Made by a program: the position numbers and the translations under genes. DNA of 64,000 nt from Allobaculum sp. Allo2 (GTDB lineage: Bacteria; Bacillota_I; Bacilli_A; Erysipelotrichales; Erysipelotrichaceae), in assembly GCF_022701175.1 (NCBI RefSeq), contig NZ_CP078088.1, positions 124,001-188,000 on the forward strand. Reading direction: 5' to 3'. Each line of letters starts with the position of its first letter. Positions within the stretch are counted from its first letter, which is position 1. Under the pieces are notes generated by a model. It ran no database searches, was not told the origin of the DNA, and worked only from the letters and a program-made list of their open reading frames with translations. Below are positions 1 through 64,000 of this stretch, piece after piece.

Positions 1-70
1 CATCGTACAGGAACTGCATCCCATACTCCCGGGATGAGCCCGTTCTCCAGGCAGGATCCTCATTTTTCAC
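1..70 (-). CDS. N-terminal fragment of an unidentified protein, runs off left edge
   Basis: An open frame on the minus strand starts at a GTG at 70 and reads MKNEDPAWRTGSSREYGM and onward to the edge. An AAAGGA-like ribosome binding site lies about nine bases upstream of the GTG. An in-frame ATG at 100 is an alternative start but has no such site. Only about 23 residues are visible, so I do not assign a family. It is divergent from the HIT gene. Confidence 0.35.
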   Translation of the reverse strand, partial: MKNEDPAWRTGSSREYGMQFLYD

Positions 71-409
71 GAAACGGTTTCCTTTCTGTACTACATTCAT
101 ATTTTATGGGATTTGCTGTGTGGGAAACGGATTTCCCGAGGGCTTTGGCCCCCACCGCGGCGGGCAAAACACGGTTTCTGAACCGTTTGTGATGGGGGAA
201 TCATACATTTCTGGTTTGAACAGTGGGCCAATGTGCTACAATTTGAACGGCAGAGCTGCCCACGGCTTTGTCGTTATGTATCGAATATCCGCGATATTCA
301 TACAGTTAGTCCCCTTATGAAGAGTCAGGCCTCCCCTTAGCCTGGCTTTTCACTTGTTCAGTGATATGCCGCACGTTTTCGCGGTCAGGAAAGGAGCTTT
401 GTCTCGTTT
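71..409. other. Intergenic region between divergent genes
   Basis: No convincing gene is present; the open frame at 120-320 has no ribosome binding site and a composition unlike the neighbours. A hairpin with arms at 323-330 and 340-347, followed by TTTT, could be a terminator or leader structure. A weak promoter-like pair (TTGAAC near 217, TACAAT near 236) could drive the HIT gene. The C-rich stretch near 150 resembles part of a T-box core, but the GGTGG half is missing. Confidence 0.4.
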
Positions 410-817
410 ATGGATTGCCTGTTCTGTTCCATTTCTCAAGGAGAGATCCCCTCTTCTACTTTATATGAGGATGAAGATGTCCGCGTGATTCTTGACATCA
501 ATCCGGCTGCTCTCGGCCACGCCCTCGTCATCCCCAAAACGCATGTGCCCTCGCTTCTCGAAGCCGACGATGCGCTGCTCGCCAAAGTCTTTTCCGTTGC
601 CCGTCAGGTCGGCAACCGTCAGATCGAAGTTCTCGGTGCCGACGGCGTCAACATTTTCGCCAACTGCCGCGAAGCCGCCGGTCAGACGATCGACCATTTC
701 CACGTGCATGTCGTTCCGCGCTATGCCGGCAGCCCCGAAAAGGACGTTCTGTCCATTTCGCAGGGCGAACTGGAAAAGCCGGATTTTGAAGCACTCGTCG
801 AAAAGCTTTCCTTTTAA
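410..817 (+). CDS. HIT family nucleotide hydrolase
   Basis: This intact 135-residue protein is a histidine triad (HIT) protein. The C-terminal HFHVHVVPRY carries the HxHxH active site that gives the family its name; members hydrolyse or transfer nucleoside monophosphates from dinucleotides or AMP-conjugates in the cytoplasm. The N-terminal CLFC (residues 3-6) is the usual zinc-associated CxxC of the bacterial branch. The length matches the family. The start at 410 is supported by AGGAAAGGAG upstream. It is one of the minority of genes here without a frameshift, and it converges on recG, separated by a strong bidirectional terminator. The exact substrate cannot be read from sequence. Confidence 0.93.
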   Translation: MDCLFCSISQGEIPSSTLYEDEDVRVILDINPAALGHALVIPKTHVPSLLEADDALLAKVFSVARQVGNRQIEVLGADGVNIFANCREAAGQTIDHFHVHVVPRYAGSPEKDVLSISQGELEKPDFEALVEKLSF

Positions 818-898
818 GGTTCGCCTGCAGTCCAGACTTCGCTTACAGACTTTATTTTGACTTCACTTATTTTGAAGTCTCGCTTTATTGAAAAATCA

Positions 899-962
899 GA
901 AAAGGTGCCGCGATCCGGCTTTCCTGCCTTGCAGGAAAGGCGCTGGATCACGGCACCTTTTG
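899..962. terminator. Bidirectional intrinsic terminator between HIT gene and recG
   Basis: A long imperfect hairpin has AAAAGGTGCCG on one arm and its exact complement on the other, ending in TTTT on both strands. A nested inverted repeat forms the apex. It lies between two convergent genes and can serve both. Confidence 0.85.
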
Positions 963-988
963 TCTGGCTTGAAGCGGTCTTGTCTGGA

Positions 989-2970
989 TCAGTCGAGATA
1001 GGCGCTTTTCGCGTTGGCTTTTTCGATCGCGCGAAGCATGTTGTGATTTTGCATATCTTCAGGATGATCAAGAATTTCCTGCGCGTCGCGCGCGCAGATT
1101 TCCATCATTTTCAGATCCGTGCTGGCATCGCCCAGAATGAACGCCGGCAGTCCCGACTGGCGGGTTCCTAACAAGTCGCCCGGACCGCGCAGCTGCAGAT
1201 CGAGTCTGGCCAGTTCGAACCCGTCATCGATGCGCTCCAGAGCGGAAAGCCGTTCTCTGGCCTGCGGCGTTTTGGACGAACTCAGCAGATAACATTCCCC
1301 CTGCAGCGTGCCTCTCGCGCAGCGGCCGCGCAGCTGATGCAAAGTGGAAAGGCCGAAGCGATGCGCATCGTAAATGACCATCATCGTCGCGTTGGACACG
1401 TCGATGCCGACTTCAATAACTGTCGTGGAGACAAGAATCTGAATTTCGCCAGCCGCAAAGGCAGCCATGACGCCTTCTTTCTGTTCGGCTTTCATCTTTC
1501 CATGAAGCAGACCGATCGTGCAGCGGTCTTTCAGAACCGAAGACATGCCTTCGTAAATCGACTCTGCGCTGTGCAGATCCATTTCTTCGCAGTCTTCGAC
1601 AGCCGGCGTCACCACGTAAACCTGCCGGCCTTCCTTTTCGATGCCTTCCAGAATACGGCCAAGTACCGGTTTCATGGATGAACTGTAAAGGCGCGTGTGA
1701 GCACCGGCTTGCGGCCGGGCGGCTTGGTCTTAATTGTCGAAAGATCGATATCGCCGTACAAAAGTGGGCCGCGGTACGCGGAATCGGCGTCGCGCTTAAC
1801 AGAAGCACGTCGGCTTCGACGCCTTTTTCGATAAGAGCCCGGCGCTGCCGGACGCCGAAGCGATGCTGCTCATCCGCAATGACAAGACCCAGGGATTCAA
1901 ATTCGACCCCTTCCTGAAAGAGCGCGTGCGTGCCGACCACGACGGAAATTTTCCCGTCTTTCAGATCCTTGAGAATCTTTTTCTTTTCCCGGACTTTCAG
2001 AGAGCCGCAGTACAGTCCGGCTTCAATGCCCATCGACTGCAGGGTGGACAGATGCTGGCGGGCAAGCAGTTCCGTCGGCGCCAGCAGCGCCGCCTGCTTG
2101 CCGGAAAGCGCACATGCGTACAGGCTGAGCGCGGCAACCACGGTTTTTCCGCAGCCGACATCGCCCTGCACCAGACGGTACATGACCCGGTCCCGTCCCA
2201 GATCCGAAAGAATTTCGTTTAGAACGGTGCTCTGATCTTTGCTGAGAACAAAGGGCAGGGCGTCGATTTTTTCCTGTATGAGCGAATGATCAAAAATGCG
2301 GCCCGTTTTTTCGGCCGTTCAGCCTGGGCCAGTCTGGCCGCGTGAAAGCACAGAAACTCTTCGTACTTCAAAGCCCGTACGCCCTGCGCCAGCTCGGCTT
2401 CATCTTTTGGCCGGTGCACCATGGCCAGCGCCAGTTTTAAGGACGGCAGACGGTACTTTTCGCGCAGACGCTGCGGGATGCGGTCGTCAATCTGATCCGC
2501 ATACGGCAAAGCCTTTTTCATCAGCCGGATCATCGTATCGCGCCGCGTTTTTACGGGAAGCGAATAGACAGGATACAGCTGCAGGCCCTCTTCCAGACTT
2601 TGAAAGCTGGTCCACGTCGCCCGCACTTTATGCTCTCTGGTCCACGTGCCGCAGACGGTAATCGTCTTGCCGGGCGGAAACTGGGGATAGTAGCCCTGAA
2701 AAAAACGGAGACATCGATTTGCTGTCCCCAGGCCGAAACGAAAAAGCGGACAACGCCCTTTTTCATGCCGGTCATATGCGGATTTTCACTGCGCAAAATC
2801 TCGCCGCAAAACAGAACTTCTTCTCCTTCCTGCCACTGTTCGATGGGCAGAATCGGGATATAGCGAATCGGATACGTCTGTAAAAGTTCTTCCAGACTGC
2901 CGATCTTCTTTCGCTCCAGAAAGCTTTTCTGCGTCGGACTGAGCCGGAGCAGCTCCAGACCCGTACTCAT
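989..2970 (-). CDS. recG: ATP-dependent DNA helicase RecG (frameshifted in assembly)
   Basis: The span encodes a RecG-like helicase, which remodels stalled replication forks and Holliday junctions. Visible motifs are GDVGCGKT (Walker A), DEQHRFG (motif II, DEQH) and SATPIPRT (motif III), followed by the usual C-terminal helicase region. About 660 residues is normal for RecG. The reading frame changes four times, near 2700, 2308, 1758 and 1690; each is repaired by one extra base in a homopolymer (T7, A6, T4 and T3 in the coding strand), giving continuous RecG-like protein. I chose the start MSTGLELLRL at 2970, which overlaps the stop of the upstream membrane protein gene and implies cotranscription. 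Identity is firm; intactness in the real genome is likely but unproven. Confidence 0.9.
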
Positions 2971-3821
2971 TTGCGATCCCCTTTGCGCGAACACCGCGGT
3001 TTCCCGTTTTTCGAACTATCCGCTCCAGTGTCTGACTCGCTCAGTTTTCCCTGCCACGCCAGAACGTACGCCGACAAAATCACCACCGCGACAAACTGCA
3101 CACCATAGCCGATCCATAAAGCCGGGGGCAGAGATCCGTTCTGGGCAAAGAGAAGAAGCAGGAGCGAGCAGCCCGGCTCGCCAAGCGAAACGAGCGTCGC
3201 AAACAGACGGGCGAACGCCCCGGTCGATACGGTGCAGAGCGGTCCGCCTAAAAACAGATCGGCAAGCCACAGAAGCAGAAACAGGGCCAGCCAGACGCTG
3301 ATCCGTTTCGCAGGCGCCTTCTGAAACAGCGTTGCCATCGTCGAAAACAGATCGCTCCAGCTTTTTGCTCCCGTATACACCGCCTGAAAAAGACGATCAA
3401 GCCAGGCAGCACAAAGAAGATGGCCAGAATGCCCAGGACGTTGCCGAAGCCTTCCACGATCGGCGAAGCGGCATAGCTGAGCGGTTCCAGAACAAACGAA
3501 ACGAGCCACGCCACAAAAAGCGAACCGAGTCCGGCCCGGCCAAGACTTCGCCCGGAATATGCGCCTTCTTTTTCCCCCAGATCCAGACGCATACGCCATA
3601 CAGACCGATGCCATATCCCGTAAGCAGAAGAATTCGCAGCAGCGTCGCCATCATCCCGGAAAGTGCAAGCGTACCCAGAAAAAGCTGGGTATAGGCCAGC
3701 CCATAAATAAGCGAGAGGGCGGACAGCGCCACAATTGGGCCGATCAGCGTACGAAAAGAAACAGAAGGCAGTCCTTTTTCCCGGACGATTTAAATTGTGA
3801 ATTTGGAAAAGAATGTTTCAT
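2967..3821 (-). CDS. Polytopic membrane protein of unknown function (frameshifted)
   Basis: About 285 residues contain several hydrophobic segments (for example SLIYGLAYTQLFLGTLAL, WLALFLLLWLADLF and VQFVAVVILSAYVLA), so this is an integral membrane protein, possibly with five or six spans. The start at 3821 (MKHSFPNSQF) follows a clear AGGAGGAG. Frame changes near 3770, near 3500 and near 3400 break it, and the first is repaired by one extra A. The gene stop overlaps the recG start, so the two form a translationally coupled pair. I see no family motif; a YIP1-like or permease-like role is possible but unsupported. Confidence 0.6.
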
Positions 3822-3986
3822 AAATACTCCTCCTGTCTCTTTCGGTACCCCTGCAAGACGACCAAATCTCTGGCTGCAGATCTGGCCATGCCGTTTTGGA
3901 AAACGGGAATGCGCTCCCTGGGTTTTACGGGATTTGAATCGCAGGACGTTTTCGCCAGTCGCTATATTTTCAATTTCGTCCGAATT

Positions 3987-5358
3987 TCAGTCGATCTTCG
4001 AATCTGTGTTTTCCGGCTCTGCAGGTTCAGCTTCCTCTGCCTGTAGCGGCTCCGCATCCTGGTCAGATGTCACGCGTTCGCTGGCCTGTTCGGCGCTGAT
4101 CTCTTCCCATTCCCCTTTTTCCGGTTCGATTTCTTCGGGCTCTTCTTGTACAGGGCGAGCGGCAAAGAAACTGCGCAGGAACGTGCCAAAGCGGCCGGAT
4201 TTGCGCGGGCGATCCGGGGAAAGACGATCCGCGCTTTCTTTCGCCTGCTGCTCAAGACGCGTCTGTGTCTTTTCCATACTTTCTTCTTCCGAACTTTCTT
4301 CTTCCGAACTTTCTTCTTCCGAATCCATACGTTCTTTGGGAAGTTCTTCAACGGTCTCGATCTCTTCGATCGAAGAAACGGTTTCAATCGGCTGGGCGCT
4401 CTCACTTGTCTGCGGCTGTTTTTCTGCCGGCGTGTCTTCGCCTGCCGGCTCAGCTTGCTCCATCATGCCTTCAGATGCGGTTTCTGCCTCCGTCGTCTCG
4501 TCTTCAGAGCGTTCTTCGAGAGAAGCCTCTTCTGCTCTGGCCGGCTCTTCTTTCCAGCCGGCGCTGATCCAGATGCCTTGCCCGTTGGGCAGATGGCCTA
4601 AACTCGGCGCTCCAAAAAGGAAAGCGGCTGATCGCAGTACGCCTGAAGAATTTCACCCATTGCCTTCCAGGCGTCTTCCGTATTTTCAAACTGTTTTTCC
4701 AGACGGTTAAAGCGGCCGAAAATGACGCCGCGCAAATCGGTGAACAGTCCGGTCTGCGCCATCTGCGCACACATCGATTCGAAGCTGTACAAATCCGCGG
4801 AAGACGATTCGAGAAGCAGATAGGAATCTTCCAGAGCGGGCATTCTTCCGGTTCCCGCCAGCTTGAGCAGGCAGCGCATGTTGCCTCCGTAAATGCGCGC
4901 GTGGCGCGGGAAATAATCCTGACTGAGCTCCATCAGATCAAAGCTGGCCCGGCCGCTTTCAATAATGTCCACCGCCTGCTTCATGTTTTCCTGCTGCCAC
5001 AGCCCAAAGAGCAGCGCTTTTTATGCGCGCACGTCGACAGGGCGTTGACGATGCAGGTACCGTCCGAAAATGCGGCATAGTAGGCATCCGATTTACGATA
5101 GGCGTCGTAATCCAGCCAGGGCAGTACGGTATTGGCGAGATTGCCGCCGGAAAGATCAAAAATCCAGGAATAGCGCATGGAGCGCAGCGCCTGATTAAAC
5201 TCTTCCGCTTTTTCCTGCGCCGAAAGAGGCTCCATGGCCGAACGGGCCAGTTCGGCTTCGATGCCAGCGTCCTGCAGCGCCCGCACAAAGCTTTGCGAAA
5301 ACTGGGGATTATTTATGGGATCGCTCAGGGCGCAAAGCAGTACTCGATTTTCAGTCAT
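3987..5358 (-). CDS. S66 family peptidase (LD-carboxypeptidase-like) with long acidic C-terminal tail
   Basis: The first ~270 residues match the S66 serine peptidase family, whose members cleave L,D-peptide bonds (muropeptide recycling, or microcin self-immunity for MccF types). Seen are the AAFSDGT serine motif, the IYGGNMRCLLKLAGT segment and a late SLGH histidine. Frame changes near 5022 and 4608 are both repaired by one added base in an A or T run. After the catalytic domain the frame continues for about 190 residues of Glu/Ser/Pro-rich sequence with a 15-bp repeat encoding EESSE three times (about 4278-4322), plus a short basic-hydrophobic patch GRFGTFLRSFFAARP. The tail is unusual for S66. 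The start at 5358 has AAGGAGG upstream. Confidence 0.8.
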
Positions 5359-5464
5359 AAGGGCCTCCTTGCCGCAGCGCGCGGCTTTTATCCTAATATT
5401 GTAAACGATCCGTCAAAGCCTGCCAAAACGCATCTCAGTCTCATCCATTTGACCGGTACTCCGC

Positions 5465-5520
5465 GCAGGACAGGACTTTCTTTTTCTTTTAAGCAGGACA
5501 GGACTTTCTTTTTCTTTTAA
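5465..5520. repeat. Perfect 28-bp tandem duplication
   Basis: The 28-bp unit at 5465-5492, beginning GCAGGACAGGACTTTC, is repeated exactly at 5493-5520. It lies in the non-coding gap (5359-5601) between the divergent S66 and cyclophilin genes and may alter promoter spacing. Confidence 0.9.
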
Positions 5521-5601
5521 AAGGAAAAGCGGCTCGTTCTTCTCCTGAACGATTTTCCGTATAAAATAAAACCGACACAGCCGAAGGCTTGGGAGGTACT
5601 T

Positions 5602-6087
5602 ATGGCAAAACACTTTACCATCACCATGAAAAATGGCGACATCATCAAGGGCGAGCTCTATCCGGACAAAGCGCCGAAAACCGTCGAAAACTTCGAAAAG
5701 CTCGCCAACGAAGGCTTTTATGACGGCCTGATTTTCCACCGCGTCATTCCGGGCTTCATGATTCAGGGCGGCGACCCGAAAGGCAACGGAACCGGCGGCC
5801 CCGGCTATTCCATTCACGGCGAATTCAAAGCCAACGGTTTCCCGCAAAACGACATCAAGCACACCCGCGGCGTTCTCTCCATGGCCCGTGCCGCCAGTCC
5901 AGACTCGGCCGGCAGCCAGTTCTTCATCATGCACGCCGATGCTCCGCATCTCGATGGACAGTATGCGGCGTTCGGTAAAGTAACCGAAGGCATGGAAGGC
6001 GTAAACAAAGTCGCCATGACCCGCACCGATTTCCTCGACAAACCCGTCGAAGATCAGGTCATTCAGTCCATCCGCGTCACTGACTAG
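5602..6087 (+). CDS. Peptidyl-prolyl cis-trans isomerase, cyclophilin type
   Basis: This intact 161-residue protein is a cytoplasmic cyclophilin that catalyses proline isomerisation during protein folding. Characteristic segments are [31 protein letters not shown] and the late AFGKVTEGM. The first contains the catalytic arginine and the last two line the proline pocket. No signal peptide is present. The start at 5602 follows GGGAGG with good spacing. It appears to be monocistronic; no terminator is obvious directly after the stop, but a hairpin at 6197-6238 could serve. Confidence 0.95.
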
Positions 6088-6196
6088 CTGACACATAGGA
6101 ACGACAATACATATAAATAGAGGCGGTAGCGAATATTTTAATTCACGTAGCCTTTCCCTATTGGATACAGTCCGGTCTTTGCCAGTTCTTTTGGAT

Positions 6197-6238
6197 AAAA
6201 GGCGGTATCTACTTTATCTAAAGTCGATACCGCCTTTC
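6197..6238. terminator. Bidirectional hairpin terminator
   Basis: AAAAGGCGGTATC and its complement flank a 15-base loop, with T or A runs on both sides. It lies after the cyclophilin gene on one strand and right after the relic transposase on the other. Confidence 0.7.
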
Positions 6239-6768
6239 AGTTTTATGCCGCTTTGTAGCTGCACTTTTTGTTTTGCTTTCTCGTATAACTTTCTTCATTT
6301 GTCTGGTGGTGGGGAAAGTTTTGTTCAGGTCTAATGAGATTAATTCAGCCAGGCTTCGAGTGAGTTCTGTTGGCTCATACGCATAACTGTATCCTTGGCC
6401 AGACAGGTCGTAATAGTTGAATGATCGTAATGAAGATATGATTTCGCAACAGGTAAATTTATTATCCAGCTTCTTCTCTAGAATTCGAAAAACCATTAAT
6501 GCCATGTAACAGATCAGGAAGCGGACTTTAACTCTCTCGTCTTTTGAAGATACACAGGGCGTGCATCGAAATACGTCTTCATAATTCGAAAGCAGTCTTC
6601 AATTTTCCAGCGCTGCGAACATACCTTGAGAATTTCGGATTCTTCCCACTCCAGGGCAGTAGCAACGCAATAATATCCGTCGTATTTCTCTTCTTTTTCG
6701 ATTTTTTCAGTATCGATTTCGATAATTACGCCATTGGCCACTGTTCGTAGTGAAATAGAGATGTACAT
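6218..6768 (-). pseudogene. Transposase relic, IS1634/IS4-like C-terminal part
   Basis: Two abutting frames encode the C-terminal third of a DDE transposase. The signature is CSQRWKIEDCFRIMKTYFDARPVY, split here as CSQRWKIEDCFRIM then KTYFDARPVY, which resembles the glutamate (YREK-like) region of IS1634-type transposases, followed by a typical tail ending in KRHKTERRYRL. A frameshift lies near 6510. The N-terminal two thirds, with both catalytic Asp residues, is missing; upstream sequence up to about 7045 is AT-rich, has stops in all frames and may be the element's other end. I could not find convincing terminal inverted repeats. This is a decayed, internally deleted element, and here decay seems real rather than a base-calling artefact. 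Confidence 0.65.
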
Positions 6769-7069
6769 AAATGGTGAAATACAAGTTAACAGTTTTGGTG
6801 CTGTTAATTACCATTATGGACGTCTCTATTTTTACATTTCTGGTGATCCAGTTAATTTCTGGGATAAATATTTCCAGATCCATTACTCAGTGAAACTGAA
6901 TCAGGCGGATTGTTTTTCTCCCGATTTCAAATCATTTGTTGTGATAGAAAAAAAGAAACCAGCCTTCCTTAACGTCAACCTTATACAAATTCTGTCTTAT
7001 AGAGGGAAGAAGAGAGGCTTTTGTTACAATGGCAATTCATAATTGGCCTGTTTTCAGTGCGTTTTCTGT
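6769..7069. other. AT-rich non-coding stretch, probable end of the IS relic
   Basis: No supported gene. The minus strand shows stops in all frames just upstream of the relic. The sequence is clearly richer in A+T than the flanking ATPase and cyclophilin genes, which fits leftover insertion-sequence DNA. An open frame on the plus strand (6734-7042) is antisense to the relic at its start and has no protein-like character. Confidence 0.4.
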
Positions 7070-9465
7070 TTAGCAATCCCTGTCTTCTTCACACGCGTAT
7101 TCCCGGGCCAGAATCTGCTTTTCTTCCTTCAGAAAGGAAGGCAGAAACCGGGCGTACAGATGGTTCCAGTCGGCTTTCTGCAAAAGCGAAAGCACAAACA
7201 GCTCGCCAAGGGCGATGGCGCCGGCCGCAATCAGCTGCATCGGATTCAGTGCGGCCAGCGAAAACAGAGACGGCACGAAAACCATGACCCCAGCATAGCC
7301 GGCTGCACACAGCGTAATCACCAGCAGACGCACGAGCGAAAGCGGACGGCAGATCCAGTAAAGAACGCCGATCGCGTTGACCGAAGCGAGAATGGTGCAG
7401 ATCGTCTGGTACGCCGCCTGATCCATAGGAATCCATTGCGTGACATATAAAATGTAGGCCGTCGCAATCGACAGGCAGACGCTCAGCGCGCCGGGCGTGG
7501 CGCGCGAAAGCACGCTGACCAGGAAGTTGCCCTGTATGCGTTTCGTATCGTTTTCAAAAGTAAGAATGAACGCCGGAATGCCTGTGCCTAAAGAGGAAAC
7601 GAGCGTCAGCTGAATCGGGATGAACGGATAGGAACGCATCCACAGCACCGTCAGCACGCACAGAATAAAGGAGAAAATCGTCTTGACCAGAAACAGCGAC
7701 GCCGTGCGCTGAATGTTATTGACGACGCGACGGCCTTCGAGCACGATGCGCGGCAAAACCGAAAACTGGTTGTTGAGCAGCACAAAGGAAGAAACCGCCA
7801 GCGCGGCCTGCGCGCCGCTGCCCATGGCGATGGAACAGTCCGCCTGCTTGAGCGCCATGACGTCATTGACGCCATCGCCCGTCATGCCGACGGTATGCCC
7901 CTGCTTCTGCAAGGCTTCGACCATCAATTTTTCTGCACCGGACTGACGCGGCCGAAAATCGAATAAGCAGAGACCACGTCTTCAATCTGATCGTCTGAGA
8001 CGTTTTGCATGTCGATCGTCTTTCCCTTTACGCCAGCCCGGCCGGCAATCGCCTGCACGGTCTGCGCCATGTCGCCGGAAATGACTTTAATCGACACATC
8101 CTGCGTACGGAAGTAATCGAGAATCTGCGGGGCATCCGGGCGAAGTTCGTCTTCGATTAAAATCAGACCGCAAAGGGTATAGTCCCCTTTTTTAGAGCAG
8201 ACAGTTCGGGTCCTTTGGCAAAGGCGAGAACGCGCAGCCCTCTGGCGGCATAGTCTTCGATCTGATCGAGCACGGCCGGATCGGGATGAGCAAACAGAAA
8301 GGTGTAGGCGCCAATCAGGTACGTCTGATCGCCAAAGACAGCGCCGGAACATTTGGCTGTGGACGAAAACGGAAACGTCCGGGCCGCTTTCTGGCGGGAA
8401 TGCCAGTCCTGCAAAGCCGTCCGCAGCGCCTTGGCCGTCACATTGTCATCGCCAAGCGATCCAAACAGATCCGCCAGATCCTGTTTCAGCTGTTCCTGCG
8501 TTTCCTCTCCCTGAGGAAGAAACGCCTGCACGTGCATGTTGCCGCTGGTAATCGTTCCGGTTTTATCGAGGCAGAGCGTATCGACGCGCGCCAGACTTTC
8601 GACCGAATACAGATCGTGAATGAGCACGGCCTGTCTGGCCATCTTGACCGAAGCCGCCGCCAGAGCGGTCGACGTTAAAATCATCAGCCCTTCCGGGATC
8701 ATGCCGATGACCGACGCGCACGTATTCAGAATGGCCGAATTGAGCGGCAGCCGGGTGTAGAAAAACAGTTTGAGAAAGAGAAGAACGCCGGCAGGAACGA
8801 GCATGAGCGTGCAGAACTTGATCAGCATATCCAGCATTTCCTGCAGCTGGGACACTCTTTCCTTATCCTTGCGCGCATCGTGCAAAATCGAGGCCATGTA
8901 CTGATCGTCGCCGACCGCGATAGCCTGCACAAGCACGCTGCCGCTGACCAGGAAGCAGCCGCCGTACAAATCCTGACCGGCGCTTCGATCGAGCGCGTCG
9001 GATTCGCCGGTGAGCAGCGATTCGTTCACCTGGCAGAACCCTTCGCGAATGCGGCAGTCGCACGGAATCTGCGCGCCGCTCGAAAGACGGAGGATATCGT
9101 TCTGCACGATCTGATCCACCGGAAGCGGCTCCCATTTCCCATCGCGCAAAACGGAATACGTCTGTTGATGAATGAGCGCGAGCTTATTGAGCGTGCGGCG
9201 CGAGCGGATTTTCTGAATCAGACCGATCAGCGTATTGGAAATCACCACAACCATGAACAGCAGGTTGCGATAGCTGCCCGTCAGAATAATCAGGCCCGCG
9301 AGAATGTAGTTGACGATATTAAAAAGATAAAAACTGAGAAAGCATCAGTTCGCCCGTACTTTCCTGATGGCGGTTTTCCATCGTGTTCGGTTTGGCCTTA
9401 GATGCCTGCGCGGCAGACAGACCTTGAGTAAGGGAAGTTGGCGAATCGTATTTGAGTGGCGTCAT
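7070..9465 (-). CDS. Cation-transporting P-type ATPase, CtpE-like (frameshifted)
   Basis: An approximately 800-residue E1-E2 ATPase. Motifs: LLTGES (actuator), CLDKTGT (phosphorylated Asp) and MTGDGVNDVMALKQADCSIA (hinge). The sequence after the hinge, with VVNNIQRTASLFLVKTIFS, resembles the CtpE/YoaB branch, for which calcium uptake has been shown in mycobacteria; the ion here is an inference. The CPC metal-site motif of heavy-metal ATPases is absent. The frame changes near 9345, 8195 and 7930 and each is fixed by one extra base in a homopolymer. I chose MTPLKYDSPTSLTQGLS at 9465 as start, giving an N-terminal cytoplasmic region that resembles the cation-ATPase N domain. It is divergent from the GntR operon. 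Confidence 0.85.
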
Positions 9466-9677
9466 ACCCGTATTGTAGAAAAGGAATCGAAACCGATCAA
9501 AAACGACGTCTGAACATTTCCTTAATGTCTGGGGTACTTCTCTTACCGCCCTGCAAGATTCCGGAATATGTAGCAAAGAAGATGTCTGATTCTGCTTTTG
9601 CCTCCAGCAGAAAGGACAAGCCCCTTTCTCCCAAAACGCAGAAAGGAGCTGAGGGCCGAGAGCGCCGACTCGAACGT

Positions 9678-9712
9678 CTCGAAAATGTGTTTGTACTCGA
9701 AAATGTGTTTGT
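9678..9712. repeat. 17-bp direct repeat upstream of the GntR operon
   Basis: CTCGAAAATGTGTTTGT occurs at 9678-9694 and again at 9696-9712, one base apart. It sits just upstream of the predicted operon promoter. It could be a regulator binding site or slippage; nothing more can be said. Confidence 0.75.
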
Positions 9713-9726
9713 GCTGTTATATTGTG

Positions 9727-9756
9727 TTTACTTCAACTGTTTAACTGTTCTATACT
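9727..9756 (+). promoter_or_regulatory. Predicted promoter of the GntR/ABC operon
   Basis: TTTACT at 9727-9732 and TATACT at 9751-9756 are separated by 18 bases, a plausible sigma-A promoter. The ATG of the regulator is about 50 bases downstream, leaving room for a normal leader. Confidence 0.5.
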
Positions 9757-9807
9757 GTTTACGCAAGGAATCCAGACCGGACAGGGATTCCGGAAAGGAC
9801 ACGGCTT

Positions 9808-10188
9808 ATGCTTTTGCAAATACTTCCCTCTTCCATGACGCCGATCTACGAACAGATCGCCGATCAGATCCGTCTGCAGATCAAGGAGCAGAAATTAGCA
9901 CCGCTCGAACTGCTTCCTTCCATTCGGGCCATCGCCCGCGAATACCACATCTCCGCGCTGACCGTGAAAAAGGCGTACGACCTTCTCGAAACGGAAGGCT
10001 TTGTCAAAACGGTTCAGGGCAAAGGCACGTTCGTCGAGAAAATCTCGGGAAACGTGATCCAGGAAGAAATGCAGAAGCAGGTAGAAGACGCCTTTGAAGC
10101 CGCCATTCAAAAAGCTTTGCGAATGAATTTTTCCAAAGAACAGATTCTCGAAATCGTTCATCTGCTTCTGGAAGGAGACCTCTCATGA
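9808..10188 (+). CDS. GntR family transcriptional regulator, YtrA type
   Basis: This short 126-residue regulator has a winged helix-turn-helix at residues ~10-75 (LPSIRAIAREYHISALTVKKAYDLLE is the core, with the wing GKGTFVEKI) and only a short helical tail, as in the YtrA subfamily. These usually repress adjacent ABC transporter genes in response to cell-envelope stress. An AAAGGA site precedes the ATG. Its stop overlaps the ATPase start by four bases (ATGA), so the three genes form one operon and the regulator probably controls itself. The inducer cannot be predicted. Confidence 0.9.
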   Translation: MLLQILPSSMTPIYEQIADQIRLQIKEQKLAPLELLPSIRAIAREYHISALTVKKAYDLLETEGFVKTVQGKGTFVEKISGNVIQEEMQKQVEDAFEAAIQKALRMNFSKEQILEIVHLLLEGDLS

Positions 10189-11036
10189 TTCAGATTCAAA
10201 ATGCGCTCTGCCGTTTTCCGTCGTTCACGCTGCAGATCGACGATTTCTATTTAAAAGAAGGATCCATGACCGCTCTGGTCGGCCTGAACGGGTCCGGCAA
10301 AACGACTCTCTTCCGCCTGCTTCTCGGTCTGAAAAAGCCCGAACAGGGAACAATCTCCCTGCTCGATCCAAACACCGGAACGCTTCCGGTTTCCGTAAAG
10401 CAGCAGATCGGCGTCGTGCTTGCGGACAGCGGCTTTCCCGAAACGCTCTGTCTGAGCGACATTGCCCGCATTCTGGCCGCGTACTATCCCACGTTTGATT
10501 GGCCGTACTGGAAGGCACTGATCTCGAAAATGCGTCTGCCCGAACACAAGCCGCTTTCCGCGTTTTCCAACGGCATGCGCGCCATGAGCAAAGTCATCGC
10601 CGCCCTCAGCCACCATCCCCGCTTTCTGCTTCTCGATGAGCCGACTGCAGGCCTCGATATCGCAGCCCGACAGGAAATTTTTGGCCTGCTGCAGGAGTAC
10701 ATGATGGAAGACGGCCGCTCCATTCTGATCAGCTCGCATATTGCTTCCGATCTCGAAACGCTCTGCGACGATCTGTGGATGATTCACGACGGCCGCCTGT
10801 GCCTGCACGAAAACGTCGACGAGCTTCAGGAAGAATGGGGCATACTCACTCTGGATCAAGCGCAGTATGAAGCCCTCGACAAGAGCGCAGTCTTCGCCCA
10901 TGCCCCATTTGGAAATACCGTTCGCGTGCTTGTGAGCGATCGACAGTTTTATCAGGACAACTATCCGCAGTATCCCGCGGCCAAAGGTAGCATTGACGAT
11001 TTGCTGCTGATCGCGGCCGATGGAAGAAAGGAATAA
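10185..11036 (+). CDS. ABC transporter ATP-binding protein
   Basis: A 283-residue nucleotide-binding subunit of the YtrB/BcrA type. Walker A is GLNGSGKTT (about residues 33-41) and Walker B is LLLDEPTAGLD. The signature motif is degenerate, FSNGMRAM instead of LSGGM, as is common in ABC-2 drug or bacteriocin exporters. The H-loop is seen in ILISSHIASDLE. The ~70-residue C-terminal extension after the core fold matches YtrB-like proteins. Overlap with gntR and near contact with the permease gene indicate a single transport unit at the membrane. Substrate unknown; defence against a membrane-active peptide is a family-based guess. Confidence 0.9.
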   Translation: MIQIQNALCRFPSFTLQIDDFYLKEGSMTALVGLNGSGKTTLFRLLLGLKKPEQGTISLLDPNTGTLPVSVKQQIGVVLADSGFPETLCLSDIARILAAYYPTFDWPYWKALISKMRLPEHKPLSAFSNGMRAMSKVIAALSHHPRFLLLDEPTAGLDIAARQEIFGLLQEYMMEDGRSILISSHIASDLETLCDDLWMIHDGRLCLHENVDELQEEWGILTLDQAQYEALDKSAVFAHAPFGNTVRVLVSDRQFYQDNYPQYPAAKGSIDDLLLIAADGRKE

Positions 11037-11040
11037 TTTT

Positions 11041-11661
11041 ATGAAAGGCTTATGGACATCCGACTGGATCTGGTTCAAATCGCAGAAGCGGTTTCTGCTC
11101 ATGATGGCGTTTCTGATCGTATGCTTTCTGTTTTCGGGCCAGTCCTCTTTTCTGATTCTTTACTTCCCGCTGTTTCTGACCATCCTCTCCACGCGCCGCG
11201 TACTGGAAGGCGTCTCCGGCAAATCCGCCCGCTTTCTCTTTACGCTTCCCTTTTCCCGCAAGGACTATCTGATCGAGAAGTATCTGTTTGTGCTGGCCTG
11301 CTGGGCCATGACCATGGCGGTGTGCTTTGGCATTGCCTGTCTTCAGCGGGATCTGTCGATGAACGAACTGCTTCTTCTCGTCTGGCTTGCCTCCGTCATC
11401 TGCCTTCTGCTTGCCGCGATTCTGATTCCTTTTTATATCCGGTTTAAACAGGCCGCTTCTCAGGCGCTGATGATCGCCGTCGCTCTTCTTGCGCTGGCTT
11501 CCATCTGGCTCATGGATTATCTGACGGAACATCCCCAGGCTGTTCAGAAAATCCTGTCACACGCCCTGGTTCTGGGCGTAATCGCCACCCTTCTCTGTAT
11601 TGGCCTTCTGTGTCTGTCCTTCTGGCTTTCCGGACGGCTTCTTTCCAGAGAAGAATTTTAG
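11041..11661 (+). CDS. ABC-2 type transporter permease
   Basis: About 206 residues with six hydrophobic segments, starting MKGLWTSDWIWFKSQKR. The TLPFSRKDYLIEKYL segment between helices two and three is typical of ABC-2 permeases of the bacitracin/YtrC-like group. I chose the ATG at 11041 because AGAAAGGAA precedes it; an upstream in-frame start at 11020 lies within the ATPase gene. It would partner the preceding ATPase in the membrane. No frameshift. A strong terminator follows. Confidence 0.85.
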   Translation: MKGLWTSDWIWFKSQKRFLLMMAFLIVCFLFSGQSSFLILYFPLFLTILSTRRVLEGVSGKSARFLFTLPFSRKDYLIEKYLFVLACWAMTMAVCFGIACLQRDLSMNELLLLVWLASVICLLLAAILIPFYIRFKQAASQALMIAVALLALASIWLMDYLTEHPQAVQKILSHALVLGVIATLLCIGLLCLSFWLSGRLLSREEF

Positions 11662-11695
11662 GATCGCCCAGTTCTCTTTTTAGCTGTTCAAAAAC

Positions 11696-11769
11696 AAAAG
11701 AACCGTTTTTCCTTTGACCGCCTTAGCCTCAAATCCAGGCTCTGGCCGTCTGAAAAACGGTTCTTTTTG
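11696..11769 (+). terminator. Terminator of the GntR/ABC operon
   Basis: AAAAGAACCGTTTTTC and its complement flank a 40-base apical region, ending in TTTTTG. It follows the permease stop by about 35 bases. Confidence 0.85.
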
Positions 11770-11880
11770 TGTTTCTGTTATAAATGCGTACCGGCTGAAC
11801 GAAGCGATAGCGCGCCAGACCGTGAAGCTTGGGCTGATCTAGCCCGTTTCTGCATTTCGGTATTTCTGCAGATCTGCGCT

Positions 11881-12563
11881 TCAGCCGGCTTCATCCATTC
11901 GAAATTTCTCACGCTCTTCGAGCCGTTCGAGATCCTGGCGGGAAGTCACTTTAAAGTTTTCCGGATCGCCTTCCACGCCATATGAGGGAATCTGCAAAGC
12001 CAGTTCCATCGCCTGCGCATCGTCGGTGACCTGCCAGTGCTTTTCGCGCACGATTTCCAGCGCCGTTTGAATCTGTTCGGTCGCAAAGGCCTGCGGGGTC
12101 TGCACCGCGCGCAGCGTGGAGCGGACGGGCGTTGCGATGACCATGCCGTTTTCATCCACCTGCTTGATCGTATCCGTCACAGCCACCCCGGAATGACGCC
12201 CTGGGCATAGCGAAGCGCGGTTTTAATCCGTTCAAGCAGGGCTCGCGTGCAAAACGGTCTGGCGCCGTCATGGATCATCACATACGGTTCACGAACCTTC
12301 TTCAGACCGGCCAGAACGGAATCCTGCCGCTCTTTTCCGCCGATCGCGAATTCACACCCTGTCGATTTAAAGCGTGTCTCAAATTCTTCTTTCTCGCTCT
12401 GGGCGCATACGACAACAATCTGCCGGCAATCGGGATCCGACTGAAAAAGACGCAGACTGCGCATAAGAATGGGCTCGTTCTGATACGAATAGAGAACTTT
12501 GTTATAGGAAAGGCCGCTGCGGCTGCCCTTGCCGGCGGCTAAAACGATGGCTGAATAGTTCAT
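11881..12563 (-). CDS. ispD: 2-C-methyl-D-erythritol 4-phosphate cytidylyltransferase IspD (frameshifted)
   Basis: IspD converts MEP and CTP to CDP-methylerythritol in the non-mevalonate isoprenoid pathway. Motifs: AIVLAAGKGSRSG (CTP binding), GGKERQDSV, HDGARPF and the late GDPENFKVT near the C-terminus. Length (~228 residues) is normal. One frame change near 12180 is repaired by adding a G to a GGGG run. No ribosome binding site precedes the ATG; instead a TATACT -10 element ends eight bases upstream, suggesting a leaderless or near-leaderless transcript. It stands alone, not next to ispF. Confidence 0.9.
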
Positions 12564-12571
12564 ACAGTCTC

Positions 12572-12577
12572 AGTATA
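12572..12577 (-). promoter_or_regulatory. ispD -10 element giving a leaderless or near-leaderless start
   Basis: TATACT on the minus strand ends eight bases before the ispD ATG (12563). Transcription would start at or just before the ATG, and no Shine-Dalgarno sequence is visible. Confidence 0.5.
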
Positions 12578-13162
12578 CGCAGAGAGTATGGAGCAGATGC
12601 AAAGGAAAACTATCAATACTGGTAGTTATAGCCTGTAAAAGAAATAGGCTGGCACACTTTCGTGTCCACCTTACGGGGTGTAGTTTTCTTTTAAAAATTT
12701 CAAAATGAATGTATAAAAATATTAAACTGTCTAAAAATTAAATTCTAATCTTGATAGGCGGATACATCAGCCATAAACTATAACCAAGAAAGGATTCTAT
12801 TAGCAAAGAAACTGGCAGCTTATTCTAATCAAAGGCTATACCTCTCCTCGAATGTATTAGCATCCATTCATTTTGTGTATATGCCGTAAAACCCCCAGAA
12901 ATCGACAATCAGCAACTGAAGTGTCGATTCCTATTACTGGATCAAATGGACAAATCCCTTTTGTTACAAAAAAGAACAGGAGGGATAACAAGGTAGAAAA
13001 TAAAATCATTAAATAAGCTCAGTCTTTCTTTCTATATAGTCACCCTGTCGTGATATTAGCCAATGAATTGAACGATTTCATGCTGGCATAGAGAGAACTA
13101 TTTTCGAGACACAGGTAACCCTAGTGAACTAGTCTCCTTTGTTAGGTACTGAAAATTATTAT
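12578..13162. other. AT-rich intergenic region before the secreted protease
   Basis: About 585 bases with no supported gene. Base composition is clearly richer in A+T than the surrounding genes, in line with the following protease gene. A short repeat of CACA...TGTG type near 12650 (GCACACTTTCGTGTCC) may form a hairpin. I see no tRNA, integrase site or insertion-sequence end. Confidence 0.4.
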
Positions 13163-14412
13163 ATGAGAAAGAAATTTGCTTCTTCCCTGATGTGTGCTGC
13201 ATTAATACTGGCTATGCCCATCAACGCTTATGCCGCTCAAGAAGAAGCTTCAAATGATTCAAAAGCCTGGGATATCCATAATACTGAGCATGGTTCTGGT
13301 CCCGTATCCGAAGGTACAACTCTTTCCAAAACACAAGGCACTTTGGAAAACGCAGAGAACATTATTGGCAATGACGATCGTGTTCTCGTAGAAAACACAG
13401 AAGTAGCCCCGTTCAAATCCATTGTATTTTTGAACATGGTTTTTGAAGAAGGGGGCGAAGAAAAAACTATAGGGGCTCTGGCTGCTTAATCGATGAAGAT
13501 ACCGTCCTGACGAGTGCTCATTGTCTTTACGATTTGGAAAGAGGCTGGGCAAAAGAAGTAACTGTCTATCCTGGTCAAACAGAACTAAAAACCCCTTATG
13601 GATCCGCTGTTGCATCTAGACTCATTGTCCCAAACAATTGGACATCAAACGAGGAAACATCGGATGATATTGGAATTATCAAACTGGAAAAGCCTATTGG
13701 GTATAAGACCGGTACTCTTTCACTAAGTAAAAGCCTCTCGACAAGTACCCAGATTTCCATCTCAGAATATCCTTCTGATGTAAAAACGGTCACTCGTTCC
13801 CATAATATGTGGACAATCTCAGGAAGCATTAAATCTCTTACACAGGATTTCATTTACTATGATCTTGATTCAACGGGCGGCCAAAGCGGAAGCCCGATCT
13901 ATAATCAGTCAAACCAGGTTGTAGGCGTACATGGATATGGATCAGATACAGGAAATTTTGGAGTTCGTATCAATGATGAAAAATATTCAACAATTTCATC
14001 TTGGAATATGCGTACTCAGTCTGTATTCCGTCTATATAACCCCAATAGTGGAGAGCATTACTATACAGCCAAAGGAAAAGAAGTATATTCGCTTATGAGT
14101 GCTGGCTGGATATATGAAAACTGTGCATGGTTTGGAAATGATGCCGGCTATAACGTATATCAGCTTTATAATCCTAATGCCGGAGATCATCTGTTCACGA
14201 TGAACGAAAATGAGCGTACCTTCCTGGAAAACTCAGGCTGGCTTTATGAAGGAATTGCTTGGGGAACAGATTTAACTGGTTATCCAGTCTATCGCTTATA
14301 CAATCCTAATGCGACTACAGGTTCTCATTTATATACTATTTCTGAAGAAGAAAAAGATTATCTTGTCTCCACCGGATGGCAGAATGACGGTATTGTCTTC
14401 TATGGAAATTAG
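13163..14412 (+). CDS. Secreted trypsin-like (V8/glutamyl endopeptidase type) serine protease with PF18885-type repeats (frameshifted)
   Basis: A signal peptide (MRKKFASSLMCAALILAM, cleavage near AYA-AQ) leads into a chymotrypsin-fold protease. The catalytic triad is visible as TSAHC (His), DDIGIIKL (Asp) and GGQSGSP (Ser). Three C-terminal repeats follow, each of the form YRLYNPN-GEH-YT plus a GW motif, as in PF18885 (DUF5648), probably a surface or glycan-binding module. The frame changes near 13472; one extra G in GGGG gives IGGSGCLIDEDTVLTSAHC. The ATG at 13163 has only a weak ribosome site. Codon use and base composition are more A+T rich than most neighbours. It is followed after 12 bases by another repeat protein. 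Confidence 0.88.
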
Positions 14413-14424
14413 AAAGGAATCAAC

Positions 14425-15317
14425 ATGAAGAAGAACGTTTTGTTTCAAGGTACTTTAGCCCTGCTTCTTGCTGCTGGAGCAAGCGGTACACCCGTTCTGG
14501 CAGCAGGGGAACAAGAAGAGATCGATATCACTCCTCAGTTGGAAAGCATCGATCTGGAATCCATCGAAACTGTAAACTGGAAAGAAAACGGGAAAATCGA
14601 GTTTTCCCTTGAGCCGGTTGAAGGCGTAGAAGTAGAAGGTTGCCTGCAAGTCATCCCCGATCACCCCGAAGTTTTTACCATGGATGGGGCCGGCAACTGG
14701 CAGGCGGTCGCTCCAGGGTCGACCAACGTGTATGTCGATGTGAAATATACGGAAGAAGATATGAAAAACTGGAAGCGGCTTTTCCAGGCAAGAAACTGGT
14801 CGTTCGGGATATTGCGCTTGATGTAAAGCAGTACGTCTATGTTACGGCCCCGACCGATACCGTTTTCCGTCTGTATAATCCAAACAGCGGCGAACATTTC
14901 TTTACCAGCGACGAAAAGGAAAAAGACTATCTTGGAAAAATCGGCTGGAAAGAAGAAACCTCACACTGGCTTGCCCCGGAAGAAAGTCCGTACGCGATCT
15001 ACAGACTGTATAATCCAAATGCCGGAGATCATCACTACACAACGGATGTTCAGGAAAAAGAACGGCTGGTCAAACTGGGCTGGAACGATGAAGGCATCGC
15101 TTTCTATTCCGCTGCCGGATCGTCTACACCGCTTTATCGCGTCTACAACCCGAATGCAAAAAGCGGTGCACATCATTTTACGACCAGCCACGATGAATAC
15201 GAGGCTCTGAACCGTTTCGGCTGGAAGCAGGAAGACATCGCCTGGTACAGCATGGAAGAAATTCCCTTTAAGAAAAAACTCCTCAAATCCGATGGCTTCG
15301 TCCCCTTTTCTTTCTAA
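14425..15317 (+). CDS. Secreted PF18885-repeat protein (frameshifted)
   Basis: A signal peptide (MKKNVLFQGTLALLLAAGAS) precedes a ~110-residue domain with an Ig-like feel (VFTMDGAGNWQAVAPGSTNVYV resembles bacterial Ig-like Big_2 folds), then three repeats of the YRLYNPNAGDHHYT type with GW motifs. It lacks a protease domain and a sortase signal. The frame changes near 14765; one more A in the AAAAA run gives MKKLEAAFPGKKLVVRDIAL. It starts 12 bases after the protease stop with AGAAAGGAATC upstream, so the two are probably one operon and may act together outside the cell. Function unknown. Confidence 0.8.
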
Positions 15318-15381
15318 GGGACAAAACAGATCCATTGATCCTTTAGAAAGCAGAAAGCCGCGGCTTTATAATGCATTACAG

Positions 15382-15412
15382 AAAAGAGTTCCTGAAAAGC
15401 GAGCTCTTTTTT
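15382..15412 (+). terminator. Terminator after the secreted protein pair
   Basis: AAAAGAG and CTCTTTT arms with a 15-base loop, ending in six T. It lies about 65 bases after the stop. Confidence 0.6.
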
Positions 15413-15556
15413 GCGCTGCCTGCTCGTTCTGGGTGAAAAAGAGCCTCAAGGAGGCTCCGGGAATAACAGTATTTCAAAACGGACAATTTTCCGTTTTATA
15501 TTCCGTTTTATATAGCGAATACACATCGCCAATGTACACGCTGTCCCCTCTTTCGA

Positions 15557-16115
15557 TCAGATCCGGGAAGCGTGTGAGCGGGAGGCCATATGCATGAAGA
15601 TTTTGCGCAGGCCCATGCCGTACGTCAGCAGCAGACCGCAGCTTGCGCCGAGAACGCCCTGCGCAATTTCATACGGCATTTTCAGCATGGCCGTTTCAAA
15701 GTTGGAATACACGTAGATTTTGCCCAGCGTATAGCCGCCGACCAGAATGATGCAGCCCAGAATCACGCCGACTAAAGCGCCGTAAAACGGTTTGTTCTTA
15801 AACAGGTTGTGGGCGCACCAGCTGATCACGAACGCCTGCAGGCCGTGAACGACCAGTGAAACAAACATCGGAGCGGGATAGAAGATGGCATCGCCTAAAA
15901 GGAACCGATGCCTCCCACCAGCATGGCCCCAAGGGGTCAAGCAGGATGGCCGCGGTCGTAATCGCGATGTCGCAAAGGTACAGCTTGCCGCCCGGAACGG
16001 GAACACCAAAGCTTGAGAGCATAATGGTCAGCGCCATGAACATGGCACAGGTAGTCAGCCAGAGAACGGAAAACGGACGGGCCGTACTGGATTTTGCGGG
16101 GGTGGAAAGATGCAT
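15557..16115 (-). CDS. ECF transporter S component, possibly for vitamin B6 (frameshifted)
   Basis: About 185 residues with five or six hydrophobic segments, including LWLTTCAMFMALTIMLSSF and the GGKLYLCDIAITTAAILLDPLGA segment that is typical of ECF substrate-binding subunits of the PF07155 kind. Such S components capture a vitamin and dock on a shared EcfAAT energising module. Two frame changes near 15900-15935 are repaired by an added G and an added T. The start MHLSTPAKSS at 16115 has GAAGG upstream. It is divergent from a MocR/PdxR-like regulator; such pairs commonly control vitamin B6 genes, so pyridoxine-type substrate is my inference. Confidence 0.75.
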
Positions 16116-16137
16116 GGAAAAGACCTTCTTTCTTATG

Positions 16138-16163
16138 GGGACTGTCTGCATTTTGCACAGTCC
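16138..16163 (-). promoter_or_regulatory. Small hairpin in the ECF gene leader
   Basis: GGACTGT and ACAGTCC form a 7-bp stem about 22 bases upstream of the ECF start codon on the minus strand, close to its ribosome binding site. It might modulate translation; no ligand class is recognised. Confidence 0.35.
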
Positions 16164-16203
16164 TTTGGGATGGATCATAGATCTGCGTTAAAGCGATCGA
16201 ACG

Positions 16204-16257
16204 GATCCCTTTGTCTGTTTTGCGGCACGGTTGTGCTGCAAAACAGACAAAGGGATC
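16204..16257 (+). terminator. Near-perfect 25-bp hairpin between ECF gene and MocR regulator
   Basis: A 20-bp perfect inverted repeat (GATCCCTTTGTCTGTTTTGC and its complement) continues through one mismatch into an inner GCAC/GTGC stem with a GGTT loop. TTTT follows on the plus strand only, so it would stop plus-strand transcripts. No plus-strand gene ends upstream, which makes its role unclear. Confidence 0.7.
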
Positions 16258-16395
16258 TTTTACATGCCGTACAGGATCCATGCGTCGACGATTGCTTCTG
16301 TATGCATATTCTCATGGATTGGCCGGTCATGCGTTTAGTATACTCAGATCTGAACTGATCAAAAGGTTCAGAAAAAGAATAAAGGAGCAGACCAG

Positions 16396-17471
16396 ATGAT
16401 TAGCTACCCCTCAAAAAACCGCTCGCTCAGAGCCTGTACTTCCATCTTCGCCAGGATATTGAGTCCGGCCATTTCCCCGAACACACCCGTCTTCCGTCCA
16501 AACGGACGATGGCAATGGATCTGGACGTCTCCCTTTCTACCGTCGAACAGGCACTCGATCTGCTCGAACAGGAAGGCTACGTGGAAACCCGGGAGCGCAA
16601 AGGCGTCTTCGTTTCGGAAGGGAACCGTCGAAACCGCCCGGAAAACTTTCAGATGCATCTGCTGGCGCCGGATGAAAAAGAGCGATCCGGATTTTCCTTC
16701 CTCGCTCTGGTTTAAAACGATGCGCCTGGTCATGAGCCGCGATCAGGACTATCTGATGCAGACATCTCCCGCCTGGGGCAGTGCCAGACTGCGCAACGTC
16801 ATCGCGCTCTATCTGCACAACAGCCGCCATCTGCAGGTGCATCCCGATCAGATCGTCATCGCCTCGGGCGCGCAGGATCTGTACGTTCTGCTGGCCCGTA
16901 TGTTCGCAGGCGAATTTCACGTGGCCTTTGAAGCGCCCGGCTATCCCGCCATGCGAAATATTTACGCCTCCATGTCCGCAACGCTCCATCCTCTGCCGCT
17001 GGATGAAAACGGCATTCAGCCCGACGCCCTGCAAAACTCCTCTGCCCAGTTTTTGCAGGTATCGCCCTTTCGAGCTATCCCGACGGCATCGTCGCCAGTG
17101 CATCGAGGCGCAAGCGCTACCTCAGCTGGATTGCCGAAAAGAGCGGCTATCTGATTGAAGATGACTTCAACTCTGAATTTTTCCAGAACGGACCGGCGCT
17201 GCAGACGCTGTATGCGCAGGATGCGCAGGAAAAAGTCATCTACATCAACACCTTTTCCAAATCGCTGTCGTCCTCTTTGCGTCTGGCCTATATGGTTCTT
17301 CCCGCCCATTTGCAGGAACGCTATCGAAAAGCGGCGCAGGGGCTGGCCTGCACGGTAACAATGCTCGATCAGTACACGCTGGCGGAATTCATTGAAAGCG
17401 GCAGCTTTGAGCGGCTGATCGCCCGCCGAAGACGAAAGCAGAAAGAGAAAGGTCCAAAAGCCGGAAAATAA
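16396..17471 (+). CDS. MocR/PdxR-like GntR regulator with aminotransferase domain, C-terminally short (frameshifted)
   Basis: An N-terminal GntR-type winged helix (AMDLDVSLSTVEQALDLLEQ) is joined to a fold-type I aminotransferase-like domain with LHNSRHLQVHPDQIVIASGA and INTFSKSLSSSLRLAY, where the Lys is the expected PLP-binding residue. Such MocR proteins sense PLP or related compounds; PdxR members control vitamin B6 synthesis or uptake. Frame changes near 16418, 16710 and 17065; the first is restored by one A. The protein ends ~360 residues in, about 100 short of the family, soon after the PLP Lys; one added A would extend it only to about 17551. The ribosome site AAAGGAG precedes the ATG. 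Possibly a real truncation. Confidence 0.75.
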
Positions 17472-17514
17472 GCGTCCACGCCCTCAAGGATGCCCCCATC
17501 GCCGAATTGCCGAT

Positions 17515-17545
17515 TAAAAAACAGCCCTGTCTTTACAGGGCTGTC
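17515..17545 (-). terminator. Terminator overlapping the stop of the membrane/peptidase fusion gene
   Basis: ACAGCCCTG and its complement with a short loop, followed by six T on the minus strand. The stop codon of the fusion gene lies inside the hairpin. Confidence 0.8.
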
Positions 17546-18844
17546 GGATAAAGCGTGTCGGGATCGGAAGCGGAATGCCAGGACTGGCAGATGACGTTGC
17601 TGTCGGGGTCCTGAATGGCTTCTTCAAAGTATTCAAAATATTCGCCCGGGGTGTTGATGCCGCGCGGAATGACGATGGACGAGTCGATCTGATGCAGCAG
17701 ATCGGAGGCAAACAGCGAACAGTTGCGGCCTAAAACCCAGTAGGTTTTCCAGATGCCGGTGCGAAACTTGTAAAACTTCGCGCCGGTTCTCCATTCCAGG
17801 CGGCTGGCATAATCGGATTCGTACGTCTTGAAGCGCTCTTTTGTCACCGGCCCCTGAAAGAGCGGACTGTACCAGCGATAGGCCGGCTTGAAGACGTCCT
17901 TTAAAAGCGAAACGAGATGCTCCTCCTGTTCTGAGGTTAAGTGCAGACCGTATTCAAACAGAATCGAATTTTCATAGACGCAGCTGTTGTTGACGTAAAT
18001 ATCCGCCGGTGCGGTAAACAGAATGCCCGGACCAAACGTACGAAACAGCTTTTCGTCTTCCTGATCGTAGTTGCCATACGAAAACATGACGCCTTTGTAG
18101 GAAAAGGTCATATGACCAAACTGCTTGTCGCCTTTCAGACCGGAATGGATAAAGACGCGCAGGTTGACGGGGTCGTCGTTTTTATTGGCTACCGAAGTGA
18201 ACGCCTTTTACTCAGATTCTTTTTCGCGCATAGCGCAGAACAAGGCTTGGACCGACGGCGACCAGATAAACCGGCAGCGAACTCCAGCGGCGAAAGGACC
18301 AGGCACGCGAACCTTTGTGATGATGAAAGACGTACAGTTCGACAAACATCTGAATCGCCTGCCAGACCAGATAGACGCCGCTCAGACGCTGCACTAAAGA
18401 CGGATCGCGCGTATACAGCAGCAGCGCGAACAGGCAGATCAGAAAGTCACCGAGACCGAACAGAATAAAGCTCCATCCGGTTTTCGACTTTTCGCGCAGA
18501 TCCAAGACGCCTTCAAGCGCGACGATCACGCTGATCGCGAATATGTAAATCGCAAAGACGAGACAGACGATCCGCACGCCTTCTGCCCTCCAGCTCCAGA
18601 ACACCCCGGCCAGAATGCCGGCGGCCAGCGCCTTGAGCAGATCCATCGTGCGATGGTAGCGAATCGCCTGATACAGAAGCAGAACGGCAGATGCACTCGT
18701 CAGAATGGCGGCGCTGATCATGATGGAATCCGCGCTGATCTGCGGAAAGAACAGACAGAACAGACCAACGCCAAGAAAAATCAGCGAAATGGTCACTTCA
18801 AATTTTTCTTCAATCGTCAGATTGGTAATCTCTCGAGTATTCAT
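17533..18844 (-). CDS. HdeD/DUF308-like membrane domain fused to a cysteine-peptidase-like (NlpC/P60-type) domain (frameshifted)
   Basis: The first ~200 residues hold six predicted membrane spans and resemble the HdeD/DUF308 acid-resistance family (for example LDLREKSKTGWSFILFGLGD). The C-terminal ~215 residues contain FGHMTFSYKGVMFSYGNYD and GRNCSLFASDLL. A His near a YG motif plus a late NC suggest a permuted NlpC/P60 or DUF4105-like cysteine enzyme. Two added A residues (runs near 18222 and 18212) join the two parts into one frame through KKNLSKKAFTSVANKNDD. Without those corrections they would be two genes. The start MNTREITNLT at 18844 is the best of several. A terminator separates it from the upstream uraA gene. 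Enzyme activity is inferred. Confidence 0.65.
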
Positions 18845-18895
18845 GGCTTTATTTTTCCATCCGTAGTGATTTCTTTTCATCCATTTGCCCAGAAG

Positions 18896-18919
18896 AAAAC
18901 CCCGCAAATCCATGCGGGG
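18896..18919 (-). terminator. Terminator of uraA
   Basis: CCCCGCATGGATTTGCGGGG followed by TTTT on the minus strand, about 50 bases after the uraA stop. Confidence 0.8.
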
Positions 18920-18969
18920 CGTTCTTTTACGGCTTTGGGCCGTTTTCTATTCAATTGAAATGAGGCGGA

Positions 18970-20300
18970 CTATTTTGCAGCTTCGGCTTTGTGCGCGTCT
19001 TCTTCTGCGATGACTTCGTCAAGAACCTTCATTTCATCCTGCGGCTCGCGGGAGCTTTCGTTGAGCAGGTGGCACTTGTCGAAGATGAAGAACAGAAGCG
19101 ACAGCAGAATGCCGGTCATTGCAGCCAGAACCATGCCGGACAGGCTGACATCGCCAAGCGTGATTGTTACGCCGGACAGGCCGACTACGAAGACAACAGC
19201 GGTCAGAATCATGTTTACGGTGTTGGAGTAATCCACTTTCTCATCGATGAGAATACGCAGACCGGAAACGCCGATCATACCGTAAAGCAGGAAGGAAATG
19301 CCGCCGATCACTGCGGAAGGAATGGACTGAATCAGTGCGCAGAGCGGACCGATAAAGGCGCAGAGAATGGAGAGAACCGCGGCACCGCCAATAACGTAGA
19401 CGGAGTAGACGCCGGTCAGCGCCATAACGCCGATGTTTTCGCCGTAGGTCGTTGTTGGAACCGACCCAACGAGACCGGAAATCATGGTCGAGAAGTTATC
19501 CGCGAAAATCGTACGATCGAGACCCGGATCCTTGATCAGGTCGCGGCCGACAATCTGGCTGGTGACGATCTGATGACCAACGTGCTCGGAAGTGATAACG
19601 AGCAGTACGGGCAGCATCGTCAGAATCGCGCCCCATTCAAATTTCGGGAACTGAAAATTCGGCATCTGGAACAGGCTGGCCTGCATAACCGGAGAGAAAT
19701 CCACATCGCCCAGGCATACTGCTGTGAGATAGCCGCAGACAACCGCAATCAGAATCGGGATAATCGAGAAAAATTTACGGAAGCAGACGTTGCCGATGAT
19801 GGCCACGCCGAGGGTTACCAGGAAAATAATAATGTTATGGGCGCTGACGGCATCGCCGACCAGACCCGCGGTGCTGGCTGCACTGCCGGCCAGTTCAAGA
19901 CCGATCAGAGCAACAACTGGACCCATCGCCGCCGGGGAAGTACAATATCAATCCATTTCGTTCCAAACTTCTTGATAATGAACGCGATGATGCATCCGAG
20001 AAAGCCGACCGCAACAAATCCGCCAAGGGCGTAGGAATAGCCCCACTTGGCGATGATGATCTGTGCCGGTCCTAAAAACGCGAACGAACTGCCAAGGTAA
20101 GCCGGCGCTTTTCCCTTGGTGATCGCAATGTACATCAGGGTACCCACGCCATTCATGAACAGAACGATGGCCGGGTTGATGTTGAAGATAAACGGAACCA
20201 GTACAGTCGCTCCAAACATCGCAAACAGATGCTGGAGGGAAAGCGGGAAAAGCAGTCTGCCTGGAACCTTCTCTTCAACCTGGATAATTTTCTTAGCCAT
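18970..20300 (-). CDS. uraA: Uracil permease, nucleobase:cation symporter-2 family (frameshifted)
   Basis: About 443 residues with roughly 12-14 membrane spans. Matches to UraA/PyrP include LSLQHLFAMFGATVLVPF near the N-terminus, SEHVGHQIVTSQIVGRDL and the VPTTTYGENIGVMALTGVY transport motif with its key Glu. It imports uracil with protons. The frame changes once near 19933; one added C in CCCC joins VLPPAAMGPVVALIG. Start MAKKIIQVEEK at 20300 follows AGGAGGAG. A charged C-terminal tail (EVIAEEDAHKAEAAK) is slightly longer than usual. The upstream leader contains a structured RNA candidate. Confidence 0.92.
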
Positions 20301-20342
20301 GGTTACAAAGCTCCTCCTCTTTTATCAGAATCATATCCCAAT

Positions 20343-20460
20343 AAAAACCGCCTGCGCCGTATGAGTCGCTCAAAGATTCACAGAGATCTGCAAATTCTCG
20401 GACGGGTTCATCATTTCGGCTTTCCACCCTTCGCAAACGAAGGGCTGAACAGGCGGGTTC
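20343..20460 (-). promoter_or_regulatory. Structured leader upstream of uraA, attenuator-like
   Basis: On the minus strand CCGCCTG (20456-20450) can pair with CAGGCGG (20354-20348), closing a ~100-base region immediately before TTTTT. Inside lies a perfect CCCTTCG/CGAAGGG hairpin (20427-20444). This resembles a terminator or riboswitch expression platform. It does not clearly match the PyrR binding-loop consensus or a purine riboswitch. Confidence 0.45.
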
Positions 20461-20789
20461 TTATCGTTTCTTCGATACTTTATACCATTTTGGCCGGTAA
20501 TCCAAAAATATTATCGCTTTTCAAAGCAATAATTATCGTCCCTTTTTGTATCCGAATCGGGCAAGCGCTTAACCTCGAAATCGATTTATTTTTCCCGGGC
20601 CGCCCCGTTCGAACCGGCCAGACGGCTTTCCGGAAAGCGCGAGCTGCTTTCGGTTTTCTCCGGAAATTTGCGGCAAAAATATGGAGCAGAACTTTGCCTG
20701 TCGATTATAGTTTTTCAGAGATCTGCCCGCATACGATTCCATTCAAATATCGATAGTCTGCGTCAGACGATTCATGGAAAGGAGGACTC
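20461..20789. other. Intergenic region between uraA leader and hypothetical gene
   Basis: No gene is supported in these ~330 bases. They should hold the divergent promoters of uraA and the hypothetical gene; I could not choose a convincing -35/-10 pair. Confidence 0.3.
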
Positions 20790-21653
20790 ATGCGCAAAGA
20801 AGACATCGCAAGGCGGCTTTCCAGCACCGAAGGTCCGCTTCGCCATCCCGCACGCTTCTATCGCTTTGCGGCCTCCTCCCATCTGGATCAGAAGGAACTC
20901 GACACGCTGCGTGAAACGATCTGCCGGCGCTGCGCGCTTTCCGAAGCCGCGTTCATGAAAAAGCTCGAAGCCAGCGACGCCCGCTGGAGTGCGAAAAGCG
21001 TCCGTCAGGCCGCACGGCTGGCGGCGCATCCGTTAACCGAATCGTTCGCACGCCGGCACGCTTCGGATTTTCGAAGCCGGGGACTGAGCCCCCGACAGTG
21101 CAAAGCGCTTCTCATCCGTCAGTATCAGATGGCCTTTCACGCGCTGAGCATTCTCAAAGGCGAAAACTGTCTGAAAGCCGTCTGGATCGACCGGCTGGAA
21201 AAACTCCTGAACGACCCAGATGGACTGGCTCCCTCCCTTTCCATGATTGAGCGCCCGATCGTTCTGGGCGCCAGAGGAAAACTGCAGCCCACGCAGGATC
21301 CGTTTGTTTTTCACGTTCTTCTCAACAGTCACCTGCTTGCGGACGCACTTTTAATTTATGAAGAAGGCGTCCCTTCGCCCAGAATGCAGATCGTGCGCGA
21401 TGTCTTTCGCGCCGCCCGCACCTGGGACGAACAGGAAATGGCCGCGTTTCTGCGACCGTCCGGCTTTGAAACGGAACCGCAGGATATCGCCGTTCCAGAA
21501 GAAGCGCCGTTCGACGAACTCGAACCGGTAATCGATCCATCAAGAACGTTTATTCTTTCCGAAGAGCTCACGCCTTCGGCTTCGCGCGAAATTCTGGTTT
21601 CCCCTTCTGTCCACCCCGAAGCAGACAGCGATGGAAAAGACAGTCCAGACTGA
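20790..21653 (+). CDS. Hypothetical protein, 287 residues
   Basis: An intact frame with a very good GGAAAGGAGG ribosome site. The protein is soluble, rich in Arg and Ala, mostly helical in appearance for the first 230 residues (for example SPRQCKALLIRQYQMAFHAL), then an acidic C-terminal 60 residues rich in Glu, Pro and Ser. There is no signal peptide or membrane span. I do not recognise a family. The gene is monocistronic, ending at a strong terminator. Its single clean frame, strong ribosome site and codon-like composition make it a real gene. Confidence 0.7.
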   Translation: MRKEDIARRLSSTEGPLRHPARFYRFAASSHLDQKELDTLRETICRRCALSEAAFMKKLEASDARWSAKSVRQAARLAAHPLTESFARRHASDFRSRGLSPRQCKALLIRQYQMAFHALSILKGENCLKAVWIDRLEKLLNDPDGLAPSLSMIERPIVLGARGKLQPTQDPFVFHVLLNSHLLADALLIYEEGVPSPRMQIVRDVFRAARTWDEQEMAAFLRPSGFETEPQDIAVPEEAPFDELEPVIDPSRTFILSEELTPSASREILVSPSVHPEADSDGKDSPD

Positions 21654-21689
21654 TCCCGCAGTCCGAAATCCATCCCCCAAGAAAAATGC

Positions 21690-21744
21690 AAAAGACGGCA
21701 GTTCTTGCCTGATCCAGGTGATCCAGGCGGTCTGCCGTCTTTTT
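21690..21744. terminator. Bidirectional terminator
   Basis: AAAAGACGGCAG and its complement CTGCCGTCTTTTT flank a 30-base apex. It serves the hypothetical gene on the plus strand and the dinB operon on the minus strand. Confidence 0.85.
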
Positions 21745-21900
21745 CCATCTCGTCTCGTTGTCGCCGTTCTTTTCCGAAATTCTCGTTTTTTCGTTCTTTG
21801 TTCTTTCCAGTCTTCTCTTCGAAAGCGTTCTGGTTCTTCTTTCGCTCTTCGAAAGTCTTTCCAGATCGATCCCAGCGCGCTATGCCGTCGGGCTGCATCG

Positions 21901-22211
21901 CTATCGGCCGGAACCGGTACGACCGGAACCGGACGCTTTGTCTGCCGTGAGCGGCGCCTCCTGATGGCCCGGCACAAAAATTTCCGATTCGAGAAACCAT
22001 CGGTTTCTTTCCCAGTACAGCTTGCGCATCTGTCCCTGCATTTTGCAGAGATAGCAGATGCCGCATCCGCCGGCTTTGGAATACATTTCCTGACCGACAG
22101 CACTTTGTCGACTTTATAGCGATGACCGTCCCAGCAGACAAACAGCGGCCGCAATGCGCCGTCCTGAAGAATCAGCGTCACCACATCGACGTAGTATTTG
22201 TAGTACTTCAT
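21901..22211 (-). CDS. Small Cys-containing protein downstream of dinB (frameshifted)
   Basis: About 104 residues starting MKYYKYYVDVVTLILQDG. After one added A near 22068 it reads KAGGCGICYLCKMQGQ and then LYWERNRWFLES. Small proteins of this kind, with an Arg/Lys-Tyr-x-Ile-Asp/Val-Asp core and a GG-G-I-Y-C segment, are often found beside dinB or umuC genes in Clostridia and relatives; their function is not established. The two CxxC-like cysteines may bind metal. Its ATG overlaps the dinB stop by four bases (ATGA), so it is translationally coupled to the polymerase. The C-terminal end is uncertain because the following ~150 bases are low-complexity and open in more than one frame. Confidence 0.6.
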
Positions 22212-23468
22212 ACTTCAATCGGCCCGTCCAGCGGGGCAATGGGATGCACATTATGAAGGAGACCGAGCGGATCAAAGTCCGTCAGCTTCGCATCGACCTG
22301 ACTCGAAGCCATGCGGCAGGCATCGTAGCCGTAGCGAACCCGAATGTCGTAAAGAACCTGTTCCATTTTGCGCTGACGGTCGATCTGTTCCAGATCCATG
22401 AACAGGTCGCCCTGATCAAACCCGGCATCCTGACACAGACCGCTTACCGAAATGCCGACCGACCGCAGACAGATTTCTTCCAGTTTCAAAGACGCCGTCA
22501 GCTGCATGGCCGCCTCGAGAATGTCGCTGGCCAGATCCGTCAGGCGTACGAGCTTTTTCTGACAGCCTTTCGTTTTCAGTTCCGTGGAACGAAGAGAAAT
22601 GCTGATGCGATTGCATTTCATGTGATCGTTGCGCAGTCTGGCCGCGATGGATTCGCTCAGAACCCGGAACACTTCCTGCAGCTGCGCTATGGATGTAATG
22701 TCATGAACCACCGTCTTGGAATTGCCGACCGACTTGACCGGCCGCTTGTAGCCGTTCAGATGCACTTCGCTCTGATCGAACCCGTTGGCATAGTTCCAGA
22801 GCAGACCGCCCATTACGCCAAATCGGCGAGTGAGCCGCTCGGGAGACGCCTTGGCCAGATCGCCGATGGTAAAGATGCGCATCTCGTTCAGCTTTTTGCG
22901 TGTGCGCGATCCGACCATGAGCAGATCTTCCGCCGGAAGCGGCCATATGAATTCCTTAAAATCGTCTTCCGTAACGACCACAAACCCCTTGTGCTTGAGC
23001 AGGTCGCTGGCCAGTTTGGCGAAAATCTTGTTGAAGGAAACGCCCATGCTGACGGTAATGCCGTACGTCTCAAAGACCTCATCCTGAATCCGTCGTGCCA
23101 GATCGATGCCGTCTCCAAAAGACGCTGCGAATGCGTCAGATCGATCCAGGCCTCGTCCAGACCGAAGGACTCCACCCGGTCCGTATATCTACGGTAAATA
23201 TCTTTAATCTTCTCCGTATAGTAAATATATGCGTCATAGTCTGGATGAATAATCAGCAGATCCGGACACTTCCGTCTGGCTTCCCGCAGAGATTCCCCGT
23301 CCTGATGCCTTTGGCCTTGGCCAGATCGTTTTTGGCCAGGATGATCCCGTTTCGTTTTTCCTCGCTGCCTCCCACAGCCATCGGTACGTTGCGCAGTTGA
23401 GGGCGAAGCATTTCTTCAATCTGGGCATAGCAGTGATTTATATCGCTGTGAACAATGACTCGTTTCAT
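22208..23468 (-). CDS. dinB: DNA polymerase IV, Y family (frameshifted)
   Basis: About 420 residues of a translesion polymerase. Visible: VIVHSDINHCYAQIE (first catalytic Asp), LDEAWIDLT with the DEAW/DE catalytic pair, GVSFNKIFAKLASD and the helix-hairpin-helix FTIGDLAKASPERLTRRFG, then a little-finger domain. The frame changes near 23290 and near 23075 and the pieces join into continuous polymerase. It is in an operon with a small Cys protein and divergent from an S24 LexA-like regulator, as expected for an SOS-type module. The ATG follows a TATACT box by exactly six bases with no ribosome binding site, so the mRNA is probably leaderless. Confidence 0.92.
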
Positions 23469-23600
23469 AGGCTCAGTATAGAAATAAACAGGCATCTTTT
23501 CAACTTGCTTACGCACTTTTTGCGCTTTTACGCACCATGAAACTTAGAAATATATTTCACCTTTGCGCCTATCTTGCGCGAACAATGCTATACTATAGAC
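23469..23600. promoter_or_regulatory. Divergent dinB / S24-regulator control region with repeated motifs
   Basis: For dinB (minus strand) TTGAAA at 23503-23498 and TATACT at 23480-23475 are spaced 17 bases apart. For the regulator (plus strand) TATACT is at 23589-23594, preceded by TGC as an extended -10. Between them TTACGCAC occurs at 23509-23516 and 23528-23535 and TTGCGC occurs three times (23520, 23563, 23574). These repeats are candidate operators of the regulator. Confidence 0.65.
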
Positions 23601-24203
23601 ATGAAACCGAATATTCCACAGATCCTTACTGAATTTAAAAACCAGAACAATGTAACAAATGACTATATTGCCGACTACTGCGGCGTAACCCGCTCCACCG
23701 TTTCCCGCTGGTGCAGCGGAAAGATCCGGAAAATTACGCCCGAAGCGCTCGAGAAGCTGAGCGAGATGCTTCACATTGATTTTGACGAGATGACAAGCGT
23801 AGCCCGCTATGCGTATACGCGCCCGATTCTTGGCGAGGTCAAAGCCGGCTACGGGCTTCTGGCCGATGAAAATATTGTCGATTACGTCAAAGTTTCAGAA
23901 GAGGATTACAATCGCGGCGACTATTTTCTGCGGGTTCGCGGCGATTCCATGAAAGGCGCTCACATTCATGAGGGCGACCTTCTTTACATCCGCAAATGCG
24001 TTGACCTTCCGTCGGGGGCAATCGGCGTTTTTCTGATCGGAGAGGAGGAAGTAACGGTTAAGAAGCTGATCAAGAAAAACAACTACTGGATTCTCCAGCC
24101 CGCCAACGACGAAGTTGAACCCCGTGTCTATTCCATGCAGGAAGTCATGGATATTCCCGTTCGAATTGTCGGACAGGCTCTTTACTCCAGAACTGAGCTT
24201 TAG
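23601..24203 (+). CDS. LexA-like XRE/S24 autoprotease regulator
   Basis: A 200-residue protein with an XRE-type helix-turn-helix (DYIADYCGVTRSTVSRWCSGK, split DYIADYCGVTRSTVSR and WCSGK) and a C-terminal S24 peptidase domain. Catalytic Ser is in VRGDSMKG and Lys in VTVKKL; a likely Ala-Gly self-cleavage site lies in EVKAGYG. This architecture is typical of phage-type or LexA-like repressors that self-cleave on RecA filaments. It probably represses the divergent dinB operon and itself. I chose the ATG at 23601 although it has no ribosome site, because the TATACT box ends six bases upstream, matching a leaderless mRNA. No frameshift. Confidence 0.88.
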   Translation: MKPNIPQILTEFKNQNNVTNDYIADYCGVTRSTVSRWCSGKIRKITPEALEKLSEMLHIDFDEMTSVARYAYTRPILGEVKAGYGLLADENIVDYVKVSEEDYNRGDYFLRVRGDSMKGAHIHEGDLLYIRKCVDLPSGAIGVFLIGEEEVTVKKLIKKNNYWILQPANDEVEPRVYSMQEVMDIPVRIVGQALYSRTEL

Positions 24204-24250
24204 AGGCGTCAAATCGGGTAAATTTCAGGTTATTCAATTCTTAGACAGAC

Positions 24251-24304
24251 ACGGCTGAGCGATGGTTTCCGTTTTCGGAAGCCCTGCGCTCAGCCGTTCT
24301 TTTC
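24251..24304 (+). terminator. Terminator of the S24 regulator gene
   Basis: ACGGCTGAGCG and CGCTCAGCCGT arms followed by TCTTTTCC, about 50 bases after the stop codon. Confidence 0.8.
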
Positions 24305-24740
24305 CCATATTTCGCTGGCTTTTTACCATATATTATAGGGGCTTGATTTAGCTATATTTTTAATATGCCATTAAGCTTGCCGCATTACTGCTTTTGCCCC
24401 TTTATCTTTCGCTTATTCACCAAAGGTATAGCGAAGCCCGAAAACGGCAAAAAGCCGGCGTTTTGCGCCAGCAGAACGCCATTTTTGTGAATTTTAAGGC
24501 AATTTTGGCGTGTCATTCCAAATTGTGGGATCGTTTATCTTTTTAAGAAAATGAAGACTTGCCGCTTTCTCTTGCGATTTTTCGTGCTTATACTTGTCCG
24601 TGAACCCCGCGAGATCGGCACTCCGGCCGAATCGTGAGGCTTTTGAACTTTTTAGAAACACCAGTTGTATAAAACGTCTTCCCCAGAGGAAGCGTTCATT
24701 GAATTTATTTCAAATTTTCAGAAAGGAGAAAACACAGCCA
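24305..24740 (+). other. Long leader or intergenic region upstream of nrdD
   Basis: No gene is supported in 436 bases. An AT-rich patch at 24325-24365 (ACCATATATTATAG, TTAGCTATATTTTTAATATG) could contain promoter or NrdR boxes, since nrd genes are commonly NrdR-controlled, but the match to the NrdR consensus is only partial. Confidence 0.3.
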
Positions 24741-27700
24741 ATGAAAGTAATTAAGAGAAGCGGCGAAGAAGTCATCTTCAACGTTTCGAAAATCGAAAAC
24801 GCCATCCGCAAAGCCAACAAAGCAACGACTCACGGACAGATGACCGAAGAAGAAATTCTTGAGGTCAGCGCTCTGGTTGCTGAAAAGTGTGAGAATCTCC
24901 ACCGCGCTGCCGGCGTGGAGGAAATCCAGGACATGGTTGAAGCCGCTCTGATGAGCCATGGTTTCTACGCCGTTGCCAAGAACTACATCACTTACCGCTA
25001 CGAGCGTGCTCTCGTACGCAAAACCAACTCGACCGACCAGCAGATCATGTCTCTGCTGGAGAGAAATAACGAAGAAGTAAAACAGGAAAATTCAAACAGT
25101 GCGATGCGTTTCTGATTGAAAAGATCAGACATCACAAAAAGACGTTCGAACAGATACATTTCGAACATTGTGATGAACTCCGTTTTTGAAGAATTTCTGC
25201 CGGCCCCAACAGCCCGCAGAAATTCTCTTTAAGTCTCCGGCATGCGCCGGATTTCAAAAGGCCAGGAAGTGAACAGATCCTGCGCCGCCAGGTTTGAAAT
25301 CCGGGGTATGAAGCCCGGTAAAGTCGGCCGACAGCTGCCGCAGCCTGCTTTTGCAGAGCGAAACCTCCGCCTCGCGGAGCGCAGCCCATAGGCCGGAAGT
25401 CCATAAAACAGATATGGTCAGAATGCACCAGACGGTGCTGACGAATTTGCGAATGTACGGATCTACAGTTTTCCGGCGCAGAAATGCGCAGGCGCGATAC
25501 GCGCGCCGGTGCGGACAAGTAAGAATTGTTTGTATGAACGTCCGTATCAGACGAAGCCTCAATGGAGGCGGCGGGTCTGATCGAGCCGGCAGGTCCATAG
25601 CAAAAACCTAAGTCTGTATGCACGGATAGAAAACGGGGAACACAGAAAAGCAGCAGCCTCCGGGAGGCGGGCGAAGAACAATAAGCCGCCAAACTGCTGC
25701 CCAAAAGCCGAGGCCGCAGCGATGACCTCTTCTGTAATGGAAGAGCGAGCGATGACCTCAAGTCGATGCACCTTCTTCCGACTTTTCAAGCCGGATTTCA
25801 AAACATTTTATTCAGACTCGCTTTCCGGGCGGCGGTTTTTCCAGAGAGAAAAGCCGAAACCGAAGGAAAACGGAACGCATCGATGGAGCGCCGTGTGCGG
25901 TGAAAGCCGCATGCACGGTGTGAAGCGGGGAAAAGGCAGAGATCGCATCAAAGCCTTACCTATCGCTATAAAACCCATTAGTAAACTCTGTTCAGCGTGA
26001 CTATATGGCCGGTGAAGTATCCAAGGATATCACTCGCCGCTTCCTGCTCCCCCACGACATCATGGAAGCCCACGACAATGGACTGATTCATTTCCATGAT
26101 TCCGACTACTTTGCCCAGCACATGCACAACTGCTGCCTGGTCAACCTGGAGGACATGCTTCAGAACGGAACCGTTATTTCCGAAACCATGATCGAAAAAC
26201 CGCACAGCTTCTCCACCGCGTGCAACATTGCAACACAGATCATCGCGCAGGTGGCCAGCTCCCAGTACGGCGGTCAGTCGATCACCCTCTCTCACCTGGC
26301 TCCGTTCGTAGCCGTTTCCCGTGCGAAAGCCCGTGCGGAAGTACGCGACGAACTGAACGCCATGAACCTGCCTTCGGATGACGAAACCGTAAACGAAATC
26401 GCAGAAATGCGCGTCCAGAAGGAAATCGAAAAGGGCGTACAGACCATCCAGTATCAGGTCATCACCCTGATGACTACAAATGGTCAGGCTCCGTTCATCA
26501 CCGTCTTCATGTACCTCAATGAAGTGGAAGATCCGCAGACCAAAGCGGACCTGGCTTCCATCATCGAAGCGGTTCTCAAGCAGAGAATTCTCGGTGTTAA
26601 AAACGAAACCGGCCACTACATCACTCCGGCTTTCCCGAAACTGATCTACGTTCTCGAAGAAGACAACATCCATCCGGACAGCAAGTACTACTACCTGACG
26701 CAGCTCGCCGCTAAATGCACCGCGAAACGCATGGTACCGGACTACATCTCCGAAAAGATGATGCTCAAGCTCAAAATCGACGTAAACGGCGAAGGCCACT
26801 GCTACCCGGCTATGGGATGCCGTTCCTTCCTTACACCGTATGTAAACGAAGAAGGCAAACCGCAGTACTACGGCCGTTTCAACCAGGGCGTTGTCACCAT
26901 CAACCTCGTTGACGTTGCCTGCTCTTCCAAAGGCGACTACGAAGAATTCTGGCGCATCTTTGACGAACGTCTCGATCTCTGCTTCCGCGCCCTGATGATC
27001 CGTCACAACCGTCTGCTCGATACGCCAAGCGACGTGGCTCCGATCCTCTGGCAGAACGGCGCGCTGGCCCGTCTGAAAAAGGCGAGACCATCAATAAGCT
27101 GCTCTTCGGCGGCTACTCCACGATCTCCCTTGGCTATGCCGGACTTTCCGAAGCCGTATGGTACATGACCGGCGTTTCCCACACCGATCCAGTCGGCACA
27201 AAATTCGGCAAGCGCATCATGGAATACCTCAATGCTGCCTGCGCGAAATGGAGAGCTGAAACCAACATCGACTTCTCTCTGTACGGCACCCCGATGGAAT
27301 CGACGACCTACCGCTTCGCCAAGAAGCTGCAGGACCGTTTCGGCATCATCCCGCACGTAACCGACAAGAGCTACATCACCAACTCCTATCACGTTCACGT
27401 TACCGAACCGATCGATGCCTTCGACAAGCTGACCTTCGAGGCGCAGTTCCAGAAACTGTCTCCAGGCGGAGCCATCTCCTACGTCGAAGTACCGAACATG
27501 CAGAACAACCTGCAGGCGGTTATGGCGCTCATCCAGCATATTTATGACAACATCATGTATGCCGAGCTCAACACCAAATCCGACTACTGCCAGGAATGCG
27601 GCTATTCCGGCGAAATCGAAATCGTTGAGGACGAAAGCCACAAGCTGATCTGGAAGTGCCCGAACTGCGGCAATACCGATCAGTCCAAGATGAACGTTGC

Positions 27701-27785
27701 CCGTCGTACCTGCGGATACATCGGCACCCAGTTCTGGAACCAGGGCCGTACCCAGGAAATCAAGGAACGCGTAACCCATCTTTAA
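24741..27785 (+). CDS. nrdD: Anaerobic (class III) ribonucleoside-triphosphate reductase NrdD, split by a group II intron
   Basis: NrdD reduces NTPs to dNTPs without oxygen, using a glycyl radical. Exon 1 (24741-25098) is the ATP-cone domain starting MKVIKRSGEEVIFNVSKIE; exon 2 (25970-27785) carries the catalytic barrel, with HFHDSDYF, the CQECGY and CPNCGN zinc cysteines and a C-terminal RTCGYIG with the radical Gly. Removing bases 25099-25969 joins ENSN-K-NPLVNSVQRDYMAG in frame exactly where NrdD is continuous. One frame change near 27082 is fixed by one G. The start has a good AAAGGAG. No nrdG activase gene is next to it in this window. Confidence 0.93.
25099..25969 (+). ncRNA. ORF-less group II intron in nrdD
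   Basis: An 871-base self-splicing-type intron in the sense direction. It begins GTGCGATGCG (5' GUGYG rule) and ends CTAT (3' AY rule). Domain V is at 25888-25921: 34 bases, GCGCCGTGTGCGGT, a GAAA tetraloop, and a matching 3' strand, with catalytic triad CGC where most introns have AGC. IBS1 CAAACA (25093-25098) is complementary to EBS1 TGTTTG (25527-25532), and IBS2 GGAAAA (25085-25090) to EBS2 TTTTCC (25469-25474). Long stems such as 25245-25257 with 25292-25303 fit domain I. No reverse transcriptase frame is present, so splicing would need an enzyme encoded elsewhere or proceed by RNA alone. Confidence 0.88.
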
Positions 27786-27884
27786 TCGCCATACCGGAAA
27801 TCCCAATCCGATCGATCAGAGCAGATCAGCTCCAGTTGAAAAGATACGGGATGGAAGGGAAACCTTAAAAATCTTCTGAATTTC

Positions 27885-27918
27885 ATGCCTGCAGGGCCGT
27901 ATCCTGCAGGCATTTTTC
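27885..27918 (+). terminator. Terminator of nrdD
   Basis: ATGCCTGCAGG and CCTGCAGGCAT arms with a short loop, then TTTTTC, 100 bases after the nrdD stop. Confidence 0.85.
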
Positions 27919-28789
27919 TTTGGTTTTTCCTTGCGAGATTCGTTCGAATTTACCGTTTTCTTCAGTACGCGATTTTCGATGGCCGACACTTCGGACTTCC
28001 GCTTTACGCGAAAGTTTCGCTTCCTCGAAAAAGAAATTTTCATTTTCTTTTCCCGCATTCTTTCCTGAGAGTCAAAAATCACACTTGAACTGTCCCTAAA
28101 GGGAAAACATTATGTAAAGACATACATTTTCCTCCTTTGTAAAGAGAAAAACCGCAAAAACATTCATTTCTTTTTAAGAATGTATTTCACTTGCTTCAAA
28201 ACCCGTATAGAATGGGAGCAGGCATTTCCGATGTATGCCTGCTTTCTTTACATAGCTGCCATGTTGAATATCGTGGTTTCATGATGCGTTCGAATGGCCT
28301 TTTATTTTGAGGCGCCGGTTAAGCGCTTTCCACAAAGGCCAGTTATTTCAAGATGACGCTCATTTAATGCAAAGAAAAAAGAACTGCAGGATTTACAGTT
28401 TTAACGTCGGTTCAACACCGCATTCTTTTTAGTCCTCTCTTTTATTCAGGAACTGGTGTTCTCTTCCTCTGATCTGTTCTGCCCGAATGCAGATTTCAGG
28501 AACTGCCTGATGCGATGACTGGCGTGGATCTGGCTGATGTCTTCTCTGCCCGAAAGAATTCTTCAGACTCATTCTTCCGCTTTCTGTTCTTCAGGTTCCT
28601 CTGGCGCTTGCCCGCGCTTCTGGATGCATCACTCTCTGTCTGGAAGACCGACTATCTGGAATGATTTTCTCGTGGTGTTAAATTGTATGCGCAATTCTCT
28701 GTCTGGCGTGAGTCAGACGGCGAAACTCTGCAGGATCCAAAAGGCTGACTTCCCGATGGTTCTGCACTATGCAAAGGAGAAAATAAGAA
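27919..28789. other. 870-base non-coding region upstream of the FIVAR protein gene
   Basis: No supported gene. It contains an AT-rich section (28080-28215), a terminator-like hairpin with arms GCAGGCAT/ATGCCTGC (28218-28242) followed by TTTCTTT, and a pyrimidine-rich section (28430-28690) with several copies of CTCTGTCTGG-like and TTCTGTTCTTC-like motifs. The length and structure suggest a long leader or one or more small RNAs, but no known RNA family was recognised. Confidence 0.35.
28218..28249 (+). terminator. Orphan terminator-like hairpin
   Basis: GCAGGCAT and ATGCCTGC with a short interior, followed by TTTCTTT. No gene ends just upstream. TATAGAAT at 28206-28213 immediately before it could be a promoter element, so a very short transcript is conceivable. 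Confidence 0.4.
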
Positions 28790-30247
28790 ATGAAACACAG
28801 AAGTTTAGGCAAATTCCTTGTTGTTGCTGCCTCCATTTCTATGGCCATGACTCCAATCACTGCTCTTGCAGCTGGTGAAACCGATTCTGGTGCTCAGACA
28901 AGCGGCGAAACAAGAGTGGATACCAAAGCTCTGCTGAATGATGCTATCAAATATGCTAAGGCAGCTAAAGAAGCTGCTTCTTATGCCAATGTTGTAAAAA
29001 CAGTAAAAGACAACCTTGATACGAAACTTGCTAAAGCTGAAGAAGTAGCTGGTAAAGCTGATGCGACTACTACTGAAATCAACGCTGCATGGTCCGATCT
29101 GGTTGATGCTGTTCATTATCTCGACTTCGTAGGTGATCGCACGGCTCTGGACAAAGCCATCACTGATGCAAAAGCCGAAGTTACCAAAGAAGAAGACTAT
29201 AAAGCTGGCTGGGCTGCATACGCTGATGCTCTGAAAAACGCTGAAGATGTAAATGCTGATGAAGATGCTCTGCAGGATGAAATCGATGCAGCTAAAACAG
29301 CTCTCGAAACTGCAGTAGCTGGTCTGGAAAAGAAAGACGAAACTCCAGTTACCGTTAACAAAGACGCTCTGAAAGCTGCCATTGCCGCTAAACCAGAAGG
29401 CGAAGCAACTGACTACACCGCAGACAGCTGGAAAGCTTACACGGATGCAGTAACTGCTGGTCAGGCTATTGTTGACAAAGCAGATGCTACACAGGCAGAA
29501 GTTGATGCTGCTACCGCTGCAATCAACAACGCAAAAGCTGCTCTGGTTAAAGATGACGAAGGCGACGAAGTTGATAAGACTGAACTTGAAAACGCAGTGA
29601 AAGCCAACAAAGATCTCGCTGAAACTACACCAGAAGGCGACGATTCGCTGAACCCTGAAACTTATGGCGCATTCACCGAAGCTTACAAAGCAGCTAAGGC
29701 TGTCCTCGACAAAGAAGACGCTACTCAGGATGAAGTAGACAAAGCCGTTAAGGATCTGAAAGACGCTTATGCTGACCTCGATCAGGTTATGTACCGTGCT
29801 TACAACCCGAACAACGGTGAACACCTGTTCACAGCCAACAAGAAAGAATACGACTTCCTGTCTGCAAACGGATGGAACGCTGAAGGCGAAGCCTGGATTG
29901 CTCCGAAGGGCGATCTCCCTGGCGCAACCAAGATGACACGTATGTACGACGAGAACTCCGGCGAACACCACTACACTAAGAACCCGAAAGAAATCGAATT
30001 CCTCGAAAAGAGCGGTTGGAAGAACGAAGGCGAAAAGTGGGCTACTGCTGCTGAAAACGAACACGTAATCCATCGTCTGTACAACCCGAACGAAACACGT
30101 GCCGGCCGTCACCACTACACTCTGGCTGACAAGGAAAAAGACTTCCTGGCTAACAACGGATGGAACTGGGAACATAACGAAGGCGACCTGATCTACGCTA
30201 AGGCACCAGCTCCTGAAAAAAATAGTCCTGAATATCTCGATTCTTAA
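28790..30247 (+). CDS. Secreted FIVAR-module protein with PF18885-type repeats
   Basis: An intact 485-residue secreted protein. Signal peptide residues 1-28 (LVVAASISMAMTPITALAA) are followed by four helical modules of the FIVAR kind (about 45-330), recognised by spaced D-AT--EVD-A---L motifs, then three repeats with YNPNNGEH, ENSGEHHYT and YNPNETRAGRHHYT (about 330-480). FIVAR modules are common in cell-wall-attached glycosidases and adhesins. No LPXTG sorting signal or catalytic domain is seen, so it is probably released or held non-covalently. The strong AAAGGAG site, very regular codon use and dedicated terminator suggest high expression. It is monocistronic. Confidence 0.9.
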   Translation: MKHRSLGKFLVVAASISMAMTPITALAAGETDSGAQTSGETRVDTKALLNDAIKYAKAAKEAASYANVVKTVKDNLDTKLAKAEEVAGKADATTTEINAAWSDLVDAVHYLDFVGDRTALDKAITDAKAEVTKEEDYKAGWAAYADALKNAEDVNADEDALQDEIDAAKTALETAVAGLEKKDETPVTVNKDALKAAIAAKPEGEATDYTADSWKAYTDAVTAGQAIVDKADATQAEVDAATAAINNAKAALVKDDEGDEVDKTELENAVKANKDLAETTPEGDDSLNPETYGAFTEAYKAAKAVLDKEDATQDEVDKAVKDLKDAYADLDQVMYRAYNPNNGEHLFTANKKEYDFLSANGWNAEGEAWIAPKGDLPGATKMTRMYDENSGEHHYTKNPKEIEFLEKSGWKNEGEKWATAAENEHVIHRLYNPNETRAGRHHYTLADKEKDFLANNGWNWEHNEGDLIYAKAPAPEKNSPEYLDS

Positions 30248-30272
30248 AATTTCTCGTTAAACGAAAGAGTCT

Positions 30273-30305
30273 AAGAGAGCGCTTATTCAAAGCGCTCTCT
30301 TTCTT
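30273..30305 (+). terminator. Terminator of the FIVAR protein gene
   Basis: AAGAGAGCGCTTATTCAAAG begins the hairpin, and AGCGCTCTCTTTCTTTT completes it, 26 bases after the stop. Confidence 0.9.
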
Positions 30306-30376
30306 TTGCCGTATCTTTGAATTCATTTCTTTTTTCTGGAAAGGGGCACAGTTATCCCCGACTTACTTTTTCACGC

Positions 30377-30382
30377 TATAAT
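30377..30382 (+). promoter_or_regulatory. -10 element of feoAB
   Basis: A consensus TATAAT lies 26 bases before the feoA ATG. The -35 is not obvious. No clear Fur or DtxR box was identified. Confidence 0.5.
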
Positions 30383-30407
30383 GAGAACGTCAAAAAGGAA
30401 GTGAATT

Positions 30408-30635
30408 ATGAAGACTTTAAATTCCGTTCATGCAGACCAGTCGGTTACCGTTGAAGAATTTCATCTCGACTCCAAAACCGCTTTGCGTCTTCAGGCGCTG
30501 GGAATGATTCCAGGTACCCGAATCACGGTTTTACAGCGTAAAGGAAAAGGAACGATGATCATTGACCTGCGTGGTACCCGCTTTGCACTGGGTCCGACGA
30601 TCACCGAGAACATTCAGGTGAGCTATGATCAATAA
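30408..30635 (+). CDS. feoA: Ferrous iron transport protein A
   Basis: An intact 75-residue SH3-like FeoA protein, which supports FeoB-mediated iron import on the cytoplasmic side. LRLQALGMIPGTRITVLQRKG (split as LRLQALGMIPG and TRITVLQRKG) is the diagnostic core. The AAAAGGAAG ribosome site fits the ATG at 30408. It overlaps feoB by 11 bases, so the two are translationally coupled. Confidence 0.93.
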   Translation: MKTLNSVHADQSVTVEEFHLDSKTALRLQALGMIPGTRITVLQRKGKGTMIIDLRGTRFALGPTITENIQVSYDQ

Positions 30636-32647
30636 CGATTTAACGATTGGATTCATTGGAAATCCTAACTGTGGAAAAACGACTTTGTTCAACGCCTATA
30701 CCGGCGCCAATCTGAAAGTAGCCAACTGGCCGGGTGTTACGGTTGAGCGCATGGAAGGCGCAATTTCATCTCATGGCAAGCAGATCCGTCTGGTCGATCT
30801 GCCCGGAACCTATTCTCTGAATTCTTTCACGATGGAAGAACAGGTATCGAGACAGTTCATTCTGTCGGATGAAGTCAGCGTCGTAGTCGATGTAGCGGAT
30901 GCCAGTTCACTGGAGCGTTCCCTGTATCTGACTTTGCAGCTGCTCGAAATGGATAAGCCGCTCGTTCTCGCTTTAAACATGATGGATATTGTCGAAAAGC
31001 GCGGCATTGATCTGGACCTGCACCGCCTGCAGGAGCTGTTGGGCATCCCGGTGATTCCGGTCATCGCCAGAAAAAGCGCGGCTTAAAGACGCTGCTGCAT
31101 GCCGCACTGCACCAGAACGAAGACAATCATGCGCCAAACCATATGCCGCTGGAAATCGACTGCGAACGCCAGCGGGATCACGTCATGATTTATTCGGATG
31201 ACATTGAAAGCAAGATCGCCAGGATCGAAAGCCTGCTTCCCGCAGATACGCCCAGAAAACGGTGGACCGCCATTTCCCTGCTGATGGATGATCCGCAGAT
31301 CAAGGCGGAATATCCGCTGGATCTTTCCTCCATTGTGGATGGTCAGGAAGCCAATTCGATCGTCAATCAAAAATACGATCGCATCGCGGAAATCAAAAAC
31401 GAGGTGCTTCTGGGCAAAGATCGCTCGGATCAGTTTTCTTCGAAAGTGGACGATTTTGTAACGCGTCCATTCTGGGGCGTCGTCCTGTTCCTGCTGATGA
31501 TGGCCCTTGTCTTTGCGCTCACCTTCACACTGGGCGATTATCTTTCCGGTTATCTTCAGGAAGGCATTGATTTGTTTACCCAGTGGATCGGAAGCCTGTT
31601 AACGGGCGTTCACGCCTCCGACTGGCTTATCAATCTGATCTGCGACGGCATCATTTCGGGTGTCGGCGGCATTCTGACCTTCCTGCCCAATATCACGATT
31701 CTTTTTCTGGCTATGGCCTTTCTGGAAGACTCCGGCTATATGGCACGCGTCGCCTATGTCATGAACGAGATCATGGAAAAGATCGGTCTTTCCGGCCGTG
31801 CCTTTATCCCGATGGTTCTTGGGTTTGGCTGTACGGTTCCGGCTATCATGGCCAGCCGTGCGCTCGAAAGTGAACGGGATCGTAAACGGGTCATGCTGCT
31901 GACGCCGTTCATGAGCTGTTCCGCCAAGCTTCCGATTTACATTTTGTTTTCCGGCATGTTCTTTCCGGATCACGCCATGTGGGCGGCCTACTCGCTGTAT
32001 CTGATCGGCATCGGCATGGCCCTGCTTCTGGCCTGGATTCTTCACAAGATGGACGGCGAACAAAACGAGTATCCGCTGCTGATCGAACTGCCTGCATATA
32101 AAATGCCGAGTTTCCATACAGTATTCATTTATGTCTGGGAAAAGTCAAAGACTTCCTGACGAAAGCCGGCACGACGATCTTCATCGCTTCGATCGCTTTG
32201 TGGCTGCTGATGCATTTCTCCATGAGCGGCTATACCGATGACATCGCGACTTCTTTTGCGGCCATCCTCGGCCACGGCCTGTCCTGGATTCTGATTCCGT
32301 GCGGCCTTGGCTTCTGGCAGATCGCGGTCGCTCTGATCGCCGGTCTTTCCGCCAAGGAAGTTGTCGTCAGCTCCATTGCGGTTCTGTTTGGCATTGCCAA
32401 CGTCACCAGTTTTGGCGGCATGCAGGTGCTTCATCAGGAACTGCTCTCCATCGGCTTTGGCCCGCTCAACGCCTATTGCATGATGCTGTTCTGCCTGCTC
32501 TATATTCCGTGCGTCGCTGCCCTTTCGACGATCCGCAAGGAATCCAGGTCCACGCTTTTCATGCTCAAAAGCGCCGGCTTCCAGTTCGCGGTCGCCTGGG
32601 TCGTTACCACACTGGTCTATCAGATCGGCTCTCTGTTCATTCACTAG
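30625..32647 (+). CDS. feoB: Ferrous iron transport protein B (frameshifted)
   Basis: FeoB imports Fe2+ using an N-terminal G-protein domain and a membrane domain. G1 is GNPNCGKTT, G3 DLPGTYS, G4 NMMD; the membrane part has two Gate regions, with GFGCTVPAIMASRALE and the typical LTPFMSCSAKLPIY. About 675 residues, normal length. Frame changes near 31080 and 32145 are fixed by one A and one G. Anaerobic life with abundant Fe2+ is consistent with NrdD nearby. No FeoC-like gene follows; a terminator closes the operon. Confidence 0.93.
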
Positions 32648-32737
32648 GCCATACGGCGGAAAGCGGCAGATCGTTTCTGCCGGCTCTGAGGTTTTGGCTT
32701 TTCCGGCATTTGCTTCCGTTTTCTTTTGAATGCCTTA

Positions 32738-32776
32738 AACGGGCGGACATTCTTTCAGGTCCGTCCGTTCTTGTTT
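32738..32776 (+). terminator. Terminator of feoAB
   Basis: AACGGGCGGAC and GTCCGTCCGTT arms around a 10-base loop, followed by CTTGTTT. Confidence 0.8.
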
Positions 32777-32843
32777 ATTCCTAGATGTTGTAGAGTTGTC
32801 ATAAAGGCTCTGGCTTTGCCCGGAGCCGGAAAGGAAGTCATCT

Positions 32844-33555
32844 ATGTTCTATCCTTATTCTTACGGCTACCGCGGATGGTACGGCATTGATCCGGGCTAT
32901 CTGTGGGTTCTGGCCGCCATGCTGCTGGCGCTGCTGGCTTCATTATGGGTGCAGTCCACATTCAGAAAATATTCCCGGGTTCCCTCCACCATGTCCGGCG
33001 CTCAGGCGGCCCGTTATGTTCTCGACCATAACGGTTTAAGCAATGTCCGCATTGTCCGCATTGCGGGCAATCTGACCGACAACTACAATCCGGTCACCAA
33101 AGTCCTTTCCCTTTCGGATTCGACGTATGACAATTATTCGGCTGCAGCGGTCGGCGTCGCCTGCCATGAAGCGGGACACGCCATTCAGGATGCCCGACAT
33201 TATCTGCCCAACCGGATTCGTTCCGCACTCGTTCCGATCGTCAACATCGGCTCTTCTGCGGCGATTCCTCTGTTCATTCTCGGTCTGCTTCTTGATGTGA
33301 CCGGTCTGATGTGGGCGGGCATTATCCTGTTCTCCCTTTCCCTGCTTTTTGGTCTGGTCACCCTGCCGGTCGAATTTAACGCCAGTTCGAGAGCGCTGAA
33401 CACGCTCAAGACCGATCCGGCTTTCACAAAGAGCGATTATGAGGAGCCAAAAAGTTCTGGTTGCGGCAGCCAGCACATATGTCGCCAGCGTTTTCGTTTC
33501 TCTCGCTCAGGTTATGCGCTATATCGGCATGGCCAGACGCAGAGACGATCGCTGA
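32844..33555 (+). CDS. YugP-like membrane zinc metallopeptidase (frameshifted)
   Basis: About 237 residues of the PF04298 family. The motif VACHEAGHAIQD is the zinc-binding HExxH-type site, flanked by membrane segments (YLWVLAAMLLALLASLWV and PLFILGLLLDVTGLMWAGII), and EFNASSRAL matches the second conserved block. The frame breaks near 33446; resolving it gives EAKKVLVAAASTYVASVFV, split here by the break, and a stop at 33553-33555. An AAAGGAAG site precedes the ATG. The physiological substrate of this family is not established. It stands alone between feoAB and the thiamine genes. Confidence 0.85.
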
Positions 33556-33753
33556 TTGCTTTCCAGTTTCTGCTTTCAGAAATGGATTTCTTGTTCTCCA
33601 TTTCGATTTTCGCGATTCCTTCGGGGATCGTTTTTCTTCTGGCTTCTTTGTACGCTTTCCTGACGAAGCCGGAAGGAATTGCCTTCTGGTCTGCCTCAGG
33701 AATTGACAGACTCGGCTGTGTGTTTTAGAAAAAGCTTGTACCATTTCAACAAA

Positions 33754-33838
33754 ACAGCAGGGGAGCTCAAAAGAGCTGAGAGGAAGTCCGGCTTCGACCC
33801 TGGAACCTGATGCGGATTATGCCGCCGTAGGAAGCTGA
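33754..33838 (+). promoter_or_regulatory. TPP riboswitch (THI element) upstream of thiW
   Basis: All conserved blocks are present: GGGGAGCT, GCTGAGAGG, ACCCTGGAACCTGATGCGG and ATGCCGCCGTAGGAAG. P1 is formed by CAGC (33755-33758) and GCTG (33834-33837). It binds thiamine pyrophosphate and lowers downstream expression. Confidence 0.95.
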
Positions 33839-33858
33839 CCAGTCGACCGTTGACTTTT

Positions 33859-33893
33859 GCAGGAAAATCCGTTCTGGGTTTTCCTGTTTTTGT
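33859..33893 (+). terminator. Riboswitch-controlled terminator before thiW
   Basis: CAGGAAAATCC and GGGTTTTCCTG arms followed by five T, 21 bases after the riboswitch. This is the expression platform for transcriptional OFF control. Confidence 0.88.
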
Positions 33894-33949
33894 TGAAATG
33901 GGTGGAAATGAGAAAGGTTGTGATCTGCTCCGGGAAACCGGCATGGACA

Positions 33950-34030
33950 GGGGAGCGCCTGACATGAACTGCTGCGAGGGAGGCCATCATTCTGGTCTGA
34001 GAGGGAATCCGAAGATTCCGACCGTCTGTT
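33950..34030 (+). promoter_or_regulatory. Possible half THI element between the riboswitch terminator and thiW
   Basis: ACAGGGGAGC (33946-33955) and GTCTGAGAGGG (33996-34006) with a stem-forming GGAATCCGAAGATTCC resemble the P2/P3 arm of the flanking TPP riboswitches. The P4/P5 arm with GAACCTGAT is absent. It may be a degenerate copy or chance. Confidence 0.3.
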
Positions 34031-34056
34031 TTGTATTCAGAAAGAGAGGATTTGAA

Positions 34057-34571
34057 ATGAAAAACAATTCGATTCGAAAACTTACTTTTGCGGCGCTCCT
34101 ATGTGCAGTTGCGGTTGTGGGAAGCCTGTTTTCCTTCCCGATTTTCGGAAGCCGCTGTGCGCCTGTCCAGCATATGGTCAACATCATCTGCGCGGTTCTT
34201 CTTGGACCGTGGTACGGAACCGGCGTCGCGTTTGTGGCCAGCCTTCTGCGCAACATGCTCGGTCTGGGAAGCATTATGGCGTTTCCCGGAAGCATGATCG
34301 GCGCTCTGTTTTGCGGACTGGCCTGGAAGTACAGCCATAATCTGTGGCTGACCGTTCTGGCGGAAGTCTTTGGTACCGGCATTCTGGGCGGTCTGTGCGC
34401 CTATCCGCTGGCTATTGCCTTTCTGGGCGTATCCGCCGGGGAAGTGGCTTTTACGCCTACATTATTCCCTTCCTCATTTCTACGGTCGCGGGCTCGCTCA
34501 TTTCCGCGTTTGTTCTGGAAGCCATGTCCAGAACCGTCATGCCTTCCCTTTTGAAGCAGGAAAACGCCTGA
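34057..34571 (+). CDS. thiW: ECF transporter S component ThiW (frameshifted)
   Basis: About 171 residues, six hydrophobic segments. FPIFGSRCAPVQHMVNIICA and GPWYGTGVAFVASLLRNMLG are characteristic of ThiW, the S subunit thought to import the thiazole precursor hydroxyethylthiazole. The TPP riboswitch upstream supports this. One frame change near 34455, fixed by an extra T, gives EVAFYAYIIPFLISTVAGSL. AGAGAGGATTTG precedes the ATG. EcfA and EcfT subunits must come from elsewhere in the genome. Confidence 0.9.
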
Positions 34572-34682
34572 CGAAAATCGGCGTACTTCCGTGCTTTCGA
34601 ACGGAAATTAAAACGACCGGTCACCGTTTCTTGACGGCTTAGAAAACAGGTTTTAGAAAGGAATTAATACCCGTTCCATCAA

Positions 34683-34767
34683 ACAGCAGGGGAGCTTTGA
34701 AAAAGCTGAGAGGAAGTTTGGCTTCGACCCTGGAACCTGATGCGGATTATGCCGCCGTAGGAAGCTG
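34683..34767 (+). promoter_or_regulatory. TPP riboswitch upstream of thiM
   Basis: Almost the same sequence as the thiW riboswitch, with differences mostly in the P3 loop (GCTTTGAAAAAGC) and P3a. All core blocks are intact. P1 is CAGC (34684-34687) with GCTG (34764-34767). Confidence 0.95.
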
Positions 34768-34781
34768 ATCTATCGACTTTT

Positions 34782-34815
34782 GCAGGAAAATCCGCTTTGG
34801 ATTTTCCTGTTTTTT
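34782..34815 (+). terminator. Riboswitch-controlled terminator before thiM
   Basis: CAGGAAAATCC and GGATTTTCCTG arms followed by six T. The hairpin and the preceding ACTTTTG are shared with the thiW expression platform. Confidence 0.88.
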
Positions 34816-34856
34816 GTGAACGGGTACAAGGCCGCAGAGAGAAAGGGGAAAACTTT

Positions 34857-35668
34857 ATGGATTTCCAAAACGAAACGCGTTTCTGCACAGCGGATCCCCG
34901 TCTGCTGGAAGCTTTGCGAAAACGGCATCCCCGGGTTCACTGCATCACCCCTGCTGTGAGCGCAGCCAAAGTAGCCGATGGACTGAGTGCTGTCGGCGCT
35001 TCGCCGATTTTAAGCGAAGATCTGCAGGAATGTGCGGAGATTACCAGAAGCAGCCAGGCGCTCTCCTTATCGATTGGAATGCCTTCCGAAAACAAATGGA
35101 ACGTCCTTCGAAAAAGCGGAAAAGCCGCAAAGGATGCAAACATTCCAATCGTTCTCGATCTGACCGGCATCGGCGTATCGCCCTTCCGTCAGGCAAAAGC
35201 ACTCGAGCTTCTTACAGAAATCCATCCCTGGCTGATCAAAGGCAATCTTTCCGAACTGGCCAGCCTCTGCCATATGGGCGGCAGCGGAAGCATCGATGTA
35301 CAGAGCAAAGAGGTGCAGGCCATCGGGGATTCCAGACGCTTTCTCGAAGCGCTGCTCGACTGCGCCAGTGCCCATTCGTGTCTGCTGATCTGTACCGGTA
35401 AGGAAGACCGGCTCTTCACACCCGATCGCCGTATGTATGCCGCCCGGGGCGGTTCAGCGTGGATGGCCGCTCGATCCGGAACCGGGTGCATGTTAACCGC
35501 CTTTTAGCAGCCGCTCTTGGCGTATGGTCCGACCAGCCCGAACAGGCTGCGGCGTGTGCTTTAGGCTGGTTTAAAGCCTGGGCCCAGATTGCCGAACAAA
35601 ACCTGCAGACTGCGGAAGGCAGCGGGCATTTTCTGATCCGTTTTCTGGATGCGATGAGTCTCTCGTAA
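34857..35668 (+). CDS. thiM: Hydroxyethylthiazole kinase (frameshifted)
   Basis: ThiM phosphorylates the thiazole alcohol THZ in thiamine salvage. The protein (~271 residues) shows RVHCITPAVSAAKVADGLSAVGASP, here split as RVHCITPAVSAAK and VADGLSAVGASP, DLTGIGVSPFR and GTGCMLTAF with the catalytic Cys in the GTGC anion hole. A frame change at 35506 is repaired by one T, giving MLTAFLAAALGVWSDQPE. AGAAAGGGG precedes the ATG. The classical VxNxVxxxxxAN motif near the N-terminus is altered (ITPAVSAAKVADGLSA), so activity should not be assumed. It is the first gene of the riboswitch-controlled salvage operon. Confidence 0.88.
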
Positions 35669-35818
35669 AACGATGACCGCAGACCGATCCCCATCCCATC
35701 CGATCCAAGTCCGATCCGCTCATCGGATTCGCTTTGGAAGCCATCTCAATCTGCGAAACTTGCCTGAAAGATGGGAAGTCACATTCCCGGAAAAGAACAT
35801 AGAAAGAGAGGAAAAGTA

Positions 35819-36473
35819 TTGGAAAAGACCTATGGAAGCAGCTGAAGCTGTATGCCCTGACCGATCTTCGCTTTGTACAGGACAATCCGTCCAAAACGAT
35901 GGCAGATCTCGTACGCGAAGCCATTGCTCAGGGCGCAACGATGATTCAGCTGCGCGAAAAACGGCTGAACGGTGCAGCGCTTGAAGAAGAAGCGCGTCAG
36001 GTCCTGGCCGTATGCCAGGAATCCGGCATTCCGCTGATCATCAACGATGATCTGGAGCTGGCTTTAAAAATTCATGCCGACGGCGTGCATCTCGGCCAGA
36101 AAGACGGGTCCTGCAAAGCGGCCCGCTCCATTGCTGGAGAGGATTTCATCATCGGTGTGACCGCGCCTTCGGTTGTACTGGCCCGACAGGCAGAACGCGA
36201 TGGAGCCGATTACATCGGAGCCGGGGCGATTTATCCGACCCAGACCAAAACGGATACGAAGCCTTTAACACCGCAGGCGCTGCGTGAAATTACCAAAGCC
36301 ATTTCGATTCCTGCAGTAGCCATTGGGGGCTTGCCAAAAACAACGTGGACGTCCTGAAGGATACCGGCATTGCCGGCTTTGCGTCTTCTTCTGGCGTCTT
36401 CGCGCATCTGGACGATCACACATCGGTCCCCTCGTTTTTAAAGAAAGCCCAGGAGATCTGCGTGAACGCCTAA
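35819..36473 (+). CDS. thiE: Thiamine-phosphate synthase (frameshifted)
   Basis: ThiE joins HMP-PP and THZ-P to thiamine phosphate. Seen: LYALTDLRFVQ, IQLREKRLNG, IINDDLELALKIHADGVHLG (a substrate-binding block) and IGAGAIYPTQTKTD. The end is restored by one G near 36332, giving GLAKNNVDVLKDTGIAGFASSS, split by the break. The N-terminal start is uncertain: a TTG at 35819 follows AGAGAGGAAAAG and needs one added A to reach frame. ThiE is in the same direction as thiM, 150 bases downstream. Confidence 0.88.
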
Positions 36474-36578
36474 GCAAGCGTCTGAACAAAGCGAGCAAAG
36501 CCAAATAAGGCCAGGCAAAGTCCGGCCAGACAAAACAAAGATTCACAGTAAAAAACAAAGATTCGCAGGAAAAGCTGT

Positions 36579-36588
36579 ACGAAGCAGC
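36579..36588. repeat. Left copy of 10-bp target site duplication
   Basis: ACGAAGCAGC directly precedes the insertion sequence and recurs at 38234-38243 directly after it, the mark of a transposition event. Confidence 0.93.
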
Positions 36589-38233
36589 CAATGTCATTAA
36601 GTTAAGGAGGGATAAAAATCGTATACCCTGTTCATGAGCGTTGTCATTTCTTATATTTTGCGTCTCAGGCATGACGAAAAGGATGATTTTCTACCTGTTG
36701 AAAAAATCATCCTGATGACTTTTCGGTTTTCAAATCTGTCACTTCTTCTTTCTGGTATCAGCTCTTCCTTCTCTGATCGGAGATATCCTGGCCAGAAGAA
36801 GATCTTCCAGTGTACTCAAGCTGATTCTGGCTTTTTGAACAGCCACTGTTGAATCGTTTTGATGATGAATCCGAAATCTGCCTTCTGCTTGTGCTTTTTG
36901 GCCTGAGCGATGCGCTTCTGGTGCTGACGAGATCTTTCTACCTTGTTGCGCAAACGGGAACAAAGATTGTAGAGAGTCATTTTGGCATAGATCTCTGCCT
37001 GGACCAGATCAAGCTTCCTTGAATGAGTCCATTCAAGATCGGTGTTTCGTTTCAGTCCCCTGAAGCCGACTTCAACCTGCCAGCGCAGACGGTAGATCTG
37101 CTTGATGTCCTCGGTCCCAAACTCAGCTTCCGACAGATTGGTGCAGACGGTAATGAATGATTCATTCCCTTCGCAGGCAGCTTTGAACCTCACAACCCTG
37201 ATATTTAAAGGGAGTTCAGTCGTTTGACCGTCAAATTCAGGCTGCTTCCTGTACGAAGAGATGTACTTATAGACATCCCAATGGTCTTTGACATGCCTGT
37301 TGTTTTTACTGGTCAGAATCACATTGAAAGGAATGTCATACTCTTCTGACTCGGGAGTCTTATAGTACTTGAGAATGCTTGTAGATGATGTCTCGTCTTT
37401 GATACGTATGACAAAAGGGACATGTTCCTTCTGCAGGCGATAGAAAGACATAAGAGCTTCGTATCCCCGATCAGCGATGAAGATGGCTTTCTGAAATGAA
37501 GAACGCTGAGCGAGTTCAAGAAGAGCTGAATCTTCATTCTTCTCAGAGCCGGGTTGAAGCAGCGCGTCAGTAAAGACGGAGTTGAGGGCGTCGAATTCGG
37601 CATTCAAATGAACAAAGTGCCTCTTCTTGCCTTTTTAGAAGCGCCATAGGTGATGTCATTGTCCTGTTCAGGAAGAACTTGAATCTCGCTTCCATCTACA
37701 GCGAGGAGGCGATAACCCTTGAAGGTTTTAACATCAGAGCTGGAAGTTGCCTTGTTAAACCGATTGAAGACGTTTTTATAAAGTGAAGAGTTGATTTTGG
37801 AACGGGCCTGAGACACAGCAGAGGCTGAAACAGATGATCCGCCCTTAAACAGGATCCAGGGAAAGGAAGCAGCGAGGGATTCCTCTGTCAGCTGAAACGG
37901 AAGAAGGACAAGCTCATGCAGGTCAATCTGCCGCTTACGGGTGAAGGCGGACTGAGAAGTAAAATTGGCAGGGTTCGCCGTTTCTGAGCTGATGATATTG
38001 AGGAAGGTGTTTCTGAAGAAAGAACATTCTTTGGCGATAGCAGTCATAGGGAAAACTCCTTTAAGTTCTCCCCATCGGCTGCGAAGCAGCCGCGCGGCGG
38101 CAGAAATTTGTCAATAGATTTTTAGAAAAAGTGAAAAACTCGAATCATTCGAGATTTGACTTGAAGAGTAGAAAAAGACCACATCACTGCTTAACGCTGA
38201 TGTGGTCTGAGAAATCTTAACTTAATGACATTG
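36589..38233 (-). mobile_element. Complete IS4-family-like insertion sequence, 1645 bp
   Basis: The ends are perfect 18-bp inverted repeats, CAATGTCATTAAGTTAAG at 36589-36606 and its complement at 38216-38233. A 10-bp target duplication flanks them. A single transposase gene occupies the minus strand. Hairpins just inside both ends (36678-36713 and 38176-38209) look like terminators that insulate the transposase. It lies between thiE and thiD and so may block readthrough in the thiamine operon. Confidence 0.95.
36816..38047 (-). CDS. IS4-family transposase (frameshifted)
   Basis: About 411 residues of a DDE transposase. LLAVDGSEIQ holds the first Asp, FIADRGYEAL the second, and YRLRWQVEVGFRGLKRNTDLEW (split YRLRWQVEVGF and RGLKRNTDLEW) the catalytic Glu in a YREK-like motif, as in IS4 and IS231 relatives. 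The start MTAIAKECSFF at 38047 has AAAGGAG. A frame change near 37607 is repaired by one T (TLFHLNAEFD). Because the inverted repeats and target duplication are perfect, the element is recent and the frameshift is probably a sequence error. Confidence 0.9.
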
Positions 38234-38243
38234 ACGAAGCAGC
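38234..38243. repeat. Right copy of 10-bp target site duplication
   Basis: ACGAAGCAGC, identical to 36579-36588. Confidence 0.93.
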
Positions 38244-38375
38244 AAAGAAAAATGCTGGTAACGATCGAATTCTCGATCGAATCCAAATCCAGCCGCGACG
38301 AATTGGGGGCACCACCTTGCGCCGCGTAACAAAAGAAAATGCATGAAAGAACTCAAAAGAAAGAGGAATACGAAT

Positions 38376-39197
38376 ATGTATACTGCATTATCCATCGCCG
38401 GATCCGATCCGAGCGGAGGCGCCGGCATTCAGGCCGATCTGAAGACTATGACGTGCAATGGCGTTTTCGCCATGGCGGCCATGACGTCTCTGACGGCCCA
38501 GAACACAACCGGCGTCAGCAATATCTTCCCCGTCACTCCCGAATTTATCCGCGAGACAGATTGAAATGGTCGTTCACGATATTCGACCCGACGCCGTCAA
38601 AATCGGCATGGTCGGCAGTGCACCTGCCATTGAAGCGGTCGCTTTATCCCTTCAGGAAATTCCGGATGTAAAAACCGTCGTCGATCCCGTCATGGTTTCC
38701 ACCAGCGGCAGTCTGCTCATTGATCCAGACGCCATCGAGGCGCTTAAAACGCATCTGATCCAGGACGCCACCCTGATCACGCCAAACATCCCCGAAGCCG
38801 AAGTTCTCTGCGGCTTCTCCATTCAGAACCGGGACGACATGGAAAAAGCCGCCCGCAATCTGGGCAGCACCTTCCATACCGCCGTTCTTGTCAAAGGCGG
38901 TCATCGCGTCGAAGACGCCAACGACGTGCTTTACGACGGAAGCAATCTGATCTGGTTTGAAGGCGAACGCGTCCAGACGGAAAACACGCACGGCACCGGC
39001 TGTACCCTTTCGAGCGCCATCGCAGCCAATCTGGCCAAAGGGTTTAATCTGCCTCAGTCCGTACGAAGAGCCAAAGCGTACATTACCCGGGCACTGGACG
39101 ACGGCCTGAATCTGGGCAGCGGTCCCGGACCGATGAACCATGCCTTTAAAGGTCACGAAGATTTTTTGATCTTCCTGAAAACGATCCGGAGGTCTAG
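38376..39197 (+). CDS. thiD: Hydroxymethylpyrimidine / phosphomethylpyrimidine kinase (frameshifted)
   Basis: ThiD phosphorylates HMP twice to HMP-PP. Motifs: ALSIAGSDPSGGAGIQADLK at the N-terminus, VVDPVMVSTSGS and NTHGTGCTLSSAIAANLAKG (anion hole with the catalytic Asp/Cys region). About 273 residues, normal. The frame breaks near 38560 and again near 39182; the second is fixed by one A, giving FLKNDPEV and a stop at 39195-39197. The first may be a lost CG dinucleotide. The start at 38376 follows AAAGAGG. An upstream in-frame ATG at 38343 is less likely. Confidence 0.9.
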
Positions 39198-39202
39198 GTA
39201 CG

Positions 39203-39829
39203 ATGCTTACGCAGATTCTTATTGTCGTCAGTCTCATCGCCTATTTTGGAATCAGCCTCTGGCTGGTTAAGGACGTAAAGCTGACCACGTCTTCGATTTC
39301 GATCTGCGCGATCTGCATCGCGCTGACCCTGATTCTGGAATCCATTTTCATTCCGCTGCCGACCGGCGCGGTGATCACGCTGTGTTCGCCCGTGCCGCTG
39401 CTGGTTCTGGCCATCTGCTTTGATCCAAAGCTGGCCATTCTTTCCGGATGGATTACCGGTCTGCTTTCCATCGCACTGCTTCCTACCTGGCAGCCGGTCC
39501 ATTGGGCACAGATTTTTGTGGAACACCTGGTGTGCTTTTCCTGCCTGGGCTATGCAGGACTGTTTTCGGCGAAAACGAAGCTGGGCATTCTTCCCGGCCT
39601 TCTGCTCGCGTTTGCGATCAAGTTCATGGGCCATGCGGCCAGCGGTGTTGTCTTCTTTTCCCAGAACGCCTGGTCGGGCTGGGGTCCCTGGGCTTACAGC
39701 ATGACGTACCACCTCACCAGCAAGGTCCCGCTGTTCCTTCTTTGCACGCTGGTCATGCTCGCCCTGCCGCTCAAAACGCTGGAGCGCCTTGGCAAATCCA
39801 AAATGGTAAAGAAAGGAGCCGCCCAGTGA
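39203..39829 (+). CDS. thiT: Thiamine ECF transporter S component ThiT
   Basis: An intact 208-residue membrane protein with six predicted spans. The late segment SGWGPWAYSMTYHL corresponds to the conserved ThiT loop that helps bind thiamine, and the gene sits inside a thiamine operon. An extra N-terminal hydrophobic segment (ILIVVSLIAYFGISLWLV) is longer than in typical ThiT. It starts six bases after thiD with GGAGG upstream and overlaps the tenA start, so it is translationally coupled to both. HMP transport is an alternative. Confidence 0.8.
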   Translation: MLTQILIVVSLIAYFGISLWLVKDVKLTTSSISICAICIALTLILESIFIPLPTGAVITLCSPVPLLVLAICFDPKLAILSGWITGLLSIALLPTWQPVHWAQIFVEHLVCFSCLGYAGLFSAKTKLGILPGLLLAFAIKFMGHAASGVVFFSQNAWSGWGPWAYSMTYHLTSKVPLFLLCTLVMLALPLKTLERLGKSKMVKKGAAQ

Positions 39830-40533
39830 TTGAAGCGCTTCGTCATAAGAAAGATTCCTTCAGCGCGCGTCTTTTAAACGATTCCATTCCGTACTGGAAC
39901 CATTACCTCCGCCATCCGTTTCTGCAAAAGCTGGCCAATGGGACGCTCTCGCACGATCGCTATACCGGCTACATGATGCAGGACTATCTGTATTTGAAAG
40001 AGTATGGACGCTGCTTCCTTCTGGGTATGGTTAAGGGCACCGACCCCGCCTTTCGCGCCGTTTGCGAACATTATCTGAAGCGGATCAACAATTTCGAGCT
40101 CGACGTTCACCGCGGCGCGTTTGAAGCGCTCGGCATTTCGAAACAGGATCTGGAGCGTGCCGTTCCTTCGCTGGAAAATCTTGGCTATACCTCCTACATG
40201 CTCAAAGTCTGTCTCGAAGGCAAACAGGAAGAAATTTTAATTTCGATTCTCGCCTGCGCCCTCAGCTACGAATACATCGCGCACGAAATCGTCAAGGAAA
40301 AGCCCGAAGCCTTAAACGATCCGCTGTACGGCAGCTGGTTTGCGCAATACGACTCGGCCGATTACGCCAAAGAAAACGATGACCTCTGCGCGCTGCTCGA
40401 CGATCTGACCAGAGAGCTTTCCAAAGAGCGGCTCGATGCCCTCGAGAATATTTTCCAGACCTGTTCCCGTTTTGAAATGGGCTTCTGGAACGGAGCCTGG
40501 CAGACGGGTGATGAAACGCGGCTTTGTGCCTAA
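39826..40533 (+). CDS. tenA: Thiaminase II / aminopyrimidine aminohydrolase TenA
   Basis: An intact 235-residue TenA protein, which releases HMP from degraded thiamine for salvage. The motif YMMQDYLYLKEYGRCF near residue 50 is diagnostic, with LACALSYEYIAHEI carrying the expected active-site Cys region and FEMGFWNGAW the C-terminal block. The start is a GTG at 39826 overlapping the thiT stop (GTGA), so it is translationally coupled. It completes a salvage set of ThiM, ThiE, ThiD, ThiT and TenA; thiC, thiG and thiF are not in the window. Confidence 0.93.
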   Translation: MIEALRHKKDSFSARLLNDSIPYWNHYLRHPFLQKLANGTLSHDRYTGYMMQDYLYLKEYGRCFLLGMVKGTDPAFRAVCEHYLKRINNFELDVHRGAFEALGISKQDLERAVPSLENLGYTSYMLKVCLEGKQEEILISILACALSYEYIAHEIVKEKPEALNDPLYGSWFAQYDSADYAKENDDLCALLDDLTRELSKERLDALENIFQTCSRFEMGFWNGAWQTGDETRLCA

Positions 40534-40625
40534 GCGATTTGTAAACACCCAGTAAACGCTCTATACGCGTTCCAAAATACGAATCTCCCGAAAATACGCT
40601 GCGCTTCAAATTCCGCCATTTAATG

Positions 40626-40665
40626 AAAACTGGCTGAGCGGATCCGTCCGACTCAGCCAGTTTTT
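40626..40665. terminator. Bidirectional terminator between tenA and sstT
   Basis: AAAACTGGCTGAG and CTCAGCCAGTTTTT arms. It ends the thiamine operon on the plus strand and sstT on the minus strand. Confidence 0.9.
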
Positions 40666-40694
40666 ATCTGAAATTTTCTGCATAAAGCTTCGAA

Positions 40695-41968
40695 TTACCT
40701 GGAAGCTTTTTTCTTGCGAAGGAATTCCGGAAGCGGTTTTCCTTCTTTTTCCACTGAATGAATTCCGCTGTCGCGGTAAAGACGGCATCGCCGGCGGAGT
40801 TCAGGCAGGTTTCTACCGAATCCTGAACGACACCGATAATGAAGCCGACCGCTACGACCTGCATGGCCACATCCTGAGAAATGCCAAACAGGGAGCAGGC
40901 CATCGGGATCAGCAGAAGAGATCCGCCGGCAATACCCGAAGCGCCGCATGCACCGAGCGCAGCCATCATCGAAAGCAGAACCGCAGCCGGGAAGGAAACC
41001 TGAATGCCCAGCGTATTGGCGGCAGCGAGTGTCATGATCGTAATCGTGATCGCAGCGCCGTCCATGTTGATCGTGCTGCCCAGCGGAATCGATACGGAAT
41101 AGAAATCCTTATCGAGACCCATCTTCTTGCACAGTTCCATGTTGACTGGAATATTCGCAGCCGAACTGCGGGTAAAGAATGCCGGAATGCCGGATTCTTT
41201 CAGGCACTTGAACACGAGCGGATATGGATTGACGTGCAGATAGCAGAACACCACAAACGGGGAAACGACGAGCGCCATGAACAGCATCGTGCCGACGAGC
41301 AGAAGCAGCAGCTTTCCGTAATCGGTAAAGATGGACAGACCGCTTGTCGATACAGTCGTGTAAATCAGACCCATGATGCCAAAGGGCGCCAGGTTGATTA
41401 CCCAGCGAACGATCTTGCTGACGGCTTCCGCCACGTCGTTCATGAACTTCTTCGTATTGTCCGAAGCGCAGGCTTTCATCGCCAGACCAAAGAGAACCGC
41501 ATAAAACAGAATGCCGATATAGTTGCCGTCCGCGATCGACTGGATCGGGTTGGAAACGATATTGGCCAGCAGGGTATGCATGACTTCATCGAGGCCCTGC
41601 GGAATCGTGGACGCGCTCGCCGCTTCGGGCAGAACGATGGTCTGCGGAAACAGGCGGGACGCCAGCACCGCCAGTACAGCGGCTAAAAATGTCGTCAGCA
41701 TGTACAGCCAGATGACAGTACCAAACCGGCGGTCAAGGCGGGAAGAATTTTGCGCAAGCGCACTTGCGACAAGAACAAAAACCAGAATCGGCGCCACGCC
41801 TTTCAGCGCGCCGACAAACAGATTTCCAAATTCGCCAATCCAGGTCCAGCCTGGCACCAGCAAAGCCAGTATGACGCCAATCACCAGACCAATCAGAATG
41901 CGAAGAATCAGGCTGGTACGGTTGTAGCTTCGAACGAGCTTCAGACACCCATTTTTAATGGATTGCAT
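40695..41968 (-). CDS. sstT: Serine/threonine:sodium symporter SstT (frameshifted near 3' end)
   Basis: A DAACS-family transporter of about 424 residues and eight spans with two re-entrant hairpins. FFTRSSAANIPVNMELCKKMG is the serine-rich hairpin (written FFTRSSAANIPVN then MELCKKMG), and GSTINMDGAAITIT the Na+/substrate site. The order of these motifs and the ACGASGIAGGSLLLIP segment match SstT. One frame change near 40745, fixed by one G, gives KKKGKPLPEFLRKKKASR and a stop at 40695. The start at 41968 has AAAGGAG. Its leader carries an attenuator-like hairpin. Confidence 0.92.
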
Positions 41969-42001
41969 AAAAACTATCTCCTTTTCCCTTGTCGGAAAAT
42001 G

Positions 42002-42041
42002 AAAAACATCGAACCAGAACAGCCGATCCGTGTTCGATGTT
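42002..42041 (-). promoter_or_regulatory. Terminator-like hairpin in the sstT leader
   Basis: On the minus strand AACATCGAAC and GTTCGATGTT form a perfect 10-bp stem with a 17-base loop, followed by TTTTTC, only ~35 bases before the sstT start codon. A terminator inside a leader implies attenuation. The upstream ~100 bases did not match a known riboswitch or T-box by eye. Confidence 0.6.
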
Positions 42042-42233
42042 CAAATTCACCAACAAAAATAATAATACGTGATCCTCTGATCGCCATACAAAGACGCCTG
42101 TCTCCGCCATCTGAACGTTATTCTTGCTCGCTTTGTATGTTTTTATCATGTTTTTCGGAAGATACGTTCTTGCCTTTTGGCCTCTGTCGTTCTTTCTTCC
42201 ATTCGTATCTTCCCTTTTCACACTTTTTGCCGC

Positions 42234-42258
42234 AAAAAGCCGGAGCGTATGCTCCGGC
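42234..42258 (-). terminator. Terminator of the 42.3-43.3 kb gene
   Basis: GCCGGAGC and GCTCCGGC with a four-base loop, followed by five T on the minus strand. Confidence 0.85.
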
Positions 42259-42319
42259 CTGGCAATTCAAGGGGTAAATCGTATGACTCTGTCCTCTCTT
42301 TCGAATCTGGATTTTCTGA

Positions 42320-43272
42320 TCAGTGCAGTTCGTAGTACTTGATGGAATCCTGCAGTTCGTCGAGGCGGCGGGTCATTTCTTCGAAATCGTCATCGTTTTC
42401 CGCCTGCTGATGGGTAACGAGCGAATCGAGCAGATCGGCGGCTTTCTTATTGATCTGGACGGAACGTTCATAGTATTTGCGCAAAATGTCCATGTTATGA
42501 CCAATCTTCACATACTGTCTGGCCTGTTCGAGATTGTTCTGGGACATGGCGATCGCTTCATCCAGTCCAGCTGTGAAACGGGCAATCGACAGTTTGCTTC
42601 CACCAAAAATGTTTTCGAGAATGGCCTCGGAATTGTCCTTGATGCGGTGCAGTTCCCGGTCGTTGTTTTCGATCTGTGTCAGCAGATTGCGCTCGATCGC
42701 GCGCTGCGTCTCCTTGGCCTCGTCAACGACTGGCCGGGCCTTTTTCTCCGGTCGTGGGAAAAGTTGCCCGCTTCCGCTGGAAGCACGTGTGTCTTTCACA
42801 TTGGGAATCGGCGGCTTTTTCGGAATGGGCGGCTTTTGAGACGGCCGCGCCTGTGTACGGGACGCATGGCTTTGCGAAGAATTCGCAGGAGAAGAATACG
42901 TACGCGGACCGGCTTTCAGTGCCCCCATGCCCAGGTAGACCGAGCCCCAGTTGGAAAAATAGCGGCTGAGGCCTGGTGCGAAAAACAGAAGGAAGGAATA
43001 GAGATACATCATCAGCCCTTCCAGATAATAAAAGGCATACGGCATGACGACCGGATGCGAATAGCCGAACATCGCCTCGTTATACTCGCTGTTTTGCGGC
43101 TTTTGCGGGGAAACGTACTCCGTTCGCGTTCTGGCCTGACCTAAAAATGGCCGACATAGTAAATGACTGGAATAATAAAAAGGAGTTTGAAAATGAACCC
43201 CAGATGCAGAACAAAGGCCAGCGCCATGGGCAGAAGCATGGGGAGCAGATCTTTACCCGAATTATCTGACAT
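42320..43272 (-). CDS. Membrane-anchored coiled-coil protein of unknown function (frameshifted)
   Basis: After one added T near 43144, a 318-residue protein results: two N-terminal membrane segments (LLPMLLPMALAFVLHLGFIF and nearby), another hydrophobic stretch (FYYLEGLMMYLYSFLLFFAP), a Pro/Lys-rich linker (QKPPIPKKPPIPNVKD) and a long charged helical C-terminus ending in DELQDSIKYYELH. The C-terminal helix looks like a coiled coil and resembles the 5-bromo-4-chloroindolyl phosphate hydrolysis (XpaC)/TelA-like type only in general features. The start MSDNSGKDLLPM at 43272 has AAAGGGAAAAG. It is divergent from another membrane protein gene and may work with it. Confidence 0.6.
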
Positions 43273-43587
43273 ATCTTTTCCCTTTCCTGAATAAAACGGT
43301 TTCCCGCCGATCGTGCCGTTCGCTCAAATCGCCCGGAAACCGGAAATAAACCTGTAATATGAATTATACCGGCCGCTCAATTTCTTTTCATCCATCGGCC
43401 GTCTGGAAAACCGAGGCTTATTAAAAACTTTACTATTCTTTTCCGGTATTTTGGATAGGCACCCATAACGCGGTCAGTCTGGGATTTTTTGATTTTCAAA
43501 GCCTGTCCGACCACGGGAATCTTAAAAACGGCCCGGTTTCTTTCCCGGCCGCTGTTCAACAGTATCTGTACACGATAAGGAGTCACC

Positions 43588-44729
43588 ATGAATATTCTGT
43601 ATTTTCTCTGCAACTTTCTGCTTTCCTTTTTATTTTTCTGAAAGGCACCCAGATTCTCGGCTTTTTAAAGGCGAAAGAGTATGACAGTCTTTCCGGCTAT
43701 TCGAGCCCGGATCTTGAACCGGGCACAAAGCGCTGGATTCGCGCTCAGGAAATTTATGGAGACGCCCTGCGCAAATGCGGCGCAGGACTGATGCTTCTGA
43801 ATGTAGTCGGCGCGCTTTCCGTATTCATGCTGGAACTGCCGGTCATTCAGATCGAATCCGTCATCCTTCTGCTTCTGGAAATTCTTTCCTTTTTCGGCGC
43901 GAAACTGTGGACCAGAAACCAGATGGCCAAGGACATTGTCCTGACCCCTTCCGCCCCTGCAACGCCGGCTGGCGAAACCGCACCGGCAGACGAAGGATCC
44001 AACCGATCGGATGCTTCTTTGGAACATGCAGACGATGCGAAATCTGAAGCGCACAAAGCCGAGGACGAGAATCCCGACGAAAGTCCGAAAGAAACGCCGG
44101 CAAAAGCAGAAGAAACTTTCACAGCCGATACACAGGACGATGCGATCCCGGCAGAACGCGACGATGAGAAGGAATCGGTTTCTGAACAGGAAGAACTCGA
44201 ACCAGATGCTGCCGCAAACGAACCAGACGCAGCCGCGCAGACCGAACAGCCGAGGGAAGCGTCTGTACCGACGGACACGAACGAAAACGAACCGGCTGAA
44301 CCGGTCCTTCCCGCTGAAGATGCCCATATTCATTTGGCTCCTTCCTCGTCCTCTGCAGACACACAGACGACGTCTTCTGAACCGACTGCCTCTTCACCCT
44401 CTTCTGCTCCTTCAGAATCCGCAGCTTCTTCGATCGAACGCAAGGCGGCCCCTTCTCCGGAACGAAGAACTGCGCCGGCTCACGAAGAGAGCAGCTCGGA
44501 AGAATCCGGTCTGGAAGATGTGGATCCTAAAGAAGCCGACCGTCTGGCCCGCTCCATTCTGAAAGCTTCCGCTTCCCGAAACGATCGCGCCTCGTTCCAT
44601 CGCCGCGATCGCCGCAACCAGCAGATTGCAGAAAACGGCTTTCAGGTCCACCAGATCCAGAACAATTCCGATCAGGCCTCCTTTTCCATCAAGCGTCTGC
44701 CGGAAGATACAGACACCGAATCCAAATAG
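43588..44729 (+). CDS. Membrane protein with long acidic low-complexity tail (frameshifted)
   Basis: After adding one T near 43637 the protein is ~380 residues. The first ~110 hold three hydrophobic segments (FLCNFLLSFLFF, LMLLNVVGALSVFMLELPV, SVILLLLEILSFFG). The remaining ~270 are extremely rich in Glu, Ala, Ser, Pro and Asp, probably disordered, ending with a short basic patch (RASFHRRDRRNQQIAENG). The N-terminal part is reminiscent of SdpI-like proteins but this is weak. The tail resembles that of the S66 peptidase in style, with no shared function known. An ATAAGGAGTCACC ribosome site supports the ATG at 43588. Confidence 0.6.
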
Positions 44730-44819
44730 AACAGTCAGGATCCCAGGATATAGAGTCATCCTCCGTTTTTCCGCTCCTGTCCTCCTCTGCTGTCCCCGTT
44801 TCAAAATCCATGCATACGA

Positions 44820-44873
44820 AAATCGCCCGCAGAAAGAAACAAAGCGTTTCTCCTTGCGGGCGATTTTCCTGTG
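44820..44873. terminator. Bidirectional terminator
   Basis: AAAATCGCCCGCA and TGCGGGCGATTTT arms with a nested GAAAC...GTTTC stem. Serves the acidic-tail gene (+) and the GNAT gene (-). Confidence 0.88.
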
Positions 44874-44884
44874 TCCTCTTTGAG

Positions 44885-44980
44885 GTCTCACCGGATGATG
44901 TGCGGATCTCTGTCGATCTGCTGAATCTCCGTGAATCTGCGGATTTGTGCGAATCTGCATGAATCTGCAGCGATCTATGC
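44885..44980. repeat. Degenerate short tandem repeats around GAATCTGC
   Basis: The core GAATCTGC or close variants (GGATCTCTGTC, CGATCTGCT, GAATCTCCG, GAATCTGCG, GAATCTGCA twice, CGATCTATG) recurs every 10-14 bases, right after the GNAT stop. Non-coding. Confidence 0.55.
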
Positions 44981-44984
44981 GATT

Positions 44985-45485
44985 TTATTCGCGATTTTCC
45001 CTCTCGGACGGGTACTCGAGAATCTTTTCCATGCCGATTTTCTGCGGCTTGAGATTGAGCGACTCATAAAAGTGAAGGGCCGAAGTATTGTCTGCCCATA
45101 CGTTGAGCGTCACGTTGTAACAGCCGCTCTTTCGTGCGAAGTCGCAGACGTATTCATACAGATGACGGCCGATGTGCTGATGGCGGATGTTCTGATCGAC
45201 GCAGAGATCGTCGATATAGAGCGTTTTGATCGGCGTGAGGATATTGTCGTTGGGATGCTCCTGAAAAATGCAGAACGCATAGCCGCGAACCTGTCCTTCT
45301 TCATCTTCGTAAACAAAGACCGGTGTCTTTTCCTCGCGAAGAATCGTTTCGAGCTGTTCGTCGGTGTATTTGCGGGCGCCGGTCTTAAAGAGATCCGGGC
45401 GCGCCTGATGGTGTACTTCCAGAACCTGACTGAGCAGGCTGTCAATGACGTCAAGATCGTGAAGATCCGCTCTTCGAATATTCAT
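44985..45485 (-). CDS. GNAT family N-acetyltransferase
   Basis: An intact 166-residue acetyltransferase. TLYIDDLCVDQNIRHQHIGRHLYEYV holds the acetyl-CoA pyrophosphate loop (R/Q-x-x-G-x-G/A here NIRHQHIGRHL), and NVTLNVWADNTSALHFYESLNL (NVTLNVWADN and TSALHFYESL) is the C-terminal GNAT block. The start at 45485 (MNIRRADLHD) follows GGAGGGAACAG. It is soluble, monocistronic, with unknown substrate. Confidence 0.9.
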   Translation of the reverse strand: MNIRRADLHDLDVIDSLLSQVLEVHHQARPDLFKTGARKYTDEQLETILREEKTPVFVYEDEEGQVRGYAFCIFQEHPNDNILTPIKTLYIDDLCVDQNIRHQHIGRHLYEYVCDFARKSGCYNVTLNVWADNTSALHFYESLNLKPQKIGMEKILEYPSERENRE

Positions 45486-45814
45486 TTCTGTTCCCTCCTC
45501 CATCCGGGCTGGCTACCGCTGGCTGGTTTTCTTCTGGCTTTGTTTCGCACCGTTTTGTCTTTGTTTTGGCCTGGGTTGGGCGGTTTTGGCCAGCCGCCTT
45601 CGGTCTGTACCTGCCGGGCGGTGTCCCGCCCATTTAAACCGGAATGGCTTTGCGGCTTATGCGGATGAGTGAAGCCTTGCTTCACTATCTTACATACTGG
45701 TTACAGACGTTTTTCATTGTAATCCTCTGCTTCTTCTTTAGCAGAGATTTTCCTTCGTTCCATTCTGTCTCCTTTTTGAACCTTCATCGTTTCCGCTCTG
45801 GAAAAGGGAGCCCA

Positions 45815-45840
45815 TAAAAACTGTCCGCAAGGGACAGTTT
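45815..45840 (-). terminator. Terminator of the secreted protease gene
   Basis: AAACTGTCC and GGACAGTTT with a five-base loop, followed by TTTTTAT on the minus strand, five bases after the stop. Confidence 0.85.
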
Positions 45841-45845
45841 CGGGA

Positions 45846-47276
45846 TTAGTCAGCGTAGAAGGCGATGCCTTCGTATTTCCAGCCGTAGTAAATCAGATTA
45901 TCGCGTTCATCTTCACTGAGAGTGAAATGATGGCTGCCGGTTTCGGCATTCGGGTTATAGAGACGATAAACCGGATGTTCATAATGTTCCAGTGCAGCTT
46001 TCCAGGATTCGCCTTCTGCGCGCCAGCCAAAGCCCTGCAGCGCGTTGTATTCCTTCTCATCGATGGTGTAGTGATGATCGCCGGTATTCGGGTTATACAG
46101 ACGGAAGACCGGAATCGCGTTGTCTTCGTCGCAGGAAGACCAGGCCAGACCTTCTGCATTCCAGCCGGCCCGATCGAGGTAATTGGCTTCCTGCAGATTC
46201 AGCGTGTAGAAATGTTCGCCGGAATTCGGGTTATACAGACGGAAGACCGGATCCGGTACACGCGAGTTCTGCGCGATCCAGACGAGACGTTCACGGTCCA
46301 TCAGAGGTCCGCCGGAACGGTCACGGTACACATAGACGTAGGCAAACAGAGAAACGACTTCGCCGTTTTCGTTCAGCATCGGCGATCCGCTCTGGCCGCC
46401 GCTGCCGTACGTGTTGGATTCCAGAATGCGGTCAAACACTTCCACATCGCTGCCCCAGCTTTCGTACTGGGTCGAAATGTCATTTTCGTGATTGTATTCC
46501 GCCGGATAGCCGCTCAGATGCAGCCGCTGGGCCTTGGCGCCGTCAATCGAAAGCGGAAGCTTGCCGGTTTTGGCGGCAATGTCGTCGTTGAGTACAATCA
46601 GTGCCACGTCGTTGGCTTCGTGGGCGTCGTTCAGCCAGCCTTTATCGACTTCGAAATATTCAACATCTTCACTCGTCCACGCGCCAAACGGTGCGGAATA
46701 ATCGGTGGCACCCGGGGTGATATGAATGCTTTGGATCCAGCCGTAGCCGTGTTCCACATCGTAAATACAGTGGCCGCACGTCAGAACCGTATTTGGACCA
46801 ATGACAAAGCCGGTACCGACGTAATAGCGGTGTTCATCGTTCTGGTCTACAAATTCCAGACGAAGCTTGCAGATGGCGCTGTACGGCATGCGGGTCGTAT
46901 CCATAACGCGGGTACGGGTTTCGGGAGAATCTTCGTTGTATTCGGGAAGAATATCCGAACCGTCCGGTCCGCTTGGATCTTCCTTGTACACCGGATCGAG
47001 CGGCTGTTCGTTTTCTGGTTCTGCCTCTTCTTCCGATGCAGCATCGTTTTGAATCTGCGTCGAATCAAACGCGTAGCGAACCGAGTCGTCCTCGACAGTT
47101 ACTGTACCGTTTGGTGCGTCGGTAAAATCCGGCTTTTCCTTTGCCAGCATGGCTGTCGGCGAAAGAAAGGAAAACGCCATCGTCAGGCTTAATACCCAGG
47201 CGCCAAGACGATGTCCAAGTTTTGGACGCGTTGACCCATAGGCTGGGGGAATCGGATAAATATGTTTTCGTTTCAT
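45846..47276 (-). CDS. Secreted trypsin-like serine protease with PF18885-type repeats
   Basis: An intact 476-residue secreted protease and a clean reference for the family in this genome. After a long signal region (LGAWVLSLTMAFSFLSPTAMLA) comes an acidic propeptide-like stretch and a V8/chymotrypsin-like domain with TCGHCIYD (His), NDVALIVL (Asp) and GGQSGSPML (Ser). Three C-terminal repeats follow: YNPNSGEHFYT, YNPNTGDHHYT and YNPNAETGSHHFT, each with a GW motif, as in the protease at 13.2 kb. AAGGAG lies before the ATG at 47276. A secreted glutamyl-endopeptidase-like activity is likely; substrate unknown. Confidence 0.92.
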   Translation of the reverse strand: MKRKHIYPIPPAYGSTRPKLGHRLGAWVLSLTMAFSFLSPTAMLAKEKPDFTDAPNGTVTVEDDSVRYAFDSTQIQNDAASEEEAEPENEQPLDPVYKEDPSGPDGSDILPEYNEDSPETRTRVMDTTRMPYSAICKLRLEFVDQNDEHRYYVGTGFVIGPNTVLTCGHCIYDVEHGYGWIQSIHITPGATDYSAPFGAWTSEDVEYFEVDKGWLNDAHEANDVALIVLNDDIAAKTGKLPLSIDGAKAQRLHLSGYPAEYNHENDISTQYESWGSDVEVFDRILESNTYGSGGQSGSPMLNENGEVVSLFAYVYVYRDRSGGPLMDRERLVWIAQNSRVPDPVFRLYNPNSGEHFYTLNLQEANYLDRAGWNAEGLAWSSCDEDNAIPVFRLYNPNTGDHHYTIDEKEYNALQGFGWRAEGESWKAALEHYEHPVYRLYNPNAETGSHHFTLSEDERDNLIYYGWKYEGIAFYAD

Positions 47277-47811
47277 GCACAATCTCCTTATTCTATGTTG
47301 CCGGGCTGTGAAGTTTCCTTCGTTATGCGTCCGGTAAATATGTCGATCACTATATTGCAGTTTTCTAGTGCCATACTACCCGATCGGTGTCCGTCTTTCT
47401 TTTCAACTGACCATATAAAAATGCGGTTCGCATAATGTCAGTTCTGTTTTCTCGCCGTCCTTTCCGACTCTTTTTCTCAAGTATCGGATCGGGTCAATTT
47501 CTTATCTTAGTTGTATATAAAGGCCTTTTTGCGCTTTTTCGAGAGCCGCTCCCGCCTGGAAAAGCGGCGGTCCTGCCTCTTTCAAGTCCGGTTACCGAGC
47601 GATACGCCTGTGCCGTTTTTCTCGTTCTGTGCTGTACTTATTCGCAAAACGGATTTCATTTTGGAAAGCGGCCGAAAAAGGCTGATCCTTCTGAGGGTTC
47701 TGAAGTTCCCTCAGGCTGGATCAGCCTATTGTGCCTGGACAGAGTTCTGTCGTTCAGAATTTATGAACGAAACGGGTTCGCATCGATTTTCATCGAGCGT
47801 TTCTTCGTTCC
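47277..47811. other. Intergenic region
   Basis: Apart from the terminator at 47675-47729 I see no feature. It should contain the promoter of the protease gene (near 47340-47420, AT-rich). Open frames on the plus strand here are antisense to or overlap the terminator and are not protein-like. Confidence 0.35.
47675..47729 (-). terminator. Terminator of the MMPL operon
   Basis: A two-part hairpin with GGCTGATCC/GGATCAGCC as lower stem and CTGAGGGAAC/GTTCTGAAG region as apex, followed by five T on the minus strand. Confidence 0.8.
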
Positions 47812-50800
47812 TTACTTTTCGCTGCTTTCGCTTTCGCTGGAGTCAGCTTTTGAATCGTCGGCTTTGGAATCGTCGGCTTTCTTGTCTTCCGATTTCTTAT
47901 TGTCCGACTTCCTGGTGTCCGGGGTTTCGACTTTGAAGATGTAGCGAACCGAAGTCTTGGCACCTTCCGGTGCACCGGCGAAGGTGGAGTACTCTTCGTT
48001 GAAACGGATCGTTTCATTGCAGAGGTCCTTGAACATGGCGATTTCTTCTTCGCCCCAGTTCAGAGCTTTTTCAGCTGGCTCATGCCTTCGTCATTGAGTT
48101 TGACGGTTCCGTCTTTCAGCTGACGCGCACCGTCATCAAGCTGGCTTGCGCCATCCTTGAGTTGTGCGGCGCCATCCTGCGCCTGGGTGATGCCGTCATC
48201 AAGCTGGCTTGCTCCGTCATACAGCTGACTGGCTCCCTGATTCAGCTGTACAGCGCCTGCATGCAGAGCGCTCGATCCGGCGTAGAGACGGGAAGCGCCG
48301 TCGTGCGTCTGGGCGATACCAGCGTTCAGATCGTTCATGCCGCTGTGTACATCCGACGCGCCCTTGCTTAATACGGTTACGCCGTTGATCAGTTCCAGAT
48401 GACCGGCCTGCAGCGCCTTGGCACCGGCATTGACGCTCGAAGCGCCGCTGGCGAGTTTGGCTGCGCCGTCATTCATGGACGCGGCAGCGGTGCTCAGCGA
48501 TGTGGCGGCATCAATGAGTGTCGTGCGGCTGTCGGCCAGTTTCTGGGTCGAATCCGCAAGCTGATCCATACCCTTATTCAGGTCGTCGGCTTTTGTGGAC
48601 AGCGTCTGGCTTAATGTGCGCAGACCGCTTTCGAGCTGGTCAATGCCGTCATCCGTCTTCGCTGTCAGTTCGCCGACACCGTCATCGAGTGTGGAGATGC
48701 CGGTATGCAGCTGGGAGGCAGCGGTACTTAACTTGTCGGTTGCCTGCTGGAGTTTCGTCAGCGAAGCGCTCAGGTTAGTGAAATCCTCGCTGGCGCTGAT
48801 CTGGTTCAGACCATTCTGTACGCCGGTCAGTGCGGTAATGGCTGTATCGATATCGTGATCCAGGCTGGTCAGCTGCTGGACGGCTCCATCGAGTGAAGTG
48901 GAGATCGTGGAAATCTGGCTGAGTTTCTGGGAAAGACTTTCCACATTGGCTGTGGAAATCGGTGTAATTGCCGTCTGCAGCGGAGCAATCGAAGCCGGCA
49001 GATCGTCTACCGAAGTCTTGGCGGTGGCCAGACTGCTTCCGGCAGCCTGTACGCTGGTCAGCGCACCGGAGAGCTGCGGCAGAGAAATGGCATTCAGGGC
49101 AGCCCTGGTCGCTTCATCGGTTGTGGATGCAGCGGCAGCGGCAATCGCCTGACGTGCGGCTTCAACCTGCGAAGAGGCAGTCGATACGGATGTGGCGGCC
49201 TGACTGTTGGCGGTCTGTGCTGCGGTGATCGCATTGGACGCACCGGTTTTGGCGTTGGAAGCCGCCGCAAGTTTCGTATTGCGATCGGCAATTTCCTTGT
49301 TAGCTGCCTGAATCTGCGCGTTGGCCGAGGTTACGCCCTGGTTGATTGTATTGACGTCCGTACGAATACCCGAAGAAAGCGTTCCGACATTGGCGCTTGC
49401 ACTATTCAGTGCGGTCTTCATCGTATTGAGCGTCTGCAAATCGTTCGCAAGCGTCGTCTTCTGACCCTGCAGAGTCGTCAGAGCGCCGGAAAGCTGGGTG
49501 CTCAGTGTTGACAGCTTGGCCGGATCCATCCCGGAAATCTGAGTATTCAGAGCGCTCAGACCATCGGAAATCTGTTTGGAACCATCCTTGGCCTGATCGG
49601 CTCCAGTCTGCAAAGACTGCACGCCCTGATCAAACTGGGTCTTGAAGGACGCTGCGCCATCGGCGGCTTCACCGCTCTTATCGGAAGCGGCTTTCGTAAA
49701 TTCCGATACGCCGGATTTTGCGCTCTTCATGCCGTTGTTCAAAGCGAGGAAGGAATTGCCGAGCTGATACAGCTAGCCGTCCCGGCCGGTAAGGGCATCA
49801 ACTTTTGTCTTGAACTGAGACGTACCGTCGCTCAGAGATTTCGATCCGCTTTCCAGCTGTTCGGTTCCGGCAGCCAGATCGTCGCTGCCTTTGGACAGCT
49901 TGTTGACGCCGTCCTGGGCAGATTTTGCACCGCTTTCGAGCTGTGCAGTTCCGGCGGTCAGCTTGCTGGAACCAGAAACAAGAGCATCGGTTCCTTCCGC
50001 CAGACGTTTCGCGCCGGCTTCGAGATCCGCGGTGCCATCCTGTGCGGCTGCGGTTCCGTCTTTCAGCTGGGAAGAACCGTCATGCAGTTTTCCGGAACCG
50101 TCTTTCAAAGCGCCCATGCCGTCGGTGAGGGAGTTTGTTCCGTCCAGCAGCTGATCGGCACCGTCGCTCAGTTTGGCTGCGCCGTCCACAAGCTGGTCAG
50201 CGCCGTCAAAGAGCGGCTGCAGTTTCGAAGTGAGTTCGCTCAGATCGTCCATATCGCTCAGTTCGGAAAGCTGGATTTCATTGGTTGCACCGAAATACAT
50301 CTGCGGCACTTCAAAGTCTTTTACATCGGCTTCGATCGTCACATCATCACTGGCGCCAAGCTTATCGGTAAAGGAAGAAAGGCCGGCGCTGTCCATTGTT
50401 TCGGTTAATCCAGGCAGTGCAGCGAACATCAGGAATTCGCGTTCGCCGTCATTAATGGTCTCGCCCTGTTCGCAGGAAATATTGGAGAAGATCTTGCCGT
50501 CGAGATCCATCAGACCGCCCGCTGCAAAGAGCGGATGAATGATGACGTTCTTTCCGTTGAGATTAACGGTTTTCTTCTGATCGTTAACGAATTCCACGTT
50601 CATTTTCAGATGACCGCTTTTGCCTTTGAGCTGTTCGGCCGTCATCGTTTTTCCGTCCAGGCTGTAGGTAACTTTGATCTGTACCGGCAGTTTTTCCCTG
50701 GACGTACCCTGATAGTAAAGATCGTTGCCGTTTACGTTCCATGTGTAGACGTCGCCGGAAACGGTCGGCTTGTTGTCTTCTTTCAGATCCTGTACGTCGC

Positions 50801-51086
50801 TCAGTTTCAGATTTTCGCTGATCTCGCCGAGTCCGTTTGGATTGTGCAGCCAGGACGTAACGATCGTTTTGGAAATATTGCCGTTTTCATCCAGGAACGA
50901 GTAAACCGTTTCGGTTTTTGTGGTGTCTTTCGCATCCTTTTTGGATTTTGCACTTTCTTCCTGAAGGATCGTGCGGCTGGCGTTGGAAGGTTCCGCTTCC
51001 CTGGCCAGTACGCTAACAGGAAGTGCGGAAAGAGACAGAGCGCTGCTTAACAGAGCGGCTCCGAGTTTCTGAATTGAGTTTTTCAT
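47812..51086 (-). CDS. Secreted giant heptad-repeat (xxxLxxG) protein, MMPL partner (frameshifted)
   Basis: About 1090 residues. A signal peptide (LGAALLSSALSLSALPVSVLA) precedes a ~250-residue globular domain, then long stretches of heptads such as LKDGASQLDDGARQLKDG and a Ser/Thr/Ala-rich coiled region. The X-X-X-Leu-X-X-Gly heptads are those of TIGR03057, also seen in YhgE/Pip proteins. The frame changes near 49775 and near 48062 (one base each). The end is a Lys/Asp/Ser-rich tail (SEDKKADDSKADDSKADSSE). It lies directly downstream of an MMPL gene, so it is probably an extracellular or periplasm-like helper that spans the wall. Function beyond that is unknown. Confidence 0.75.
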
Positions 51087-51278
51087 ATTCGAAATAGCAT
51101 TCCTTTCCCTCCGCTGTCCGTTTCCCGTTCGGTCCTTCAAACGGGAAATGGTTCTGGAGGCTGATTCTTGTCGGCCAGGCAATGGGAAGCCTGCGCCATG
51201 TGGACAAGCTGCTTTTTTACTGCGGGCATCCTGCCTGTATAGAACAGATGAGGATAAGATGGAAAATCTGCGGATTTT

Positions 51279-53506
51279 CTAAGCCAGACCGGTCTGCTGG
51301 TCCAGGCGAAAACCGGCTGGAGAATGCGGCTGGTTTTCTGAATTCACGTCATTCACTGTCTGTGCAGCAGTTTTGGAATCCTGTGTGTTTACCGTTTGGG
51401 CAGTTTCGGCTTTGGCATCCGAATTCGATGCGTCTTCTTCCGGTGCAGCTTTCGGCCAGCCTTTTGTGGTTCTGGTGATGAACTTGTTGCACGTAAGAAG
51501 CAGAGCCGGCAGAACCGTCAGAATGACGATGACACTGATCAGGGCGCCGCGGCCAAGCAGGGTGCACAGCGATTTGATCAGGTCCATGCGGGCAATCAGG
51601 CTTACGCCCGAGCAGGCCGCAAAGAAGGACATACCGGAAGTAATAATGGAAGGCATCGTCTGGGTGATCGCCGTCGTAATGGCTTCTTTTGGCGGCTGAT
51701 GCGCAGCGAGCTCTTCACGGAATCTGGACGTTATCAGGATGGCGTAGTCGATGCAGGCACCCAGCTGAATGGTGCCGATAACGATGCCGGCGATGAACGG
51801 CAGTTCGGTATGTGTCAGATACGGAATGCCCATGTTGACGAAAATCGCAAATTCAATACAGAGCACGAGCAGGATTGGCAGCGATACCGATTTAAAGGTA
51901 AGGGCAATAATAATGAAGATAGCGAGGATGGAAACAAGGTTGACCATCTTGAAGTCGATGTCGGTAACCTTGATCAGATCGCGCGTCATGTTGCCCTCGC
52001 CGGCGATCAGCGCGTTCGGATCGTATTTCTGTGTAATGGAATACAGATCTTCAATCTGATTGTTCAGCTCATCGGTAGCTGAACGATAGGACGTATTGAC
52101 GAGAATCAGCTTGCGGCCGTTGGCTTCGAGTACATCCCGGATGGCATCCGGTTCAAGTTCCGAAGGAATCATCGGTCCGGCAAACTTTTCATAGGCGACT
52201 ACGCTCGTAATTCCATCGAGGTTTTCGATTTCATCGACCATCTGACGCGTCTTGGACGCGGAGAGATCCTGATCGACCATGATGAAATGCGAAGTCGTCA
52301 TATCGAATTTATCTTTCAGTTCGTTGGTGCCCTCAACCGCCGGAAGATCGGCAGGAAGAGAAGCAGCCAGGTCGTAATACTGTGCCGTATGGGAGTTGCA
52401 CCATAAGGCCGGAACAAACAGCAGGGCAAAGACAACCAGAATTGCTTTGCGATGCTTGACAACCCAGTCGGAGAATTTCGGCAGCGGACGGATCAGAACC
52501 GGATGCTGCCATTTTTCAATCCATGGGTCAAAGAACATCAGCAGAGAAGGCAGAACCAGAATCGTACACAGCACGGCGAACAGAACGCCTTTGGCCATGA
52601 CGATACCGATATCGCGTCCAAGCGTCAGCTGCATGACCAGCAGAGCAAGGAAGCCGGCGATTGTCGTAATGGAAGAGCTGGTAATGGAAAGCCATGTCGC
52701 ATGAATGGCCCGGGCCATGGCGTCTTCCTTGGAATCGCCTTTATTTTTCTCTTCCTGATAGCGGTGCAGCAGGAAGATGGAGTAGTCCATGGAAACGGCC
52801 AGCAGCAGAATCATGCTCAGCGCCTTGGTGACGTAGGAAATCTCGCCAAGGAAAATATTGGTTCCCATGTTGTACAGAATTGGATAAACCATGCCCAGAA
52901 TGAAGATCAATGGCGCCAGCCAGGACTTCAGTCCGAGCGAAAGAACAATTAAAACCAGAAGAACCGCAATGGCGGAATAAATCGGCGTTTCCCGATCCAC
53001 CATCGCTTTCGTATCCGCTGTAATAGCGGAAAAACCGGCGACATGCACGTTGTCGCTGCAGAGCTTTTTAATTTCCTCGATCGCATTCATCGTGGAATCG
53101 CTGGCCGCTGCATCCTTGAACGTGACGATGATCATCGTCGATCCGTCCGAATAGATGGCATCCGTCAGCGAAGAAGGAAGAACATCTGCCGGAATCTGGG
53201 CATCCACGACATCTGTCTTGGAGAGCGTCGTATCGACGCCGTCGATCTGAGAAATCTGCTCTTCCAGCCTGGCCACATCCTTGTCCGGCATGTCGTCTAC
53301 AACGACCATCGCCGTACCCGCCAGGTTGAAATCGTCGCTCAGCACATCCTGCGCCACAATCGAGGGGAATCCTTTGGAAGATATGTCAGAATATCGTAGT
53401 TAACACGCGTATTCATATATCCAATAACCGAAGGAATCAGCAGAAGCGTAGCTACAAGCAAGATAATATTCCGGTATTTAACAATAAATTTTGAACACTT
53501 TTCCAT
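51279..53506 (-). CDS. MMPL/RND family exporter (frameshifted near 5' end)
   Basis: About 743 residues with two repeated six-helix blocks. Motifs include LLLAVSMDYSIFLLHRYQEE and LGACIDYAILITSRFREEL, the paired GxxxDY-type proton-relay motifs of MMPL/YdfJ exporters, with large extracytoplasmic loops between the first two helices of each block. Frame change near 53350, fixed by one C (LPKDSPSIVAQDVLSDDF). The start MEKCSKFIVKYRN at 53506 is conserved in form. It is in an operon with the heptad-repeat protein and divergent from a TetR gene, whose operators overlap its promoter region. Lipid, peptide or drug export is possible. Confidence 0.88.
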
Positions 53507-53565
53507 AACCGTAAGTACCTGTTTTTCACTGGTTTCCTTTCACATCACCCATCCTATTCAGTTTT

Positions 53566-53578
53566 TGACCATCGGTCA
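53566..53578. promoter_or_regulatory. TetR operator 1
   Basis: TGACCATCGGTCA, an exact palindrome around ATC, extended to TTGACC/GGTCAA. It lies ~60 bases upstream of the MMPL start codon. Confidence 0.75.
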
Positions 53579-53628
53579 ATATTTACGCCCGTATCCCTTT
53601 CAGACACTTTATTCCCTATGCCTAAAAA

Positions 53629-53641
53629 TGACTATCAGTCA
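53629..53641. promoter_or_regulatory. TetR operator 2
   Basis: TGACTATCAGTCA, the same spaced palindrome as operator 1 with one symmetric change, extended by AAAA/TTTT. Centre-to-centre distance to operator 1 is 63 bp, about six helical turns. It overlaps the -35 region of tetR. Confidence 0.75.
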
Positions 53642-53668
53642 TTTTTTATATTTTTAAAGGTTCGGGTG

Positions 53669-53680
53669 TATACTGAAGCC
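53669..53680 (+). promoter_or_regulatory. tetR -10 element with leaderless start
   Basis: TATACT at 53669-53674 followed by six bases and then the ATG at 53681, the same geometry as at dinB and the S24 regulator gene. No ribosome site fits between. Confidence 0.6.
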
Positions 53681-54334
53681 ATGTCAGGAAAAGCCGAACA
53701 GAATAAACTTCATAAAAAAACAGCCTGCTCAGCGCTGCGCTTGCCCTTCTTTCCAGCCGGGATCTGGCGGAAGTCTCCATTTCGGACATTACCAACCGGG
53801 CCGGCGTAGCGAAAGGCACTTTCTATTCTTTTTCAGGGATAAGGAAGAGATCCGGGACTATCTGGTCGACCGGGAATCCCAGCGCATTGTCCGTAATGCG
53901 CAGGACCAGCTCGACGAGGAAGATATCCGAAACTTTGACGATGCGGTCATTTTCATGATTTCCCGCATTCTTCAGCAGCTCTCCGACAATCCCCTGCTTC
54001 TGCGTCTGATCCGCCGCAGCCTTTCCATGGGCGTCTTCCATAAGGAACTGCAGAGCACCCTGGGTCAGGGCGGTCTCGATCTGGCGAATCGCTTTGAAGC
54101 CAAGGCCCGCGAATGCGGCGTGAAATTTGAAAATGCCCAGCTCGTCTATTTCATGATTCTCGAACTGACCGGATCCGTCTGTTATTCCTCGATTGTGTAC
54201 GGCATCCCCTGTTCGATTGAAGAACTCAAACCCGTTCTGTTCGATACCATCCGCGCCATTCTGGCTTCGGCCAAAGAACCCGCAGGAGGACCCCCTGCAT
54301 TAGTACCTGCATTAATACCTGCATTAACGATTGA
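53681..54334 (+). CDS. TetR/AcrR family regulator of the MMPL operon (frameshifted)
   Basis: An N-terminal TetR helix-turn-helix is recovered after adding an A near 53722 and a T near 53830: SISDITNRAGVAKGTFYSFF is the classic TetR motif. The C-terminal ligand domain has helices such as LQQLSDNPLLLRLIRR. It is divergent from the MMPL gene with two matching palindromes between, so it most likely represses both. One added C near 54295 would end the protein at 54334 after a short repeat CISTCINTCIND; without it the frame stays open into the terminator, which is less plausible. The ligand is unknown. Confidence 0.85.
54297..54330. repeat. Three tandem 12-bp repeats at the end of tetR
   Basis: CTGCATTAGTAC, CTGCATTAATAC and CTGCATTAACGA are consecutive. 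In the corrected frame they encode Cys-Ile-x-Thr/Asn units. Confidence 0.75.
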
Positions 54335-54366
54335 AAATACCCGTACCCCGTGTGCTGAATCCATAC

Positions 54367-54413
54367 AAAAGGAGATCCGTTCCAGCAAATTGCTGAAAAT
54401 GGATCTCCTTTTT
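54367..54413 (+). terminator. Terminator of tetR
   Basis: AAAAGGAGATCC and GGATCTCCTTTTT arms around a 22-base loop. Confidence 0.88.
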
Positions 54414-54775
54414 CCTTTCTGTTCCTGGTTATTCCACCGTTTTCCGGTGAATCGCGTCTCTCCTTCTCTTCGCTCATTGGAAAGAGTAAACGCAGCGAAC
54501 AAGAGTTCAGCCAGCGCATTTTCGCGTTTCCTTCACCAGTCCCCGCTCTCTTATTTTTGTTTTCTCCTTCAATCAAGGAGAATGAGGGATTTTTCCGAAA
54601 TGGCGTTTTCTGCAATCGAGGGGTCAGGCGGTTCTTAATTCTGAAACCAGTTTCCCGTAATCCCGTTTCCTTCGAAAAGGGATCCTCGATCGCTGGCTAT
54701 AGCTGTCACCTTCGTCTTTATGGATCGTTCTGCGAACCGCATCCTGTATTTTTCCTGATCGATTCCTTTACCTGT
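54414..54775. other. Intergenic region between tetR and ybaK-like gene
   Basis: About 360 bases of pyrimidine-rich sequence between two convergent genes. No gene or RNA family is recognised. The frames running through it are extensions of the tetR frame past the terminator. Confidence 0.35.
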
Positions 54776-55255
54776 CTAAGCCTGTTCCAAAATCTTGCAG
54801 ACGTCGACCCAGCTTTCGGCATTGGCGTATCGATACAGTTCCTCGAGGTTCATACGAATGGCGCTGTTCGAACTGCCGCAGGCTGGATAGACATAGTCAA
54901 AGCGGCGCAGCGATTCATCGAGACAGACGCGAACGTCTTCCGGATTAGCAAACGGACACACGCCGCCGATCGCATGACCGGTTCGCCCTTCCACATCTTC
55001 GGCATTGAGCATGGAGGGTTTCAGTCCGAACGTTCTTTTGAATTTTCCGTTATTGACCTTCGCATCGCCGGCAGCCACGATCAGAATCGTATCGTTCTCC
55101 GGTCCATAAAAGGAAAGCGTTTTGGCGATATGTTCCGGCTCGCACCCCAGCGCCTGTGCGGCAAGCTCTACGGTCGCGCTGGACTGATCGAGTTCAATGA
55201 TTCGATCGGCGATATTCTGCGCTCCAAATGCTTTGCGTACATTTTCAATAGACAT
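54776..55255 (-). CDS. YbaK/EbsC-family aminoacyl-tRNA deacylase
   Basis: An intact 159-residue protein. LAAQALGCEPEHIAKTLSFYG, written LAAQALGCEPEHIAKTL then SFYG, includes the conserved IAKTL Lys, and AAGDAKVN and GVCPFANPEDVRVCLDESL hold the catalytic pocket. The family removes mischarged amino acids (for example Cys-tRNA-Pro) from tRNA in trans. AGAGAGGAG precedes the ATG. Lone gene, convergent with tetR. Confidence 0.93.
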   Translation of the reverse strand: MSIENVRKAFGAQNIADRIIELDQSSATVELAAQALGCEPEHIAKTLSFYGPENDTILIVAAGDAKVNNGKFKRTFGLKPSMLNAEDVEGRTGHAIGGVCPFANPEDVRVCLDESLRRFDYVYPACGSSNSAIRMNLEELYRYANAESWVDVCKILEQA

Positions 55256-55301
55256 GAATACTCCTCTCTCTTTTCTTTACTCGGATACTCTGCTGTTCCG
55301 C

Positions 55302-55328
55302 CCTCCAGATTTCTGGAGGCTTTTTTTG
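55302..55328 (+). terminator. Plus-strand terminator without an obvious gene
   Basis: CCTCCAGA/TCTGGAGG with a short loop and seven T on the plus strand. It lies upstream of the minus-strand ybaK-like gene; no plus-strand gene ends near it. Confidence 0.6.
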
Positions 55329-55672
55329 GATCGTCTTCCGTCCAGAAGCGGAATTCAATAACAGATTTTTCGCCTTTCCTTTCCCGTTTTCAAGTTCTCC
55401 GGAAAGACTTGCCTGTCTCCATGGCGAAAAGCCGCAGATTTTGCGCAATTCTGCGCTCTGTTCCAAGGACAGTGATAGTCAAATTGAGCTTTCCTGCTGC
55501 AAGAATGCAAAGAACACTCTCAAAAATGAAAAGAACCTTCTTCTGGCTATGGATATGATGAAAACAAGTGAAAGCGATCGTACGGTGCAGGAATCGGGCG
55601 CCTGCAGACGACAGACAAACCCGCTTTGACTCACTTTCGATACACACGATACACAAAGGAGAAAAGGAAAAG

Positions 55673-58600
55673 ATGAATAAACGATTTCGAAGAGTTTCTT
55701 CGGCGGCGCTCAGCCTTCTGCTGATTGCCTCCCCGGTTTCCCCTCTGCTCCATACGCTTCCCGTTCTGGCGGAAGAAACCGAACTGGCCGAATCCTATAC
55801 GTTTGACGGAACGGCTTCGACACGCGTCAGCATTACCGATCAGCTTCCCGCCTATGGCGAAGCCGATACGATGATCTGGTCCGGAACCTTCCAGGCGAAC
55901 GCTTCCAATAACGCCATCGTGGCGCTGATGTCGGTCTGCGGCAATGACAACGCCAACGACTACATGACGCTTTATGTCCGCCCGGGCACAAACAAAATCG
56001 GTTTTGAATTCCGTAAAGTCACCGGTGCGAGTTACAAAGTATCGCAGGAAGCCAATTTGCAGGTGGGAACCGACAAACACGAATTTGAACTGGTCGTTTC
56101 CAGCAAAGGCTATTTTCTGACGGTTGACGGCGAAGAACTGATCGCTTCCCGTCAGAGCGGGGCTTTAACTTTAATGAACTGCGGGTATACCGATCTGCGC
56201 ATGACCCTTGGCGGCATGGACCGCACCGGAAAAAGTTCCATGTCCGACAACTGGTTTTTCAACGGAACCATGACGAATGTCGCCGTAAAACTCGAACAGC
56301 GCGACGTTCTTCCCGAAGCGTTTGCAGAAATCAGCGGCGCTTCCTTTGACGGCAGTCAGATGCAGGGCAAAACGGCACCGCTTCCCGAAGGACTGAATGC
56401 GACAGACGGCTGCAGCGCGGCGGTCATTTTCCGGGTAAACAGCAGCGCCGAAGGCTTCATGCCTATCGCAAGTCTGAAATCGGCCGATGCTTCGACGATC
56501 TATACGCTAGGTACGACAGGAGATTCCCTCCAGCTTCAGATCACGGCCAGCGGAACCGTACAGTCCGTAAATCTCGATTATCCGGCGGGCACGCTGTACA
56601 CTGGCGGCGCTCATACCGCCGTTGTGAACTTTACGAGCACCGGCGTTTCCGTTGTCCTCGACAGGCAGGCGGCCAAAGTGATCGAACAGCCGTTGTCTTT
56701 AAACAGTCTGACGCAAATTGAACTGGGCAAGAGCGCGGATGCCGCGCTGAATGGCGACATTACCGCCGTGAAGTTTTACAATCACGCGCTTTTGGAAGAA
56801 GAAGCAGCCAATGTAACTCAGTTTACGACCGGCCGGCTTCCGAAAACGGGCTATCGAACGAGCATTCTTTCCCTCGTTCAGCCAGGCGACTACGGGTCCG
56901 GATACTACCGCATTCCCTGTCTGGTACGCACAAACAGCGGCGTCCTGGTGACCGCAGCCGACAAGCGCAACGATACCCAGATGGACCAGTACAACATCGA
57001 CACTATCGTTCGCCGCCGGGTAGACGGCGAGTGGAAAGAAGGCCAGGTCATCATCGACATGCCGGATATTGAAGGAACCGGCAGCGAACAGAAAGACTCC
57101 AATACGATCGATGCCGAACTGCTCAACGCGACTCTGCCGGACGGTACGAACCGTGTCTTCTGTCTGGTGGACTTCTTCCCGCAGAACATCGCCTGCCTCA
57201 TGAACGGTTCCGACCTTTCTCTTGGTCACGGCTATATGGATGTGAACGGCAAGAAGTATCTGAAACTGCTTAACGATGACGAATCCGAAGTGTACACCGT
57301 ACGCGAAGGCGGTCACATCTTTAACGCTGCCGGCGAAGATACGGGAGCGACCTTCCGGGAAAATTCAGACGGATCGATCGGAAACCGCGACTACGGCTGG
57401 CTGACCGGCCCGAATGGCGAAGACTGGGGAAGCTGCTGGATGTACAGCGGCGAAGATAAAGGTCACCTGCATGCGGTCCGCAACCAGCATCTGATGCTTA
57501 CGTATTCCGATGACGACGGCGAAACGTGGTCTTCGCCAAGACTGATCACCGATCAGGTCAAGGAAGACTGGATGAAGTTTAACGGAACCGGTCCGGGACG
57601 CGGCATTCAGCTCGAACACGGCGAACACGCCGGACGCCTTGTCTTCTCGACGTATTCCATCGCCAACAACTTCAACTCGCAGGCCTCCAGCATCATATAC
57701 TCGGATGACTATGGCGAAACGTGGACACGCGCCCGCTCGCCGCTCGAATGCGCAGGCGCCGACATCAGCAGCGAAACGTCCGTCGGCCAGTATGGTGTAA
57801 CGACCGAAAACCAGGTCGTTGAACTCAATGACGGTTCCCTGCTCATGTTCATGCGCAACTATTCGGGCAAAGTCAAAATGAGCAAATCCACCGACGGCGG
57901 CGAAACGTGGGGAGCAATCACTCAGACGGCGGTTACGGATGTGTATTGTCAGGTTGCCGCGACCCACACGAACTACAACGGCAAGGAATACGTGATTCTC
58001 GCCACCGCTCAGGGCCCCGGACGCACGAACGGCGCCACAACCGTGGGCGAAATTCAATCCGACGGAACGATCGACTGGAAAACGCCGAAGCAGTATTCCA
58101 TCGGCTCCAACCAGTACGGCTGTCTGGAAGTCGTTGACGACGGCGTGATCGGCCTGATTTACGAAGCCGATGATGAAGCCGGCGCGCTGGCCATGCGCTA
58201 TACCGAGTTTTCCATGGACTATCTGCTCGATGACGACGGACCGGCCGCAACCGTTCCGGCTAAAACGAACATGATCGTGACATGCGATCACAAAAACGGC
58301 GATGAAAATCAGGTCAAAGCCGGCGATACGTTTGAAATCACCTTTGAACTGAACGAACCGGTTTTCGTCAGCGGCGAACCAACGTTAAGCCTCACCTTCC
58401 AGCCGCTCAATACGCTCCTTCCTGCCGAAGCGCGTCAGGCCGTCTATGTCAGCGGCAACGGCACGAACAAGTTCAAATTCAAATACACAGTATCCGAAAG
58501 CGACCGGGCCGGCGAACTGTATACGGAACACATTGTCCGCGATGATCAGGGACAGCCGGCCAGGAGCTACTACGATGTGGAAATGTACACCCGCCGCACA

Positions 58601-59302
58601 ACCTATCTTGGTTCCATCGGCCAGCTGAGTGCGGACTGGACCGATGCATCCCGGGATATCGCCGGCGCCCAAGCCATTGAAGGCGGCATTTCCAGCTGGG
58701 GCGATGTGGCCAACGCTACCGACGGCAGGGAAAACACCTTCTGGCATTCCTCCGGGCAGAGCGATGCCTATCTGCTCATCGATCTGCAGGATGTCAAAGC
58801 CATTAGCGGTCTGCGCTATTTGCCAAGGCCGACAGGAAGTACGAACGGCGATATTACCGAATACGAAATTTCCGTCGGCATGGATCCAGACAGTCTGCGT
58901 GTAGTCAAATCCGGAACCTGGACTACGCCCAAGGAATGGAAAGGTACGCTGTTCACACCGGTTTACGCCCGCTATGTCCGACTGCGCGCCATTCGCGGTA
59001 CCGGCGGATTTGGCAGTGCGGCCGAAGTTCGCATTCTTGCAGCCGGCGACGACGAAACTGCCCTCTTTACGGACAATTTACAAACCGCGATGGCAAAAGC
59101 CAGTTCGCTGCTTGAAGGCGATATGTCTTCTTTCCATAACAAATCGAGTGCGCAGGACGCTCTCGAAACCGCAGTAGAAGCAGGCTGGGCTGCCCTTCGC
59201 GACTACCAGTCGCAAGAGGCGATCGACGATGCGGCAGACGCTATTCATTCCTTGCTGCTCGATCTGCGCAAGCTTCCCGATCCGGACACCCTGCCCGAAT
59301 AA
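55673..59302 (+). CDS. Secreted multi-domain sialidase (GH33)
   Basis: An intact 1209-residue exo-alpha-sialidase that releases sialic acid from host glycans. Signal peptide 1-36; two laminin-G/pentraxin-like modules (~40-190, ~220-370); the catalytic beta-propeller with the RIP motif in GSGYYRIPCLV (~411) and Asp boxes SDDDGETWSSP (~612), SDDYGETWTRA (~677) and STDGGETWGA (~739); an F5/8 type C or CBM32-like module (~990-1120); and a FIVAR module at the end (~1140-1195). No LPXTG. A GGAGAAAAGGA site supports the start at 55673. No nan genes for uptake or catabolism are within the window. Confidence 0.93.
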   Translation: MNKRFRRVSSAALSLLLIASPVSPLLHTLPVLAEETELAESYTFDGTASTRVSITDQLPAYGEADTMIWSGTFQANASNNAIVALMSVCGNDNANDYMTLYVRPGTNKIGFEFRKVTGASYKVSQEANLQVGTDKHEFELVVSSKGYFLTVDGEELIASRQSGALTLMNCGYTDLRMTLGGMDRTGKSSMSDNWFFNGTMTNVAVKLEQRDVLPEAFAEISGASFDGSQMQGKTAPLPEGLNATDGCSAAVIFRVNSSAEGFMPIASLKSADASTIYTLGTTGDSLQLQITASGTVQSVNLDYPAGTLYTGGAHTAVVNFTSTGVSVVLDRQAAKVIEQPLSLNSLTQIELGKSADAALNGDITAVKFYNHALLEEEAANVTQFTTGRLPKTGYRTSILSLVQPGDYGSGYYRIPCLVRTNSGVLVTAADKRNDTQMDQYNIDTIVRRRVDGEWKEGQVIIDMPDIEGTGSEQKDSNTIDAELLNATLPDGTNRVFCLVDFFPQNIACLMNGSDLSLGHGYMDVNGKKYLKLLNDDESEVYTVREGGHIFNAAGEDTGATFRENSDGSIGNRDYGWLTGPNGEDWGSCWMYSGEDKGHLHAVRNQHLMLTYSDDDGETWSSPRLITDQVKEDWMKFNGTGPGRGIQLEHGEHAGRLVFSTYSIANNFNSQASSIIYSDDYGETWTRARSPLECAGADISSETSVGQYGVTTENQVVELNDGSLLMFMRNYSGKVKMSKSTDGGETWGAITQTAVTDVYCQVAATHTNYNGKEYVILATAQGPGRTNGATTVGEIQSDGTIDWKTPKQYSIGSNQYGCLEVVDDGVIGLIYEADDEAGALAMRYTEFSMDYLLDDDGPAATVPAKTNMIVTCDHKNGDENQVKAGDTFEITFELNEPVFVSGEPTLSLTFQPLNTLLPAEARQAVYVSGNGTNKFKFKYTVSESDRAGELYTEHIVRDDQGQPARSYYDVEMYTRRTTYLGSIGQLSADWTDASRDIAGAQAIEGGISSWGDVANATDGRENTFWHSSGQSDAYLLIDLQDVKAISGLRYLPRPTGSTNGDITEYEISVGMDPDSLRVVKSGTWTTPKEWKGTLFTPVYARYVRLRAIRGTGGFGSAAEVRILAAGDDETALFTDNLQTAMAKASSLLEGDMSSFHNKSSAQDALETAVEAGWAALRDYQSQEAIDDAADAIHSLLLDLRKLPDPDTLPE

Positions 59303-59367
59303 CCGCTCTCTTTCTTTTCACCATTTTTCAGCTGTGCTGCCTGGCCAGTACGGCCGTAAAGGACAGT

Positions 59368-59419
59368 AAAGCCGGAACAGGCGAAACTGCATAATGCAGT
59401 CGCCTCTTCCGGCTTTTTC
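59368..59419 (+). terminator. Terminator of the sialidase gene
   Basis: AAAGCCGGAA and TTCCGGCTTT arms with a second stem in the apex (AGGCGAAACTGCAT/ATGCAGTCGCCT), followed by TTTTTC. Confidence 0.9.
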
Positions 59420-59485
59420 TGTGCAGTTCCAGCCAAGTCGCGGACAGCTGGCCAAAACGGCGCACAGAAAGCGCCCGGAACAGAG

Positions 59486-59520
59486 AAAAGCCAGACTGCA
59501 GAAGATCACAGTCTGGCTTG
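59486..59520 (-). terminator. Terminator of the GH43 gene
   Basis: AAGCCAGACTG and CAGTCTGGCTT arms with TTTTC on the minus strand, about 75 bases after the GH43 stop. Confidence 0.8.
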
Positions 59521-59593
59521 AAAAAGCGAAGAAGGAAGAAGCAGGGTCGAAAACCTGTTTCTTGAACCTGCTTCTAAAACGTACTTCTGAACC

Positions 59594-62500
59594 TTACTTT
59601 GGAAGGTTTGCCGAAGACGGCGTTTTGCGCAGAGCGAGCAGTGCACGGTTGAGCGTGATGCAGGAGGCATCCAGTTTGGCCTGATCGTCTGCTGCATCTT
59701 TCGTTTCGAGTGCTTTGGCTTTCAGTGCAGCAATCGTATCCTGCCCGGCTTTGCCGAAGTCTGCCGTCCTGAGCGCATTGGCTTTGGCAAGAATCTGATC
59801 GATCAGCGTGTAGTCCAGAACGGCTTTCTTTTCGAGTGCGTTCAGAGCATCGTTCAGCGTTTTGGCCGCCGCATCGAGATCGGCCTGGCTGTTCTTGTCG
59901 CTCAGTGCTTTTTCGCGGCGTTTACTTTCTGATCCAGAGCCGCCCAGTCGGTCGTATCCACATAGCTGTCGCGGTCGAGTTTTTCTGCTCGATCGATTGC
60001 GGCGCTCAGTGCTGTGGTATTCAGACTGGCTTTTGTAACCAGCGCATCCATCGCGTCGTTCAGCGCTTTGGCTGCAGCGTCGATTTCGTCCTGGCTGTTC
60101 TTATTTTCCAGAGCGGTTCTGGCGCTGGCGAGCGTTTCATCAAACGCATCCCAGTCGGTTGCGCCGATGTAATCGCTGCGGATCAGCTTGTCCGCCGAAA
60201 CAATCGCTGTGCTCAGCGCATCCACATTCAGGCTGGATTTAGCTACAAGGCCTTCGATCGCCTGCTCGAGACGGGCTTTTGCAGCATTGATATCGGTCTG
60301 TGTGCTCAGGGCATCACGGCCGGCGACAACTTCGTCGAGAACGGCCTTGAAGGCTGCCCACGAAGCTGGCGTGTAGTCCGCTTCATTTTTGCCTGGGCAA
60401 TCTGAATCTGGGCATCGAGAGCTGTAAAGGAAAGTTTAGCGGAAGCCTTGAGATCTTCCAGCGTCCAGTTGGTCGCGCTGCGGATGCTCATCTTGCCGTC
60501 CTTGCCAATTTCGACAGGCAGCCATACGTAGCCGGATGTGCCCAGAGAGCTTCTGGTCCAGCGGTCGCCCATGTAAATGAACTTGCCGTTTTCCAGATCT
60601 ACCGGGATGAAGCAGGTGGATTGCGTATGGAATGTTGTCTTGGACGTGTCATTGACACAAGGATCGCCGACGACGGTCCATGGGCCGAGCGGATGATCCG
60701 CCATGGCGTACTGCGCCTGGTTTGGATCCCAGCCGGTGCATCCGGACGTCATCAGATAGTACTTGCCATCGTATTTGAACATAGCCGGAGCTTCGCGGGA
60801 AGAATTGATGAAGTTGCGGGTGTAATCGGTAGCGGCGACTTCTTCTGCCGACAGTCCGGTTCCGTCCACGCCGCCTGTGCGATCCTTCGCCAGTCCGGTG
60901 TAGGCGTCATTGAGGCGGGCGATATACATCGTCGCGTTCATATCCGAGGAGTAAATCACATACGCCGTTCCGTCCTCGTCCTGGAACAGGTTCATATCAC
61001 GGACTGCACCGCCGGTACCGTCAGATCCATGATCGGATACATGTTCCGCCGCGTAGAGACGGACGGTGGAAACGAGCTTGAACGGACCTGTAGCGCTGTC
61101 GGAAACCGCAATGCCGGCGCGGGCACGGCCGTAGCTTCCGCCGCTGGACGGGGTACGTCCATCCGAGTGGAACCACATGACATACTTGCCGGTATCTTCG
61201 TTATAAATGACTTTCGGACGTTCCATGACACTGCGGTCGTTGGCGAGATTCCAGTAGGTTTCTTCCGCCTTGTTTTCGTACTGCGGATCGTCTGGTTCTT
61301 GATCTCCGCAGTCGCCATAGAGGGCGCTGAAATACGGATCGGTTTCGAAGATGGAGTAATCGGCTTTGTAGCCTTCATTCTGATCTTTTCCGTAGTCTTC
61401 GCTGCTCACCGGAACGGTACGGAGGACAACGCCTTCGTCGGTCCAGTTGTACAGGTCATCGGACGTGTACAGATGAACACCGGCCATCGGGGTATAGCCG
61501 CTTGCACGGTCTTCGCCGTACCACGCCCATTTTTCCTGGCCGTCGATCTTCAGTTTCTGGACCTGACCGCCGTGAGCCTGAATGTAATTGCCGTTGTTGT
61601 CGACCCAGGCGCGGTTCGAATCGCCGCCAAAGGACGTGTAGGTGAAGGTTTCCTTCAAGCTGTCGTAGGCTTTTTCCATCGCGCGGTACATATCGCGCAG
61701 TTCTTCCTGCGTCGCGCCTTCTTTGGTGATGAGCGCCTGCGCTTCAGCTTTTGGGCGTTGTAGGCGTCGAGGCTGTCCTTGCCGAAGGTGCGATCGGTCA
61801 TGTCTTCTGCCTGTTTTGCGAGCAGAGCGGAAAGGGTTTCGCTGGTCCATTCCGGAGTTGCCTTGACGATGACATAGCTGATCAGCGGGTCGGCGTACTG
61901 GCTCGTGCGGTTCGGGTTATGAACGAATACATTGAGTTCGCCGTCATTTACGGTAACGTCCCAGGTCTGTTCAACGAGCTGACCCTTGGTCAGGGTAAGA
62001 CCCGATTTTACCGTCTGATCTTCGAGAACGACATCGACTGGACGGGTATCCCACGGGTTTTTGAAGCCGAGAGTTACGGTGTAATCGTCATTGACGCGCT
62101 CTGGAAGTTCAAAGCTGAATTTGAAGCCGGACTCTCCGCTGACGTAGTCGATCGAATCGCTGGTGTACAGATAGCTGTCTTCAAGCGAGGTGGAATTGCC
62201 GCCGGCGGCCGAAATGGAATGTACGCCGTCTTCCTCGAGACCCCATTTGAGACCGGTCAGCGTATCGGTTTTCAGTTTCTGGGAAACCGAAGACTGATAC
62301 AGACCGCGCTTGATATTGGATGGAGTTACGGACGGATCCGTAGTTCCGGCGTTGAAGACGTAAAGAATGCCGTCGTTGGCCTGAATTTCCTGTTCGGTCC
62401 AGGTTTTCGCCGGGTTGGTGATGTCCTGAATCTTGTCGGTAAGCGATTTGGTCAGATCGTCTACACCCTTCTGCGTCGTTTCCGGATTGCGCAGCGCATC

Positions 62501-64000
62501 GAGAGCGGACTGATGCAGATCGCCAAGCACCTTGATGTCCGCTGCCGAAGCCTTGCTCAGATCGAGTCCCTTGATCGCATTGACCGCATCCTGCAGAGCG
62601 TCGGTATCGAGCACTTTCGAAATTTCGATGAAAGCGAGCGTCGGGTCGGGCTGGCCGGACTGCTTTCTAATGACAAGAATCGAATCACTGTCGCCGGAAA
62701 CTGTGGCCCGACCGGTGAAGGTATTCCAGTTGTTGCCGCCGTTCCAGGTGTTGGACGAACCGAGTTTTGTTTCGGTATCGCCCTGCTTCATATAAATATC
62801 CATCTTTCGGCTGGACGTTGAATCTTTCCACCATTCCTTAAAGCCAAGGCGGATCGAATACGTGCCGGCTTTGAGCGGGAACGCGTACTGAATGGCCTGA
62901 TTGTTATAGGCGTACCAGCCGGAATCGTAGCTGTCATTCACGCTTGAGCTGCTGTGTTTGCCAAGATCCTCGACGTAGCCCCATGTCTTTCCGTTTTCCG
63001 GATCATATTTCTGATCATAAGTCTCGTTGAGGATATGGCTGGTTTCTACGGCTTTGGAATAGCGCGGGGAGCCGGCGTTGTTGCAGTCGACTACCCAGGA
63101 AAGCAGCGGAGAAACCGTTTCGATTTTGCAGGAAGCTTTGATCGCTGTGCCGCTGACGGTGCCTTCCAGCGTTCCGTTCGAGCTGAGAGACTTGCCTTCG
63201 GTATCCCATACGACGGTTTCTTCCGTCGTTGTATCGTCAGACCAGTTTGCCGAAACGGTCTGCGGCAGACGGGCATCAAAGCCGGACGGTGTATATACGG
63301 TCACGGAATCGAGACCGATAATCGTCGCGCCGACGGGTGTTACCCGCACGCCGCATTTGGCCATGAGGCCGCCGTCTTCTGTGACGGCACGGATAGTCGT
63401 TCCGCCTTTGGCTACAGCTGTGATTTTTCCGTTTTCATCGACGGTCGCAGCGGCCGGGTTCGACGAAGTGAAGGTGACCTTTTATTGGTCGCATTTTCCG
63501 GTGTGATCGTCACCTGCAAAGAATACGTATCGCCCGGATGGAGATCGAGTTCATCCTTGTCGAGAGCAATGCCGGTCACTTCCGGTGTCTCCGGTGTAGA
63601 GGCGAACACGAGTTTTACACCCTGGTCATTGGACGATTCGTTCGATCCAATGTGCAGGCGCGTACCGTTTTTCGTTGCGATCGCAAACGTGATTTCTGTG
63701 ACATCCGGATTTTTCTCGAGATACTTCTGAATCAGTGTGCCGACCGGGATACGAACTTCCGTATCCGTATCATCCACCGAGAACGTTTCTGATTCGGCTT
63801 TGCCAAGATCCTGGTCTACCGCCGGCTGGTTGTACCATGTCACGGCGTTTTCTACGGAGGTGCTTCCGCCGCCGTTATCGGTTCCATCGCCGGCGACCCA
63901 GTTCGAGTCCGCCACAGCCGCCTGCAGCACTTCTTCTGTGGCGCTTCCTGCATGTCTGGACTGATAAATGATCGAAAGATCCGCATCGATCCTGGAAAGA
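59594..64000 (-). CDS. Secreted multi-domain GH43 glycosidase, 5' end beyond the window (frameshifted)
   Basis: At least 1469 residues of a secreted hemicellulase-like enzyme; the signal peptide lies off the right edge. In order: a DNRLRE/CBM96-like module (ADLSIIYQSRHAGSATEE to FAIATKNGTRLHIG), a bacterial Ig-like Big_2 domain (ENATNKKVTFTSSNPAAATV after correction), a carbohydrate-binding domain (63.1-62.6 kb), a FIVAR segment, a second sugar-binding-like domain (62.4-61.8 kb), a GH43-type five-blade propeller (61.7-60.4 kb; SSREAPAMFKYDGKYYLMTSG, split SSREAPAMFK/YDGKYYLMTSG, with the catalytic Glu) and about four FIVAR modules. Frame changes near 63480, 61750, 60390 and 59920. Convergent with the sialidase gene. 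Plant or host glycan target not determinable. Confidence 0.88.

Follow-up and report, generated by a model that had tools for sequence, protein, structure and literature searches.

This study concerns promoters of Allobaculum and related Erysipelotrichaceae in which exactly six bases separate the -10 box from the ATG start codon. Relatives retain this spacing but not the DNA around it, which argues that the layout is real. Judged from the sequence, such promoters very probably give mRNA that starts on the A of the ATG and is therefore leaderless. The layout is not a rule in the genomes sampled; it occurs at approximately 2-4% of genes, many of them housekeeping genes.

Results

The window analysed was a 64-kb stretch of DNA, positions 124001-188000 of a 2.73-Mb contig of Allobaculum (genome G000). 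A pattern search of the window found TATACTNNNNNNATG at 23480-23466 (-), 23589-23603 (+) and 53669-53683 (+), so that the TATACT-N6-ATG arrangement (N6 being six bases) originally predicted at dinB, the S24 gene and tetR was indeed present. A fourth match, absent from the list of the original prediction, was located at 16342-16328 (-). These four matches compare with 0.05 expected (sd 0.22) from dinucleotide shuffles of the window, and none of 100 shuffles reached a count of four. In the whole genome, 19 matches to the strict pattern were counted vs 6 for the reversed pattern; thus, the match density of the window is well above the genome average.

Three of the four window matches are gene starts, namely those of the S24/HTH repressor, dinB and tetR (Table 1). 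The fourth was rejected as a gene start, because it opens only a 51-codon frame and a likely transporter gene starts approximately 200 bp further on. Within this short frame, upstream of the transporter gene, a very stable hairpin with a stem of approximately 20 bp was noted at 16170-16260 (-), and the 181-nt stretch that holds it folds at -66.7 kcal/mol (z -6.6). Elsewhere in the window, group II intron RNA domains were found at 25173-25407 and 25886-25969 (+) (Rfam RF02004, RF00029), and two TPP riboswitches approximately 1 kb apart at 33749-33850 and 34678-34780 (+) (Rfam RF00059).

Table 1. Positions of the promoters and genes discussed, numbered from the first base of the window
Feature	Position	Strand	Basis or remark
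ispD -10 box, TATACT followed by eight bases (N8)	12564-12577	-	pattern search
Fourth TATACT-N6-ATG match	16328-16342	-	51-codon frame; probably chance or a leader ORF
dinB (Y-family DNA polymerase), divergent from the S24 gene; frame broken in the assembly	22208-23468	-	G060 homologue
dinB promoter: TTGAAA (23503-23498), 17 bp, TATACT (23480-23475), GAGCCT, ATG (23468-23466)	23469-23503	-	
S24 promoter: TATACT (23589-23594), then ATAGAC	23589-23600	+	N6 spacing exact in the 13 nearest genomes
S24/HTH_3 repressor gene (LexA/HdiR/cI-like), 200 aa, intact	23601-24203	+	Pfam
tetR promoter: TATACT, then GAAGCC; ATG at 53681	53669-53680	+	G060 homologue L139 has TATACT-GGGTTT-ATG
tetR-family regulator gene; frame broken in the assembly, end approximate	53681-54638	+	G060 homologue

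The G000 contig is rich in frameshifts (completeness 58%), and the frames of dinB, tetR and ispD are all broken in the assembly. Given the many frameshifts, the apparent pseudogenes of the window (1-64000) are probably sequencing errors. Gene starts could not be counted cleanly in so frameshifted a contig; for this purpose G060, a genome of the same genus in one contig, and G018 were used. The starts of the three genes were confirmed by intact G060 homologues. The tetR homologue of G060 matched L004 in three segments with 59-80% identity. At ispD, the predicted gap of eight bases was recovered as TATACT-N8-ATG at 12577-12561 (-), and the G060 homologue (L152; Pfam IspD, 2.8e-61) has six bases (TATACT-GATGGC-ATG).

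The S24 protein contains a Peptidase_S24 domain (PF00717, 8e-24) and, at its N-terminus, an HTH_3 domain (PF01381, 1.5e-10). Its score of 75 bits against TIGR00498 (lexA) is below the cut-off of 111, and the protein is therefore LexA-like and not LexA. The motifs KAGYG, GDSM and TVKKL, candidates for the Ala-Gly cleavage site and the Ser-Lys dyad, were picked out in the protein (P0001) by eye. The TATACT box of its gene is preceded by TGC at 23586-23588, an extended -10 form, and the predicted transcription start is the A of the ATG at 23601. No clear -35 element was found for the S24 gene or for tetR. The predicted lack of a Shine-Dalgarno (SD) sequence held at both divergent genes, as the S24 gene is preceded by no SD of at least 4 bases and none can be seen in front of dinB.

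Homologues of the S24 protein were gathered from 145 genomes of the family. In each of the 13 nearest genomes (8 genera, 52-100% identity), exactly six bases separate a -10-like hexamer from the ATG. The hexamer itself varies (TATACT, TATAAT, TACAAT, TAAAAT), as do the letters of the spacer, while the spacing is constant; SD matches in this clade are chance matches of at most 4 bases. Most of the more distant homologues in the sample carry a leader with an SD. Strong SDs, for example GAGGTGAT and AGGTGA, prevail; a 4-base GGAG is all that a few possess, and one (L035) is near-leaderless with a gap of seven bases. On the protein tree, a single branch (support 97/95) sets the 13 leaderless rows apart, and the layout requires 1 change vs a mean of 9.8 with shuffled labels. 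The leaderless layout of this gene thus apparently had a single origin, as read from the tree.

The divergent dinB adjoins the S24 gene in several genomes, including SD-led lineages, and its intact G060 homologue contains the Pfam domains IMS (1.6e-42) and IMS_C. Four Allobaculum species keep TATACT-N6-ATG before dinB with different spacers (GAGCCT, GTGATC, GTGCTT, GAAATC). All four have a -35-like hexamer 17 bp upstream, which is TTGAAA in the window and in G060, TTGAAG in L020 and TTGCGA in G136. Between the two genes (23500-23585), several TTGCGC/TTACGC half-sites were observed, and similar GCGCAA/ATGCAA motifs occur in relatives. From their sequence, the half-sites are candidate operators of the S24 repressor, which is suggestive but unproven. 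The repressor looks autoregulated, and it probably controls dinB as well, a guess from the neighbourhood of the two genes.

Comparison of the two Allobaculum genomes extended the observation to other genes. Thirty TATAMT-N6 loci were fetched from G060, of which 20 open a frame of at least 40 aa. The same layout was found at the G000 homologue of 14 of these 20 ORFs, compared with 2 of 12 when a gap of nine bases (N9) was used as a control (Fisher p 0.005); the 14 pairs include one IS66-type transposase gene and one weak match (L146/L008). The stretch from -60 to -13, which reaches the edge of the -10 box, was 37-39% identical in 13 pairs; outside the box, these promoters have thus diverged. 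The identity of 99% at the -10 box is partly built in, since both members were found by pattern. The base at -1, which is free in the search pattern, was C or T in 26 of 26 paired starts; in G060, the background is approximately 70% at SD-led ATGs and 40% at all ATGs. A pyrimidine at -1 followed by a purine at +1 is the usual bacterial transcription start in all species analysed (PMC4782308).

The shared genes encode S24, DinB, TetR, RsmG, RlmA, a HAD hydrolase, a metallophosphoesterase, a laccase-domain protein, an AraC regulator, a NADAR-DarT1 antitoxin and others. The antitoxin gene keeps its leaderless layout in both species (L142 in G060, L016 in G000).

Throughout the family, counts at N6 were compared with counts at N9, which has the same codon phase. 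The 145 genomes together gave 10634 N6 matches vs 7731 N9 matches. N6 exceeded N9 at p<0.01 in 51 genomes, 29 of them after Bonferroni correction, and the reverse was seen in none. The excess is modest for whole genomes of Allobaculum (genus g1; 158 vs 106, p 8e-4; 32 vs 22 in G060 alone) and strongest in genus g18 (262 vs 71). In g18, 28 of 30 inspected N6 matches open an ORF of at least 80 aa (background 27%), and the base at -1 is C or T in 69 of 75 matches (p 2e-11 vs 57% at SD-led starts). Its distribution is mosaic, being clear in g18, g55, g45 and g3 and absent in g52, g43, g10 and g50. In genome G003, the same TATACTATATGCATG was observed on many contigs, often near their ends (C10, C27, C29, C55, C67, C79, C87, C88, C130, C133), and is probably a mobile element in many copies, by which the count of that genome is inflated.

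These counts bear on a first alternative, that TATACT-N6-ATG is a coincidence in AT-rich upstream regions. The 16328 match and several genome matches open no genes, and single matches may be chance. As a general account, however, chance is refuted and hardly credible in view of the shuffled-window expectation, the exact spacing at 13 of 13 S24 orthologues, the 14 of 20 layouts common to the two species and the one-sided difference between N6 and N9. The original prediction had named the lack of a genome-wide excess over chance as grounds for refutation; an excess was found and speaks in favour of leaderless transcripts.

Samples of 400 kb were searched for ORFs with a near-consensus box placed exactly six bases ahead. 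There were 6 such ORFs among 318 in G060 and 15 among 361 in G018, or approximately 2% and 4% of the sampled genes, background included. Histograms of the distance to the ATG show a spike at exactly six; with the loose TANNNT pattern, which was too noisy, no clear spike at six was seen. The spike bears on a second alternative, in which the -10 box is real and leaders are 1-10 nt long, either because the true start codon is further downstream or because transcription begins some bases earlier. Some such leaders are suggested by the eight bases at ispD, the seven at L035 and two shared N9 pairs (L204/L242 and L196/L252). As the explanation of the N6 genes, short leaders are nevertheless unlikely, given the sharpness of the spike and the pyrimidine at -1, which fits a pyrimidine-purine start with the A of the ATG as +1. 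Furthermore, protein alignments between species begin at the N6 ATG in most pairs, and the S24 ATG of G060 directly follows an in-frame stop codon.

A third alternative takes TATACT(GA) as the site recognised by a specific regulator, or by an alternative sigma factor, that governs a stress regulon. TATACT is more frequent than TATAAT at the N6 spacing in Allobaculum (19 vs 8 in G000, 20 vs 12 in G060), and five N6 genes of G060 encode regulators. Genus g18, however, uses TATAAT at the same spacing, and its N6 genes are mostly housekeeping genes (RNase III, CCA-adding enzyme, PriA, MiaA, LigA, MATE, FemAB). In addition, the functions in Allobaculum are mixed (rsmG, rlmA, ispD, HAD, laccase-domain), and dinB has an ordinary -35/-10 pair. 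A dedicated regulator or sigma factor is therefore very unlikely. The stress regulon was rejected on the gene content of the Allobaculum and g18 sets, and the preference for TATACT is not supported as the mark of a separate class, as TATACT is generally not rare and TATAAT is the box used in g18. Likewise, the earlier suggestion of a stress or regulatory gene class was not upheld, as the shared set contains rsmG, rlmA, ispD, the laccase-domain, HAD and NADAR antitoxin genes and the g18 set is mostly housekeeping.

Discussion

The leaderless reading of the original prediction was supported, at the level of sequence, by the N6 spacing across species and genera, the pyrimidine at -1, the absence of SD sequences and the surplus of N6 over N9 throughout the family. 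The most likely mechanism is as follows. In a promoter of the housekeeping (sigma-70/SigA) type, exactly six bases would separate the -10 box from the start codon, RNA polymerase would start at the A of the ATG, and the resulting 5'-terminal AUG would, by analogy with leaderless mRNAs studied elsewhere, be bound by the 70S ribosome or by a 30S subunit loaded with initiator tRNA, without SD pairing; both the start and the translation are deduced. It would be a minority mode in Allobaculum and related Erysipelotrichaceae, serving a few per cent of genes and held by selection at individual genes, among them the S24 repressor and the divergent dinB, probably its target. At N6 genes, an additional upstream promoter may also give a leadered mRNA.

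It is conceivable, though rather doubtful, that the leaderless layout of the S24 gene, seen across eight genera and shared by its dinB partner in Allobaculum, is itself a control device, with stress-altered leaderless initiation partly setting the damage response at translation. If so, synthesis of the repressor and of the polymerase would depend on a leaderless route whose efficiency changes under stress.

With these observations, a family of gut bacteria would join the Gram-positives that apparently have a few per cent of leaderless genes. Starts of this kind may be misplaced by gene callers that depend on SD scores. Moreover, the mosaic distribution and the single-origin switch of the S24 gene make the family a natural series for the gain and loss of leaderless starts at orthologous genes.

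Streptococci, Lactococcus and Mycoplasma are already known to have leaderless genes. In Streptococcus pyogenes, S. agalactiae and S. pneumoniae, transcription-start mapping found 8.6-9% of mRNAs to be leaderless, and the state is kept between orthologues, 54 being common to two species and 39 to three (PMC6431027). Allobaculum resembles these bacteria in being a low-GC Gram-positive with a leaderless minority whose state is kept between orthologues; the streptococcal values were measured by dRNA-seq, whereas those of Allobaculum, in another family, are deduced from a strict sequence motif and amount to approximately 2-4%.

Zheng et al. (2011) described TA-led leaderless genes in bacteria, with TANNNT at about -12 (PMC3160421). 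The Allobaculum N6 genes bear the same signature: the -10 box begins, from its first T, approximately 12 bp before the start codon, an SD is absent in the S24 clade, and the pyrimidine-purine step agrees with the A of the ATG as +1. Among Firmicutes, that study lists leaderless genes in Lactobacillales and Mycoplasma and makes no mention of Erysipelotrich- or Erysipelothrix (PMC3160421). Erysipelotrichia have a strong SD consensus (PMC10783764), and no description of leaderless genes in Erysipelotrichaceae was found in the literature.

The textbook E. coli cases, as cited in PMC3848588, are the lambda cI repressor and the tetR of Tn1721. The S24 and tetR genes of Allobaculum are comparable, as the S24-family protein is cI-like, the other is a TetR-family repressor, and the mRNAs would likewise begin at the AUG; the E. 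coli examples are repressors of mobile elements, whereas the Allobaculum loci have no established phage or transposon context. According to the account in PMC8565304, HdiR of Lactococcus lactis is a LexA-like protein with HTH and S24 domains that controls itself and the Y-family polymerase gene umuC. The S24 gene and its divergent dinB recall this arrangement. The leaderless genes of Allobaculum are thus a minority feature of a type already known in other bacteria.
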